The notes under the pieces are model-generated. The model worked only from the letters and a program-made list of their open reading frames with translations, did no database searches and was not told where the DNA came from. A program made the translations under genes and the position numbers. A stretch of DNA of 64,000 nucleotides from Sialis fuliginosa (lineage: Eukaryota > Arthropoda > Insecta > Megaloptera > Sialidae), in contig OY540810.1 in NCBI GenBank assembly GCA_961205875.1, forward strand, positions 13,020,001-13,084,000. The letters are read 5' to 3'. Below are positions 1 to 64,000 of the stretch, in pieces (position 1 is the first letter of the stretch; the number at the start of each line of letters is the position of its first letter).

Positions 1-111
1 ATTTGTTAGTAGAAAGTAGTAATAAAATTTAAAAATTCCGGAAAATCCGGCCGGAATTTATTAGTTCCGGCCGGAACCGGAATAAAGTCGTGAATTCCGG
101 TACATCCCTAG
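1..111. repeat. End of a hAT-like MITE (tentative)
   Basis: GC-richer stretch made of overlapping short palindromes (aattccgg, ccggccgg, ttccggccggaacc). It ends in ccggtacatcccta, the reverse complement of tagggatgtaccgg, which resembles the CAGGGATG-type ends of hAT elements. The other end is outside the window, so target duplications cannot be checked. From 112 to 281 I see nothing recognisable. Confidence 0.3.
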
Positions 112-1213
112 TTACCACTATATCATAAGAATTCATTGTTTGAGTCGATTCACGCTGTCAGCCAATCATAGCTCGTTAGATAAGGAAGAAGTGACATATT
201 CAAATATTCAAACATTGAATTATCGCTCCAGTTAGGTATATTTATAACATCTCTATGGTTCAACCCGGCACAAACATTGAGTACGTTTATACAGTGCTGT
301 TGATCCGGTTTTACTATAACTGGTGTAGTTAAACCGTTTTAAGTGGTGCTGTTTATACATACGAGAATAAGTGACGTCAGCAGAAATTATAATTCCGATT
401 TGAAGGCTATGTTCCGATATACACTGCGAGCACTGTGACTTCTGACGTCACTCCACTTTACTGGATTGATCGTTCCGTTTTAGATTTTGCAGTTACTGTA
501 GACCGCCATTTTGAAACTAATGTCAAAATAAAGACCAGATATATTTATAACGATGAAGTGGCCAGATTCATAGTATTTCTATGCATGACATCACTTTTAA
601 TATCCTCTGATCATATAAAGTACAATAATAAATAAATAATTCAAATATTATTTTCAATAATGAAAAAAATAGCAATTCAAAAAATTTATATTGTTGCGTC
701 AATTTGCTTAATTATATTAGTGCATTTCAATTAAGGCTAAATTATTTATTCTTATTTATACTTACTTTTGATTATATATACCATAAATGTTATTAATTCA
801 TCTTCAAATAACCTGATAATAAAAAATACATCCAAAGTTAACCTTAAATGCATCTGCTTCTGTCAGTTGCATTCAAATTTTGATCACGTGATCAGAGTAC
901 TGTGAGCACAGATGCAATAAAGCTACAGTACTGCGGCAGTAGTAAAATGGCGGCGATCAATGACGTCATCACCACTGGCCAGGGCCCCTATTCTCGAGTT
1001 CACTCGACTTTTTTTTCGTTCGACTTTCTAGTAAGTAACTAGATTATTCCCTAAAATTTCGAACGCAACAAAAATAGCGTATTCTTGAATCTCGATTCGA
1101 CTTTTCGTTCGTAAAAATATGTAAAAAGTCGAATGAAAAATCTAGAATGGTCTTTTGTATGCGAGATTATAAATCTCTCTCGATCGTCGTTCGACTTTGT
1201 TATTTGTTTGGTT

Positions 1214-2247
1214 ATGTTGGACGGTGATCCACAATTAAAGAATGGAAAACTTGACCAAGGATTCGCCAAAAAAGATGATGAAAATAGATGGCAAGATATT
1301 GCTAATGAAATAAATAAAATCCAAGGACCTAAAAGGAATTGGAAAGAATGGAGAGAAGTAATTTTTTTATTATTTCATTACACATCAGTCAAAGAGGAGT
1401 TAATTCATTTTGTTAGTATTTAGTATATTATACAAAATCATTATATTGTTTCCTTTCAACATCAACCATTAATGAAATATTTGTTTTATAGAACTTTGAA
1501 GATGATCAACCGATTTTTCACACTGATGAAAACGAAGGCAATTTTTTTGAAAACTCTAATATCATCACCCCAACATTAATAGAAACACACGATATTAGCA
1601 CCCAGTCACAGCCAAATAACACTGGGGTTGACAATCATGTTTGCAAAAATACATTAAAGCGAAAGCCTCACAGGACAAGTGATAATAATCTTAGTAAGAG
1701 GCGTCTAATAGCTACGCAGCGTATCGATGAGACAATTTCGTATGCCAGAAAAATATCAAAAGATGATCAACCGATTTTTCACACTGATGAAAACGAAGGC
1801 AATTTTTTTGAAAACTCTAATATCATCACCCCAACATTAATAGAAACACACGATATTAGCACCCAGTCACAGCCAAATAACACTGGGGTTGACAATCATG
1901 TTCGCAAAAATACATTAAAGCGAAAGCCTCACAGGACAAGTGATAATAATCCTAGTAAGAGGCGTCTAATAGCTACGCAGCGTATCGATGAGACAATTTC
2001 GTATGCCAGAAAAATATCAGAAGATTACGATGTCAGAAAAGATTATTATAATAATAAAATTTTAGCTATTAAGGAACAAACCGAAGCTACAAAAACATTA
2101 GGCAACCAAATTTTATCAGGTTTACTAGCAGTTGCTACAGCTATTAATAATAAAAACACTGACATTCAAAGCAACATAGACAATTTTTCGCTTTTTGCTC
2201 ATGTTATTAAAGATGTGGTGTGGAAAGTTTTAGATACAAATAGCTAA
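1214..2247 (+). CDS. Harbinger Myb/SANT-like protein, two exons
   Basis: Proposed exons are 1214-1357 and 1492-2247. The donor gaa|gtaatt and the acceptor tttatag|aac join in phase 0 and remove a 134-base intron. Exon 1 encodes a Myb/SANT-like (zeste-type) DNA-binding domain, seen as a helix pattern with conserved tryptophans (ENRWQDIANEIN, then NWKEWRE). Exon 2 is hydrophilic, contains a basic KRKPH/SKRR cluster that could be a nuclear signal, and ends in a helical segment (NQILSGLLAVATAIN) ending LDTNS and a TAA. In this superfamily the Myb-like protein helps bring the transposase to the nucleus and transposon ends. An in-frame ATG at 1133 would add 27 residues, and part of that stretch (SSFDFVICLV) fits the domain, so the start is uncertain. 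Exon 2 carries an in-frame 87-codon tandem duplication, which is not usual for the family. The reading frame is intact throughout. Confidence 0.6.
1501..2022 (+). repeat. In-frame 261-bp tandem duplication in the Myb-like gene
   Basis: Copies at 1501-1761 and 1762-2022 are almost identical. I see only a few substitutions, for example tgcaaa/cgcaaa and cttag/cctag. The period of 261 bases is 87 codons, so the reading frame continues. Each copy starts at gatgatcaaccgatttttca. The near identity points to a recent event. Confidence 0.95.
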
Positions 2248-3116
2248 TTTTACTGTATTTTACTATATTTTATTCCATAGTTCCCACACAACACACTTAC
2301 GTATAATTAATAATATCTACGCGCGTGTAATAATACATAGTTCGATATATTACAAGCCGTATACATAAAATCAACGTTTTCTACCTACATTATATGTATA
2401 TTATACATGAGTGTGTTGTGTGAGTTATCAAAATAATAGTGAAATAAATTAATTTATAACAAATATTTCTTCTGTTAAATAAATAAAATAAATAAACATC
2501 CAAAATTATTCTTTTATTTGTTAACCTCAAAGATTAAACCAACACAGTAAAACAGAAACATTTAAACACTATAATTTTTTTCAATCCTGTAAAAATTTGT
2601 ATTTTTCTTATTATTAGTTTTATATTTTTAAAATAATTAAATTTTGATAATTTTGATTTTAAAATGATAATAAAAATAAATAAAACATAAAATACTTGAA
2701 TTTGATTGGTCAACAGCCAGAAATAAAGGTGACAACGTCGCATAAATGTCGAAGGCAAATTGACGTTCGAAATTCATCTCGATTGAACTTAAGAATACGC
2801 ATTTTAAGTATCGTGCGACTCGACTTTTTAAATCTCGATCGAAAATCTCGAATTCTAAATTATCTCGAGTGAACTCGAGAATAAGGGCCCAGTGCTCACA
2901 GTGTATATCGGAACATAGCCGAAATAAGTATCTACGCTATAAGTTCCTTTACGTCCCACGAATCACGTTTTATTTTTTTTCCATCTCTTTATCTCAGATG
3001 TTTTAACCATATTTTAACTGACGACGCTTTTTTAAATGTTAATTCCAAGTGCATAATAATAAAATAACAGCGCTGTATAAACGTATTCATTAATAATATT
3101 GTTTTTAATATTGCAG

Positions 3117-4252
3117 ATAGCTGGCAGTACTATTCCATGTTCTTTTCTTGGTTTACAATCGCACGAGTGGCAACTACTCATTCATTTAACTTTAGTACAT
3201 TCAACAGAAGAAAAATTTGTATACAACTACCAGTATTTACTTACATATTTTTATTCAATATACTGATTATAGGTAATTATAATTTATCTACCCAACTGCG
3301 CAACGCAGTAATTGTAAATGAAACAATTTCGAAAAATATTTCGGGATGTATACAGGGTGTACGCCAGAACCATAGACACAAAGACATGGACAGCGCCATC
3401 CGTATCTTACGAGTGTAAGAAAGTGGACACAGAGACAGAGCTTGGTTTAACCAGCTTCTATCTCATAACGGCAGCGTGTAAGAAAAATATAGAATATGGT
3501 TTCACCCCGCTCCATCTCTCTTTTCTTCACGACCATTTTAAAATGCGGATCACGCTGTCCAGTACTACATGTCTATGGCCAGAACCGAGTGATTTTTTTT
3601 GCATCTTTGCCCAATGTTGCCTAGTATTGGCGTAAACGTGGGCCAACCGTGGCCCCTTTGCAATTTCCTACTTGGGGAAGTGAATTTCCCCTTTAAAATG
3701 CTTAAATCATTTATCTGTGTACCAAACAATTACATACACTTGTTAGATAACGAAATTCTAAATTAATAACACAATAATAACAAAAATATTAACATTTTCA
3801 ACTAAGTAGGTATTACATTTTATTTTACAGCATCAAGAATCGCTACTATCTGCATGTCGTTCTATGGTTCAACAACAGTTACAACGTGTTGTGTAGTGAT
3901 ACACTTTGTTCTGTGTTATATCGGCCTCGGTTGCTTAAAGATGAAGTTACCCGACAGACAGTTACTTACACATTGGTTCACATTTCCGGCTGTCTCTATG
4001 TTCAATGTATTTGATATAAATGACATGAGTATATTTGGTTATCGAATCATCTCTATTCTACGCGTCTATTTATTATATTATGCACTGTTTTTGCTGGAGT
4101 ACATATTATTCATATCTACTTATTTTAACTACCTCAATATTGAATCGATTAGCCTTCAAACTTTAAACATTATTTGTGTTATCGGTTTGTTGTACAGTAT
4201 TTATTACCGACTTGTGATTTATAAATCACGTACTACATTACCAGAGATCTGA
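3117..4252 (+). CDS. XK-related membrane protein, last two exons (XKR-A)
   Basis: Exons are 3117-3272 and 3831-4252, flanked by ttgcag| and tttacag| acceptors and an ag|gtaatt donor, phase 1 at both joints. They match the last two exons of XKR-B at 13431-19550 in order, phase and content. Exon 1 contains FTIARVATTHSFNFSTFN (XKR-B has CTIARLATSHTFNFDT). The last exon shares CYIGLG, KLPDRQLLTHWFTF and DMSIFG with it. Several hydrophobic segments fit the membrane helices of the XK/Xkr/CED-8 family, some members of which are caspase-activated phospholipid scramblases. The tail after the last membrane segment is short (KSRTTLPEI), whereas XKR-B has an acidic tail of about 30 residues. The first exons must lie left of the window, and the transposons at 282-3085 sit in the preceding intron. 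Family membership is well supported; scramblase activity is not shown. Confidence 0.75.
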
Positions 4253-4831
4253 TTCAGGTGTCCACAGTACTCAAAAGTGGTGAAACCGACGCAAGGCTCG
4301 GGAGAGGGGATACTTTATAGGAAGCGTATTAATAATATAAAATACAAAATAAGAGACATTGATTTCCGGGGGCGTTAGGAACCATAACTAAAACTCGAAC
4401 AGTACCTGAATATTAATAAAGGATTTCCACATTTCATCTTCCGATTTAATTTAATTATAAAACACACAAAACACTTTAAATGTTGAAATTGAACAAAATG
4501 TCGACAAAAGTGTTATCGAAAATTTTTGGAAAAGAAATGAAGTAGAGGGCGTCACTTGCTGGATATAATTTTTCATTATTAATAGCAATATTTGTACTTC
4601 AAAATAAAATAATAAAATTATTCAGAGTGTTTTGTGTGTTTGGACACGCGTTATATTACTTAAAAATCTTATATATTTATATTTATTGCAAGTGAATGTT
4701 ATTATGATAAATACATATTTTATACAATCTTAACATTTGTTTTAAATTTTTCCAATTTCCATTCCAAATTGAAATGTCATAATCGCAATGATTATATTTA
4801 GATGTACTTACATACATACATATATACACTA
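4253..4831. other. Intergenic, no gene seen
   Basis: AT-rich sequence downstream of XKR-A. Poly(A)-signal-like AATAAA strings occur (for example around 4604), but none can be assigned as the real end. No clear repeat ends were found. The Helitron array begins after the A at 4831. Confidence 0.5.
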
Positions 4832-7800
4832 TCTACTATATATAACGAAGTGCCCTGACTGACTGATAATCATTTTTTTGACCATTTCCACTCATCGGAG
4901 AAACTTGAAATTTGGTATATACATTCCTTGGGGGTAAAAAATAACAACTAGTGGGCCTTTTTTGAAAAAGTTTATAAATGGGGTAACAAGGGGCCCCCAA
5001 TTTTTCAAAAAAAAAGTTAGAATTTTTTTATTATTTTTTTTATATTCCTTGGGCGATATAATGTAAGGTTCAAATTTCAGATTTAAAAAAAATGAAAAAA
5101 AAAGGAAAAAAAAAGTTTTGATGTAAAAAAGTATCAAAACGAAAACCGATATTAGATTTTTTTAATTTTTTTTAAATACTTTGGTTAATTGGCAACCATG
5201 AACCCGTGTCTGATTTTTGAAAAAGATATGTTAAAGAGGAGAAAATAAACAAAATACGTTTACATATAATGCGCTTTAAGCATTTACTAAATTAATTGCA
5301 AATGTCGTAACTATGGATACATTATATTTTATTGATTATTTTTAAAAATTTTAAATGTCAGTGGCCATTTAAAATTTTGAAGTGAACAATAAAATATAAC
5401 AAAAAAGAAATATAAAGAGCATAACGAACGAAAAAATATGCACAACTCTAATGTAATAAATAATTTAAATTTTCATAAATAAATTTGACAAAAAAATTGA
5501 AGACACAATTACAGCATTCGGACACAATTCGACCAACATTCGGCGATAGATATGTGTTCCCGGTACAAATAAAAATTAAGTATATAATGACATTTTTTTA
5601 ATCTTAAGTCATTGAATTATCAATATTTTTACTTTCATAGGTATAGGTATTTTATTATATTTATTTGTAATCATAAATATCAGAAGAAATTAACATTGTA
5701 ATTTTAAATGATATTATTTTAATTGTTGTTTGAAACTGTATATCTGTCATCTTTACCCAATGTACATTTACAAAATTAAAACAAGATGTTGATTTATTGC
5801 AAATTGTTACGAAAGCTTCATTCAATTGACAAGACCTATATTTGATTGTAATTAATTAATTAATTGTACAAAGGGTGTACGAGTATCTACAAGAGCTAAT
5901 AATGTATTTATATAGACACATTGATGAATTTTTGAAAGACACGAGCAGAAAAACCAAAAATGAAATTATTTTTAATATTCATAAAATGTTCAAATCATGT
6001 AAGTACATGATGTAATACAATACATGTACCAGAAGTCATAAAATAATTTTTTGTCGTTGTCATATCAGAAACAAATGTCATAATATGTATTTAGTATGCA
6101 ATATATTTTCATACGACAAGAGTTGAAAACGCATCGTAAACAAATATACAGGTAATCCTCGACTTATAATTGTCTTTGTCTCTTTCTTACATGCACATAT
6201 TACATAAATGAAACAAACAGTTCCGGGAATTTCCCAAAAATGTAATTTATTATTATTTATGTAGATATTTTTGGGAACCCGCAACTGTTTGTTATGTATA
6301 GAAAATGCGATTCGCTTCACATCAAGGAAAACGTCCAAAGCAAAAATATGTACATATTGTACGTGTTAACTTACAACTTATTCTATTTACGATCGATGTT
6401 TAGAAACCTATCTCGGTTGTAAGTCGAGGAATACCTGTACTACGATATATAACGTATGTCTTATCAGTTTAAGCGTAAAAAATATCAAAGTTAATATTCA
6501 ATGTTTTTAAATGCTGCGAGAAGTTCAAACATGCTTGACTGATTTAAATTTACTTTTTTCCTTATTTTATATATTACTTACAAAATAACCAAGACGTTCC
6601 ATTAAAATTTCAGGATTTGTGAAGTGTTCTGTCGTAGGAAAAGTTTAGGAAGCACTGTTCTACATCATACTTCAATATCAACCAAATTGAGTTATTGAGG
6701 GTAAAAAATATATTGAAAAAACCTCATAGAGAAACCATATTTAGTTTGTGCAATAAAGTTTTAACAGGTACGATTTTTCTAAAATATCTTAAAATTAATA
6801 AAATTAAAATTGATAAAAGCCCAGCTCTAATGAATAAATAAGAAAGCACTCCGTCACAGCACTATATTATTCCGTCGCGGGAAAGTACCTACCATATAGG
6901 CCAGTCAGGATCCACTCAGGGCTAGCTACGTCACTGGTTACGATACTATATTATTGTTGGTTACGATATTTCATAAAACAGATATCGGTGCTTAGAATAC
7001 ATTGTCTGGAGGAATACGATAAAAGTTTTAACAGATTTTTTAGCGGAAAAGAGAATTTTGTCGCTTATATATGAGATTTTTAGAATCGATAACTCAATTT
7101 CGCAAAAAGTGTATCTTACGATACTTTGCCTTGTAGGGGACGATATAGAAATAATTTAACCAGGTATGTTATAATTTAGGTATATAAAAACATAGTACCT
7201 AGCCATGGAATACGGAATTTTATAATTTACGGTTTCAATATTTTATTTTATTAATTTAGGTTACTATGATTATGTCTCTTTAAAATATTTTGTCGAACAA
7301 TTAAATGATTTTTGACACATATTAACAATTAAATATTTTGAAATGCCTATATTGATTGAAAATTTAAATATGAAGAAACATTTCACTTCTATGAAAGGTA
7401 AAATATCGAAATTAATTATTAGGTTTGGTGTAAATTTTTCGAAACACAATTTTTCGAATCACAATTTTTCAAATCAAAATTCTTCGAATGAACAATTTTT
7501 CGAAAAATTTAAGTTTTATTGTTCAAATTTTAATTAGTTAATAAAATATTAAGTAAAGTAATATTTGGACATTTTACGATATCCATACTAATATTATAAA
7601 TGCGAAAGTGTGTTTGTCTGTCTGTTTTCTGTTTGTTACCTTTTCACGGCTAAACCGCTTTACCGATTTTGATTAAATTTGGCAGTGAGATAGCTTGCAT
7701 CCCGAGGACGGACATAGGCTATTTCGTATCTTAAAAATTCAACCCCTAAGAAATTGCAAGGGGGTGGAAATTTTTTATTTTTTTTTAGTAATTATTATTT

Positions 7801-8535
7801 TACCCCCCGATACATATGAAGGGTTGTAAGTGGTTTTATTCGATCCGGCGGGAAAAATACCACGGGGGCGTAGGTTTTAGGGGGCAAAACAACCCTCTAT
7901 CTCGCATAGGAGCCGAGATATTTACGATTTTGTATAATGAAAGAAAACTAAAAATAAGAAAAATTTAATATTTTACCCCCTGTCACATATGAAGAGTTGT
8001 AATTGATTACATTCGATCTGGCGGGCAAAAATACTACGGAAGAGGGATTATTAGGGGGACAAAACAACCCCTTATCTTACATAGGAGTCGCGACTTATAT
8101 TATAAATGCGAAAGTGTATCTCTCAGTCTGTCTATTTGTTACCTGTTCACGACTAAACTGCTTTACCGATTTTGATGAAATTTGGCAGTGAGATAGCTTA
8201 CATCCCGAGGACGGATTAAGGCTATTTCGTATCTCGAAAATTCAACTCCTAAGGAATTGCAAGGGAGAGGAAAATTTTCAATTTTTTTTAGTAATTAATA
8301 TTTTACCCGTTACATATGAAGGGTTGTAAGTGGTTTTATTCGATCCAGCGGGAAAAATACCACGGGGGCGGGGGTTTTAGGGCGGAAAAACCCCTCTATC
8401 TCGCATAGGAGCCGACACATTTACGATTTTGTATAATTAAAGAAAACTAAAAATAAGATAAATTTAATATTTTACCCCCTGTCACATATGAAGGGTTTCG
8501 AAATCCACGCGAGCGAAGTCGCGGGTAGCAGCTAG
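4832..8535 (+). mobile_element. Helitron, copy 1 of a head-to-tail tandem
   Basis: The 5' end is TCTACTATATATAACGAAG, preceded by host A. The 3' end is a GC-rich hairpin (gcga-gcgaag-tcgc), then gggtagcag, then CTAG. These are the hallmarks of Helitrons: 5' TC, 3' CTRR, a short hairpin just upstream and insertion between A and T without target duplication. Length is 3704 bases. No Rep/helicase coding sequence is present, so the element is non-autonomous. The 3' portion (about 7580-8535) consists of two related modules, each starting attataaatgcgaaagtgt, then control-region-like text (tttaccgattttgat, tttggcagtgagatagctt). This suggests that a smaller Helitron of the same family contributed the 3' end. 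Copy 2 follows at once. Confidence 0.85.
6147..6439. repeat. MITE nested in Helitron copy 1
   Basis: Terminal inverted repeats tacaggtaatcctcgactta and, as complement, taagtcgaggaatacctgta, flanked by TA-rich sequence as in mariner/pogo-type MITEs. The same element sits at the equivalent place in Helitron copy 2, so it inserted before the tandem arose. Confidence 0.75.
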
Positions 8536-11500
8536 TCTACTATATATAACGAAGTGCCCTGACTGACTGATAATCATTTTTTTGACCATTTCCACTCATC
8601 GGAGAAACTTGAAATTTGGTATATACATTCCTTGGGGGTAAAAAATAACAACTAGTGGGCCTTTTTTGAAAAAGTTTATAAATGGGGTAACAAGGGGCCC
8701 CCAATTTTTCAAAAAAAAAGTTAGAATTTTTTTATTATTTTTTTTATATTCCTTGGGCGATATAATGTAAGGTTCAAATTTCAGATTTAAAAAAAAAGAA
8801 AAAAAAAGGAAAAAAAAAGTTTTGATGTAAAAAAGTATCAAAACGAAAACCGATATTAGATTTTTTTAATTTTTTTCAAATACTTTGGTTAATTGACAAC
8901 CATAAACCCGTGTCTGATTTTTGAAAAAGATATGTTAAAGAGGAGAAAATAAACAAAATACGTTTACATATAATGCGCTTTAAGCATTTACTAAATTAAT
9001 TGCAAATGTCGTAACTATGGATACATTATATTTTATTGATTATTTTAAAAAAATTTAAATGTCAGTGGCCATTTAAAATTTTGAAGTGAACAATAAAATA
9101 TAACAAAAAAGAAATATAAAGAACATAACGAATGAAAAAATATGCACAACTCTAATGTAATATATAATTAAAATTTTCATAAATAAATTTGACAAAAAAA
9201 TTGAAGACAAACAATTACAGCATTCGGACACAATTCGACCAACATTCGGCGATAGATATGTGTTCCCGGTACAAATAAAAATTAAGTATATAATGACATT
9301 TTTTTAATCTTAAGTCATTGAATTATCAATATTTTTACTTTCATAGGTATAGGTATTTTATTATATTTATTTGTAATCATAAATATCAGAAGAATTTATA
9401 TAATTTCAAATTAACATTGTAATTTTAAATGATATTATTTTAATTGTTGTTTGAAACTGTATATCTGTCATCTTTTTACCCAATGTACTAATCTAAAATG
9501 TACATTTACAAAATTAAAACAAGATGTTGATTTATTGCAAATTGTTACGAAAGCTTCATTCAATTGACAAGACCTATATTTGATTGTAATTAATTAATTA
9601 ATTGTACAAAGGGTGTACGAGTATCTACAAGAGCTAATAATGTATTTATATAGACACATTGATGAATTTTTGAAAGACACGAGCAGAAAAACCAAAAATG
9701 AAATTATTTTTAATATTCATAAAATGTTCAAATCATGTAAGTACATGATGTAATACAATACATGTACCAGAAGTCATAAAATAATTTTTTGTCGTTGTCA
9801 TATCAGAAACAAATGTCATAATATGTATTTAGTATGCAATATATTTTCATACGACAAGAGTTGAAAACGCATCGTAAACAAATATACAGGTAATCCTCGA
9901 CTTATAATTGTCTTTGTCTCTTTCTTACATGCACATATTACATAAATGAAACAAACAGTTCCGGGAATTTCCCAAAAATGTAATTTATTATTATTTATGT
10001 AGATATTTTTGGGAACCCGCAACTGTTTGTTATGTATAGAAAATGCGATTCGCTTCACATCAAGGAAAACGTCCAAAGCAAAAATATGTACATATTGTAC
10101 GTGTTAACTTACAACTTATTCTATTTACGATCGATGTTTAGAAACCTATCTCGGTTGTAAGTCGAGGAATACCTGTACTACGATATATAACGTATGTCTT
10201 ATCAGTTTAAGCGTAAAAAATATCAAAGTTAATATTCAATGTTTTTAAATGCTGCGAGAAGTTCAAACATGCTTGACTGATTTAAATTTACTTTTTTCCT
10301 TATTTTATATATTACTTACAAAATAACCAAGACGTTCCATTAAAATTTCAGGATTTGTGAAGTGTTCTGTCGTAGGAAAAGTTTAGGAAGCACTGTTCTA
10401 CATCATACTTCAATATCAACCAAATTGAGTTATTGAGGGTAAAAAATATATTGAAAAAACCTCATAGAGAAACCATATTTAGTTTGTGCAATAAAGTTTT
10501 AACAGGTACGATTTTTCTAAAATATCTTAAAATTAATAAAATTAAAATTTATAAAAACCCAGCTCTAATGAATAAATAAGAAAGCACTCCGTCACAGCAC
10601 TATATTATTCCGTCGCGGGAAAGTACCTACCATATAGGCCAGTCAGGATCCACTCAGGGCTAGCTACGTCACTGGTTACGATACTATATTATTGTTGGTT
10701 ACGATATTTCATAAAACAGATATCGGTGCTTAGAATACATTGTCTGGAGGAATACGATAAAAGTTTTAACAGATTTTTTAGCGGAAAAGAGAATTTTGTC
10801 GCTTATATATGAGATTTTTAGAATCGATAACTCAATTTCGCAAAAAGTGTATCTTACGATACTTTGCCTTGGAGGGGACGATATAGAAATAATTTAACCA
10901 GGTATGTTATAATTTAGGTATATAAAAACATAGTACCTAGCCATGGAATACGGAATTTTATAATTTACGGTTTCAATATTTTATTTTATTAATTTAGGTT
11001 ACTATGATTATGTCTCTTTAAAATATTTTGTCGAACAATTAAATGATTTTTGACACATATTAACAATTAAATATTTTGAAATGCCTATATTGATTGAAAA
11101 TTTAAATATGAAGAAACATTTCACTTCTATGAAAGGTAAAATATCGAAATTAATTATTAGGTTTGGTGTAAATTTTTCGAAACACAATTTTTCGAATCAC
11201 AATTTTTCAAATCAAAATTCTTCGAATGAACAATTTTTCGAAAAATTTAAGTTTTATTGTTCAAATTTTAATTAGTTAATAAAATATTAAGTAAAGTAAT
11301 ATTTGGACATTTTACGATATCCATACTAATATTATAAATGCGAAAGTGTGTTTGTCTGTCTGTTTTCTGTTTGTTACCTTTTCACGGCTAAACCGCTTTA
11401 CCGATTTTGATTAAATTTGGCAGTGAGATAGCTTGCATCCCGAGGACGGACATAGGCTATTTCGTATCTTAAAAATTCAACCCCTAAGAAATTTCAAGGG

Positions 11501-12273
11501 GGTAGAAATTTTTTAATTTTTTTTAGTAATTATTATTTTACCCCCCGATACATATGAAGGGTTGTAAGTGGTTTTATTCGATCCGGCGGGAAAAATACCA
11601 CGGGGGCGTAGGTTTTAGGGGGCAAAACAACCCTCTATCTCGCATAGGAGCCGAGATATTTACGATTTTGTATAATGAAAGAAAACTAAAAATAAGAAAA
11701 ATTTAATATTTTACCCCCTGTCACATATGAAGAGTTGTAATTGATTACATTCGATCTGGCGGGCAAAAATACTACGGAAGAGGGATTATTAGGGGGACAA
11801 AACAACCCCTTATCTTACATAGGAGTCGCGACTTATATTATAAATGCGAAAGTGTATCTCTCAGTCTGTCTATTTGTTACCTGTTCACGACTAAACTGCT
11901 TTACCGATTTTGATGAAATTTGGCAGTGAGATGGCTTACATCCCAAGGACGGATTAAGGCTATTTCATATCTCGAAAATTCAACCTCTAAGTAATTGAAA
12001 GGGGGAGGAAAATTTTAAATATTTTTTAGTAATTAATATTTTACCCGTTACATATGAAGGGTTGTAAGTGGTTTTATTCGATCCAGCGGGAAAAATACCA
12101 CGGGGGCGGGGGTTTTAGGGCGGAAAAACCCCTCTATCTCGCATAGGAGCCGAGACATTTACGATTTTGTATAATTAAAGAAAACTAAAAATAAGATAAA
12201 TTTAATATTTTACCCCCTGTCACATATGAAGGGTTTCAAAATCCACGCGAGCGAAGTCGCGGGTAGCAGCTAG
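8536..12273 (+). mobile_element. Helitron, copy 2 of a head-to-tail tandem
   Basis: It starts with TC at 8536, the base after the CTAG of copy 1, and ends in the same hairpin plus CTAG at 12270-12273, followed by host T. Length is 3738 bases. It is nearly identical to copy 1. The length difference comes from small indels (for example extra atttatataatttca-like bases near 9396 and extra bases near 9475) and scattered substitutions. It has no transposase. Short reading frames in both copies are identical chance frames in non-coding sequence. Confidence 0.85.
9885..10177. repeat. MITE nested in Helitron copy 2
   Basis: Copy of the 6147-6439 element at an offset of exactly 3738 bases, with the same 20-base inverted ends. 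Confidence 0.75.
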
Positions 12274-12566
12274 TATTGTATATATGTAATATGCGGTGCA
12301 TAAAGCAAAAATAATCACGAATAGATAATCGTTTCCAAACAACAATATGTAGTTTAAAATCCGGTGTGTCACTGGAAATTACCAGTGGTTAAATTGCAGT
12401 TTCGTTCAAAATAAAACCACTTTTATTGAAAATATATGCATCTTAACAATGTAGCTTAGGTATAATTTTACAAACCACAGAACAACTTATTAAAATAGAA
12501 AAAAATAATATCCGTTTGTGTCCGTATGTATTTCATATGTATTTTAATAACTCCTATTTACATATA

Positions 12567-13143
12567 TACAGTGTGTCCTAGGATAGATGTAACAAGAGGT
12601 GACATTTGGGGATCGAGTCCTGCTTGATGTAAAACTAACATATACCAAAAATTAGTTGATTTGGTCTATGTTTTATAAGCAAAGTTGAAAAAATTACCAA
12701 GAATAAAGCACCTTTATTATTCAAAATTAGAAAATAAATTGCATTTCATTTTAAACGATACTATAAAAAAACTTATATTTTTAATACTTTGATTTTGAAT
12801 TAGAGATGATGAGATTGGCAAAATGAGACAACACGATTGACAGATAGTCAATAACAACTATTTGTTTCCATACCCTACATTTTACCTCACAATAAAATAT
12901 CTATTAATTTATTGAATGCTCTGAAATTCGGTATATAACATAGTTACAAAATTGCATTCTAAACAAACTTTCCTTGTGAATTTTTTTCATATTTTGAAAA
13001 AATACAGGTAGTTTGTTCTTCGTTATTTTTATTGTATACCTTAATTTTAGATCAAGCAGGACTCGATTACCAAGTATCATTGCGAAATTAGATTTTTTTT
13101 GTTCATTACGCCTCTTGTTACATCTACCCTGGGACACACTGTA
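12567..13143. repeat. mariner-type MITE upstream of XKR-B
   Basis: Inverted ends tacagtgtgtcctaggatag at the left and, as complement, the same start with ccc for cct at the right (ctaccctgggacacactgta). The similarity continues inward through gatgtaacaagaggtg and, after a gap, tcgagtcctgcttgat. A TA duplication is plausible on both sides. No transposase reading frame remains. From 12274 to 12566 there is only AT-rich sequence. Confidence 0.8.
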
Positions 13144-13180
13144 TATAAATAATATAAAGACACGATCAGCTTATCAGTAA
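13142..13180 (+). promoter_or_regulatory. Possible XKR-B core promoter (TATA plus initiator)
   Basis: TATATAAAT at 13142-13150 lies about 30 bases upstream of ttaTCAGTaa (13172-13179), which fits the arthropod initiator TCAGT. The spacing suits a TATA-dependent promoter, and the first coding ATGs follow 180-260 bases later. The TATA sequence overlaps the right end of the MITE at 12567-13143. This rests on spacing and consensus only. Confidence 0.3.
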
Positions 13181-13430
13181 AACTTCTATACTTCCCTTTT
13201 ACGTAGGCCTTGTCAGTATTATTTATTTTCTGTTGTAATATTATATTTATAATTACTAAAAGTAACCAGTGAGTGCAGTTCACATTAACTTATAATACTG
13301 GGTTATTAATTAAATGCAGTAAGTCGATTACTAAACAAAGTAAATAATATATTAATGGAATCTACCAATGAAGCTAATGAAATAAGTAACAATACAGAGG
13401 AAGTTGTAGAAAGTAGAGAAAACAGTGACA

Positions 13431-14300
13431 ATGTTAAGAGTTCTAACTGCAGAGGAGAATACTGTTGTAGTACGTGCAGACGAAGAAGTCAATACAACTG
13501 GACAAAATACATTGGAACCATCTGTAGACAATGTGGCTACAATATGTCATCCAACACAAGATAGCGATAATGAGAATCAAAAACAACCTGTATTGTTAAG
13601 TGATAATTATGGCACAGTTCTTACTGCAGAGAAGAATACTGTTGTACTAAGTGAAGACAAGGAAGTCAATGCAACTGGACAAAATGCACTGGAACCATCT
13701 GTAGACAATGTGGCTACAATATGTCATCCAACACAAGATAGCGATAATGAGAATCAAAAACAACCTGTATTGTTAAGTGATAATTATGGCACAGTTCTTA
13801 CTGCAGAGAAGAATACTGTTGTACTAAGTGAAGACAAGGAAGTCAATACAACTAGACAAAATGCACTGGAACCATCTGTAGACAATGTGGCTACAATATT
13901 CCATCAAACACAAGATAGCGATAATAAGAATGAAAAACAACCTGTATTGTTAAGAGATAATTATGGCACAGTTCTTACTGCAGAGAAGAATACTGTTGTA
14001 CTAAGTGAAGATAAGGATGTCAATACAACTAGACAAAATGCACTGGAACCATCTGTAGACAATGTGACTACAATATGTCATCCAACACAAGATTGCGATA
14101 ATGAGAATGAAAAACAACCTGTATTGTTAAGTGATAATTATGGCACAGTTCTTACTGCAGAGAAGAATACTGTTGTACTAAGTGAAGATAAGGATGTCAA
14201 TACAACTAGACAAAATGCACTGGAACCATCTGTAGACAATGTGGCTACAATATGTCATCCAACACAAGATATCGATAATGAGAATGAAGAACAAACCACA
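13431..14300 (+). repeat. 177-bp (59-residue) coding tandem repeat in XKR-B
   Basis: About five units with an exact 177-base period. Marker gcgataat occurs at 13564, 13741, 13918, 14095 and (as tcgataat) 14272. The unit carries LTAEKNTVVLSEDKEV, QNALEPSVDNVATI and QPVLLSDNYGTV. The first unit is divergent at its start and the last decays into unique sequence. The repeat is acidic, has no predicted membrane segment and resembles no domain I know. Confidence 0.95.
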
Positions 14301-17300
14301 TTATTGAATATTGAAAATGTGTTAGTCATCTTACCGTCTGTAGACGGAGATGTTGTACAAGTGGAGCAATATAATACAGTTGAGCCATTTGTAGATGTTA
14401 GTGGGGATACTGAAAAAGATTTAAACCAGGAAATTGCGATAGACTCTTTACCAAATAAGACTGTTAGAATCAAGACATGTTTGAGTGTTTTATTAGAGAA
14501 AAAGGTTTTTCTTGTAGTTGTAATATTTGGCTTAGCTGACGTGTTCACAGATATGCTGTTAGTGTACCAATATTACGTAGATGGACAATATTGGTATTGG
14601 CGATTAACAGCATTATTTATCTGGTTACCATCATTTATGGCAACATATACATTTTATAAAATGTAAGTAATGCACTTATATGTTTAGGTTTAGCCGTGAA
14701 AAGGTAACAAACAGACAGAAAGACACACTGTCGCATTTATAAAATTAGTATGGATGAGGTACAAAAAGCTAAATAAATAAATAAAATACATTCTGAAATA
14801 ATTCTTTAAGTGTTTTTTTAGGACAAAATAAACATTTTGCTTCCTCACAATATTGAAGATACGAGAAGCTTTGTGATCGTTTTAGAATGAGAGAAAAAAA
14901 TGTTCTTCGATTTCAAAATTTTAAATTGATCTTTCCGTTTCAGGTCAAGAAAAACACGTTTCGTTCCGTGTCTGTCTGTCTGTCTGTGTATCTGTCACCT
15001 GAATCCTTGTCACACGCATTACTCATGAACCATTGAACCGATATTAATGAAACTTGGTTAGATGGTTGTGTCTGGCTTAAGGACCGTCCCATTTCAAAAC
15101 CATCAAAACTGTGTGAAAGGGAGAGGGGTGATATCCCAAAATATTAATTTTTTCAAAATATCTCAAGAACGACACATGTTACGTGAAAATGTTATAGAAT
15201 GTTTTTTGTAGAGCATTTAATTTCATATAAAATAGTTACAACATTTGTTGTAAAATATTCCCTTACAAAGATTTATTTTAAAATAACGACATTAGTTTTT
15301 TTTTAAACTGATATTTACTTTGACATATTAAATATCATTTTGACGTTTTAAATGTAATTTTTACGTATGCATAAATTTAGAATTAGATTGAAATTATCAA
15401 AATATTAAAATGATATGAAATATAATCAGGTGCGTCTTAAGAAAACTTTCGAACTAATATTTTTTAATAAAATTGTATAAAAATTAAATGGCTAACCAAT
15501 GCCAAGCAATTTATCTGAACACTTAATTAATTGGTTTTTATTTGAATTGTTCAATAATTGACTACCTTTGATGAATTTAACACGAGGAAGCACTGTGCAT
15601 TTACTTGGTAGATGTTTTTTACACCGTTTGGGAATAATAAAATAATTTCATGAAAACAGGATCCAAAGAAGGGGGGAAGTAATCATTCCCCCCCCACACA
15701 AAAATAAATTGCGGGGTAACTTCTCCCCTGCTCCCTGGATCCGGCGCCATTGCCCAACACATGCATGAGTTTTTTTTACTGAGCATTTACGATTAATAAT
15801 AAAATCTTGTGGTAGCCACTGCAATTAGATATTAAAACTTTCCAGATGTGAACATGAAGATAAAGACAGTAGGTTTTACAAATGGTTCGTAAAATACAAA
15901 TGGCCATTGTTGTTTGTCTTCATCTTTCAATTGTCTTCAGTTGTGTTCGCTCTGAAACATGTCCTTGTGTTTGAACAACTGACTAAACTGGAATATGAAG
16001 AAAAGCAAAAGCGACTGTTACGACTTCAGTTAATTGACGCTTTCAACGAGGCGGCGCCACAGGCTACATTGCAGATGTACATCTTCAACCATCAGTCAAG
16101 TAAGTAATGTCCGGTATTACAGCCTAGCTAAATAATACAGTAGGGTTTCCTTTTACGCGGATTTGAAGTTAGGTGGTGCGATTTTCGTGAAAATTAAAGG
16201 ATTCCCCGTTTCAGTGAGTTGGGTATCATATAAAAGCTGGAAGGAATTTAAATATGTAAACGTTTTGTTATTATTAAAATGTTCGTTTAACAAAATTTCA
16301 CAAATGATACTGATTGTGAGTTGTATTTTCGAAGATAATTCGGATGAAAAAAAAAATTAAATAAATAAAATTGAAAAACAAACTTATTTAAGTTTCACAT
16401 CAATTTCTTTCAGGTTTTCGAACTAATTTTCATTGTCTTTTTTAGACATTCTTATTTTCGTGAATTTTCAGCAACTTTTTTACGTGATTTTCGACCTATT
16501 TTAATTGATTGTTTAACGCGGTTTTAAAAAATTATACATAGAATGTATCGCTAATTTTAAAGTAAGCCATGTCTTTGTTTAAGCGATTTTTTATACGCAA
16601 TTTGCTGTAGAACGTTTCTACCACGTAAAAAGAGACCCAACTGTATTTGCAAGCTTATAAACACTTTTAAACGGGGTATCAAACTTATATGACACTTCTC
16701 TTGGAGTGGATCTTAGCTTCTGGGTATGAGCCGCGTCGATTTGGTCGTGTTATCGACCAACGTTTCGTCACACATTGCAGTGGACATTTTCAGGGCTCTT
16801 CTATACCCAGAAGCCAAGATCCATATCAAAATTGTTATCTATTAATACTTAAACGTTCGACTTTTTATCTTACAGCTGTGCGTAAACGTCTTATGATTCA
16901 TTAGATGTAAATACCGGCGTAGCAAGAATATCGAGTTACACGATGCATTAAATGCATTGCCAGACGAAGCGTAATAATCTCTTTTCTCAGTGTACTTATA
17001 TTTACTAAAGTGTATTTACTAGCCTTGAGTAAAAACGGTAAATACCAAATACTATGCATGCAACTATCTGTCAAAAACTCGAAGAGAACTGTCATATAAG
17101 TTTAATATCCTGTTTGAAAGTGTTTGCAAGCTTGTTAATATTTGTTATTTAGGCTGTAATAACAGACATTATACATTATATTGTTGTTAAACTTACAGGT
17201 ATCTGGCAGGGGATTTCAGTAGCGTTTTCTTATTGCACAATCGCTCGACTGGCAACTTCTCATACATTTAATTTCGATACACATCACGAAGATAGCAAAC

Positions 17301-19550
17301 AATTTGCACAATCTTGTCTCAAATACTTCGTTAATATAATGATAATACGTAAGTATATTTTCTATACTTAACTTATATTCTAAATCAGTGAAACAATAAT
17401 TATTTTCATAACTCATAAGTCGCTGAACCGATTTTAATGAAACTTGGGGTGGATCTTGTTAGAAAAAGGTCCCATTTAACAATTATCAAAATTGCATGAA
17501 GGAAGTGAGGAGGGGGGGGGGGATTCCAATAATAATATGATTTCTATCTGACTTCAAAAAAAGAGTAGATTCTCAATTCAATCAATAATTAGGTATAAGT
17601 ATGTTCGAACATATCTCCGACAAATATGCACCGATTTGGATGATTTTTGTTTGTTTCAAAGAGTACCTTTTTTTAGCACGCGCTTGGTTATTTTTTCCTA
17701 TTGTTAGCGCCGAGATAATTTTTGCCCTTAAAAATTATATCATCAGCGGCATTGCGAAACGAACTAATTTTTTGCTGGTTCAAGTTGAATTGTTCACATG
17801 TAAAATTGTAAAAATGGCACTTACCTTTAATAGATGGTGGCTCCTGCATATATTAGGGATATATTTAGGTATGGTTAAGGAGGAATAGATGTGGCATCTA
17901 GGCACGCACCAGTCACAAATTCTACACATTCACAATTACACAAAAAATAACAATTTTGCAGACCAATGTCTGATTATAAAAAAACTATAAATATGTACAC
18001 CAATATGTCTGTACTGATTTAGGTTGCGGTGGTCACCAACCCTTTTAGGCACTTTTAACTATATAAAAGTCCGCGGATTGACCTGTTTTATATCACTATA
18101 CTTTTCTACGCGTTGCACGTTATATGTATAAAAATGATTGTTGTCTCAACTTGTTTAAAAACTAAGACGGTGGCGTTGCAGCGCTACGTTCGGTCATTTA
18201 CCAAACTACATTATTTTAAAATGCGGCGGCAACACCTATACTTTTAATTTTTTAACAATTTCAATCCAAATCTAAAATTTTCAGCTATGCAAACGTCAAA
18301 ATGACAATTTTTTAAAGCAAATTGGGATAAATCTTTGTAAGGGAATATTTTACAACAAACATTGTAGACCTATATTAATTCACGTAACATGTATCTTTCT
18401 TGGATCTTGGCTTCTGGGTGTAACGTTGGCCGATAACACGACCAAACCGACGCGGCTTACACCCAGAAGCCAAGATCCATATCAAGACCACCGCGGAAGC
18501 CTCAAGACTTGTATGTATCTTTCTTGAGATATCTTCAAATTTTTTTATATTTTGGGGTGTCACCCCTCTCACTTACATACGATTTTAATAATTTTTAAAT
18601 GGTACCGTCCTCAAGTCAGACCCAACTAACTAACCAACCAAGTTTCATTAATATCGGTTCAGTGATTCATGAGTTATTCGTGTGACAAGGATTCAGGGGA
18701 CAGACAGACACGTAGACACACAGATAGATAAACAGACACCGAACAAAAATTGTTTATCTTGACCGGAAACGTTAAAATTTTTAAATCGAAGAATACTTTT
18801 TTTCTCATTTTAAAACGACCACAAAGCTTCGATATGGCGAGGAAACGAAACTAAAAAGACTGAAAAGTATATAATAATTAAATTTAACAGTTTTTGAAGT
18901 CGATTTTATTTTTTTCTTTATTACACTGACTTGAAAAACTGTTAAATTGAATTATTATATACTTTTCAGTGTTTTCAAATAGTTTTTTTAGGATTTTATT
19001 TATTTTCGATTGTAATTAACTGTAATGAACATTTTATTTTCCAGTAACGAGGATCCCCCTTATATCATGGGCGTTTGTATTTTCACCAAAAGACACAACA
19101 TATTGCATAGTGATACATTGTATTCTATGTTGTATCGGCCTCGGTTACTTGAGAAAGAAGTTACCCGACAGACAATTACTCGCACATTGGTTCACTTTCG
19201 TGGGTGTCTCCCTATTCCACGTATTTATCGCTATTGACATGAGTATATTCGGTGTTCGTGTTGTCTCTAAAATACGCTTTTACATGTTATATTATGCATT
19301 ATTTGTATTCGAATACGTAGTATTCACAACTATTTGTGCTTACGAGCATACTACACCAATATTTATAATATCTACTATTGTGTATGGTTTTAGCGGTTTG
19401 TTTGTCAGTGTTTTGTATATATATGCAATTTATAAAGCACGTGTTACGTCAGAAGTGTCGAAGATACGCGAACAGAACGAGCAAGACGTAGGGGAGATAT
19501 CACCTCTGGAAGATGTCATGAAAACTGATGTAGAAATCTGCATTAATTGA
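13431..19550 (+). CDS. XK-related membrane protein with N-terminal repeats (XKR-B)
   Basis: Exons are 13431-14662, 15846-16099, 17199-17348 and 19045-19550, giving about 713 residues with phases 2, 1 and 1. Every junction has GTAAG-type donors and CAG/CCAG acceptors. Residues 1-290 are a hydrophilic 59-residue tandem repeat. Then the XK-family body begins: a membrane helix (VFLVVVIFGLADVFTDMLLV), YWYWRLTALFIWLPSF, the charged loop CEHEDKDSRFYKW, and DAFNEAAPQATLQMYIF, which corresponds to the family's conserved ESAPQL-type segment. Next come IARLATSHTFNF, CCIGLG, KLPDRQLLAHWFTF and an acidic C-terminus. XK-related proteins are multipass membrane proteins; Xkr8/CED-8 relatives scramble phosphatidylserine during apoptosis. 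No caspase site was confirmed here. An earlier ATG at 13355 opens a similar acidic N-terminus but in another frame (see findings). The 3' half matches XKR-A at 3117-4252, so the two look like tandem paralogs. Confidence 0.8.
14688..14754 (-). repeat. Helitron 5'-end fragment in XKR-B intron 1
   Basis: On the minus strand it reads ccatactaattttataaatg and then cagacagaaaga-type text ending in cttttcacggctaaac, matching the module near 7583-7660 of the Helitrons. It is a short truncated fragment. Confidence 0.6.
14836..15640 (+). repeat. Interspersed repeat family A, copy 1
   Basis: Begins gcttcctcacaatattgaag and continues with ctttccgtttcaggtcaag, tctgtctgtctgtctgtgta, gaatccttgtcacacgc, aaccgatattaatgaaactt. 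It ends near gaatttaacacgaggaagca. Related copies lie at 18270-18850 (minus), 32115-32790, 33575-34315 and 53685-54110, with 3' scraps at 26027-26135 and 59345-59530. Both ends carry a gcttcctc-like motif in inverse orientation. No coding capacity is seen and I cannot assign a superfamily. Confidence 0.7.
16136..16645. repeat. MITE in XKR-B intron 2
   Basis: Ends tacagtagggtttcctttta and, as complement, tacagttgggtctcttttta, with TA at the tips. A 3' half of a relative is at 26226-26505. It is mariner/pogo-like in end sequence. Confidence 0.7.
16646..17140. repeat. MITE with nested hairpin element, XKR-B intron 2
   Basis: Left end tttgcaagcttataaacact and the complement of the right end (caagcttgcaaacactttca) are related, followed on both sides by acttatatgacacttctctt-type sequence. 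A smaller element at 16708-16822 is inserted in its left arm. Relatives occur at 43480-43615 and 47267-47812. Confidence 0.6.
16708..16822. repeat. Short hairpin element family B, copy 1
   Basis: Starts ggatcttagcttctgggta and ends in the complement of ggatcttggcttctgggta. The middle contains gacgaaacgttggtcgataa on the minus strand. Two other copies are at 18402-18478 and 34012-34180. Confidence 0.75.
17530..19044 (-). repeat. XKR-B intron 3: family A copy 2, family B copy 2, hairpin element
   Basis: Intron 3 runs from 17349. A minus-strand family A copy covers about 18270-18850 and is interrupted by a shortened family B hairpin at 18402-18478, which reads ggatcttggcttctgggtg and its complement around a short core. 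At 18861-18975 lies a hairpin whose arms contain taattaaatttaacagtttt and its complement; siblings are at 52685-52800 and 56296-56432. A 95-codon open stretch at 17601-17888 has no resemblance to anything I know. Confidence 0.65.
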
Positions 19551-20054
19551 ATATTAACATTATGACGTGAATAACGTCTAGTGTTTTACAGAAATTTGAT
19601 GTAACGCGCAGATATCAGTTTGCGCGCTAGCGTAAATTTATAATCAGTATATCTCGACACTCAGAGCAGCTATCTCGTGGATTTTGATCCCAAATTATAG
19701 ATCTCGATTAGATCTACGAGATACAAGTATAATCAAAACATTTAACCAGTATTAATGAGTGAAAAACTTCATAATATAAAAAAAAATTGTATTTCTACGA
19801 TTGTAAATATTAAATAATAATAAAATAACAATACATAAGAATATATTCTCTACGCAGTAACGTTTTTAACTTTTTGATTAAAGTTTTCTAAATTGAATAA
19901 AAAAATAAAAAGTTAATTTCGTGTTTCCATGATTTCGTTTGTAAATAAATATTTTTATATTTATATTTTCAATTCGTCTATTTTTTATAAAAATTAATTC
20001 GGGGCTAGAGCTAATTGAAAGTAATTTTTAATTTTCTTTAAAGAGCACAAGGTA
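19551..20054 (+). other. XKR-B 3' flank
   Basis: Downstream of the TGA that ends at 19550. The segment of about 19564-19935 (gacgtgaataacgtctag at its start, aaaaagttaatttcgtg near its end) has a diverged inverted copy at about 40145-40560. Poly(A)-signal-like AATAAA strings occur near 19815 and later. It may be 3' UTR. Confidence 0.4.
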
Positions 20055-20200
20055 ATACAGTATTACCTCTATCTACACGGTTAATTAGTTCCATGAAAAC
20101 AGCGCGTAAATGTGAGCAATAGAAATTACTCTATTAATTTATGTTTTTTAAAGTATTTTTTTCAAACTTTTTTAACCGCGTAAATAGAGGGATTACTGTA
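20055..20200. repeat. Short MITE
   Basis: Inverted ends tacagtattacctctatcta and, as complement, tacagtaatccctctattta, each followed by cgcggttaa-type sequence. Partial relatives are at 29085-29140, 45370-45495 and 54499-54560. Confidence 0.8.
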
Positions 20201-20566
20201 TCTATGTTAAGTTAAAATAGGTATTTGTGTGATACAATTTTAAGGAATTATAACAATAATATTCTTTATTAATAAATCAAGTACATAGGTAGAGAATGAG
20301 TCAATTTTATTTACAATTTTATTTAGAAAACAGACAACAAAAGGTTACATAATATTTAAACAGTAATAATTATTATACTATATTATTGTTATTGTTACCA
20401 AAACGAGCGTTTCTGCAATTCATATTTAATTTCATTTACAAAGCAATTTTTTTTTTTAGTAAATTTTGGAGACCTCTAAATAATTTTATAGGACACAACC
20501 TATAGTTTGCACCACTGCATTAAGTCACTTTTATTAACTATAAAAATATATATAGGTACGAGTATT

Positions 20567-21129
20567 TACACTCCTCAAAAAAATTAAAGGATAATTTTAA
20601 AAAAGCAAATTTTTTACAAATTTTCAAATAGCTACATCACGTTAGCATTTATATGTTTTAAAAACGAAAATCATGGGAGGAATAATTTACAAAATTTTAC
20701 AATTTACAAAATTGTATGTAAACATTTTATAGAGGATACTTTCAGCTTTCTAATAATATCAAGCCGATTATTGTGCGATCATTTTTAAATTAAAAAAAAA
20801 ATTGTACGGGAATGAAAAAAACGCATTTTCAAGAGAAATTAAATAAGCTTTCGAACGTTTTCATTGAAGTTCTATTTAAAAAATTTTTGCACGTCATATA
20901 CGTTATCAAAGTTTATAAATAATTATGGGATAATTTTTCGAACTCTTGGTACAGAGCGGCAGGGGATGATAAAAATTATTGAGCTCTTGATTCAAAAACT
21001 ATAAACTATAAGCTTACGAATGAGCTTTAGATAATGCAAATCCAATTATATTTTGCGGAGATACAGCTGTTTGAAAATTTGTAAAAATTTTACTTTTTTA
21101 AATTATCCTTTAATTTTTTTAGGAGTGTA
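20567..21129. repeat. mariner-type MITE beside the TBC1D30 stop
   Basis: Inverted ends tacactcctcaaaaaaattaaaggataattt (left) and tacactcctaaaaaaattaa (right, complement) are nearly perfect over about 30 bases, with TA at the tips. It ends 21 bases before the TBC1D30 stop codon, so it probably lies in that gene's 3' UTR. From 20201 to 20566 there is only AT-rich sequence. Confidence 0.8.
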
Positions 21130-21149
21130 TTTCAGTTTACAATGGATAT

Positions 21150-24100
21150 TTATTTAGTCGGTGATTTTGGGGGGCTCAAATCTTTATAAAGTCCTAACCT
21201 AAATCCTACATCTTTAGGCTGTCTATTTACATTACTTACTGGAAACGGAGTAAAGATTTGCTTATTTGGTGAAAGAGGCGAATATACGCTTTTCCTTGTC
21301 GGAGATAAAGGACTTAACTGTAAGTTTTGTAACATAAACTTAGATATACAAGGGCTTTGAGGGGAATCTGGACTTTTAAGAAGTGAAGTATTTAACAAAA
21401 AATTAGACTTGGGTTCATAATTGTGATCAGATAATGAATATAAATGCATTGACTTATTTTTCGAAATAGAAGGCGGTTCATCGCAATAAAAATTAGAACA
21501 AGTTTCAGGGGAAGATACTTCAGGGATTTTACAGGTTTGGCGAGATATTTTATACTGACTTAAGCTAGCTGTCATATTTTCTATCTCTATATTGTCAGTT
21601 TCTCTAATAATTTTTAAATACTTCCATGAATCTGTTTGTAAATCATCGATTTCTTGGGTTCTCTCCTCTACTTTCCATTCATTATCCTTAAATGTACTAC
21701 TATATGGTTCTTCAAGAATCGATGTCAAATCGGGTTTTGATGTTTTTTCTGTAATTAAATTATTGTAATCTTCATTTACATCATATCGAGATCTCTTGAA
21801 TATATCACTTATGTCTTCAATGCTAGAACTCGATTCTCTGAATTCATGCGGACTCGATATTTCAAAGTCCAAGTGTCTAATTTCAAAACTCGAAATTACA
21901 TCCAAACTTTCTGGTGTTTTAATACTTAATGTATTATCTTTTGAATCTTTTTCAAAATCGTACTCTAATTGTTTGCCTTCCGTAGAATGTGAAATGGTAT
22001 CATCATTTCTTGAAGTAGCCTCTTTTTTAGTTTCAGATGAATCTATAAAGATATCATCCGATACCTCATTATTATCTGAAATTTGTACAGATTGCAAAAT
22101 TCTATCAGTTTTTATTTCATCAAAATCAATTAGTTCCTCTTCAACTATATCGATAGACTTCGATTGGCATTGCATTATCTTATGTAATATTATAGAATTT
22201 TCTTGTATAATCTTTAATGCCATTTCGCTGTTTCTCCTAACAGGCTCGATTTTTAAATCCGATGATAGCAAACTATCTAAGGAAAATTGTTTTTCTACGT
22301 TAAGTTTATGACGTTTGTCTTTTAATACGTCTTCAGTCATGTCCAATAAAGTTTGGTCAATTTGTTGAGGTTCATCGACTGTTGGAACAGTTGAATCATA
22401 TGATAGGTCATCCAGAAACAGTGAATAATCTTTTTTATCAATAGGTGGACTAGTTTTAAAATCTTCATTTTTTAAAATATAGTTAGAATTGCTTTTCTTT
22501 ATTAATACGACTTTATCGTCGAGATAATTTTCAAATTTTTCTAAATTAATTGACTTATTGTATGATTCACACTCGTTTTTATAAAACTCAGATTGTTCTT
22601 CAAAAATGGCATCTCTTGTGTCTTCGCTATTCAAATCATTTTTACGTTCTGTAGATTCTTCATTTGTATTAGGCATATCGATTTCATAAGTATATTTCAG
22701 TCTTAACCTTTCTCTCATGAACTTTTCAAAATCAAAATTTTCAATGTTTAGTTCTTGTATATATTTGCGTTCAACTGAGGATTTTGTAGTTTGTTTTTGA
22801 TTATTATCAATGTTAACATCGTTAACTAAATTTGGTAATTTTTCAGAAGATGTAGAAACAGAATTATTTACACTACTCGACTCGTTCGAATTATTAATTT
22901 CATCGAATTCGGTCGATCTAACTATTTCAGATGTCGAACAATAACTATTTTCTAATTCTTCTAAATACGACGGAGTTTCAAATACTGAACCGGAGAATCC
23001 GACATTTTCTAGTTCATCTTTCAGACTAACTTCCTTGATTCCTGTAGCGCTGGGTTCTTCTTCAAGATCACATTTAGCTGTTAAACTTTCAGCCACTTGT
23101 TTAGCGACTTGCGTTACCATTTCTGAATGTTCTTCACTGAATGTTCTAGAACCGATTGAATCTTCACCATCGAAATCGCTCATTCTTCCTGGCTCGTCGC
23201 ACAGCTCTGTTGAAGTACTGCTGGAACTGTCGCCGTTCTCAGAGTAACTGGAACTGCTATCTTCCTCATCTTCTTCTATTTGTTCTTTGTATTTTGTAAT
23301 TTCAGTTTTATTGGATTTGCCTTTTTTCTGTGCATCTTTCCAGTGTAATGTTTCCCCAGATTTGCTTGAAATAAATCGTGTGTTACGAGGTTTTATTGAT
23401 GTATGGCGTGAAGGTGGTACTGCGCCTTTTGGGGGGCCCAGACGTCTGCCTCGAACAACAAGAGCACTTTTTCCTAGTAATAAGTGATTCATCACTATTG
23501 GTGACGCGCTTGATGATGTACCTATAACAAATATTTATAAAATACAATAAAACATGCCTATAATACATAAGATAATAAATTTCACTACCAAAAAATGGGT
23601 GTGACTGTGTCGGGATGCACAGTCGAGGGAATGGCGTGAATACGTAGCAGTTAAATAAAACTCAGACTATAGTCCAGGCTGTGTAGGCTAAAACAGATTC
23701 TTTTTGCGTACAGTTTTAATACTTACAGGATATGTTATAAAAGTGGTGTAGAATAATAACCTATGTTTGCTCCTAGATGGTTCTATTGCAAAAAATTCTT
23801 AAGATTTCCTGATTTTTACTAAATAGCGGTCAAAATATGTATTATACAAAAAAAGTTTCAAATAACCTCCATTTTGAAAAAAATTCATTTGTTTGACAGA
23901 TACTGCTCTAGACAATAAAATAGGCATTCAAGTGAACTTACTTAATGTCTGACGAGCACACGCAGCCGTAAGAATAATATGAGCTTGCCTCTGCCTTTCT
24001 CTTAATTTTACGTATTGCTGTTTCAGAGTTGTAATGTCCAAAGCCAATTTTTCCTTATCTGAATGACCGTATATATATGGTTGGATTGAATTTGTTGAAG

Positions 24101-27100
24101 AACTTCTTCTTTCTGTTTAATTAAAATAATTATGTATTTAGCAACATAGAACTCTGGAACTATTCATAACACAAACTTTGATATCACTTTTAAAATGTTT
24201 GTTATCATATAGTTTCTTAAACTAAAAATATAGCACAATAAAACAATATCACTCGACACGTGTTTCGACTTCACAAGAAGTCCTCATCAGTCCCAGACTG
24301 AATCATATAGTTTAGTTTTACGAATTCAAATTTGAAATCATTTTGACAAATAAGGTACTGGCACCAGTCTTGATCGCTTTAAGATCAAGGTATACTGTTT
24401 TTTTTAAATTCTCATGAGCTCATGTTACTAATAAAACTAGTACCTCTTAAAAATTATATAATTTCTTATAAAATATAGACTTTTATTTTTATTTTAAGTT
24501 TTTCTCCAGTGATGGATAAAGTAAAACCAGTAATGGACGCCCAGTGATAAAGATTACAAAATGATAAGTTTAAAGTACTAGGATACAAAAGTTATAAACC
24601 AATGAATGGTAAAATTGTAAGCAATGTATTGCAGATGCTATGATAATATAATAATTAATAAATAGATTACAATAACAATTAGTTTAAATGTTCACCATTT
24701 TGACACCCATTGGCCGATTATCTTCAAAATTTTAGAATTAGGTGTCTATAGACTATGATTCAGTAATGGCAGTATGTAATCAAATATCAACAAATATTTG
24801 TAATTTAGTATATTTAATTAAACAAGTGGGGTACTGTCCAAGACTGGTGCCAGTAACTAATTTTTAATAATTACTGTCCTTTAAGAAAAATGCATCAAAA
24901 ACAATTATAATTTGGCATCAAATATTACAATTTTACATTTTTTTTAGGGTAGATACTTTTTAATATTTTTATTATTAAATAATTTTGTATTTTGAACAAC
25001 AAATTCTGCATAAATATGATTTTTAACTTTCTTTTTTTAATTTCGTTCTACGTATTTGATTTTTTACAATATGTAAATGCATTTTTTCAAAAATTTCCAG
25101 ACCCCCTCTGCATGGGCTTGCTCCTATGGGTACACCGGTAACATTTAACTCTCATTAAGTGTACATGGGGATTTTAACTTTGGTAAACACTGAACTAGAG
25201 AATAACCATTTTGGATTCTGAAATATTGAAAATAACTTCAAGACAATTACCTTTTTTGTTTTTTAATGACAGTCCATACGCAGCGGTGGTTACTGCCATC
25301 TTTTCATCGTTATCGCTATCACCGTCATCGTCATCTGAATAGAACAATCTGAACCCTCTTCGTGCTGCAGCTTGAACACTGTGAGTCCAAGGTGGAGTGA
25401 TGTTAAACGTGTACCTTAACCAAAAAACATCGTTTATGTTAATTACCACAAACTAAATGTATCTACCTTAGACAAAGAAATAGGACTAATAACACTTTAC
25501 CAAGCGTTGTTACCATATCGCTTTACAAAAAATCGATTCACGAGTCATTGGCGTATCATTAAGTTGAATTATAAAATTAATTAATAATAAATGTTTTATA
25601 TTGTCTTTAAAAATATTTCAGTGATAATTGATTAACAGAGAAACGTCTATTTGGAACTATCATCTCTCATACATACTAAATTCAATTGTAATTTAAAGAA
25701 TATTTGCATATTATACATTTTCAACTGACGCCTCTGGGATAATATGCATGGAAATGACGAAAGTGACATTTAAGAAAAAATGATCGCCGTAAAATGTTGG
25801 TAACAGTTTCGAATATGGACTAGTATTTGTTGTTATGTATCCATAGTCTTTTCTAATCTAATGCAGTGTTTACACCAAAGAAAACAAAACAGCAACACGG
25901 TGTTTGAAAACACGTCGTATTTAAAAATGCATAGGCTTTATTGCACTTTTGTCAAAAAGACACGATGTTGCTGTTTTGTTTTTTCGGTCTGAACACGGCA
26001 TAAGGTATACTTTACTAAATCCAAGAAAAATGTCAAACTAATATTTTTTAGTAAAATTGTATAAAAATTAAATGGTTAATAAATTGTTCAATAATTAACT
26101 ACCTTTGGTGAATTTAGCACGAGGGAACATTTTACATATATGTAGGTACAGTTTTTTTTCTCTGCGACCTAAATGTTTAATTTTGTCTTTTCTATTACAG
26201 TAGCGCCGAAACCAATTATATTTTTTGGGGGGCTGGCAGTATGAACTCCAACAATTAAAAAATATTGTTACTTTTCAATAGAATTAAATCAATAAAATTG
26301 GAAAATTAGAAAAACACAAAGAAAATTAGTTTATTTTCGTGAATTTTCAGAAACATTTTTTATGCGATTTTCGGCCTATTTAAATTGATTGATGCGATTT
26401 TAGAAAATTATGGAACGTATCCCTAATTTTACAATGTATGCAAAGTATTTTTTACAAACTGTTTTCTGTGGAACGTATCTACCACGTAAAAAGAGACCCT
26501 GCTGTATTTTCTTTAAAAATCATATTAATTTACCTGTCACGTAATTCGGCCAATTCCGTACCGCACGACTGCGCTGATACGACGTTGCGAAGTAAAGTAT
26601 CCGCATTCCACGACTCCTGCATATCCCGAGTTAACACACCCATAACTGAATAAAACTCATCTGCACTCGACACCTGAAGGATTCGGCTGAAATAATCAAC
26701 CCACAAACATGTTTAAACTAACTGGTATTATTTAGAAGGCTTATCAAATACAAATCCGCTAACCATAAAAATTGTAAGAGTTTAGACTTACACGCACGTG
26801 TTTCAATAGCAATGCTATCATCATCAGAATCCTAAAGACACTAACTTAAATCTAAATAACTACGACTATATATATATACCTTAGAAACTACTGATCCAGA
26901 ACTTATCCTGGAAAAGTAAACGTTTACCGTTCCAGGATAAGTTCTGGTTCAGTAGTTTCTAAGGTATATACATAAATAGTCGTACTTTAATAAATTATTA
27001 AATTAATGACTCAGACCAATACGGTCAACGTTTACCGTTCCAGGATAAGTTCTGGTTCAGTAGTTTCTAAGGTATATAAATAGTCGTAGTTATTTAGATT

Positions 27101-30100
27101 TAAGTTAGTGTCTTTAGGACTCTGATGATGATAGCATTGCTATTGAAACACGTTGTAAGTCTAAAATCTTATGGTTAGGGGATTTGTATTTGATAAGTCT
27201 TAACCATAGTTTTTGTCTGTTGTTTGTTATTAGAGGGCTTATTAATCGGCATTATTATATAATTGTACTCACTCTGCGAGTCCGTCCCAGATGGCTAAAG
27301 TTGTTCTTAACAATACTTCGTTTCCCTCGAGAAAGATCAAATCCCACACTCTGAGTACAGCATCCTGAGGTAAACAGTTGCAGAACAATGTCAGGAACCA
27401 CTGCATCGTGAACACGTTGGTCAAGGGAGGCTCGTATGATGTACCTATTATTTAACAAAGAGCTTACATCAACTACTAACAATAAACCAAGTTTAAAATT
27501 TCATGTTTGTAAGTCTCACCGTTTTCACTGTAGAGCGTTCACACACATACACACACAGACAGACACACACAGAGGAGACCCTTAAAACGTGTAATCCGTT
27601 AAAATATCGAGTTAGATTTTTTTCATTATCACTATGCTTTATTATACAGTATATTTCTTATATGTATAAAAAATAAAAACAGAGCTGGAATTGTCTACAC
27701 TTAAACCATTAGATAGGTCTCTTAAAATGCAACCAATAATATCTAAGAACATTTCAATTTAAACCCTTCAGTCAAAAGTTATTTGCTTTCAAATTCGTTA
27801 TCAGAGTGTCCAGTCTGTATAGCTTTTAATTAGTACTCTTAATAAAAAACTATAACGAAGAATGTAGCAATTATTTGGACCCCCTCCCATAGACTGAAAA
27901 GTATACTTTTTTTTGCACATTGAGTGGATTGTCTTTAAATAGGTTAATGTTTTAGAACCTTTTAATTATAACCCTTTAGTCACGAGATATTTACTTTCAT
28001 ATTCGTTATCAGAGTACCCCCCCCCCCCCTCTAAAAAATATTAATGCAAAAAATCTGAAAAAAATTCAGAATGTAGATTTTAACTAGTACTTTTTTATAG
28101 AGAATGTTAGTGAGAATGGCTACAGAACCCTATCATGTGCTTGGCCGTTTTTTTTTTCGTATTCTACGTAAAAAAAAAGAAATAATTATTAATTATTACA
28201 ATACCTTCGTGTGCTTCAGTTTGCAATGCCTCCAAATGTCTTGAGAGAAGTGGTAGCCTCAATTTCAACAGGTCTCTAAAAACAGCCATATCAACGGACA
28301 AGCCCCGGAGATTATTTGCGAAGTATGATTCAGGCAACACACCCTCGATTAAATAAATCATCACCTGTACAAAAATAGTGAAATTAGAACGAATATTCAC
28401 TCGTCAAAATAATTAAGGGATTAAAATATTGCTGGGGAAAAAGGCAATATTTCACATACAGTGGAATTTTGTTAGTACGTTTTTGAAGAGACTGAGGGGA
28501 AAATACATCCGTAATAACGAAATATTTTAACATGGAGTCTTATAGAAGAATGCCGGAACCCGTAAGAATGTATTATGGCGAAAAACTTACTAAAGCAAAA
28601 CGTACTAACGAGGTTCCACTGTATATAAATAAGAATGTACTGGAAAAATGGATAAACTGTGGTTTCTTAGTCACTTAAACAGTCTGGAACTGTTAAGGAC
28701 TAATTTTTTTCAGGGATCGTTTACAAATTTTTCAATAACTTTGCAAAAAATAATTAAAATAACTTTATTTATTTAGATGATTTTTAGTGGGATCGACAAC
28801 AATTTTCACTGATAAGATGGTGGCCCTTATGCGAGCCATGAAATGATTATTTAGCGTCGCCATATTGGTGACATTCAAAATCTAAATGGTTAAAATTACA
28901 TTTTATTGGTTTTATTTTTATCAAAGTAAGTTGTCTTTGAAAACATTTTTTTATGTAGAACTGAATAGCGCTTCTAGAATTTTTATATTACATAGTTTAA
29001 ATTTACTTGTACCTGAGAAAATTCCAAAATAAAAGAAAATATGAAATAGAGAAAAAGTATTTGAAAAAATTAACTTGTTTTAAATACAGTAATCTCTCGA
29101 TTTACGTGGATTCACTTTTACGTGGTTGAAAAAGTTAAGAAAAAAAGGCGAAATATAATAATAACCTAACCAAACATTTTTTAGTCTAAACATTTTTTTC
29201 AAATATGCAATTGTTTTGAGATTAAAAAAACTGTAACACTTTAAATGTCCCACCGTGTATAGATTTAATAAACTCACCTTAACAGCTTCTACCTCATTGC
29301 GGTCCATAACCTGTAGAATAAGCGCGGCAAGCATGTTAAAACCTTGGCAATACCCAACGGCCTTATTCCACCTCGCATAAGCTAGTAAGACTCTCTTTAG
29401 AAGTACTTGATTTTCCTGCCCAGCTGTACCACAGAACAGACTACAACCTGTACGGTGCAAGTCCTGAAAAACAATTTTAAATTAACCACAATTTTTTAAA
29501 ATTAATATAATTATTTTTTTATAAGATGTTAATGGCATATAAACAGCAGTGGGAGGGATTTTTAACGACGTCACATATTGAGTTAATGCATGAACCATTA
29601 AAATCAGTTGAATGATAAACTTCGTAAAAGTGAGTTCAGAACTTCCTATGTAGGAAATGCCAGCCTTGACGATGGGCCCAAGCTTGGCCCAATATTGGGT
29701 TGCCAAATGTTGCTTTTTAAAAATTGGTTCCAGTCTAGGCCAACTTTCAAAACTCTGGGCCAACCTTGGTACAAAAAGCCTTGGCCGAGTCTTAAACGAA
29801 GTATCATTTGTATCTTAGCCCAGTCTTGGATAGCATTGGCGCAAGCCTGGGCCAAACGCGACCCCTTTTGTAATTTCCTACATGGGTTATTTGATACGTA
29901 CCTTAACAATCTGCACACCAAGCTCGTTATCGTCAGGATTGGAACACTCATTGAAACAGGCTACCTCGGCCTTCGACCACTCGATGCCGCTATGTTGAAG
30001 ATGTCTTTCGGCCAACGTTATCCATAACTGCATAAATACAAAATATAATATGTATATTAAATGTAAATGTGGAATTTACATTGGCCTATACTGCCGTGTT

Positions 30101-33100
30101 TAACTTAATTTTGATGCTATTAGTTTTTTCATACGATTTATTAGTTATAAAATTAATCATTAAGAATGTTATTTCAAAAAAATATTTTTTTTTTTGCAAT
30201 ATGCACTCAAGCAAATTCTTTATAATACCGGACATAAGTCACTCAATTTAGAAATTTTTATGAATTGTAAACTAAAATTACACTCAAATAATAAAGTCAT
30301 GTAACAAGAAATTTTATGAAAAATTCAGTTTAAAAAAACTAAAAACTTCGAGTTCAGTTTTCTTCGATTTTATTTTTTACACCTTACTGCCCTTTACCTT
30401 AGCACGGCAGTATAATATGTATCAGATTATTTGAAAAGATCGTAGGGATTTGAAAGAGATAGTTTGAAACTCACGTAAATGTTATATTGATAGATTCTGA
30501 AAGGTGACATTATTGAGTGAGATTTAACCCTTTGAACGCCAAAGTCGACTAAAGTCGGTTGTATTTTTTTTCCTTCGGCGCGAAAATCGACTGGAAAAAA
30601 TACAGTTGCACGCGGAAATCGACTTTTATTTTAGAAAAAAATGTAAATGTCAGTGAAATATTCTGCAAAATGTTTCATCTCACCCTTTGTTTATTCATTT
30701 TTGTATGTAAATTTTATAAATGAATGTAAAGTAAAAATTATTTTAAACAAAAAAATGTTTTACTAAAACATTAATCCTCAATATACTACACACGAATATC
30801 AACTTCCTTATATACAATTTCATGCAAAATTGACATCATGAAAAGAAAATATCAATTTAAAAAATTAGACCACTTTTATTTTTATCCAAAAATGTGCACA
30901 TTTTTAGGAATAAGTGTTTCGCGACATGGTCACGTCCAAAGGGTAAAAAATGGCACAAGAAAAAGAGTCGGACTTCATATATCTTTGTAGACCCGGATTT
31001 TTTTTTGCAACTTTGGTAAAACCGATAATGACATAAAATAAAAAATTCGATAAGGTACTGGCACCAGTCTTAGAATTATACAAGACTGGGGTATTAACCC
31101 TAGTGTTGGAAACTTGTTTAATTAAATGTACAAAATTAGAAATATTTGTTAATATTTGATTACTGCCATTAATGAATCATACTATATAGACTTACTTTAA
31201 AACAGCATAATTTAATGACAATCGGTGTCAAAATGGTGGACATTTAAACTTATTATTAGTGTAATCTATTTATTAATTATTATATTATTTTCATAGAATC
31301 TGCTTTACATTGTTTACAATTTTACGATTTTTTATTTTATAACTTTTGTGGCATATTACATTTTGTAATCATTAGCAAGTGTCCATCACTGGCTGCCCAT
31401 TGCTGGTTTTACAAACTATATTTGCGGACTTTAGTAACTATATTGATTTAATAAAGAGGTATTTTTTATTAGTGACACAAGTTCATGAGAATTACAAAAA
31501 AGAAACCCAACAATACCAAAAAACAGTATGCTCTTAAAGCGGCCAAGACTGGTGCCAGTACCTTATTTAAAAATAGGCGAAACAAATATCAAATTTCCTC
31601 TTACTTAAACTTTCTCCTATCCCCATTAATATGAAGTTAGTAAGTGTTCATGTTAAATAATAATATGTTCTATTATTTTTGTACATATTAATACAAAAAC
31701 AAATAATCTAACCTTTTTTCTAAACTCCGGTGGAATTCCTCCGGGTAGACGAGTTACCATCTTCATTGCGTCGAGCCACTGGCCGTAACCAGAGTCTCCT
31801 GATGCCGGACTTAGCGAGAACCGCATGTTGATGTTCTCGTCACCTGAAATTACGTAAATATATCGATAAATTATATTATTGCATATATTTCTAATGAAAA
31901 ACGGACATTATCAAATATCTGTAATAGATTATGGTAAAACATAAATAAATAAAAAAACATTCAACATTTTTATATAAATATGTATATTATATTTATGTAA
32001 TGTGTCGGTATCAACTTTGAAGATAAAAAAAATAGTCTCGCCACTAGTAGATATTTCAGTCTGTATTACATACTTGACAATGAGCCAAATGAAAATTGAA
32101 ATTTATATTTGTTGCATCGAAGATACGAGAAGCTTTGTGATCGTTTTAAAATGAAAAACAAAAATGTTCTCTAATTTCAAAATTTTAAATTGATCTTTCC
32201 GTTTCAGGTTAAGACAAACACTTTTCGTTTCGTGTCTCTGTCCCGTAAATCCTTGTCACATGCATAACTCATGAATCACTGAACCGATTTAATGAAACTT
32301 GGTTGAATGGTTGGATCTGGCTTCACGACGTTCCCATTTTAAAATCATCAAAATTGTGTGTAAGGGGGAGGGGTGACATCCTAAAAATTTTTTTTTCAAG
32401 ATATCTCAAGAACGACACGTTACGTGAAAATTTTATAAAATCTTTTTTTGTAAAACATTCAATATCTTATATGTAATATACTCGTAGGTCTACGGCGTTT
32501 GTTGTAAAATATTCCCTTACAAAAATTTATCTCAATTTGCATAAATTTAGATTTAGATTTAAATTTTCAAAAAATTAAAAATATACGAAAAAATAATCAG
32601 GTGCGTTTTATGAAAAATTTTGAACTAATATTTTTTAGTAAAATTGTATAAAAATGAATTGATTAACCAATGCCAGGCAATTTTTCTGAACACTATGGGT
32701 TTTTATTTCAATTATATTTTATTTAATACTTAACTACCTTTGGTGAATTTAGCACAAGGAAGCACTGTGCATTTACTCAGTAGATGTTTTTTTTCACTAT
32801 TAGGTACTACAATTTATTAACTTTGTCTCTGAGTTGCTTTGAAATAATAACGTAATTAACACTCACCTGTACATTTCGCACTGGATGTAAGGTTTTTAAG
32901 AGAATTAAGCAAAGAACTCATAAGTATTTCTTCATTTTAATGTCATCTTGAACACAATATTTGTATATCACAGTGTTATAAAAAGTTTCTTAAAAGCTGT
33001 ATAGATAAATATAAATTGTAAATATCTAATAACCTTTAATACACACATTTTTGATCCACAGAATTTTCATCAGGTTGTTAAAATAGAATAATGAGAAAGA

Positions 33101-36100
33101 GATTTCACTATCTCTAAATATTAATTAGATTAGGGAAGTTTATCGCTATACAGGGACGTCTGTATAAAATTATCCAAGGAGAGGCATAGTTTGTAGACAA
33201 ATAATAACAATTAATAAAATTTTATTTGATTATTTATTTTTTTAAAAGTGCCAAAATGTCATTTTCAAATAATTTTTATTTAATTTATAACTACAGTGGA
33301 ACTTCGTACGTACTAACGAAATATTTTAACATGGAGTTTTATGGAAGAATGCCGGAACCTTAAAAAAACATACTAAAGAAGTTCCACTGTATTTATAAAG
33401 ACTATAATATAATTAATAAAATCTAGTTGTTAATATTTTCATACGTTTATATACATTTTTTATAATTATCAGTTATAACTTCTTAATTGGAAATATATAT
33501 ATATTATCGCTTGTGACCAGTGGCGTCACTAAAAGGGGCGAAAATCAAGAGCTCTCCCCCCTTAAGCAAAAAAAAGATGCTTCCTCGCAATATCGAAGAT
33601 ACGGAGAAACCTTCGGATCGTTTTAAAATAAGACAAAAAAATTGTTCTCCGATTTTCGTTTCAGGTCAAGACAAACACTTTTCGTTCCGTATTGTCTGTC
33701 ATTGTGTGTGTGTCTGTGTGTCTGTCCCCTGAATCCTTGTCACACGCATAACTCACGAACCACTGAACCGATATTAATGAAACTTGGTTGGTTGGTTGAG
33801 TCTGACTTAAGGGCAGTCCCAGCTCAAAATCATTAAAATCGTGTTGCAGGGGAAGTGGTGATATCCCAAAATATTTCTTTTTTCAAGATATCTCAAGAAC
33901 GACACGTTACATGAAAATTTTATTGTCAAAAATTAAAAAATATACGAAAAAATATTCAGGCGCGTATTAAGAAAAATGTCGAATAAATATTTTTTATATT
34001 ATATTATAGTCTTGAGGCTTCCGCGGTGATCTTGGTATGGATCTTGGCTTCTGGGTGTAAGCCGCGTCGATAAGATAAGACTTTTAGAAGAACCTTGAAG
34101 ATGTCCACTGCATTGTGAGACGAAACGTTGGCCGATAACACGACCAAATCGACGCGGCTTACACCCAGAAGCCAAGATCCAAAATTATATACAAATTAAA
34201 TAGTTAACCAATGAATGAACACTTAATCGGTTGTTATTTAAATTGTTCAATAATTAACTACCTTTGGTGAATTTAGTAAGAGGAAGCACTGTGCATTTAC
34301 TTGGGAGATGTTTTTTTAATAAATTGAACGATTATCACCCCTAATAGACTTTCAATGACAAAAAAAAATCCATTTTAGAGCACATTAGCTTCTGAAAACT
34401 TTAACACTTAAATAAATTTAAAAGCATTTAAAATATTTATTATTAATAAATATTAAAATTGAAAGTCTGTACGGAGTGAATTATTTCGGGGCTAAACTGT
34501 AACAGATTTATATGTAGGTAGTATAAATAAAAGTCGTATCGCCTTCCTTCTCTAAGATTTCAATATTGTAATATCGACGGATATACTTTATGACGTCTTT
34601 TGATCTGTCAGTAGCATTATACTTTCTTTAAATATTAGATGAAATTGACATTGTATGACATCTATGTATTATTAAATTTGCTACAAACGTTCAAAGAGCT
34701 GTGACTTCAATCGAAACATTAACAATAGGTAAAGTACTGGCACCAATCCTTGCCGCTTTAAAAGCAAAATATACTGTATTTTTGGGATTGATTGTCTTTT
34801 TTGTAGTTTTCATCAACTCATATTACTAATAAAAAACTACCATCAATTTAATTAACAAAGTCCGCAAATATAGTTCTTTTTTTAATTATAGCCATTTATT
34901 TTGTTTGTTTTTTCTCCAGTAATGGATAAAGTAAAACCAGTAATGGGTACCCACTTGCTAATGATTATAAAATGATAAGTACATTTGTGTCTTTGTAAAT
35001 AAAATAATATAATAATTAATAAATATATTAAACTAATAATTAGTTAAAATATCGACCATTTTGACACCCATTGGCCGATTATCATTAAATTAAGTTGTTT
35101 TAGAGTTAAGTGTCTCTAGATAATGATTCAGTAATGACTATGTAATCACATATAAACAAATATTTATAATTTAATACATTTTATTAAACAAGTGTACAAC
35201 ACGTATCGTCCAAGACCACTTTTGTATTAAAAAAAATTTTAAGAAAAAAAACAGGTTATTTTAGGGATAAAAAAAATTTCAACCAATAATTCGAAAACTA
35301 CAACGTTCAAAATTTATAACTTTTTTCTTAAACTATTCTACAGACACTCTTCGCGGAGATTTAAAATTTTGAGTAAACCCTATTTTTTCAACTCCAGGGA
35401 GCCCAGTTTAACACAACCACCATTACTATTTTTTATTACTAAAAATAGAATATTCTGTAATGTTTCCAAATATTTTTAAAATCGTATTTTTCTTATTCCG
35501 TCATTTCCGGCTTTTTTTTCTTTGATCAATAAAAAAATATAACACATATTTTAAAATGTCATGTTTATATTGATATATTTGTAAAAAGGGCATTAAATAT
35601 ATACTATTAAAACTATATAGATATTTAAATTCTATTTTAACATTCTGATGAACATTCAATATTATCTAGTTTTCATAATTATTTTTTTGACATTATATAA
35701 TATATATATAAACTGTATATGTATGTGTGTAGGTGTGTGTGTGTGTGTATGTGCATGCTCGGAAACACCACATATTTTATCAAAGTTTAATACCAAAATT
35801 GCAAACTATCACTAATAATTTTTAGAAACTGTAGCACATAAATAATATAACAACATTATTATTACATCCGCAATATTACATTTATAATATGAATAAACAA
35901 ATTAAGTATTCGGTACGTTTTGACAAGCAGATGTTGACTGGTCGGTTTTTCCTGGTTTCGCGCACAACGCAGAATCACATTTAGAGCGGCAGCGCGGCGC
36001 AGACTCCGAGCTAGCGGCGCGGTTTTCCCGCATATAGCTCGACTAACAGGCACTATACTTTGTTTCCGTATTGTTTATTTCAGTGTGTGTGTTGCGTGTG

Positions 36101-39023
36101 TGTATGTATGTTAGAGATGTATTGATCACATTCACAATAACAAAAATCGGGTGGTTAGAAAATCTATATTCTATACGCGCGGTTAAACTATGATTCTTTT
36201 TTTGTGGAATTTTTATCAAACGTTAGAATAATAAGTCTTGGATACTTTAAAAGCAAATGAACATGAATTTGTGTCACTAAATAAAACAATCAAGTAACTC
36301 TTTATCATGTTAATTTAATTACCAAAGTTCGCAAATATAGTTTGTTTTTTAAATTATATCCTTTTATATTGTTTATGCTTTTTCTCCAGTACAAAGTAAA
36401 ACCAGAAATGGGCACCCAATGATGTACACTTACTAATGATTACAAAAGTTGCTATTGACATAGTAAGCTAAGTATGTCATCTAACGCATGAATGTAGGTT
36501 CAATTATAACGTGTTTGAAACATGATTTAAACGTTTTATTGGATTTGAAATCATTTACACCACTGCATTATAAGGAAATCGAAGTAATGTTTATCAAGAG
36601 AACAATACGTAGGAATTAGTTAGATGTGTAAAATTTTCTTCTATTATTACGAAATTTTAAACTTATAATTTCTATATATAATCAATCTATAGCTAGTAGG
36701 TAGGTATCTTTTGAATTTATAATGTGTCTATATCTATAAGAGTAAAATAATGTTGTTTATTAGTTGTTTATTTCTGCAAACTGTAATGTATTTGACACAC
36801 CAAAATGTTAGTTTGTTTTATTAATAAATAAATATATTCATCTTAATTAAAATTGTAAATACAGTGTAATCTTAATATAACGAGCCTTAATATAACGATT
36901 TCCTCGATTTAACAAATTTTTCGAAATCCCCTAGAACTGCCCGTAAGCTAATGCAAAATATACCTTTATATTACGTATAAATTTGTCAACAACCTCTTTA
37001 TAACGAATTTTTCGACAGGTTCAGACACGTTTTTCGTAAGACAATCATTGTTTGTCACTGTTGCTAGTTTTAAAGTTGCAATGGCTGAAAAACAAAAAAA
37101 GGTGTTCCTTAACCGTCGCAAAGAAACGAGAAATCATTAAGTATGTAGACGAGAATCCTACAACGAAAAAATAGACATCGCTACAATCTTACCTTGTTAT
37201 AACGAATTGTAGACCAACCTAACCTTTACATAACAAACCTCACTGTAACAAATTACTTGGTATAACGAATATTTTCTACTTCCCTTCAGTTTTGTTATAT
37301 CGAGGTTGCACTGTATACAAACTTATAATGAAATACATATATGAAAGTAATAGATAAATTGATATGGTTCGCATTAACAAAAAATTACAATTACCATTTT
37401 CTAATAAATTTTCGTAATGAAGTACTTACCAAGACAATGCGCGTGTGTTTGCAGATACTCTGAAATAACGTGACAGTGACGTTCATGTCGTAATCTGAGG
37501 CGATCACGACGTCCTAGGTGTCGGATAAGTTCATTCCCAATATTGTATATTTCATTCTTCAAAGCATCCGAAAGAGTCTTCAGTTCAAATGTATCTATCG
37601 AATTAGGAGTCATTACATTAAAAATATATACAGGATGTTTCATAATTGAATGTCAATATTGAAGAGGGTTTACAAGGTGTAGAGACACATTTTTGTGAAA
37701 AACATTAACACATTAACAACAATTACATTAATAGTATATACAGAATGTCACGTAAACATATTTACAATATTTCGGGAGTTGTCAAGAACATTAAAACAAT
37801 CGCTTTTTGTTAGCTGTAGAGTAAAAAAAAGGACCTTGCACAAAAAGAATGAATATGCTGATATAAAATTAGGTGCAACCTACGAAAATCCATAATTTCT
37901 GCTTTTTTATGTTTAATACACGATTTTATATTTATTTTTATCACTTAAAAGATCAACTTTTAGAAAAATTTGCAAGTAAAAAGTACTTCGAATTAGTCAA
38001 TGAATACAAAAAAGATTTTTTAGAACTTTTGGTGACATTTTAGGCAGTTTTTTATAAAATTGATAAATTTTATTTAAAAAAAAAATTATAATTTAAAATT
38101 TTCTTAATAATAACAAAAGTTGTTAATTTAAATATATTTTTTTAAGATAAAGTACTAATTGATATATCATTCCATTTAATATTTTTGAATTATCCCCAAT
38201 TGAAGTATTGCATTTTTAATATGCCGCGTATGACACTTTAAATTATCCAAACCTCAGATACTCATACATCATTAAAAAGTTTGTTATTTTTACTTTCAAA
38301 TAAAAATTTTAAAATAACATTTCATTAACATTTAACGAAACTAGAGTACTTTTAGTAAAACCCTAAAATTTAGGAACAAGTCGCCATATTTTCTAAACAA
38401 TTGAATATATGAAAAAAAATTTTTTACAAAAGTTTCTACTTTTTTATGATCTTTAAAATGATCTACTTTTGGATATACCGTTCCATTTGATTTTGCTGAG
38501 AAACGGGCATGTACCCCTCAAACTACCCCCCAAGGGGGAGTTTTAGGGGGTTGAAAATATTTTCCTGAAACTCTTTAGGGTCCATATATATAGTAAAATC
38601 ATAAAACTCTATATTCAATAGTTTAGGCGTAAAACATAGTGGAACACCCGGTATTTTTCAAAAATCCTAAATAATAATTCCGTAGTCGTTAGTAGGTAAT
38701 AAATAAATAAATAAAATTTCTTACCTCTTACAGATAAATCATTCCAAGCAAAGCTATTGTAATTTCCATAACTTTTATTTGAATTGCAATCACTTTCAAT
38801 ACTCCGACATTCATAATTATAATTGTCATTAAAAGAAAACGGTTGCCCGTAAATGTCAATCAGTAATTGGTGAATCAAATGTTTAGTTTTTTCTTTTTTT
38901 ATCCTCATGCATTCTTCACTGTTTTTGTTATCTTCAGAACCGTCAATTATAAATACTTCTGGGTAAATATTTTCACTCGTTTGATCAAAATCATATTCTG
39001 AATTGTATGATGATAATGAACTC
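21150..39023 (-). CDS. TBC1D30: TBC1D30-type Rab GTPase-activating protein
   Basis: Coding exons, in gene order: 39023-38725, 37594-37430, then either of these or 32921-32867 joined to 31843-31713, 30027-29902, 29463-29278, 28364-28205, 27444-27273, 26686-26534, 25414-25251, 24112-23942 and 23521-21150. All phases agree. The short form is 1229 residues. Rab-GAP TBC signatures are present: the arginine-finger region KDLHRTGCSLFCG, the glutamine-finger GYCQGFNMLAALIL, then LPESYFANNLRGLSVDM, PPLTNVFTMQWFLTLF, SADEFY and LAELRDRYTFNITP. From family knowledge these agree closely with vertebrate TBC1D30. TBC1D30 stimulates GTP hydrolysis by a Rab and has been linked to ciliary membrane traffic. 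The long last exon (about 790 residues) is serine- and acid-rich, starts with a RGRRLGPPKG patch and ends in SP-rich motifs. The start of the long form is not found. Introns carry many transposons. Confidence 0.9.
23588..23690 (+). repeat. Interspersed repeat family C, copy 1
   Basis: Contains gtgactgtgtcgggatgcac, then agtcgagggaatggcgtgaa and later aaataaaactcagact. Copies are at 39063-39165 and 51449-51565. It lies in a TBC1D30 intron. The tip gactgtg...cacagtc can form a small hairpin. Class unknown. Confidence 0.65.
24251..24292 (-). ncRNA. Hammerhead-like motif, probably degenerate
   Basis: Minus strand reads ctgatgag, a stem gacttc-ttgt-gaagtc, gaaac, then acgtgtc. This is the hammerhead core order: CUGAUGA, stem II, GAAA, short self-complementary stem III, UC. 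The bases that should make stem I (ggga before, gagtgat after) do not pair, so activity is doubtful. It sits on the transcribed strand of a TBC1D30 intron, just before a MITE at 24356. Confidence 0.45.
24356..24855. repeat. MITE family D, copy 1
   Basis: Inverted ends tactggcaccagtcttgatc and, as complement, tactggcaccagtcttggac. The tip itself is nearly palindromic. Internal landmarks are ctccagtgatggataaagta and cattttgacacccattggcc. Copies or parts lie at 31056-31560, 34735-35216, 36230-36440, 43850-44128 and 54765-54874. Confidence 0.85.
26781..26836 (-). ncRNA. Type I hammerhead-like ribozyme, left arm
   Basis: Minus strand: stem I strand tttaggatt, core ctgatga, hairpin atagc-att-gctat, core gaaa, stem III with acac pairing gtgt around gtgc, then a (cleavage expected after gta), then agtctaaa. 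The last pairs with tttaggatt through Watson-Crick and wobble pairs with one A-A mismatch. One extra u plus a G-U pair separate CUGAUGA from the stem II helix, which may weaken it. It lies in the sense direction of TBC1D30 transcription. Confidence 0.6.
27113..27165 (+). ncRNA. Type I hammerhead-like ribozyme, right arm
   Basis: Plus strand: tttaggact, ctgatga, atagc-att-gctat, gaaa, a short stem III (aca/tgt around cgt), a, then agtctaaaa. Stem I pairs better than in the left arm: five pairs in a row next to the core (one G-U), one A-A mismatch, then three more. Stem III is shorter than in the left arm. It is antisense to TBC1D30. Confidence 0.6.
28457..28623. repeat. pogo-like MITE family E, copy 1
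   Basis: Inverted ends tacagtggaattttgttagt and, as complement, tacagtggaacctcgttagt. The interior shares ttttaacatggag and gaatgccggaacc with a shorter copy at 33292-33391. Both have TA tips and both lie in TBC1D30 introns or flanks. Confidence 0.8.
29645..29886. repeat. MITE with cctatgtaggaaat ends
   Basis: Ends cctatgtaggaaatgc and, as complement, cccatgtaggaaattac. The interior is full of ttggccca/tgggccaa strings. A fragment of the same family is at 3600-3680 (ggccccttt, aatttcctacttgggg). It lies in a TBC1D30 intron. Confidence 0.6.
31056..31560. repeat. MITE family D, copy 2
   Basis: Ends tactggcaccagtcttagaa and, as complement, tactggcaccagtcttggcc. Compared with copy 1 its interior is in the reverse orientation (acaccgattgtca-type text precedes atgggcagcc-type text). 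TBC1D30 intron. At 30530-30960 there is unassigned sequence with several cgac/gtcg-rich strings. Confidence 0.75.
32115..32790 (+). repeat. Interspersed repeat family A, copy 3
   Basis: Same order of landmarks as 14836-15640: gaagatacgagaagctttgt, tttccgtttcagg, aaccgatttaatgaaacttg, cctttggtgaatttagcac, aggaagcactgtgcattta. It ends about 80 bases before the alternative TBC1D30 exon at 32867. Confidence 0.7.
32867..32921 (-). other. TBC1D30: Alternative first coding exon of TBC1D30
   Basis: Minus-strand ATG at 32921 opens 18 codons (MSSLLNSLKNLTSSAKCT) and ends at a strong donor (acag|GTGAGT) in phase 1, the phase the 31713-31843 exon accepts. An in-frame TAA lies 18 bases upstream of the ATG, so this is a real start if transcribed. 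The exon at 37430-37594 ends in the same phase, so the two are mutually exclusive entries. Vertebrate TBC1D30 also has a short form with its own first exon. Confidence 0.65.
33292..33391. repeat. pogo-like MITE family E, copy 2
   Basis: Ends tacagtggaacttcgtacgt and, as complement, tacagtggaacttctttagt. It is an internally deleted sister of 28457-28623. Confidence 0.75.
33575..34315 (+). repeat. Family A copy 4 interrupted by family B copy 3
   Basis: Family A sequence runs from gcttcctcgcaatatcgaag to gtaagaggaagcactgtgc. At 34012-34180 it is interrupted by a family B element: cttgaggcttccgcggtgat, then ggatcttggcttctgggtgt, the core gacgaaacgttggccgataa, then the complement of the arm. Just left, at 33520-33560, is a scrap of another repeat (agtggcgtcacta). 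Confidence 0.75.
34735..35216. repeat. MITE family D, copy 3 (right end lost)
   Basis: Left end tactggcaccaatccttgcc. The interior follows copy 1 (tccagtaatggataaagtaa, cattttgacacccattggcc). The right end stops at cgtccaagacca. A further internal piece of this family lies at 36230-36440. The stretch 35217-35860 is AT-rich with no gene. Confidence 0.7.
35925..36060 (-). promoter_or_regulatory. GC/CpG-rich patch, candidate TBC1D30 promoter
   Basis: In otherwise AT-rich sequence this patch is rich in CG dinucleotides (gcgcgcac, gcggcagcgcggcgcag, ctagcggcgcggtt). It lies 3 kb upstream of the short-form start at 32921 and downstream of the long-form exon at 37430, where a promoter or non-coding first exon of the short form would be expected. 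No coding function is supported. Confidence 0.35.
36860..37315 (+). mobile_element. Deleted pogo/Tigger-like transposon
   Basis: Inverted ends tacagtgtaatcttaatata and, as complement, tacagtgcaacctcgatata, with ataacga repeated inward and TA tips. Inside at 37080-37140 a reading frame starts MAEKQKKV and then, after a one-base break, gives REIIKYVDENPTTKK. This resembles the N-terminal psq/CENP-B-type helix-turn-helix of pogo-family transposases. The rest of the transposase is gone. It lies in the TBC1D30 intron between the long-form and short-form first exons. Confidence 0.75.
37431..39023 (-). other. TBC1D30: TBC1D30 long-form N-terminal exons and their intron
   Basis: Exon 38725-39023 (R/SSLSSYNSEYDFD ... 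TKHLIHQLLIDIYG) joins exon 37430-37594 (TFELKTLSDALKN, ELIRHLGRRDRLRLRHERHC) through a phase 1 junction that makes an aspartate. The second exon matches the vertebrate TBC1D30 coiled segment (ELKTIL..., LLRHLKQKDRL) as I know it. The intron at 37595-38724 is AT-rich, with a poly-T/A-rich stretch and no identified element. The exon with the start codon lies upstream and was not found. Confidence 0.75.
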
Positions 39024-39062
39024 CTATAAAGAAAATAATAATCTATTACACTGTAAATCTCA

Positions 39063-39165
39063 CGAAAAATGAGTGTGACTGTATCTGGATGCACAGTCGA
39101 GGGATTGATGTGAATACGTGAAGTGGGGTTGAATAAAAATTACAATCAGACTCATGGATTGATAC
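39063..39165 (+). repeat. Interspersed repeat family C, copy 2
   Basis: Contains gtgactgtatctggatgcac, agtcgagggattgatgtgaa and gttgaataaaaatt, diverged from the 23588 and 51449 copies. Confidence 0.55.
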
Positions 39166-39235
39166 ATCTTTAATTATTTTGTTACACAAAAACATTTGAA
39201 TATTTATACAATGGACATAAAATGTTGCTGTAAAC

Positions 39236-40083
39236 TTACAAGAGGAAGCAACAGCACGGTTAATGAAAATTTCAATGAGCTTGTGGTATGTCAAACTAGA
39301 GCAAAAATAAAAAGACACGTGTCCAACAATTTGATCTCATAGGCCTTAATTACAAAGATAATTAACTTTGATAATTTATGTATTCAATATAACCGTGTAT
39401 TATGTTCGCTCGAAATATAAGTGTGTTGGCCCTACGGTCAACGCGCTGGCGTCTCGCCTGGTTTTAAGATTTTGATTTTAATTTTAATTTACAATTATTT
39501 TTTATTTTTTTGTACACATTACCTCTCCCACTTGCGTAAAAATCGATAAATTAGACATAAATAAAACATATATTATTATTGACAATGAAAATATTATATA
39601 TACGCCAGTACATAATTATTAATTTGTTTTAAAGTAAATTTAATTTATTATTGACACAACTCATTAGTTTTTAATTAATAAATTGAAAAGTTTTAATAAA
39701 AAACAAACTTGAAAGAAACCACAAACATCTATTGTCAATAATAATATATGTTTTATTTATGTCTAATTTATCGATTTTTACGCAAGTGGGAGAGGTAATG
39801 TGTACAAAAAAATAAAAAATAATTGTAAATAAAAATTAAAATCAAAATCTTAAAACCAGGCGAGACGCCAGCGCGTTGACCGTAGGGCCAACACACTTAT
39901 ATTTCTAACGAACATAATACACGGTTATATTGAATACATAAATTTTCAAAGTTAATTATCTTTGTAATTAAGGCCTATGAGATCAAATTGTTGGACACGT
40001 GTCTTTTTATTTTTGCTCTAGTTTGACATACCACAAGCTCATTGAAATTCTCATTAACCGTGCTGTTGCTTCCCCTTGTCGGT
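39236..40083. repeat. Large palindrome with about 345-bp arms
   Basis: Arms 39236-39582 and 39733-40083 are inverted, nearly identical copies around a spacer of about 150 bases. Each arm holds gaagcaacagcacggttaat, caacaatttgatctcatagg, a GC-rich block ggccctacggtcaacgcgct and acctctcccacttgcgtaaa. The GC-rich block looks like the D-arm half of a tRNA or tRNA-derived SINE (tggccctacggtcaacgcg), but no B box follows. No coding frame is supported. Confidence 0.9.
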
Positions 40084-40099
40084 CTAACAAAAATAAAGA

Positions 40100-40565
40100 A
40101 ATGTACATTCGTACAAACAGAAACACAATTAATTAATTAATATTTACAATACGAAATTAACTTTTTATTTTTATTTTTTAATTTAAAAAACTTTAATAAA
40201 AAAATAAAATTAAAATAAAAACGTTCGGTCGTAGAGAATATATTCTTATAGACTGTTATTTTTTTTTTTCAATTCAATTAATTAATATTTACAAGCGCAA
40301 TCGTGGAAATACAAAATTAATTTTTTTATAATATAAAGTTTTCACTCATTAAAACTGGTTAAATGTTCTAATTTTTTAATTGTACCTCGTACTTCTAATC
40401 GAGATCTATAATTTGAGAGAGCCCACGTGGTAGCTGTTCTGAGTGTCGAGATATACTGATTATTAATTTATGCTAGCGCGCAAAACGGATCTCTGCGCAT
40501 TACATCAATTTTCTGAAATGCCTACACGTTATTCACGTCAAAAGACATTGCTTACATTGTAAAAT
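40100..40565 (-). repeat. Diverged inverted copy of the XKR-B 3' flank
   Basis: The minus strand can be followed against 19564-19935: gacgtgaataacgt, gatgtaatgcgcagagatcc, ctagcgc, atcagtatatctcgacactc, agagcagctac, gatctcgattag-type text, tttaaccag, aatgagtgaaaac, agaatatattctctacg, aaaaagttaatttcgta. Similarity starts just beyond the XKR-B stop and does not include coding sequence. It is either a decayed duplicated gene end or an unrecognised transposon present at both places. Confidence 0.65.
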
Positions 40566-41930
40566 CAACGATAGGTACGTTACATGATTTTCTATAACCG
40601 CGTTAAACCAAATCAATCAATTAAAATAGGCTGAATACGTATAAACATGTTTTAGAAAATTCACGAAAATAAGAATGCCCAAAAAAACACAAAGAAAATT
40701 AGTAGTTTGACATAAAACTTAAAATAAAATATGTTTGTTTTTCAATTTTATTAATTTAATTTTATTGAAAAGTAACAATATATTTTATATTTTTATATTT
40801 TATATTTTCGTCAAAACGGTGAACCGCTGAATTTGTATGAAAAATCGCATCGCTCAATTCCAATCCGCATAAATAGAAACTCTACTATAAATACTATAAT
40901 CTATTTTTTCGTATAATTGTGAAATCATATTAGCGAATTTTTTTTATAAAAAACTCAGTACAATTAGCATTTTTTTTATTAACTTGTTCTAGGTATAACA
41001 AAGAGTAAGTCTGTAGGTAACTGAAATCTTTATTTAACATTTTAATGTTGAATCAATTATAATAGTTTACAAAATAATTCGCAAAAACTACATTTTCAAA
41101 CTTTGCGACGCTGTAACTTATAAATTAAAGGTCGTACAGAACAACACCTGTAACAAAAATTGTAGAGAATTTAATTTTTTACAGTATTGTTACTAAATAT
41201 TTCAATGTAAAATCAATAGTTTACAAAATAATTCGCAAAAACTACACTTTCCAAACTTTGCGGCGCTGTAACTTGTAAATTAAAGGTCATACAGAACGAC
41301 ACCTGCATCAAAAATTGTAGAGAATTTAATTTTCTACAATATTGTCAAAAAACATTTTAATATAAAATCAACAGTTTACGAAATAATATTTTTTAACGTT
41401 GGTATAAATTTTGAAAAAATTTTCCCCCAAAAAGGGAGCCCTGAAAATATTTTTGCTGAGGCCACTGACTATCATAACACGCCACATGAGGGTGTCCACG
41501 TTAACTGGTCTAGTCCATTTTGTTTGTACATGGCGTATAAATTTAATAAATTAAATCTATAAAATTATATAAATTAAAAAAATGGTTATGTAAGTACACT
41601 CTAAATAAAAATATGGATACTAAATATAGTTACTTACATGTCTAATATTTATTTATTATATATTAAAAATAGATTTATATATTTATATATTAAATTATTT
41701 GAACAATGTGTAAGAACCGCACGTCCGTCAAACAAATATTAAATAAAACTAATAGTCTGTTGATTAACTTAGATAGCGCAGAATTAATTTACATTCTAAA
41801 AACCACAACAAAAATGATATGGGCAATAACCAACGAACTTAATTCTACATATAGACTGGCTAAACACATACAAATATACAGGTGTTCATCATTGCTAACT
41901 TTGTTATTGTTGGATGGGCAAAGTATCAGT
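40566..41930. other. No gene; 154-bp tandem repeat and MITE scraps
   Basis: From about 41061 to 41380 a unit of about 154 bases (aatagtttacaaaataattc, gcgctgtaacttgtaaatta, tgtagagaatttaatttt) is repeated 2.2 times with divergence. At 40600-40890 are scraps related to the MITEs at 16136 and 26226 (tgaaaatt, aatcgcat). An open stretch at 41706-41993 encodes nothing I recognise. Confidence 0.55.
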
Positions 41931-42850
41931 GGGATGGATAATGGCGGTTTCAAAAAAACAATTGAATGTCGAATTTCAAATATACAAATATAACATTTTT
42001 TAAATGGAATAACCTGTATATTATTAATAGATTTTATAGCTGAGAATGTTTTCTTTATGCATGGTGGTAAAATATATAGAAAACAAATTATAACAAGTAT
42101 AAAATGAATAGAAAATATCGAAAAATAGTGTGCTATGCAGATTTAATAAAATACAAAAACAATTGATAAAAAATTTTAAAACAATAACTTCAGGTATTTA
42201 TGCCTTATTTCGCAGATTTTTAACGTTTTTAAGTATTATAGATAAAAAATTATAATTAATTATAATAATAATATTTTTCTTTATCAATAAATTTTTTTTT
42301 GGCATTTATTACAGTTATTACGTCACTATACCACTACCAGACATGGATGACTGGGAGGATCGGGAAGTGCCCTGGGGCAATCAGGGCAGGAAACAGTCAC
42401 GAAGCCCATTTCATCCATGGGTAACGTCCTAGGAACAGACAATAGGTTCTTATTTCTATCTTAGCCTATACAGTCGTTGTCGAATTGCTCCCATACAGCT
42501 CCGTGTGCTTCTGATTCTACAGCTGCCACGGAGATGCACTAACTAAAAATCTTCGAAAAAATGACAAAAATACCTGAAATTATTATTTAAAAAATTTTAA
42601 AAATGCGTTTTATTTAATTAAATTTGCATAGCTCACTATTTTTAATATTTTCTATTAATTTATTATTTGTTATATCTTATTTTATAACAATTTTACCACC
42701 ATGCATAAGACTTTTATAAAGAGAAAATTCTTAGCTATAAAATCCAATAACAATATGCAGGATATTCCATTAAAAAAAACTATATTTTTCAATATATCAC
42801 TGAAATTCGTCATTTAATTGTTTTTTTTTGAGACCGCCAGTATTTATCCC
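41930..42850. repeat. Foldback element with an inserted GC-rich repeat
   Basis: Left arm 41940-42075 (ggcggtttcaaaaaaacaat, aatggaataacctgtatatt, gattttatagctgagaat, atgcatggtggtaaaat) is matched by the complement of 42680-42840. Between them, at about 42340-42545, lies a repeat with gtgccctggggcaatcaggg and gcaggaaacag, which resembles 52170-52260 (atgccctggggtggtcaggg). That smaller repeat may be a SINE, but no Pol III boxes are clear. Confidence 0.65.
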
Positions 42851-43849
42851 AGAAAAAATAAGGGGAGATTGGGAGCGTTCATACAGATGGATTAATAAGT
42901 GTACTAACGTGACTATGAAAATATGTGTGACACCAATAGATAGTACTGATCACCCGACACATACATATGTATCAACAGTTTAAATCTTTAAATTGTCATC
43001 TTGATGGTCATTTTCATCAATTTTCATTTTCAATATGTGGAAGTAATTTTTGTACGTTGTCGTAAATATAATACTTCAAAAACAGTATCAAATTGTGTTA
43101 TTTTGAATGGATTAGTGTTATCTTATACATATAACAGTTACATTTATTTGTTTGTAATATTGATTTAGTTTTTATATATTTCCAATCTTTTAAAAACATA
43201 AAATTTTATAAAATTTTCACCAGGGGAACATTTATATACTTTGCCCATTTAACCGATCTTCTAAGTCCAATAAGAACAAAAAAAACATTACCAATGATCA
43301 CTCGATATAACAAGAGATAACAACTTAACTGCTTATACGTGAGAATTTATTTAAGAAAAGAGTAAATGCAAGTTTTCTGTGAATCGAAAGCTTGCATTTA
43401 CTTTTTTCATCAATAAATTCTAACGTTTAAACAATTTAGTTGTTATTATTCTATTCATAAATATATCATATCACTACTGTTTTAATTTTTAATACCGTTG
43501 GTGTTTACTTACCACGCGTACGAGAAACATGATACTTCGAGAGAACTCATATAGGTTAGGTTAAGTTAGCTAACAAATTTTGTTAGTTCGTTGTTTTAAA
43601 AGTGAATTTAAGATAATAACCATAGATAGTACACTATAGCACAGTGGTGCAGCCAGAGTGGAGGGGTTTCCGGGTTATGCCCCTCCCCTTTTGAGACAGC
43701 TATTATATTTGCATTTTTTAAATACATATTAATTATAATTCCTCCAACTTTAAGCATATTTTTTATATTGCTATATCGCTATATCCAAAGTATAGAAACA
43801 TTTTTGGTTCCCAAAAAAGATAGGACGATTATTATAATTTTAAATTAAG
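42851..43849. other. No gene; hairpin element and repeat scraps
   Basis: A hairpin lies at 43316-43446, with arms holding gagaatttatttaagaaaag, agagtaaatgcaag and their complements. At 43480-43615 there is a minus-strand relative of the 47267 MITE (gttggtgtttacttaccacg). At 43640-43680 a short GC-rich scrap (agtggtgcagccagagtgg) precedes a c-rich run. Confidence 0.5.
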
Positions 43850-44128
43850 TACTGGCACCAGTCTTGGATCATACCCCATTGTTGGACTCTAGTTTAATGT
43901 ACTAAATTATAAATATTTGTTGATATTTGATTACATACTATCTATAGACAATTAACTCAAAAACAGCTTAATTTGATGACAAAACTATATAAATTTACGT
44001 ATTTTGGTAATTGAATTGATTTAATAAAGAGATACTTGTTTTATTAGTACCATGAGTTGATGAGAATTACAAAAATGAAGCCCATCAATCCCCCCTTACT
44101 CTTAAAGCGTCCAAGACTGGTGCCAGTA
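43850..44128. repeat. MITE family D, copy 4 (internally deleted)
   Basis: Ends tactggcaccagtcttggat and, as complement, tactggcaccagtcttggac. The interior keeps only the outer parts of the 500-base family. Confidence 0.8.
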
Positions 44129-44642
44129 CAGTCCATTTTATTATAATGTATCTTTTCAGTTATACAATGAAAATATGGTTTATATGGGTGCATTGACAGT
44201 TGACACAGCCTTCGGCGTAAATGGGTTAATTCATATCAGAAAAAATGAATAATGCATTTTAATTTCCATTTATTAACACTATACATTATGGCATACATTT
44301 TTTTAACTTCAAGCAACAGGTGTGTATTATTATATTATATATATATATAATATATATATGTTATGTACATACAAAATGCTTCTTTGATTTGTACTTTTTC
44401 TGAATTTCTTCTTTATTTCATAATTAATAAATTACTACTCGTATACACAAAAATTGTATTATTTTTTTTAATTTTCAATTTTCAATTTTGACCTAGTGTA
44501 ATTTACATTTTTTTTCCACACGTAAAGAAAGTCTCGTGGAATCCATAGTAGATATTTTATTATCAACTATGTTCCATCAAAAGTGCAATAAAGAAGAAAC
44601 AGTGAAAATATTAATTAATGAATCATTCTGTACGTAGATATA

Positions 44643-44951
44643 TACAGGGTAGGTCTAAAGTAACTTTTTTATTTCTTTAGACTAGGAATCTGATAGACTC
44701 TCACATACCAATTGCATTTGTAACTATATTTCTACATAAATTAATAACAAATTTTTGTTTTTCATTGTTTTATTTTCTTTGCCAAATAATACAGCATCGC
44801 CGCCCGCGTGAATCTTAAAAATCCATTCATTTACAAAATTTTAATTCTCAAGTTCGGCGAGGTGACGCTTCAACTCTGTATTATTTTCCAAGGTTTAAAA
44901 TAATATCAAAGATTTTTTTTAATTAGAATGTGACTTATGGCCTACCCTATA
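44643..44951. repeat. MITE with tacagggtaggtctaaag ends
   Basis: Left end tacagggtaggtctaaagta and the complement of the right end (tatagggtaggccataagtc) are related. TA tips. The interior holds a short GC-rich patch (gcatcgccgcccgcgtgaat). Confidence 0.6.
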
Positions 44952-45163
44952 TAAAGTATTCCCTAGTTTATATAAATACTTATTGTGCATAATCGGCTAA
45001 CAAGGTGCAATCTATCCGTATATTTGAACAATTTTTGTACAATCAAATTACATTATATTTTATATATCTTTATATATCAATTGTCAAACAATCATTTATA
45101 ATTATAATTCAACATAGTATATAGGATATTTATAAATTAATTTATAGATAATATATTTGTATA

Positions 45164-45732
45164 TACAGGCTGTCTAAATAGTAAGGTAAAGTACGGGGAT
45201 CTCGGAAACTGTAAGAGTTAAATGAGACAAAAGTTACCATTAAGTGGCGGGCTAGTTTAATGGTGTTTTTACATCCTACGAAATTTTAATAACTTACTTA
45301 ATATAAGCTAGCTAAAAACCGTTCTTTCGATAGAACAATTTTTTTTTACTTACATAAAAAAATAAGTTAATAGGTAGGTTCCATGAGAACAGTACGTAAA
45401 TGTAGCAACAGAAATTGCTCCAATACGTTGTGTTTTTTATAGTCTTTTTAACCGCATCAAAGTGAATCCGCGTAAATCGAAGGATTACTGTATAGTAAAA
45501 TTTTCGGTTAAAAAAATCATACTATATATTTTTTAATTTATATAATTTTAAAAAATACTAATTTGCAACATTTTTTTTTAATTTCACGATATGTTAGTAG
45601 TAGACTTTTAAAATCTCATATATAAAGTAAAAACATTGTAAATAATTGCCCCTTTTTAAAGAGAACTTAGTCTTATTTAACCTAAAGGTTCCGAGATCCC
45701 CATATTGTACATTACTATTTATACATCCTGTA
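45164..45732. repeat. MITE with tacaggctgtctaaatag ends, another nested inside
   Basis: Ends tacaggctgtctaaatagta and, as complement, tacaggatgtataaatagta, both followed by ggggatctcgga-type sequence. A fragment of the 20055 family (aacagtacgtaaatgtagc to ggattactgta) is nested at about 45370-45495. A partial sister lies at 54592-54760. Confidence 0.75.
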
Positions 45733-45919
45733 TACAATTCAATATAATAAAAGCATTTATATAGATATACATTTAACACTAGAACGAATAGAAGTGAAGC
45801 TGACAATTATAAGCAAACATATAGAAAATATATTGACTTTTTATTATTTATTTATTACATTTTCATTTGACATTAATTATAATTATTAAAATATAACATC
45901 AGTTTCAGTATGTCAAAAT

Positions 45920-46355
45920 GAATAGTGATAATTTTCTAACGTTTTTATACACGCTCAAATACACAATTAAGATTTGGGGGGGGGGGGGGGGGGGTGAACA
46001 ATAGAGTACAACCTGTAATATACTTATCATTTTTTTACGGAAATTTAGACACCGCTTTGATCTTGAGAATTCAAACCGTTTAAATGAATGAATATCTCGA
46101 GATCGATGGGGTGGTGCTGCAGCGTTTTCTTATTTACCAAAGCTTAAAGATTGGAATATATTTTATTACTTTTATTTTATATTAGAATGAATAGTGATCA
46201 TTTTCTAGCTTTTTTATACACACTCAAACACTTAATTATGGGGGGGGTGGGGGCAATAGAGTAATACCTGTATTACACATGTCATTTTTTACACCATTTT
46301 GACCTTGAGAATCCAAACCAGCGCTGACTTATTTGCCAAGATGGGAAAATCAAAT
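45920..46355 (+). repeat. Direct duplication with poly-G tracts
   Basis: Segments 45920-46138 and 46186-46353 are diverged direct copies: aatagtgataattttctaac / aatagtgatcattttctagc, a g-run, caatagagta, gtcatttttt, ttgagaatccaaacc. The first contains a run of 19 G (45976-45994). Related hairpin arms (46732-46836) read aaataagacatcactgtagc and gcgtcgccgca with their complement. Confidence 0.65.
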
Positions 46356-46731
46356 ATTTTATATGAGATTTTATTATTTTTTTTATGAAAAGTGTATAAA
46401 AATGAGTAGTGCTATTTATAATTAATATTTTTAATTATTATTATATATCGTTGTAGTGTTAAATACATTTGAATGAAACATTTAATACATTGATAGTTTA
46501 TTCTCATTAGGAAAACACATTTAATACAATACATATATGCACTCGTTTATTATATTTATTATTACTTTTCACCAGAAAAGAAATCTTCATTTGAGCTATT
46601 CGTTGTAATTTACTAAAATTAATTTATTATTACATTTAGTCAATATTACATATTATATAAGAAATATTTTGAAACAAATTTATTTAATTGATTATAAATT
46701 GACTAAATTGAGATCAAAGTAATCTTAAATG

Positions 46732-46836
46732 GCAAATAAGACATCACTGTAGCGTCGCCGCATTGACGTTGAAAATCAAAACCGGTTTGAATTTTTAAGG
46801 TAGATGCGGCGACGTTACAGCGATGTCTTATTTGTC
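46732..46836. repeat. Hairpin MITE
   Basis: Arms gcaaataagacatcactgta plus gcgtcgccgcat, and the complement at 46805-46836, around a core of about 40 bases. A scrap with similar motifs is at 18165-18200. Confidence 0.7.
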
Positions 46837-47266
46837 AAGCACTATGAACGTGGTATTAATTCTGTTAGAATAGATATATTGTTTACTCACTGAGCATGCG
46901 CTAAGACATTAATAAATGCCATGGCACTGTTGTATAAGTTTACATCCACGTATAAAGTGCTTAACAAATAATAATTGTATTCAATTAATATACCAGACAC
47001 ATGACATAAATTAAAATATATAATTTTCAACTTTAGATGTATTTATTTTGATACAATATTTTTTTAAATTCTTATTGCGTATAGTGGAATACATCAGAAA
47101 CAATATTAGATTACAATTCATTTTTCATTTTGCGATATAATATAATATATAACATGTATCAAAAAATTATGTAGATAATTCAAAAATTTTTAATAAAAAT
47201 ATTAAATTCAATTAGTCGTACTTACATAAATGTAGATAGATTAATGTCCAGTATTATAAACGAGCT

Positions 47267-47812
47267 AACAAAATTTGCAAGCACTTTTAAATGAGGTTTC
47301 AAACCTATCTGACAGTTCTCTTGAAATTTAATTTCACGCACGTGTGGTAAATAAACACCAACGGTATTAAAACAGTGGTGATATTATGAAAATTACTTGC
47401 ACGGTCAGAGTCTAGTTCTAGAGATACTAACACAGAATTAATAAAGAAGAATAAGTGACACCCGGGGCGGAAATCGATAGTGTCCCCCCCCCCCCCCCCA
47501 AATCAATATGTTATATTTTTTGCACATAAGGTGAACGTCATCTCCTGTTATATGTTTTAAATAAATCTTACGGTTATCACCTCTTTATAGACTTTGAATG
47601 ACCAAAAAAAGTAAATAAGCTTAATGTTTTATACTTTTTACCCCCTTGAAGCTTTAAATAACAAAAAAGGAGATAAATACACATTATTTTTTAACATATG
47701 AGATGAGTATCAACCCATTGAGGGTGACACCCGAGGCGGACCGCCCCCCTCTAGTGACGCCACTGCTGATCATTTAAAAGTGATTCCAAGCTTGCAAATT
47801 TGTTAGCTCTTC
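47267..47812. repeat. MITE with aacgagctaacaaa ends, nested insert with C-run
   Basis: Left end gagctaacaaaatttgcaag and the complement of the right end (gagctaacaaatttgcaagc). Inside, at 47450-47765, a second repeat begins gacacccggggcggaaatcg, has 16 C in a row (47484-47499) and closes with ctagtgacgccactgctgat. It is related to the scrap at 33520. Confidence 0.6.
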
Positions 47813-48584
47813 GAATTCGAAATACCTACTTTTCAATAGTTATTATTAACTTTGTGATGAAATTCTTTGCCTATTTAAAAATTAGTAGAACTTCCCAGTA
47901 TTAGAAGTAATAATTAAAATTATAATATCCCTGTTTTGTTTCTGTATAAATACTACTCTTTATTTTCAGAATGCCGCCATTAAGATAAGATTATTTTTAA
48001 CATATATACCATTCTGAAAATATTTTAAATTATTTGATAACATAATAATTTTTACATTTTCGATTATTTAAAACTAACATATCATCGAGTGACTTAAATA
48101 ATATTCACTAACCTTCATAAACGTCAAAATATATATCAATATGTGTCCCGTAAGTCAGTGCCTATAGTCCGACATTTTGAATAAATTATTAATGAATTTT
48201 TGAACTATTAATTTTTTCGATGGGATTTTTTTCTAAAATTCGAATAATTGTTTTTCATGTGTGTGGTGGGGGGGGGGGGGAGCTGCGTCCCGTCGCTCTG
48301 TTCTTGTCGTTTCTTTTCCTGTACACTAATTATTCGACAATTTCGATCACAGTCATATTTTCGACTCTCCTGTAAAATTTACCCTTTCGACTTTAAATAA
48401 AACTACGCTCTTAGCCTAATACACTCTTGGGCTCATTGACTAGCAGCATAGCCAACCTCCCCCCCCCCTTCTCCCCCAAATCTGGCGAGAGAAATTAGAT
48501 ATTCTCACAATGGTTCACAACTTTTTCCCGAGTTTCATCACAAATTTAGATCAAAATAAATATTTGATACAAATTCAAAATTAA
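47813..48584. other. No gene seen
   Basis: AT-rich sequence with a G-run at 48268-48280 and a C-run near 48461-48468. No repeat ends were recognised. Confidence 0.5.
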
Positions 48585-49079
48585 AGGTGTTCCACGAGAA
48601 GATGTCATTTTCAAACGGATGCTGTTATTGAAAAAAACAAAAATAGCGTTGAAATGATGAAAGTCTGCAATTTTTAATGGATATAAATAAAATTTAATAA
48701 AATGTTTGTGTATCAATTTATTTTATTAATGAAAAATATGTTATTAATGTGAATGTATTGCCCAAAAATGGAGTGACGTAACGAATAAGCTTAAATAAAT
48801 AATGAATTATTTACTTTTTAGTGTGGTTTCAGTCTTAACTTTATGTTTTTCCGTATTTAATATGAAATCCCCTAATAAAAATTGCCCATACACTTTTACT
48901 CTCAAAAAGAAGCACTTTTCAAGAGAAAAAGTTAGATTATTCATTTGGACGCACACGTACTTGCTTCTATAAAATTGCAGACTCTCCTCTTTTCAACGCA
49001 ATTTTTATTTTATTTTCAATAACTGGATTCATTTGAAAATGACAGCTAATTAGTTTCAAGACTTTCCCGTGGGACACCT
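48585..49079. repeat. MITE with aggtgttccacgagaa ends
   Basis: Ends aggtgttccacgagaag and, as complement, aggtgtcccacgggaaagtc, then tcattttcaaacgga and its counterpart inside both ends. A sister lacking clear tips lies at 58217-58650 in a synapsin intron. Confidence 0.75.
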
Positions 49080-49467
49080 GTATATTATTTTTAACGAGCA
49101 ATAAGTTTGAACGATATAGATAATGAAGATTCTTGTAAACTTATACAACGATTACATATGTATAATATATATATGAGGGATATAATACGTATAATATAAC
49201 AATCATATTTCTCAAAACATTATAACATTATTCGAGTTGTGATAACAACGATATGCCAATCAATTTTTAATAAATAATCTTCACATTAATAATAATTAAC
49301 ACTTTACTAATAGCTGCCACTGAGGGACACTTATTGCCAAACTTTTGAATAATGTTATTGACAAAATTCTGGAAAGCAATTTAAGATATGATATAAGATA
49401 TGAATTCTCATATGCCTTATTGTGATTATTGTCTTCTATTTTTTATAATATTTGTATATGTATAGCA

Positions 49468-50238
49468 GTGTGTCCGTACAGATTGAAATATTAACGAGAT
49501 ACCCCCTCAATTTGTTCTTGATGACGAGGTAAACGCAAACTCAGCGTTTACAATTAATATTTAGTCTATGTTCAATGCAATTTAAATTTAATGTCTATTT
49601 TAAATAGCAATTTTCACGTTTTTCTGAAAAATTCTCAAATTTTCTTGTATAGTTTTTTGCGATCAAAAATTTTTAAATTATTATCTTAGATATTTGAGAA
49701 AAAATGCAGTTAAAAAATTTATTTTTTATAATTTCAGTATTTTTTAACGCAAAAAAAAGTTAAAATTGTTTTTAAAGAACTTTCCAAACAAAAGTTATCT
49801 CTTTTTTTCTACAAAATACGAATCTGCAAAAAAATAAATAGGTTTTCATTTTTTTAAATTTTGTTTACTCCAAAATGCCCTTGTAAGTTCTAGTCAAGGT
49901 TAAAATTGTTTGTTGAAGACTATAGTTATTTTTTATTTAATTTATAAATTCCCTCTCAGCAGAAAATTGATTAAATAAAGAAAAAATAGTTAAATTTGTA
50001 AGAAAAATCGATTTTCAGTCGAGACGGAATTTACAAGTAAATAAAGAGAGCAATTTTTTAGCTAACAAAAAAAGTCATAATATATATGTAGGAAAAAAAA
50101 CGAAAAAATTAAAATTGCTATTTTAAATACACGTTTTTAAATATTAATCGTCAACGCTAAGTTTGCGGCTACTTACTTTGTCACAAAGAACTGATTGAGG
50201 GTGTGTCACGTTAATATTTCAATTTGTACAGTCACCCT
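49468..50238. repeat. Long MITE with gtgtgtccgtacagattg ends
   Basis: Left gtccgtacagattgaaatat and the complement of the right end (gactgtacaaattgaaatat) match, followed by taacg and ccctcaat on both sides and a shared aacgcaaac/agcgtt motif. The interior is AT-rich with no reading frame. Confidence 0.75.
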
Positions 50239-50758
50239 AATGTATAGGTATGTATATATATATACAAAAACATACCTTATATAGTAATACTCTATTTGGA
50301 TGCTACCAATAGTTGACTCTAGAACTTTTAATAGACGTTTTCACCATCTATAAGTTCCATATATAATTCAAACAAAAAACTATTTTGTACGTAGGTATGT
50401 ATTTTTAACAAATTGTTGTTTTTTTGTTGACATTTATTGAAAAGCGTACATTTAAAGCGAACGCTCCAAAAACGTACATATGCCAACCATAATGCATATA
50501 TATAACCGCCCTTTTTAATAATATAGGAGGTGAGTCATTTAAAATGACAATCACAAAATTTTCGATAAAATTTGAAAAGTTTCAAGTTGGTAAAATTTTA
50601 AGATTTTAAATACTCGCACAATACCCAAATTTTATTACAGATTCTTATGGTTGAGTTCGTACTTTTTTCAGAATAGTGGTTTTAAGTTATTAAAAATATT
50701 TTATTAGCTTGGCTGTATGTTTGTAAACAAATCTTACAACTCAATTTTGTACACGTGT

Positions 50759-50978
50759 ACACTGGTAGAAACGATAACTTGGGCCAAAAAATCATTATTA
50801 TAACGAAAACAATATTTTCTTAATATAAGTAATATACTCTTACTCCAACTATGTTATTGTTGGACAAAACAATATTACAGTTGGATTAAGAGTATATTAC
50901 TTATATTAAGAAAATATTGTTTTCGTTATACAATATAAAACAATGATTTCTTGGCTCAAATCAATTTTTACCTGTGTA
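50759..50978. repeat. Near-perfect hairpin MITE
   Basis: Arms of about 65-80 bases (50788-50860 and 50884-50965) are nearly perfect inverted copies (aacgaaaacaatattttctt, taagtaatatactctta). The tips tacactggtagaaacgataa and, as complement, tacacaggtaaaaattgatt are weaker. The spacer is about 25 bases. Confidence 0.9.
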
Positions 50979-51448
50979 TAAGTCCGGTGACAATGCAATA
51001 TAGTATATCTAATATCGTTCTAAACCCAATATGTCGGACGACTAGAGATGGAGGATTACTTTTTTCTTTACAATCCCATGATATGGGTATCAAATGAAAG
51101 GGTTTGACGAGCTTTATCTGTATGTTAGTTTAATCAGTCAGTAACTAAAAATTTAAAAATAAATCAAAAAATGTTTTTTTTTAAAAGCTTTTAAAATAAA
51201 AGCACGAGGCGCTCATGAAGGCAAATTTATAGCTTTTGTAAAATAAGAAATTAGTTATAGCTTTCAGGAAGAGAATGCCCCACGCTTTTATTGGTTTTTG
51301 TAATAGCTGAAAATGTATTTTTTAATTTTTAGTGCATTTTTAATAAAAGCTTGTTTAAAAAAATATTTTTAATGATTTTTTTTATTTTTAGAAATACCTT
51401 TATCAGTTATAAATATTTTTAACTCGAAGATAAATGCATAAAAAATAT

Positions 51449-51565
51449 ATGTGGCTGTGTCAGGATGCACAGTCGAGGGATTGGCGTGAATACGTAACAA
51501 ATCTAAGTTCGCGTCAATTGTGGCAATAGGGTTAAATAAAACTCAGACTTATGATGTGCTTGCGT
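51449..51565 (+). repeat. Interspersed repeat family C, copy 3
   Basis: Contains gtggctgtgtcaggatgcac, agtcgagggattggcgtgaa, tacgtaac and aaataaaactcagact. Confidence 0.65.
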
Positions 51566-52680
51566 GACGATACCTGCTGAGACAATCTTTCCAATGCTAT
51601 GCGTCTTTAATATTTCATGCTGTTTTGAAAATGCTACGAACTCATCTAGAAGAATATGTAATCATTTTTTTTATGTTTAACTCCCCTCCTCCCTCACCCC
51701 TTCAACTTTTTTCATAAGCTTATATTTTTTTAGTTATTTTCAATTTTAATTACAATATTGGATAGTTGTTAATTTCAGATAAATTTTCATAAAATCTGAG
51801 CAAAGGCGTAAATTACAAATATGGGGCATCAAAATCTCTTTTCAAGGCGGTGGATATTTTTTCTTTTTAAATTAACATCTAAACAATATTTAATATTAGT
51901 ATAATTAAATCTATATTATAACGAACATCAAATATATGACAATCAATTCTATTCTAGATAATATGCATCCTTACATACATAATACAAACGGCCAGACATA
52001 GTTGGTCTAATATTTCACTCTACTTAGGATATTTATCTAAGGGCGTTTCAAACACTTACTAATTTGTATGATAAATACACCAAATTGCCCGTTAGGCAAT
52101 TTTTTGTCGCCTTCGGCTTCGTTTAAAAATGTACAACCATCTAAAACCCAACTAACTTTCACAGATTATAGGATAAGGGATGCCCTGGGGTGGTCAGGGC
52201 AGGCTACATATACGAGACCCTTGTAATCACAGGTATATGTCTTCCTGAACCAGCGGTGGCAAATTCCGGACCGAGTTTGAATCACATTATTAATAATCAA
52301 TTAGTAATAAATTATTTCAATACTGATGTATAAAAAATCTATTTATTTAACTTCAATAAAGTATATCAGAATATTCGAAAATTTTCGCAGAAATTTCAAA
52401 GAGATGGTTTCCAACGCATTATTGCGGTGTGACGACTTAAAATTTTCGATTTTTTTAATACATATTTTGAAAGTAAACTATATTGAAAGTATACTGTGAA
52501 AATTGTAGACCGAAATTCAAAGTATTTACGAATTTATAGCACAAACCAATCATAATATGGCCAACCAGTTATACAACTCGCATCTGAAAAGGTTGCCCCC
52601 TCTGGTATAAAACAAATATGGGCACTTTTGGTTCCTATGAATTGTTTAATAATAAAAAAACAACTTAAAAAAAAACTAAA
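51566..52680. other. No gene; dispersed repeat at 52425-52550
   Basis: The piece at 52425-52550 (taaaattttcgattttttta, gaaattcaaagtatttacga) recurs at 61538-61665. A GC-rich scrap at 52170-52260 resembles the insert near 42340. No coding sequence was recognised. Confidence 0.5.
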
Positions 52681-52684
52681 AACA

Positions 52685-52800
52685 CTGTAAAGTATATGTA
52701 ATAATTAAATTTAACAGTTTTTGAAGTCGGTTTTATTATTTTCTTTTTTTTAATGTTTTTTATAAGCTTAAGAAACTGTTAAATTTAATTTTTATATAAT
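52685..52800. repeat. Hairpin MITE, second of three
   Basis: Arms with taattaaatttaacagtttt and gaagtcggtttt, and the complement of the right arm. Sisters are at 18861-18975 and 56296-56432. The tips are gaaaagtatataataat in the best copies. Confidence 0.75.
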
Positions 52801-53175
52801 TTTTAGGTTTTTTTAAGTCGTTCTTTTTAAATGGCGTATCTTCAAAGTCCGTGGTTAGATTATGATAAAGTGTATGTATATGCAACCACATCGGGAGTAT
52901 AGTCTTAGAGTTATGTATATTCGAAAATATGTATATATTGTCAAATTGAGAATCTCTTACTTTTTTTAAGTCGGTAAAAAAAGTTAATTATTGGTCATAC
53001 CAAAAGTACCCACAACTTAGATGGTATATAATAATAAATTCCCGTCATTAACAATATTATTTCATGTGATTTAAAAAAAAAGCTACACGAAAAAAAAAAT
53101 AGCATTCATGTAGGTTATTCCGATATAAATACATTTTAACAATGATTAAATACAATTGTTTTTACCATATTTTCT

Positions 53176-56100
53176 TTACATGTCTCCGAATATCCCTGCA
53201 AACGTTTTACGTAAATTTTTCATTGTGTCTTCCGTATCTTCAGTTGTCTGTGTCTGCGATCCTTGACGGTTGAAGACACCACGTGTTATAGAACTAGCTG
53301 TAGTTGTTGTCTCTTCTATCGGACGTGGATTTGCCGGTGGTAAGCTACTCACCGAACCCCGAGCGCTTGTGGTAACTGTGCTCGACTGGGAGGCTGTAAA
53401 AGAAAGATAAATAAGTTGAGAAAGGCACTGTGACGAATCAAAAAATTGTTAATGTTTGGGAATTTTTTTAACAGGTAAAACTAATTATTTTAGGATCGAC
53501 TACAGAACATTTTATTAAGTATACATTCAACTTATACAATACCAATTTTTACTGAAAAATATTTTAAAATTACAAAGTTATGAGCCTCGATGTGACGGCC
53601 AAAAAATAAATTCCTCGAAATTTTGAGTGAAGGGTTATCGAAATTAAAACTGTGCATAGCCGTTTTTTCACAAAAAAAAAAATCGCCATGTTGAAGATAC
53701 GAGACAAAAAATTGTTCTCCGATTTCAAAATTTTAAATTGATCTTTCCGTTTCAGGTCAAGACAAACACTTTTCGTTCCGTGTCTGACTGTATGTGTGTC
53801 TGTCTGTCTGTCTGTGTATCTGTCCTCTGAATCCTTGTCACACGGATAACTCATGAACCACTGAACCGATATTGATGGTTGTATCTGGCTTAAGGACGGT
53901 CCCATTTCAAAATCGTGTGTAAGGGGGAGGGGTGACATCCCAAAGTATTTATTTTTTCAATATATCTTAAGAACGGCACATATTGTATGTAAAATATTCC
54001 CTTACAATGATTTATCTCAATTTGCTCTAAAAAAATCGTGTTTTTTTTTTTTAAATTGATATTTACTTTGACATATTAAACGAGGCTGTGCATTTACTTG
54101 GCAGATATTTTTTTACATATTTATGAATATGTAGGTAATTAAAAAAAATGCAAAAAAAAAACATCACAGTGGCTTTCTCCCTTAAATAAATATAATTAAG
54201 ATATTAACATTACGCACATGCGCCTTGCGAGTCTCTTCGACTCACATTACTGAGTGACGGATGTCCGGACTCTGGAACACCTGGAACCGGAGGTGGCTCC
54301 ATCGACGATGAAGACATGCCGCTGGAGATGCCAACACCGCTGTCTGTGGGTGAGCTCAGCGCACCGGATTGACCAGAGGATACACTAGATCTAGATGATG
54401 TTTTCACCAAGTTAGGTGGCCGACAAAAGTTCTATAAAATTAAAAATATAGAATCCTAATTCAGTTAAAAAAATTTTATTTCTATAATGCAGTTAGAAAA
54501 TACAGTTATCCCTCCATTTACGCGGTTAAATGGTTCCATGAAAACAGCGCGTAGAAAAATTAATTTACATATAATATATTTATATATACAGGGTGTCTAA
54601 ATAGTGGAGTAAAGTACATGTATCTCGGAAACTATAAGAGATAGATATCACTTTAAATAAGACAAAAGTAACCTTTAAGTAAGGGGGTATTTAATGGTGC
54701 ATTAACATCCTACAAAATTATTATAACTTACTTAATATAAGTAAGCTAAAAACCGTTCTTTCGGTGGGCTAGAAATAAATTGATTTAATAAAGATATAGG
54801 TACTTATAAAAGAAGCCCATTAATTTAAAAAAAAGTATACCTGTCTCTTAAAGCGACCAAGACTGATGCCAGTACCTTATTTATTATAACATAAAGAAAA
54901 TTCAGAAATATAATATTTAGAAATTGTTCGCGACCCGAAGTTTTAAAAATTGTGTACCTTAATGCATAATCATTATAGTTGATTTGTGTGTGTATGTACT
55001 AAACCCACCTGCATTCTTGCTGTGACTAGGTCTGCGATGTGTCTACGATCTTCCTCCTGTGAATCTCCCATGAGCATGAGCGCGCTATCATTCACTTCGA
55101 TTATATGTTCACGACCGTCTTTCCCGACTATCACTTCCAATGCGCAGATTTCTAATCCACCAAACAGCTCGGCAACTTCATCTACCCAAGTCCTGTACCG
55201 CTCTGTCATCGTCAACTGCTCCAGCATTGCACTTCCGGTATTGGTTTTCCAATTACCGGATATAGATTTACGCCTGCAAGAATAATTTATTACAAATGCA
55301 TTTTAGAATACACACTGAAGAAGAGATTTTAAAAAAGTATTGTTCCCTAGTTACATACCTACGTTGAAAGTTAAATGTTTGATTTTTGTTTTGATTGCAA
55401 ATAACTCGGTCAAAAATGTTCGTATAATGATACAAAAAAAATGCAAATTGAAGACAAAAAAACCATTCATTAGAATTACCCATGGAGACTCTCAAAATTG
55501 AGCTAAATTTGTGTAGTTGAAAAATTGCAAGTAGAAAGAAAATATAAAAAAGTGTAAGTGTAGAGTAAAAAAAAGAAAGTTATTTACAGTTGAAAAATTT
55601 TCTTAAAATAACCTCTGATAATTTATTTATGATAAGTACGTACATAAAGGCTTTATAGTTGTTTCCTATTTTCTGTACGTGTATGTCGTATTTAGCATCG
55701 ATGTATGGCTCGACAGTGCAATAGGTGTTTGCAAGAGCTACGACACTTGCAATGTCCTGGAAGTCAGAATGATTCTCTACCTTTACTTTACCGAGTCCGC
55801 CGTGTGCGTGACCCATTTTCACCACGACTGGGTAACGTGTCGCACTTAACTGAAATAAAATAATACATTAAATGTTTTTATCAATTCAGTAAACTGTTTA
55901 CAGAATAAATCAAGAAAAAATAAAACCGACTTCAAAAAAATACTGTGTCTACTGGTTTTTGAAAATAAAATTCAGATTCTAAATTCCCTGACCACTAGAG
56001 GCTCGGGGGCGTCGGGATGAGAAGTGAAGGGGCAAAAATAAAATTTGAAGACCTTTTTATATATTTATACACTTTTTCCTTCTTTGAATGAATAAGTGTA

Positions 56101-58992
56101 GAATTGAAGTTAGAAACAAAAAAAAAAGTCATTAAAATCAAATTTAGTAATAAGTATAAAGGCACTGCCCCGACTGCTTTGGAAAAATATCTGACTTCCC
56201 AGAATATATAATAAATTCCCTGACTTTCCCTGACCACTTTAGGCTTCCCTGACTTTTCCTTGACTTTCTCTGAGTTTCCAGAAAGTGAACACCCTGTGAA
56301 AAGTATATAATAATTAAATTTAACAGTTTTTAAAATCGGTTTTATTTTTTTCTTTCTAAAAAGGTTTTTATTAGCTTGGCATTGACTTCAAAAACTGTTA
56401 ATTAAATTTAATTATTATATACTTTTCAGTATTTTTACATTTATTATGTTTCTCTTTTGGGTGATAACTTTAAAGTCCATGGTGATTCTGATATTTATAT
56501 GGTACCATTTCAGGAGTATACTCTTTCAAATAAACAAAAAATCGTCCAAATCGGTACATATTTGTAAGAGTTATGCCCGAACATACCTACATAAAAAATA
56601 TATGTATATTGTCAACTACCCACTACCCCTTTTTCAGCTGTAAAATATCACAAGGACCCGCATATAATTTACATTTTTAGTAGTGAACATTTTTCATATA
56701 CATATCTAGTGTTATATAATAATCCAAGGCATTCCAACTACACCCAGAGCCACCAGGGCTCCCTTTGATCCACCCAATACCGCCAAGGGAGCCGAGGACC
56801 GCAGATTGAAAACCAGTTTGTTTGAGTGTGTGTCATTTGTAAGATAATTTAAAGTACTTACCATTTCTCTATGATTAGGATAGTAAGTCTGTTCAATAAG
56901 AGGGAAATTCTCTTTTCCTATTCTACGTTGCAGTTGGAGAAGGTGACCAAATATCCATGGTTTGTCCTGAAATATCATTGTCATATGTAACATACATGCA
57001 TACATACATAATGTATTAACCCTTCCGCGACGATTTTTTTCTAGGGGACATGGAAATACTTTTCTTAATTTTTTATAAGTAAAAATTATCTTTCATGTTA
57101 GAAAATGTCGAAAAAAACTTTAAAGGGGTTGATGGAGGTGAATTAATGATACTTTTATGTACCACCAGTCCTATACAAAAACTTTTGAGTATATATAATC
57201 TATATTATTATAAAACGCAACGTCTCTCTGTTTGTCTATCTGTCCGATTTACGTGTTTTTTTAATTGATAGATATATTTTATTTCCAGGTTTTAGTATAT
57301 ATTTTGTTACGTTAGGTAACATAAGGAATAAGCAGTGACGATAATAATAATTCAAGTCAGAAAAAATCGTAAATACTTCGGCTCCTATGCGAGATAGGGG
57401 GTTGTTTCCCTCCAAAAACCCCCACTACCATGTTTTTTTTCTGCCGAATCTAAAGAAACTAAATACAACCCTCCATACGTGACAGGGGGTGAAATATTAA
57501 CTCCCGTGCAAAGCCGATGCGAGTTCACTAGTACAAAATAAATCAAGGATGATAAATTGTAAAACAAACTTATTATTAGTGGTACATATGTATGTGTACC
57601 ATGAGTCACGAAAGACTTAAATATATTATACCGTCATCGTTAAACATTTTTTTATAAGAATGTATAAACGTTTAGTATCCCTGACAGGCTGAAGATATCA
57701 TAAAAAAGGTAATTTTTTAGATACGTCAAAAAAAAGAGATAATATTCTAAAATTGTTACTGTCTGAGTTATTAATTTTTACATTTTGCAGATTTTTATGA
57801 ATTTATTGACCACGTTGCCTGATATTTCAATTAGACGGACAAGTGCGAGGAGAACTCACGCCCTGAATGTTCCTCTAAAAAACGTTAAATAAATGAATAT
57901 TACCTGAAAATTGTAAATAGCATTAAGGTTGTTGATGGAGGGTACACCGCCGTATTTGAAACCAAGTAGTAGATTTTTGTTGTCCTCTCCAGCGTCCCGC
58001 AGATTTTGACGAACTAACACAAAATCGGGGCGAAAAGAGCGAACCACTTTGGTACCGTTTCTATAAACAGCCATTGAAACAGCTGTTCCAGTCTCATTGC
58101 TTGCTGTCAACGAGAGTTCCTGCAAACGAAACAATTATTTTTTATTTAGTTTCAATCAATTCGGTAAAAAAGTTTAAAAAATCAATAAAAAAAATATTTT
58201 TTTAAACATGTTGAAAATAATCAGCTATCATTTTCGAATTGATGCAATTATTGAAAAAACAAAAATAACGTTAAAAAGATGAGAATCTGCAATTTTATTC
58301 GAGCTATGTTAGAAGCAAGTATATGCGCGTCAAAATGAATAATTTGACTTTGAATCTTGAAAAGTGCTTTTTTTCGAAAGCAAAAGTGTATGGAGAAATT
58401 CTTGTAAAGGATTTCGTATTAAATACGGAAAACATAAAGTTAAGAGTGAAACCACACAAAAAAGTAAATAACTCATTATTTATTTAAACTTATGTGTTGC
58501 GTCACTCAATTTTTTGGGCAATAAATTCGCATTAAAATAATTGTTTGTTATTTTTAAGAATTATCGATAAAAAAATACAGACTTTCTTCTTTTCAACGCT
58601 ATTTTTATTTTTTCAATAACTGCATCCATTTGAAAATGACAGCTTCAGCCGCCCCCACCCTACACGAGTATGTATTTTTTTCAGATTTTTCAATTAATGT
58701 ATTTTCTATTTTATAAGCTATTTCTATACAGTGTAATTAATTTTTTTACAGAAAATAGTTTTTCTTAAATTTAATATTTCAAGTTGTCCTTTACATTTTA
58801 AACATTCTGTATATATTGTTTACAATATATTTACCTTGAATTCTGATTGCTCCACTCGAATGTCATAATCACCATGTAATCTTTTCCCCCTGAAGTATTT
58901 TGACCAGTCAGTGTTTTGATCATCTATAACAAGGAGCGTGAAACATCGGTCCTTGTTATAAGACGGTCGAGTTGCGCTCGATACAGCTGCGC
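53176..58992 (-). CDS. Syn: Synapsin, 3' eight exons (5' end outside window)
   Basis: Coding exons, in gene order: 58992-58835, 58119-57904, 56966-56862, 55849-55644, 55273-55009, 54431-54218 and 53393-53176, all with GT-AG borders and consistent phases (seven found). The N-terminal exon lies beyond 58992. Recognisable synapsin C-domain blocks (ATP-grasp-like fold) include [104 protein letters not shown] and [11 protein letters not shown]. The tail is serine/proline-rich with RRDS, a possible kinase site, and ends [15 protein letters not shown], as in other insect synapsins. Synapsin binds synaptic vesicles and controls the reserve pool in nerve terminals. If the 54218 donor is not used, translation stops three codons later. 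Introns are short and hold MITEs and a small Helitron. Confidence 0.93.
53685..54110 (+). repeat. Interspersed repeat family A, copy 5, in a synapsin intron
   Basis: Shortened copy: gaagatacgagacaaaaaat, ctttccgtttcaggtcaaga, tctgtctgtctgtctgtgta, gaatccttgtcacacggata, gaggctgtgcatttacttgg. Confidence 0.65.
54499..54874. repeat. Cluster of three MITE fragments in a synapsin intron
   Basis: 54499-54560 belongs to the 20055 family (tacagttatccctccattta, cgcggttaa). 54592-54760 belongs to the 45164 family (tacagggtgtctaaatagtg, atctcggaaact). 54765-54874 is the right part of family D (aagactgatgccagta). All are truncated. Confidence 0.6.
56296..56432. repeat. Hairpin MITE, third of three, in a synapsin intron
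   Basis: Left arm aaaagtatataataattaaa and right arm taattattatatacttttca, with taacagttttt / aaaaactgtta inside. Confidence 0.75.
57199..57531 (+). mobile_element. Short Helitron in a synapsin intron
   Basis: Begins TCTATATTATTATAAAACGC after host A and ends ...gccgatgcgagttcaCTAG before host T, fitting TC...CTAG in an A/T target. The interior shares ctcctatgcgagataggggg and tacgtgacagggggtgaaat (in inverse sense to the large Helitrons) with the 4832-12273 array. At 333 bases it is non-autonomous. The 3' hairpin is weaker (gcaaagccgatgc). Confidence 0.6.
58217..58650. repeat. MITE related to 48585-49079, in a synapsin intron
   Basis: Inverted inner ends: tcattttcgaattgatgcaa with ttattgaaaaaacaaaaata on the left, and the complements ttgcat-type and tatttttattttttcaataa on the right. 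The aggtgttcc tips are not seen. Confidence 0.6.
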
Positions 58993-59654
58993 CTGAAAAA
59001 AAACATTAACAAAAATTATTTTTAAACTTAAAAAAATGTTAACATTTTGATAATTTGTGCTAACTAGGAAAAACATTATACTCGTATGTTTATAAAGCAA
59101 GCGTGAACAAAAGCAGAACCGTCTGAATAATTATTGTGGCCCTCGATAATATTTCGATCAGCCCAGAAAATAAAAGTTTTGATACGAAAAAAATATACGA
59201 GTCGCCAAATTTTGACAGTGATGTTTACTTCCTTAAAACTCCCCAATGGTATAAATCAGTGACTGCCAAACTGTGTGTCGCGGTACATATAAAATGTGAC
59301 AATGTCAAAATGACATTTTTTTTAACGTTTTCATAACAGAAAAATTTAGATTTAGATTAAAAGAAAAATGTCGAATAAATATTTTTTAATAAAACTGTAT
59401 AAAAATTGAATGGTTAATCAATGCCAGTTCATATGAATACTTGATTGGTGTTTATTAAAATTGTTCGATAATTAACTACCATTAGTGAATTCAGCACGAG
59501 GAAGCAATGTGCATTCATTTAGCAGATTTTTTATTTATTAAAATCTCTGAAAACTGGGATAATTTACAAATCAAGAAAAAAACATTAAATATCACTTAAT
59601 TTTATCATATTTTATTTACTGTCTTTTAACAAAATACATACAAAATTAACATAT

Positions 59655-61376
59655 CTATGCTTTGAACATGCTTCGACAATTGGTATATCTTTTGTCTTCT
59701 TCCATTACCTCTACCAAATCATCAACTGTATCACACATTTTATGTTCTCCTGGTAATACGAGCGACATAAACGTACAAATAATTGCTGCGATTAAAATAA
59801 TCATATTTACATAAAATCTAGGAGTATACATTTTCAGCAAACCAAAAATCAATTCACTAATAACACTAACAGAATAAGTGCAACCGAATACAGTTGCTCT
59901 GGACGACGTAGGAAACAGTTCCATGATTCGTAAAAACAACCCTATAATAGCTGCGAGTATAAATATCCTTGACACTATAAGACAAGCAAACGTTGTAACC
60001 GAGATGTTATTATAGACAAGCGGAATTAAAAACGTTATTGAAGAACAAGCAAACAGAAACGAACTCACAAACTTTGTTTGCAACCACCAATAAAACGGCA
60101 ACGGTAAAAAGTAACCGAATAAATTCGATATAAACCTCATTAAAAAATACACATCCGCATGTATTTTCAAATGTTCTACGTTCCTTACTTCAAGATAATC
60201 GAAACGAAGAACGCGAAATATAGAAAACAATAATACCACAGAAAAAAACCGTTTTATTAGTTCCCAGTGCTTCCATATTTTAAAAATATTTTTCATATTC
60301 ACCTTCCATCTTGTCAAACAAGGAACCTCTTCGATACTAGGGGGTAGTTCTTCGTTTCTAACACTTTTAATTTTTTTTCTCAAGATAATCCACGCTTCAT
60401 CTAACCGATTTTGATATATTAACCATCTTACAGATTCGTTTAATACAAAACACCCTACTACTAAGACCAGATTCAATCCAAGCATTATACCATCTTGTAT
60501 TCTCCAATCAACGCGATAATACGTGAATAAAGATAATAACAAAATACCAAAACATGAAGGAATGTAGTAAAGGAAACCTAATATTGATATTGTATGCATA
60601 TTCATATACTCGAATAACAATACTATACTAACTATTCCATTTGCTAAAAAGAAAATCCCCTTTAAGAACTGTAGTAAAGTAGCTAACCAAAACCAAGGGA
60701 TTACCCACGCGACAAGACGGATTAGCATTATCATTACAGTACTAATACGATAAATGATCAATCTACCAAAACAGTCTGCAAAAAAACCTGCTAATAATGA
60801 TCCAAAAACACTCCCTAATAAATAACTATTTTTATACAACAACTGATCTCTCCAGTTGCCGTCACAAGGGGCTATCCATTTGTCCCAGACACTTGGTACA
60901 TGATTTTCATAAGATCTTAATTTATCACATTTTTTAATTTCTTTTTCTTCTATCGAATTAACATATTTGGTAGCTTCGTCGTAGCTCATTGTAGCTATAT
61001 GGGTATAATTCATAACGAAATATTCACAGGAATGTGTCTTTATTACAGGTGATATCAATAATTGTATTTGACTGTTAGTCCAGTTAATTTGCTTCAGTTC
61101 GGGTATATCGCACCAAAATGTTATGCGGTGGGTCCATCTTGTTGAAAAGTATGTATATGTGATGTCTATCCAAATCCAGCATGTGAATATGAACAATACT
61201 AACATCCATGAGTTCATTTCTCCGTATTCGTACAAACATTGTTTCAGTTTAAAGTGTTTATCAGTTGATGCTATTGAACGACGTAGTCTTAAATTATGTC
61301 TTAATCCTTTCAATTCTGTCACACGACTTTCCAATGTTTTCAAAGATATACTTGACATATTTGATATTACATTCAA
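59655..61376 (-). CDS. SLC22-like (organic ion) MFS transporter, intronless
   Basis: A single uninterrupted frame of 573 residues. It shows about 12 hydrophobic segments, a large loop after the first (residues roughly 80-180) with possible N-glycosylation sites (NWTNS, NYTH) and several cysteines, and a full-length size for SLC22 relatives. MFS motif A is seen after segment 2 (GSLLAGFFADCFGRLIIYR). The family's loop after segment 6 reads NESVRWLIYQNRLDEAW; most members have a proline in ESPRW, and here it is valine. Near the end are ELFPTSSRATVFG and LPGEHK, again family hallmarks in changed form. It is therefore a transporter of the SLC22 / Orct type, substrate unknown. The short N-terminal cytoplasmic part has about 55 residues. 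No introns, although neighbours are intron-rich, so a retrocopy is possible. It is on the same strand as synapsin and upstream of its visible exons. Confidence 0.8.
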   Translation of the reverse strand: MNVISNMSSISLKTLESRVTELKGLRHNLRLRRSIASTDKHFKLKQCLYEYGEMNSWMLVLFIFTCWIWIDITYTYFSTRWTHRITFWCDIPELKQINWTNSQIQLLISPVIKTHSCEYFVMNYTHIATMSYDEATKYVNSIEEKEIKKCDKLRSYENHVPSVWDKWIAPCDGNWRDQLLYKNSYLLGSVFGSLLAGFFADCFGRLIIYRISTVMIMLIRLVAWVIPWFWLATLLQFLKGIFFLANGIVSIVLLFEYMNMHTISILGFLYYIPSCFGILLLSLFTYYRVDWRIQDGIMLGLNLVLVVGCFVLNESVRWLIYQNRLDEAWIILRKKIKSVRNEELPPSIEEVPCLTRWKVNMKNIFKIWKHWELIKRFFSVVLLFSIFRVLRFDYLEVRNVEHLKIHADVYFLMRFISNLFGYFLPLPFYWWLQTKFVSSFLFACSSITFLIPLVYNNISVTTFACLIVSRIFILAAIIGLFLRIMELFPTSSRATVFGCTYSVSVISELIFGLLKMYTPRFYVNMIILIAAIICTFMSLVLPGEHKMCDTVDDLVEVMEEDKRYTNCRSMFKA

Positions 61377-61537
61377 AACTTCAAATCATTTTCTTCGAGC
61401 TATTGTATGGTGTCTTAATCAAAATGAACTAATTTGAAAGTAACATTTAAATAGTGTATACAAATGTCAGTTTTATACGTAAGTGGATAATTTTCAATCG
61501 TTTTCAGAACCTACTCTGATGTGATATATACTGATGT

Positions 61538-61665
61538 TCAAAATGAAGATTTAAAATTTTCGATTTTTTTACATATTTATTTTGAAAGTAAAATATATTG
61601 AGAGTATACTTTGAAAATTGTAGAACGAAATTCAAAGTATTTATGAAGTTATAGCACATAGAAGA
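61538..61665 (+). repeat. Dispersed repeat, second copy of 52425-52550
   Basis: Shares taaaattttcgattttttta, attttgaaagtaaa, tatattga, agtatact, tgaaaattgtaga and gaaattcaaagtattta with 52425-52550. Confidence 0.7.
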
Positions 61666-61820
61666 TAACGGGCCTTGTTAATGCAACATCTGTTACTAAA
61701 TCTTTAAACGCGTTTTTCTCAAAACCACTTTTTTCGGTTGGTAGGAAACAAAAACGAAATTCTAATCAACCGATCGGGCTATATTATTCTACACACTTAT
61801 AGTAATCGTATTACCTAAAT

Positions 61821-63880
61821 AGTCCAGTAAAGGAAGCATTTTGACAGGAAATTAAGAGGGCAAGCAATTTTATCATTGATTCTTATAGATTTTGAACCGG
61901 AGAATTCGAAAAAAATAACCCGGACTAGCAAAAAGTGGTGCAACACCCTTAAAAATGGGGTTTAAGGGTGAAAACCCCATTTCCAACCGTTTTTTCAATT
62001 TATCACAAAATCTAAAGCGATGATGGTATATTTTTATGGTTGATATATGTTCAGGACACTTAGACGAATCGATTGTGACCACATATACTAAATTTGGCCA
62101 AAAATTATCTCTTCCAGAGGGCTTAAAAGACTTAAAAATGCATCTTTTCGGGGAAAATAGTTTAAAAATTAATAACTTTTGTTAAAATCATCCAAATGAC
62201 TCGAAACTAGGCTCAAATTGTTCCTGAAGTTCCAAAGAATAATAATGAACCATAATTTAAAAAATATTAATAGTTTAACCAATAAAAATCGCTAATGTTT
62301 AAGGGTAAGTAACGTAAATTTTTGAAAAACTATCTTTTTACTAAAATTTAAATAAAAACATCAGGGTTGAATATTTTTTAGTGAAACCAAGGTAGATACC
62401 TTCCATTTGTACATACAAACAAAATGAGACTCCCCAAAATAATATTCAATTATTAGAACGGGTGCAAGTGCGCTTAGAAATACACTGAATTTTTTGTTGT
62501 ATACAATTAAAAAAATTTCATTTTTCCAAACAAAATAATAGATTCAGTCCAGTAAAGGAAGCATTTTGACAGGAAATTAAGAGGGAAAGCAATTTTATGA
62601 TTGATTCTTATAGATTTTGAACCGGAGAATTCGAAAAAAATAACCCGGACTAGCGAAAAGTGGTGCAACACCCTTAAAAATGGGGTTTAAGGGTGAAAAC
62701 CCCATTTCCAACCGTTTTTTCATTTTATCACAAAATCTGAAGCAACGATGGTATATTTTTATGATTGATATATGTTTAGGACACTTAGACGAATCGATTG
62801 TGACCACATATACTAAATTTGGCCAAAAATTACCTCTTCCAATGGGCTTAAAAGACGTAAAAATGCACATACCCTTAAACATTAGCGATTTTCATTGGTT
62901 AAACTACTAATATTTTTTTAAATTATGGTTGGTCATTATTCTTTGGAACTTCAGGAATAATTTGAGCCTTGTTACGAGTCATTTGGATGATTTTAACAAA
63001 AGTTATTAATTTTTAAACTATTTTCCCCGAAAAGTAGCATTTTTACGTCTTTTAAGCCCTTTGAAAGACGTAATTTTTGGCCAAATTTAGTATATGTGGT
63101 CACAATTGATTCGTCTAAGTGTTCTGAACATATATCAATCATAAAAATATACCATCGTTGCTTTAGATTTTGTGATAATTTGTAAAAACGGTTGGAAATG
63201 GGCTTTACACCTTTAAACCCCATTTTAAGGGTGTTGCACCACTTTTCGCTAGTCCGGGTTATTTTTTTCGAATTATCCGGTTCAAAATCTATAAGAATAA
63301 ATTCGTTTCACTAAAAAATATTTAACCCTGGTGTTTTTATTTTAATTTTAGTAAAAATGTAGTTTTTCAAAAAATTACGTTACTTACCCTTAAACATTAA
63401 CGATTTTTATTGGTTAAACAATAAATATATTTTTAAATTATAGTTGGTCATTATTCTTTGGAACTTCAGGAACAATTTGACGCTAATTACGAGTCATTTG
63501 GATGATTTTAACAAATGTTATTAATTTTTAAACTATTTTCCCGAAAAGATGCATTTTTTTGTCTTTTAAGCCCTCTGGAAGAGATAATTTTTGGTCAAAT
63601 TTAGTATATGTGGTCACAATCGATTCGTCTGAGTGTCCTGAACATATATCAACCATAAAAATATACCATCGTCGCTTTAAATTTTGTGATAAATTGAAAA
63701 AACTGTTGGAAATGGGGTTTTCACCCTTAAACCCCATTTTAAGGGTGTTGCACCACTTTTCGCTTGTCCGGGTTATTTTTTTCGAATTCTCCGGTTCAAA
63801 ATCTATAAGAATCAATCATAAAATTGCTTGCCCTCTAAATTTCCCTTTTTCTCACTTTTCACTGCTTCCTTGACTGGGCT
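61821..63880. repeat. Four-copy (+,+,-,-) repeat cluster
   Basis: A unit beginning agtccagtaaaggaagcatt and containing attttgaaccggagaattcg, ggtgcaacacccttaaaaat and cgaatcgattgtgaccacat occurs in sense at 61821-62390 and 62546-62880. It occurs in antisense at about 62880-63297 and 63300-63880, where it ends tgcttccttgactgggct. Copies differ by substitutions and truncations. Short frames on both strands are the same repeated non-coding sequence. The outer unit also carries aaccaataaaaatcgctaat. The last 120 bases (63881-64000) are AT-rich. Confidence 0.8.
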
Positions 63881-64000
63881 AAAAATGATATATTTTTATT
63901 AATAATTTCTTTTTTTTTTTGATTTTCAACGAAAAAAAAACACGATTTTTGCACACTTTTTTTTACAAGTCCGCCATTTTGTTTTTTATTAATATAAATA

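What the first reader, a model, noticed from the sequence alone, without database searches (positions are those of the whole stretch)
26740..27197. Foldback element with a hammerhead-ribozyme motif in each arm
Both arms carry CUGAUGA, a hairpin, GAAA, a short stem III and UA, and the flanks pair as stem I, in opposite orientations. The left-arm motif lies in the sense of the TBC1D30 intron it occupies. Hammerheads are known from Penelope-like elements and small retrozymes, but here no coding part is left, and a third partial inner arm shows rearrangement. One extra base after CUGAUGA could lower activity.
Basis: partly seen in the sequence, partly recalled or inferred. Interest (0 to 1): 0.8.

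Follow-up and report, generated by a model that had tools for sequence, protein, structure and literature searches.

The report
Penelope retroelement fragment with paired hammerheads
A short, dead copy of a known kind of jumping gene (a Penelope-like retroelement) sits in an intron and carries two facing copies of a self-cutting RNA motif; its relatives in the same genome show where that motif lies in the element's RNA and hint at how such mirror-image copies are made.

Summary
The foldback is a truncated Penelope-like element (PLE): inverted pseudo-LTR (pLTR), partial inner arm, direct pLTR with tail, about 26745-27229, flanked by a 13-bp target-site duplication (12/13 identical), inside a 586-nt intron of a TBC1D30-type gene. 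Relatives in the same genome encode reverse transcriptase plus GIY-YIG between pLTRs. The hammerhead is real by homology: 493 genomic matches carry its core, and three other PLE families have it beside their ORFs with different but still paired stems I and II. The extra base after CUGAUGA occurs in all four families read, so it is not a defect of this copy. Against this: Rfam scores stay below threshold, the hammerhead fold is not the energy minimum, and cleavage is untested. Here each hammerhead lies 3' of its own complement in either transcript, so it is probably sequestered and inert. Beyond the finding: in two families copies tend to begin at the A of a TATA-initiator promoter 15-20 nt before the ribozyme core, placing it at the RNA's 5' end, and 126 of 160 arms came from uncleaved templates. 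Arm ends favour two-sided target-primed reverse transcription over snap-back. PLE hammerheads, inverted pLTRs and tails are published: a new member of a known kind.

The parts
26732..26744 (.). left target-site duplication TTAGAAGGCTTAT
   Evidence: 12 of 13 identical to 27230-27242 (sequence); 67 of 95 complete relatives share flank words of 9 nt or more against 2.6% for mismatched flanks
26745..26930 (-). inverted pLTR arm (family reference positions 510-327), lacking the tail
   Evidence: blastn to the L141 tandem junction, 89.5%
26781..26836 (-). left-arm hammerhead motif, gene-sense; H17 at 26789, predicted cut between 26789 and 26788
26916..26984 (+). partial inner arm (reference 330-394) that starts at the palindrome GTAAACGTTTAC shared with the inverted arm
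26995..27229 (+). direct pLTR arm with tail (reference 301 to about 545)
   Evidence: 91-92%; the blastn match runs to 27230-27240 by chance similarity in the TSD
27073..27079 (+). TATATAA of the pLTR promoter (a relic in this copy)
   Evidence: sequence; position relative to the 5'-end peak of relatives
27107..27107 (+). predicted transcription start (A of TTAGTG), equal to reference position 412
   Evidence: 36 of 160 arm 5' ends fall exactly there and 76 of 160 within 408-416
27113..27166 (+). right-arm hammerhead motif, antisense to the gene; H17 at 27157, predicted cut between 27157 and 27158
27197..27229 (+). tail (between the two inferred reverse-transcription start sites)
   Evidence: arms of relatives end near reference 509 (inverted) or 545 (direct)
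27230..27242 (.). right target-site duplication TTAGAGGGCTTAT
   Evidence: as above
26687..27272 (-). host intron of the TBC1D30-type gene (586 nt, of which about 485 are the element)
   Evidence: splice sites and frames, RabGAP-TBC

Best explanation
The foldback is a short, non-coding, 5'-truncated insertion of a Penelope-like retroelement. Its two arms are two copies of the pLTR of one family, and the pLTR carries the PLE-type minimal type I hammerhead between its TATA-initiator promoter and the ORF. The family's protein (RT plus GIY-YIG) made the insertion from an RNA that had not been cut at the hammerhead. The inverted arm was probably copied from a second reverse-transcription start site primed on the other target strand, giving head-to-head arms and a target-site duplication. 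Shown: homology to coding PLEs, inverted pLTR, tail, TSD, conserved hammerhead with compensated stems. Inferred: the start site, two-sided priming, and that this copy's ribozymes are inert because each is sequestered by the upstream complementary arm.
For: Own genome: 99 matches at 40 scored places of 1081 first-look candidates. Relatives pair as inverted arms around an ORF; L141 holds an 815-codon stop-to-stop frame between two direct pLTRs plus a further inverted pLTR, with RVT_1 (E=2.5e-13) and GIY-YIG (E=1.8e-4, 0.4 bits under the cut-off). 493 exact matches to the hammerhead pattern against 0 for the reversed pattern. Three other PLE families (30-54% protein identity) carry the motif in 12 of 18 ORF-flanking stretches fetched, with stems I and II changed on both sides and still paired; RF00163 itself aligns to the 54% family at that place, 17.7 bits. 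TSD-like words in 67 of 95 copies. Architecture equals Adineta Pen2a: inverted pLTR 37 bp shorter, 31-bp tail, TSD (PMC3846280, passages).
Against: No Rfam hammerhead match for this family: none at the gathering score in the window, none up to E=10 in three stretches, 0 in the genome search (only 73 of 31351 candidates scored and its controls were silent too); the sister family's 17.7 bits is below the gathering score of 34. My intended positive control gave no hammerhead hit either. The hammerhead fold is not the minimum: -5.2 against -8.2 (right), -6.6 against -12.7 (left), -5.6 against -12.3 for L141 and -8.2 against -18.7 and -19.7 for the sister family. 6 of the 18 flanking stretches lack the motif. 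The window's arms have a palindrome at the inverted junction, which also fits self-priming.
Confidence: 0.93

Rival explanations
1. A DNA transposon (MITE or Foldback type) that happens to contain a hammerhead-like motif.
For: Long near-palindromic arms without coding part; many dispersed short copies.
Against: Longer copies encode RT and GIY-YIG between the arms; arms differ in length by the 36-nt tail; TSD length varies from 9 to 17 nt in the copies that show one; 5' ends peak at a promoter start. No transposase was seen, but I searched only the ORFs of the PLE copies for domains.
Confidence: 0.02
2. The hammerhead resemblance is a coincidence fixed by shared ancestry of the copies, with no ribozyme history.
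For: Below Rfam threshold; not the minimum-energy fold; one family's copies are not independent.
Against: Chance rate 9e-5 per window; the motif recurs in three further PLE families with both sides of stems I and II changed and pairing kept, and PLEs are known carriers of minimal type I hammerheads (PMC7761336, passages).
Confidence: 0.04
3. The mirror-image copies arise by snap-back self-priming of one cDNA rather than by two separate reverse transcriptions.
For: Proposed in print for PLEs from palindromes at inverted junctions (PMC3846280, passages); the window copy has such a palindrome (26916-26930).
Against: Inverted arms end at reference 504-517 in 61 of 64 foldbacks and never at 540 or beyond; in 26 of 64 the inverted arm reaches more than 5 nt further 5' than the direct arm it would have been copied from; inner ends are uncorrelated (Spearman 0.017, p=0.89). 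The sample was chosen for a tail on the direct arm.
Confidence: 0.3
4. A retrozyme: a small circular-RNA retroelement mobilised by PLEs.
For: Size near 170-400 nt and a type I hammerhead; a 176-bp x 4 tandem array with the sister family's hammerhead exists in this genome.
Against: The window copy is a pLTR fragment with inverted arms, not a tandem of hammerhead-bounded monomers; its outer ends are RT start sites, not ribozyme cut sites.
Confidence: 0.03

Closest known systems
Penelope/Poseidon PLEs with inverted pLTRs and tail (Adineta vaga Pen2a, PMC3846280; Anolis PAc, PMC11167929)
   Same: RT plus GIY-YIG ORF, pLTRs in partial tandem, shorter inverted pLTR, optional tail of about 30-40 nt, TSD, hammerhead in the pLTR, two RT start sites that bound the tail.
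   Different: The window copy has lost all coding sequence. In PAc the ORF start lies inside the hammerhead and the cut is 26 bp after the start codon; here the core lies 121 nt before the ATG and 15 nt after the inferred transcription start.
Minimal PLE hammerheads (Cervera and de la Pena 2014; Lunse, Weinberg and Breaker 2017; both seen only as cited in PMC7761336)
   Same: Type I layout with a very short stem III (AC/GU), in PLE pLTRs.
   Different: One unpaired base between A9 and helix II in all four families read here; whether the cited papers list that variant I could not see. A core insertion in a viroid hammerhead is known by title only (De la Pena and Flores 2001, in the reference list of PMC4918200).
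Metazoan retrozymes (PMC7229834)
   Same: Small, non-coding, type I hammerhead, found alongside PLEs.
   Different: No tandem monomers and no ribozyme-defined ends at this locus.
Rfam RF00163 Hammerhead_1
   Same: Core CUGANGA, GAA, three helices; aligns to the sister family.
   Different: 17.7 bits against a gathering score of 34 for the sister family; no match for the window's family.

Membership tests
Penelope-like element | ORF with RT and GIY-YIG endonuclease in the family | tested here: met
   L141 ORF: RVT_1 E=2.5e-13, GIY-YIG E=1.8e-4 just under the cut-off. Not in the window copy itself.
Penelope-like element | pLTRs in tandem or partial tandem, with inverted pLTR | tested here: met
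   L141: two direct pLTRs 2587 nt apart (core to core) and one inverted; window: inverted plus direct.
Penelope-like element | target-site duplication | tested here: met
   Window 12/13; 67 of 95 relatives share 9 nt or more.
Penelope-like element | optional tail on one of the inverted pLTRs | tested here: met
   0 of 64 inverted arms carry it, while the direct arms were selected for it.
Type I hammerhead ribozyme | conserved core CUGANGA...GAA...UH with stems I, II, III | tested here: met
   one extra base after A9; stem III of 2 bp in the family.
Type I hammerhead ribozyme | compensatory changes that keep the stems | tested here: met
   Four families, stems I and II; one mismatch inside stem II of two families and one unpaired stem I position in one family. 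Not shown between the two window arms.
Type I hammerhead ribozyme | self-cleavage at the predicted bond | not testable with these tools
   No bench assay.
Rfam RF00163 Hammerhead_1 | curated gathering score (a search threshold, not a chemical trait) | tested here: not met
   sister family 17.7 of 34 bits.
Metazoan retrozyme | tandem hammerhead-bounded monomers giving circular RNA | tested here: not met
   Window copy is a single inverted pair with RT-start ends; circular RNA not testable.
DNA transposon (MITE/Foldback) | identical terminal inverted repeats, fixed-length TSD, transposase in autonomous copies | tested here: not met
   Arms differ by the tail, TSD 9-17 nt where present, autonomous relatives encode RT/GIY-YIG.

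The most novel reading that the evidence does not exclude
In at least two PLE families of this genome the hammerhead begins 15-20 nt after the transcription start, so its cut would remove the cap-proximal leader. The many short foldback copies are then 'strong-stop' products: uncleaved leader RNA copied from the two RT start sites, one on each cut target strand, to the RNA's 5' end, and joined head to head. The genome would thus record that insertion runs on uncleaved RNA and that the ribozyme acts outside, or after, the templating step.
Probability: 0.5. Interest if true: 0.55.

Novelty: new member of a known kind. Interest (0 to 1): 0.4.

Why it matters
The role of hammerheads in PLEs is called unknown in the review read (PMC7761336, passages). 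A genome with hundreds of short, datable copies lets one read template 5' ends directly: here they peak at a promoter start upstream of the ribozyme and show no significant pile-up at the cut site. The paired arms also offer a genomic test of the two RT start sites reported in vitro for PAc (PMC11167929).

Tried and rejected
Rfam at gathering and at E up to 10 found no hammerhead in the window; the miRNA and sRNA names that appear there are all below their gathering scores and reflect the long hairpin. A TSD scan that assumed symmetric arms found no convincing TSD; the TSD became visible only once the tail was known. Exact patterns in viral contigs and prokaryote contigs gave no relatives: 0 and 0 for the hammerhead, 7 chance 18-mers for the arm tip, 2 loose matches not followed up, no phage match. 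IMG/VR loci with a canonical-looking hammerhead string (7 of the loci) were meant as a positive control but none reached an Rfam hammerhead threshold, so that control is uninformative. The MAFFT alignment of the four families' motifs misplaced two of them; the stems were instead read from each locus by fixed motifs. A pile-up of 5' ends at the cut site was tested: 5 of 42 truncated direct arms at 461-464 (p=0.04), but 6 of 67 over both arms (p=0.08) and not the best window by chance (p=0.91 and 0.45), so I do not claim it.

Not answered: searches for a canonical hammerhead string and for foldback spacing in the genome met a busy machine and were not repeated. Papers not held: PMC4209133, PMC5785218, PMC5850863.
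Full report
What is there. Between exons of a gene with a RabGAP-TBC domain lies a 586-nt minus-strand intron, 26687-27272. About 485 nt of it are a foldback: an inverted arm to 26930, a partial inner arm 26916-26984 and a direct arm 26995-27229. The ends are flanked by TTAGAAGGCTTAT and TTAGAGGGCTTAT, 12 of 13 identical. Both arms hold CUGAUGA-U-GAUAGC-AUU-GCUAUU-GAA, a short stem III, UA and a stem I partner, facing outward.

Not chance. With one tolerated inserted base and stems at least as long as those seen, random order-3 sequence gives 10 hits in 14 Gb, 9e-5 per window. The descriptor was fitted to the motif, so this is a lower bound on the chance rate; the genomic evidence below carries the weight.

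What it is. The element finds 99 matches at 40 scored places of 1081 candidates. Of 20 places fetched, several hold the arms as inverted pairs 0.4-3.3 kb apart, and the longer ones encode a protein between them. L141 has an 815-codon open frame between two direct pLTRs, cores 2587 nt apart, then a 5'-truncated second unit and an inverted piece of ORF plus pLTR. The ORF matches RVT_1 (E=2.5e-13) and GIY-YIG (E=1.8e-4, 0.4 bits below the cut-off). This is the anatomy of Penelope-like elements, including the shorter inverted pLTR and the tail (PMC3846280, passages). The window copy is an older, private insertion: its arms are 89-92% like L141.

The hammerhead. A core pattern has 493 exact matches in the genome and 0 when reversed; the first 100 were listed, and among these I counted by eye 15 close pairs, all minus then plus, none plus then minus within 400 nt. 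In 36 aligned arms, the 34 not deleted at the core all carry the extra U; 28 of the 34 keep CUGAUGA, five have CCGAUGA and one CUCAUGA (counted by eye). Relatives found by protein at 30-54% identity were sampled by 18 short ORF-flanking stretches: 12 hold a hammerhead-like core and 6 do not. Three further families result. Their stem I pairs are GCUC/GAGU, GAC/GUC and GUAC/GUAC against GACU/AGUC here; stem II is different in each; two families have one mismatch inside stem II; all have one unpaired base after CUGANGA. RF00163 aligns to the 54% family at this place with 17.7 bits, gathering score 34. So the motif has a ribozyme history, in a variant that Rfam scores poorly.

Activity. The hammerhead fold is not the minimum-energy fold in any of the five sequences tested. 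For the Anolis PLE the hammerhead was reported to cleave only with protein present (PMC11167929, main text parts 1 and 2 of 4 read), and PLE motifs may act as dimers (PMC7761336, passages). In the window copy, a transcript of either strand makes the complement first and the hammerhead second, and the element folds into one hairpin of -281 kcal/mol, z -35. I expect no cleavage of the host intron at this site.

How such copies arise. Using an exact tail string that does not ask for the ribozyme, 308 copies were found; I fetched the first 100 listed. Five run off the fetched stretch; of the other 95, 65 have an inverted arm and 30 do not; 67 share a flank word of 9 nt or more, against 2.6% for mismatched flanks. 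Of 160 arm 5' ends, 36 are exactly at reference 412 and 76 within 408-416; 34 lie at 461 or beyond, so 126 of 160 arms keep sequence 5' of the predicted cut (after 461). Position 412 is the A of TTAGTG, 33 nt after the first base of TATATAAA (counted by eye). In the sister family, 8 of 18 fetched copies begin within 2 nt of the A of TCAGT, again about 31 nt after a TATA string, although the distance to the core is 20 nt and not 15 (this sample was chosen by its ribozyme). A promoter start explains both; an RT stop at the ribozyme does not explain the different spacing. A pile-up at the cut site is not significant over both arms (6 of 67, p=0.08; direct arms alone 5 of 42, p=0.04).

Two-sided priming. 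In 64 foldbacks with one inverted arm, that arm ends at 504-517 in 61 and never reaches 540, while the direct arm (selected for its tail) ends near 545; the inverted arm reaches further 5' by more than 5 nt in 26, the direct arm in 16, and 22 agree within 5; the inner ends are uncorrelated. A cDNA that folds back on the direct arm could not yield the 26. The published in vitro system cuts and extends both target strands and starts at two sites that bound the tail (PMC11167929). I therefore favour two reverse transcriptions per insertion. Against this, the window copy has a palindrome at its inverted junction, as self-priming predicts (PMC3846280), so both routes may operate.

Literature. Searches found no paper that, by title, abstract start or the passages I read, maps a PLE hammerhead to the capped 5' end; the original PLE hammerhead papers are not held, so I make no claim that it is unpublished.

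Noticed in passing
24216-24301 (-), TSDs 24204-24215 and 24302-24313: A second PLE-type hammerhead insert in the same gene, gene-sense, 86 nt, starting at TCAGTCTGG of the sister family and flanked by a perfect 12-bp TSD AAACTATATGAT; its stem I partner is lost.
   Followed up: partly
L305:260-966 (G000 C1 about 39236160-39236866): Four head-to-tail 176-bp units, 99% alike, each with the sister family's hammerhead and a foreign segment: a retrozyme-like array.
   Followed up: partly
39231-40086 and 61947-63745: Other long inverted repeats in the window (356-nt arms 97% complementary; a nest of 118-318-nt arms).
   Followed up: no
genome-wide, sister family: 723 exact copies of the sister family's hammerhead 3' half, more than for the window's family.
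   Followed up: partly
L137, L141: Inverted 5' parts can include hundreds of bases of the ORF's 3' end, not only the pLTR.
   Followed up: no
window 6078-6365 and 9816-10103 (-): Two identical 95-codon frames about 3.7 kb apart, suggesting a recent duplication.
   Followed up: no
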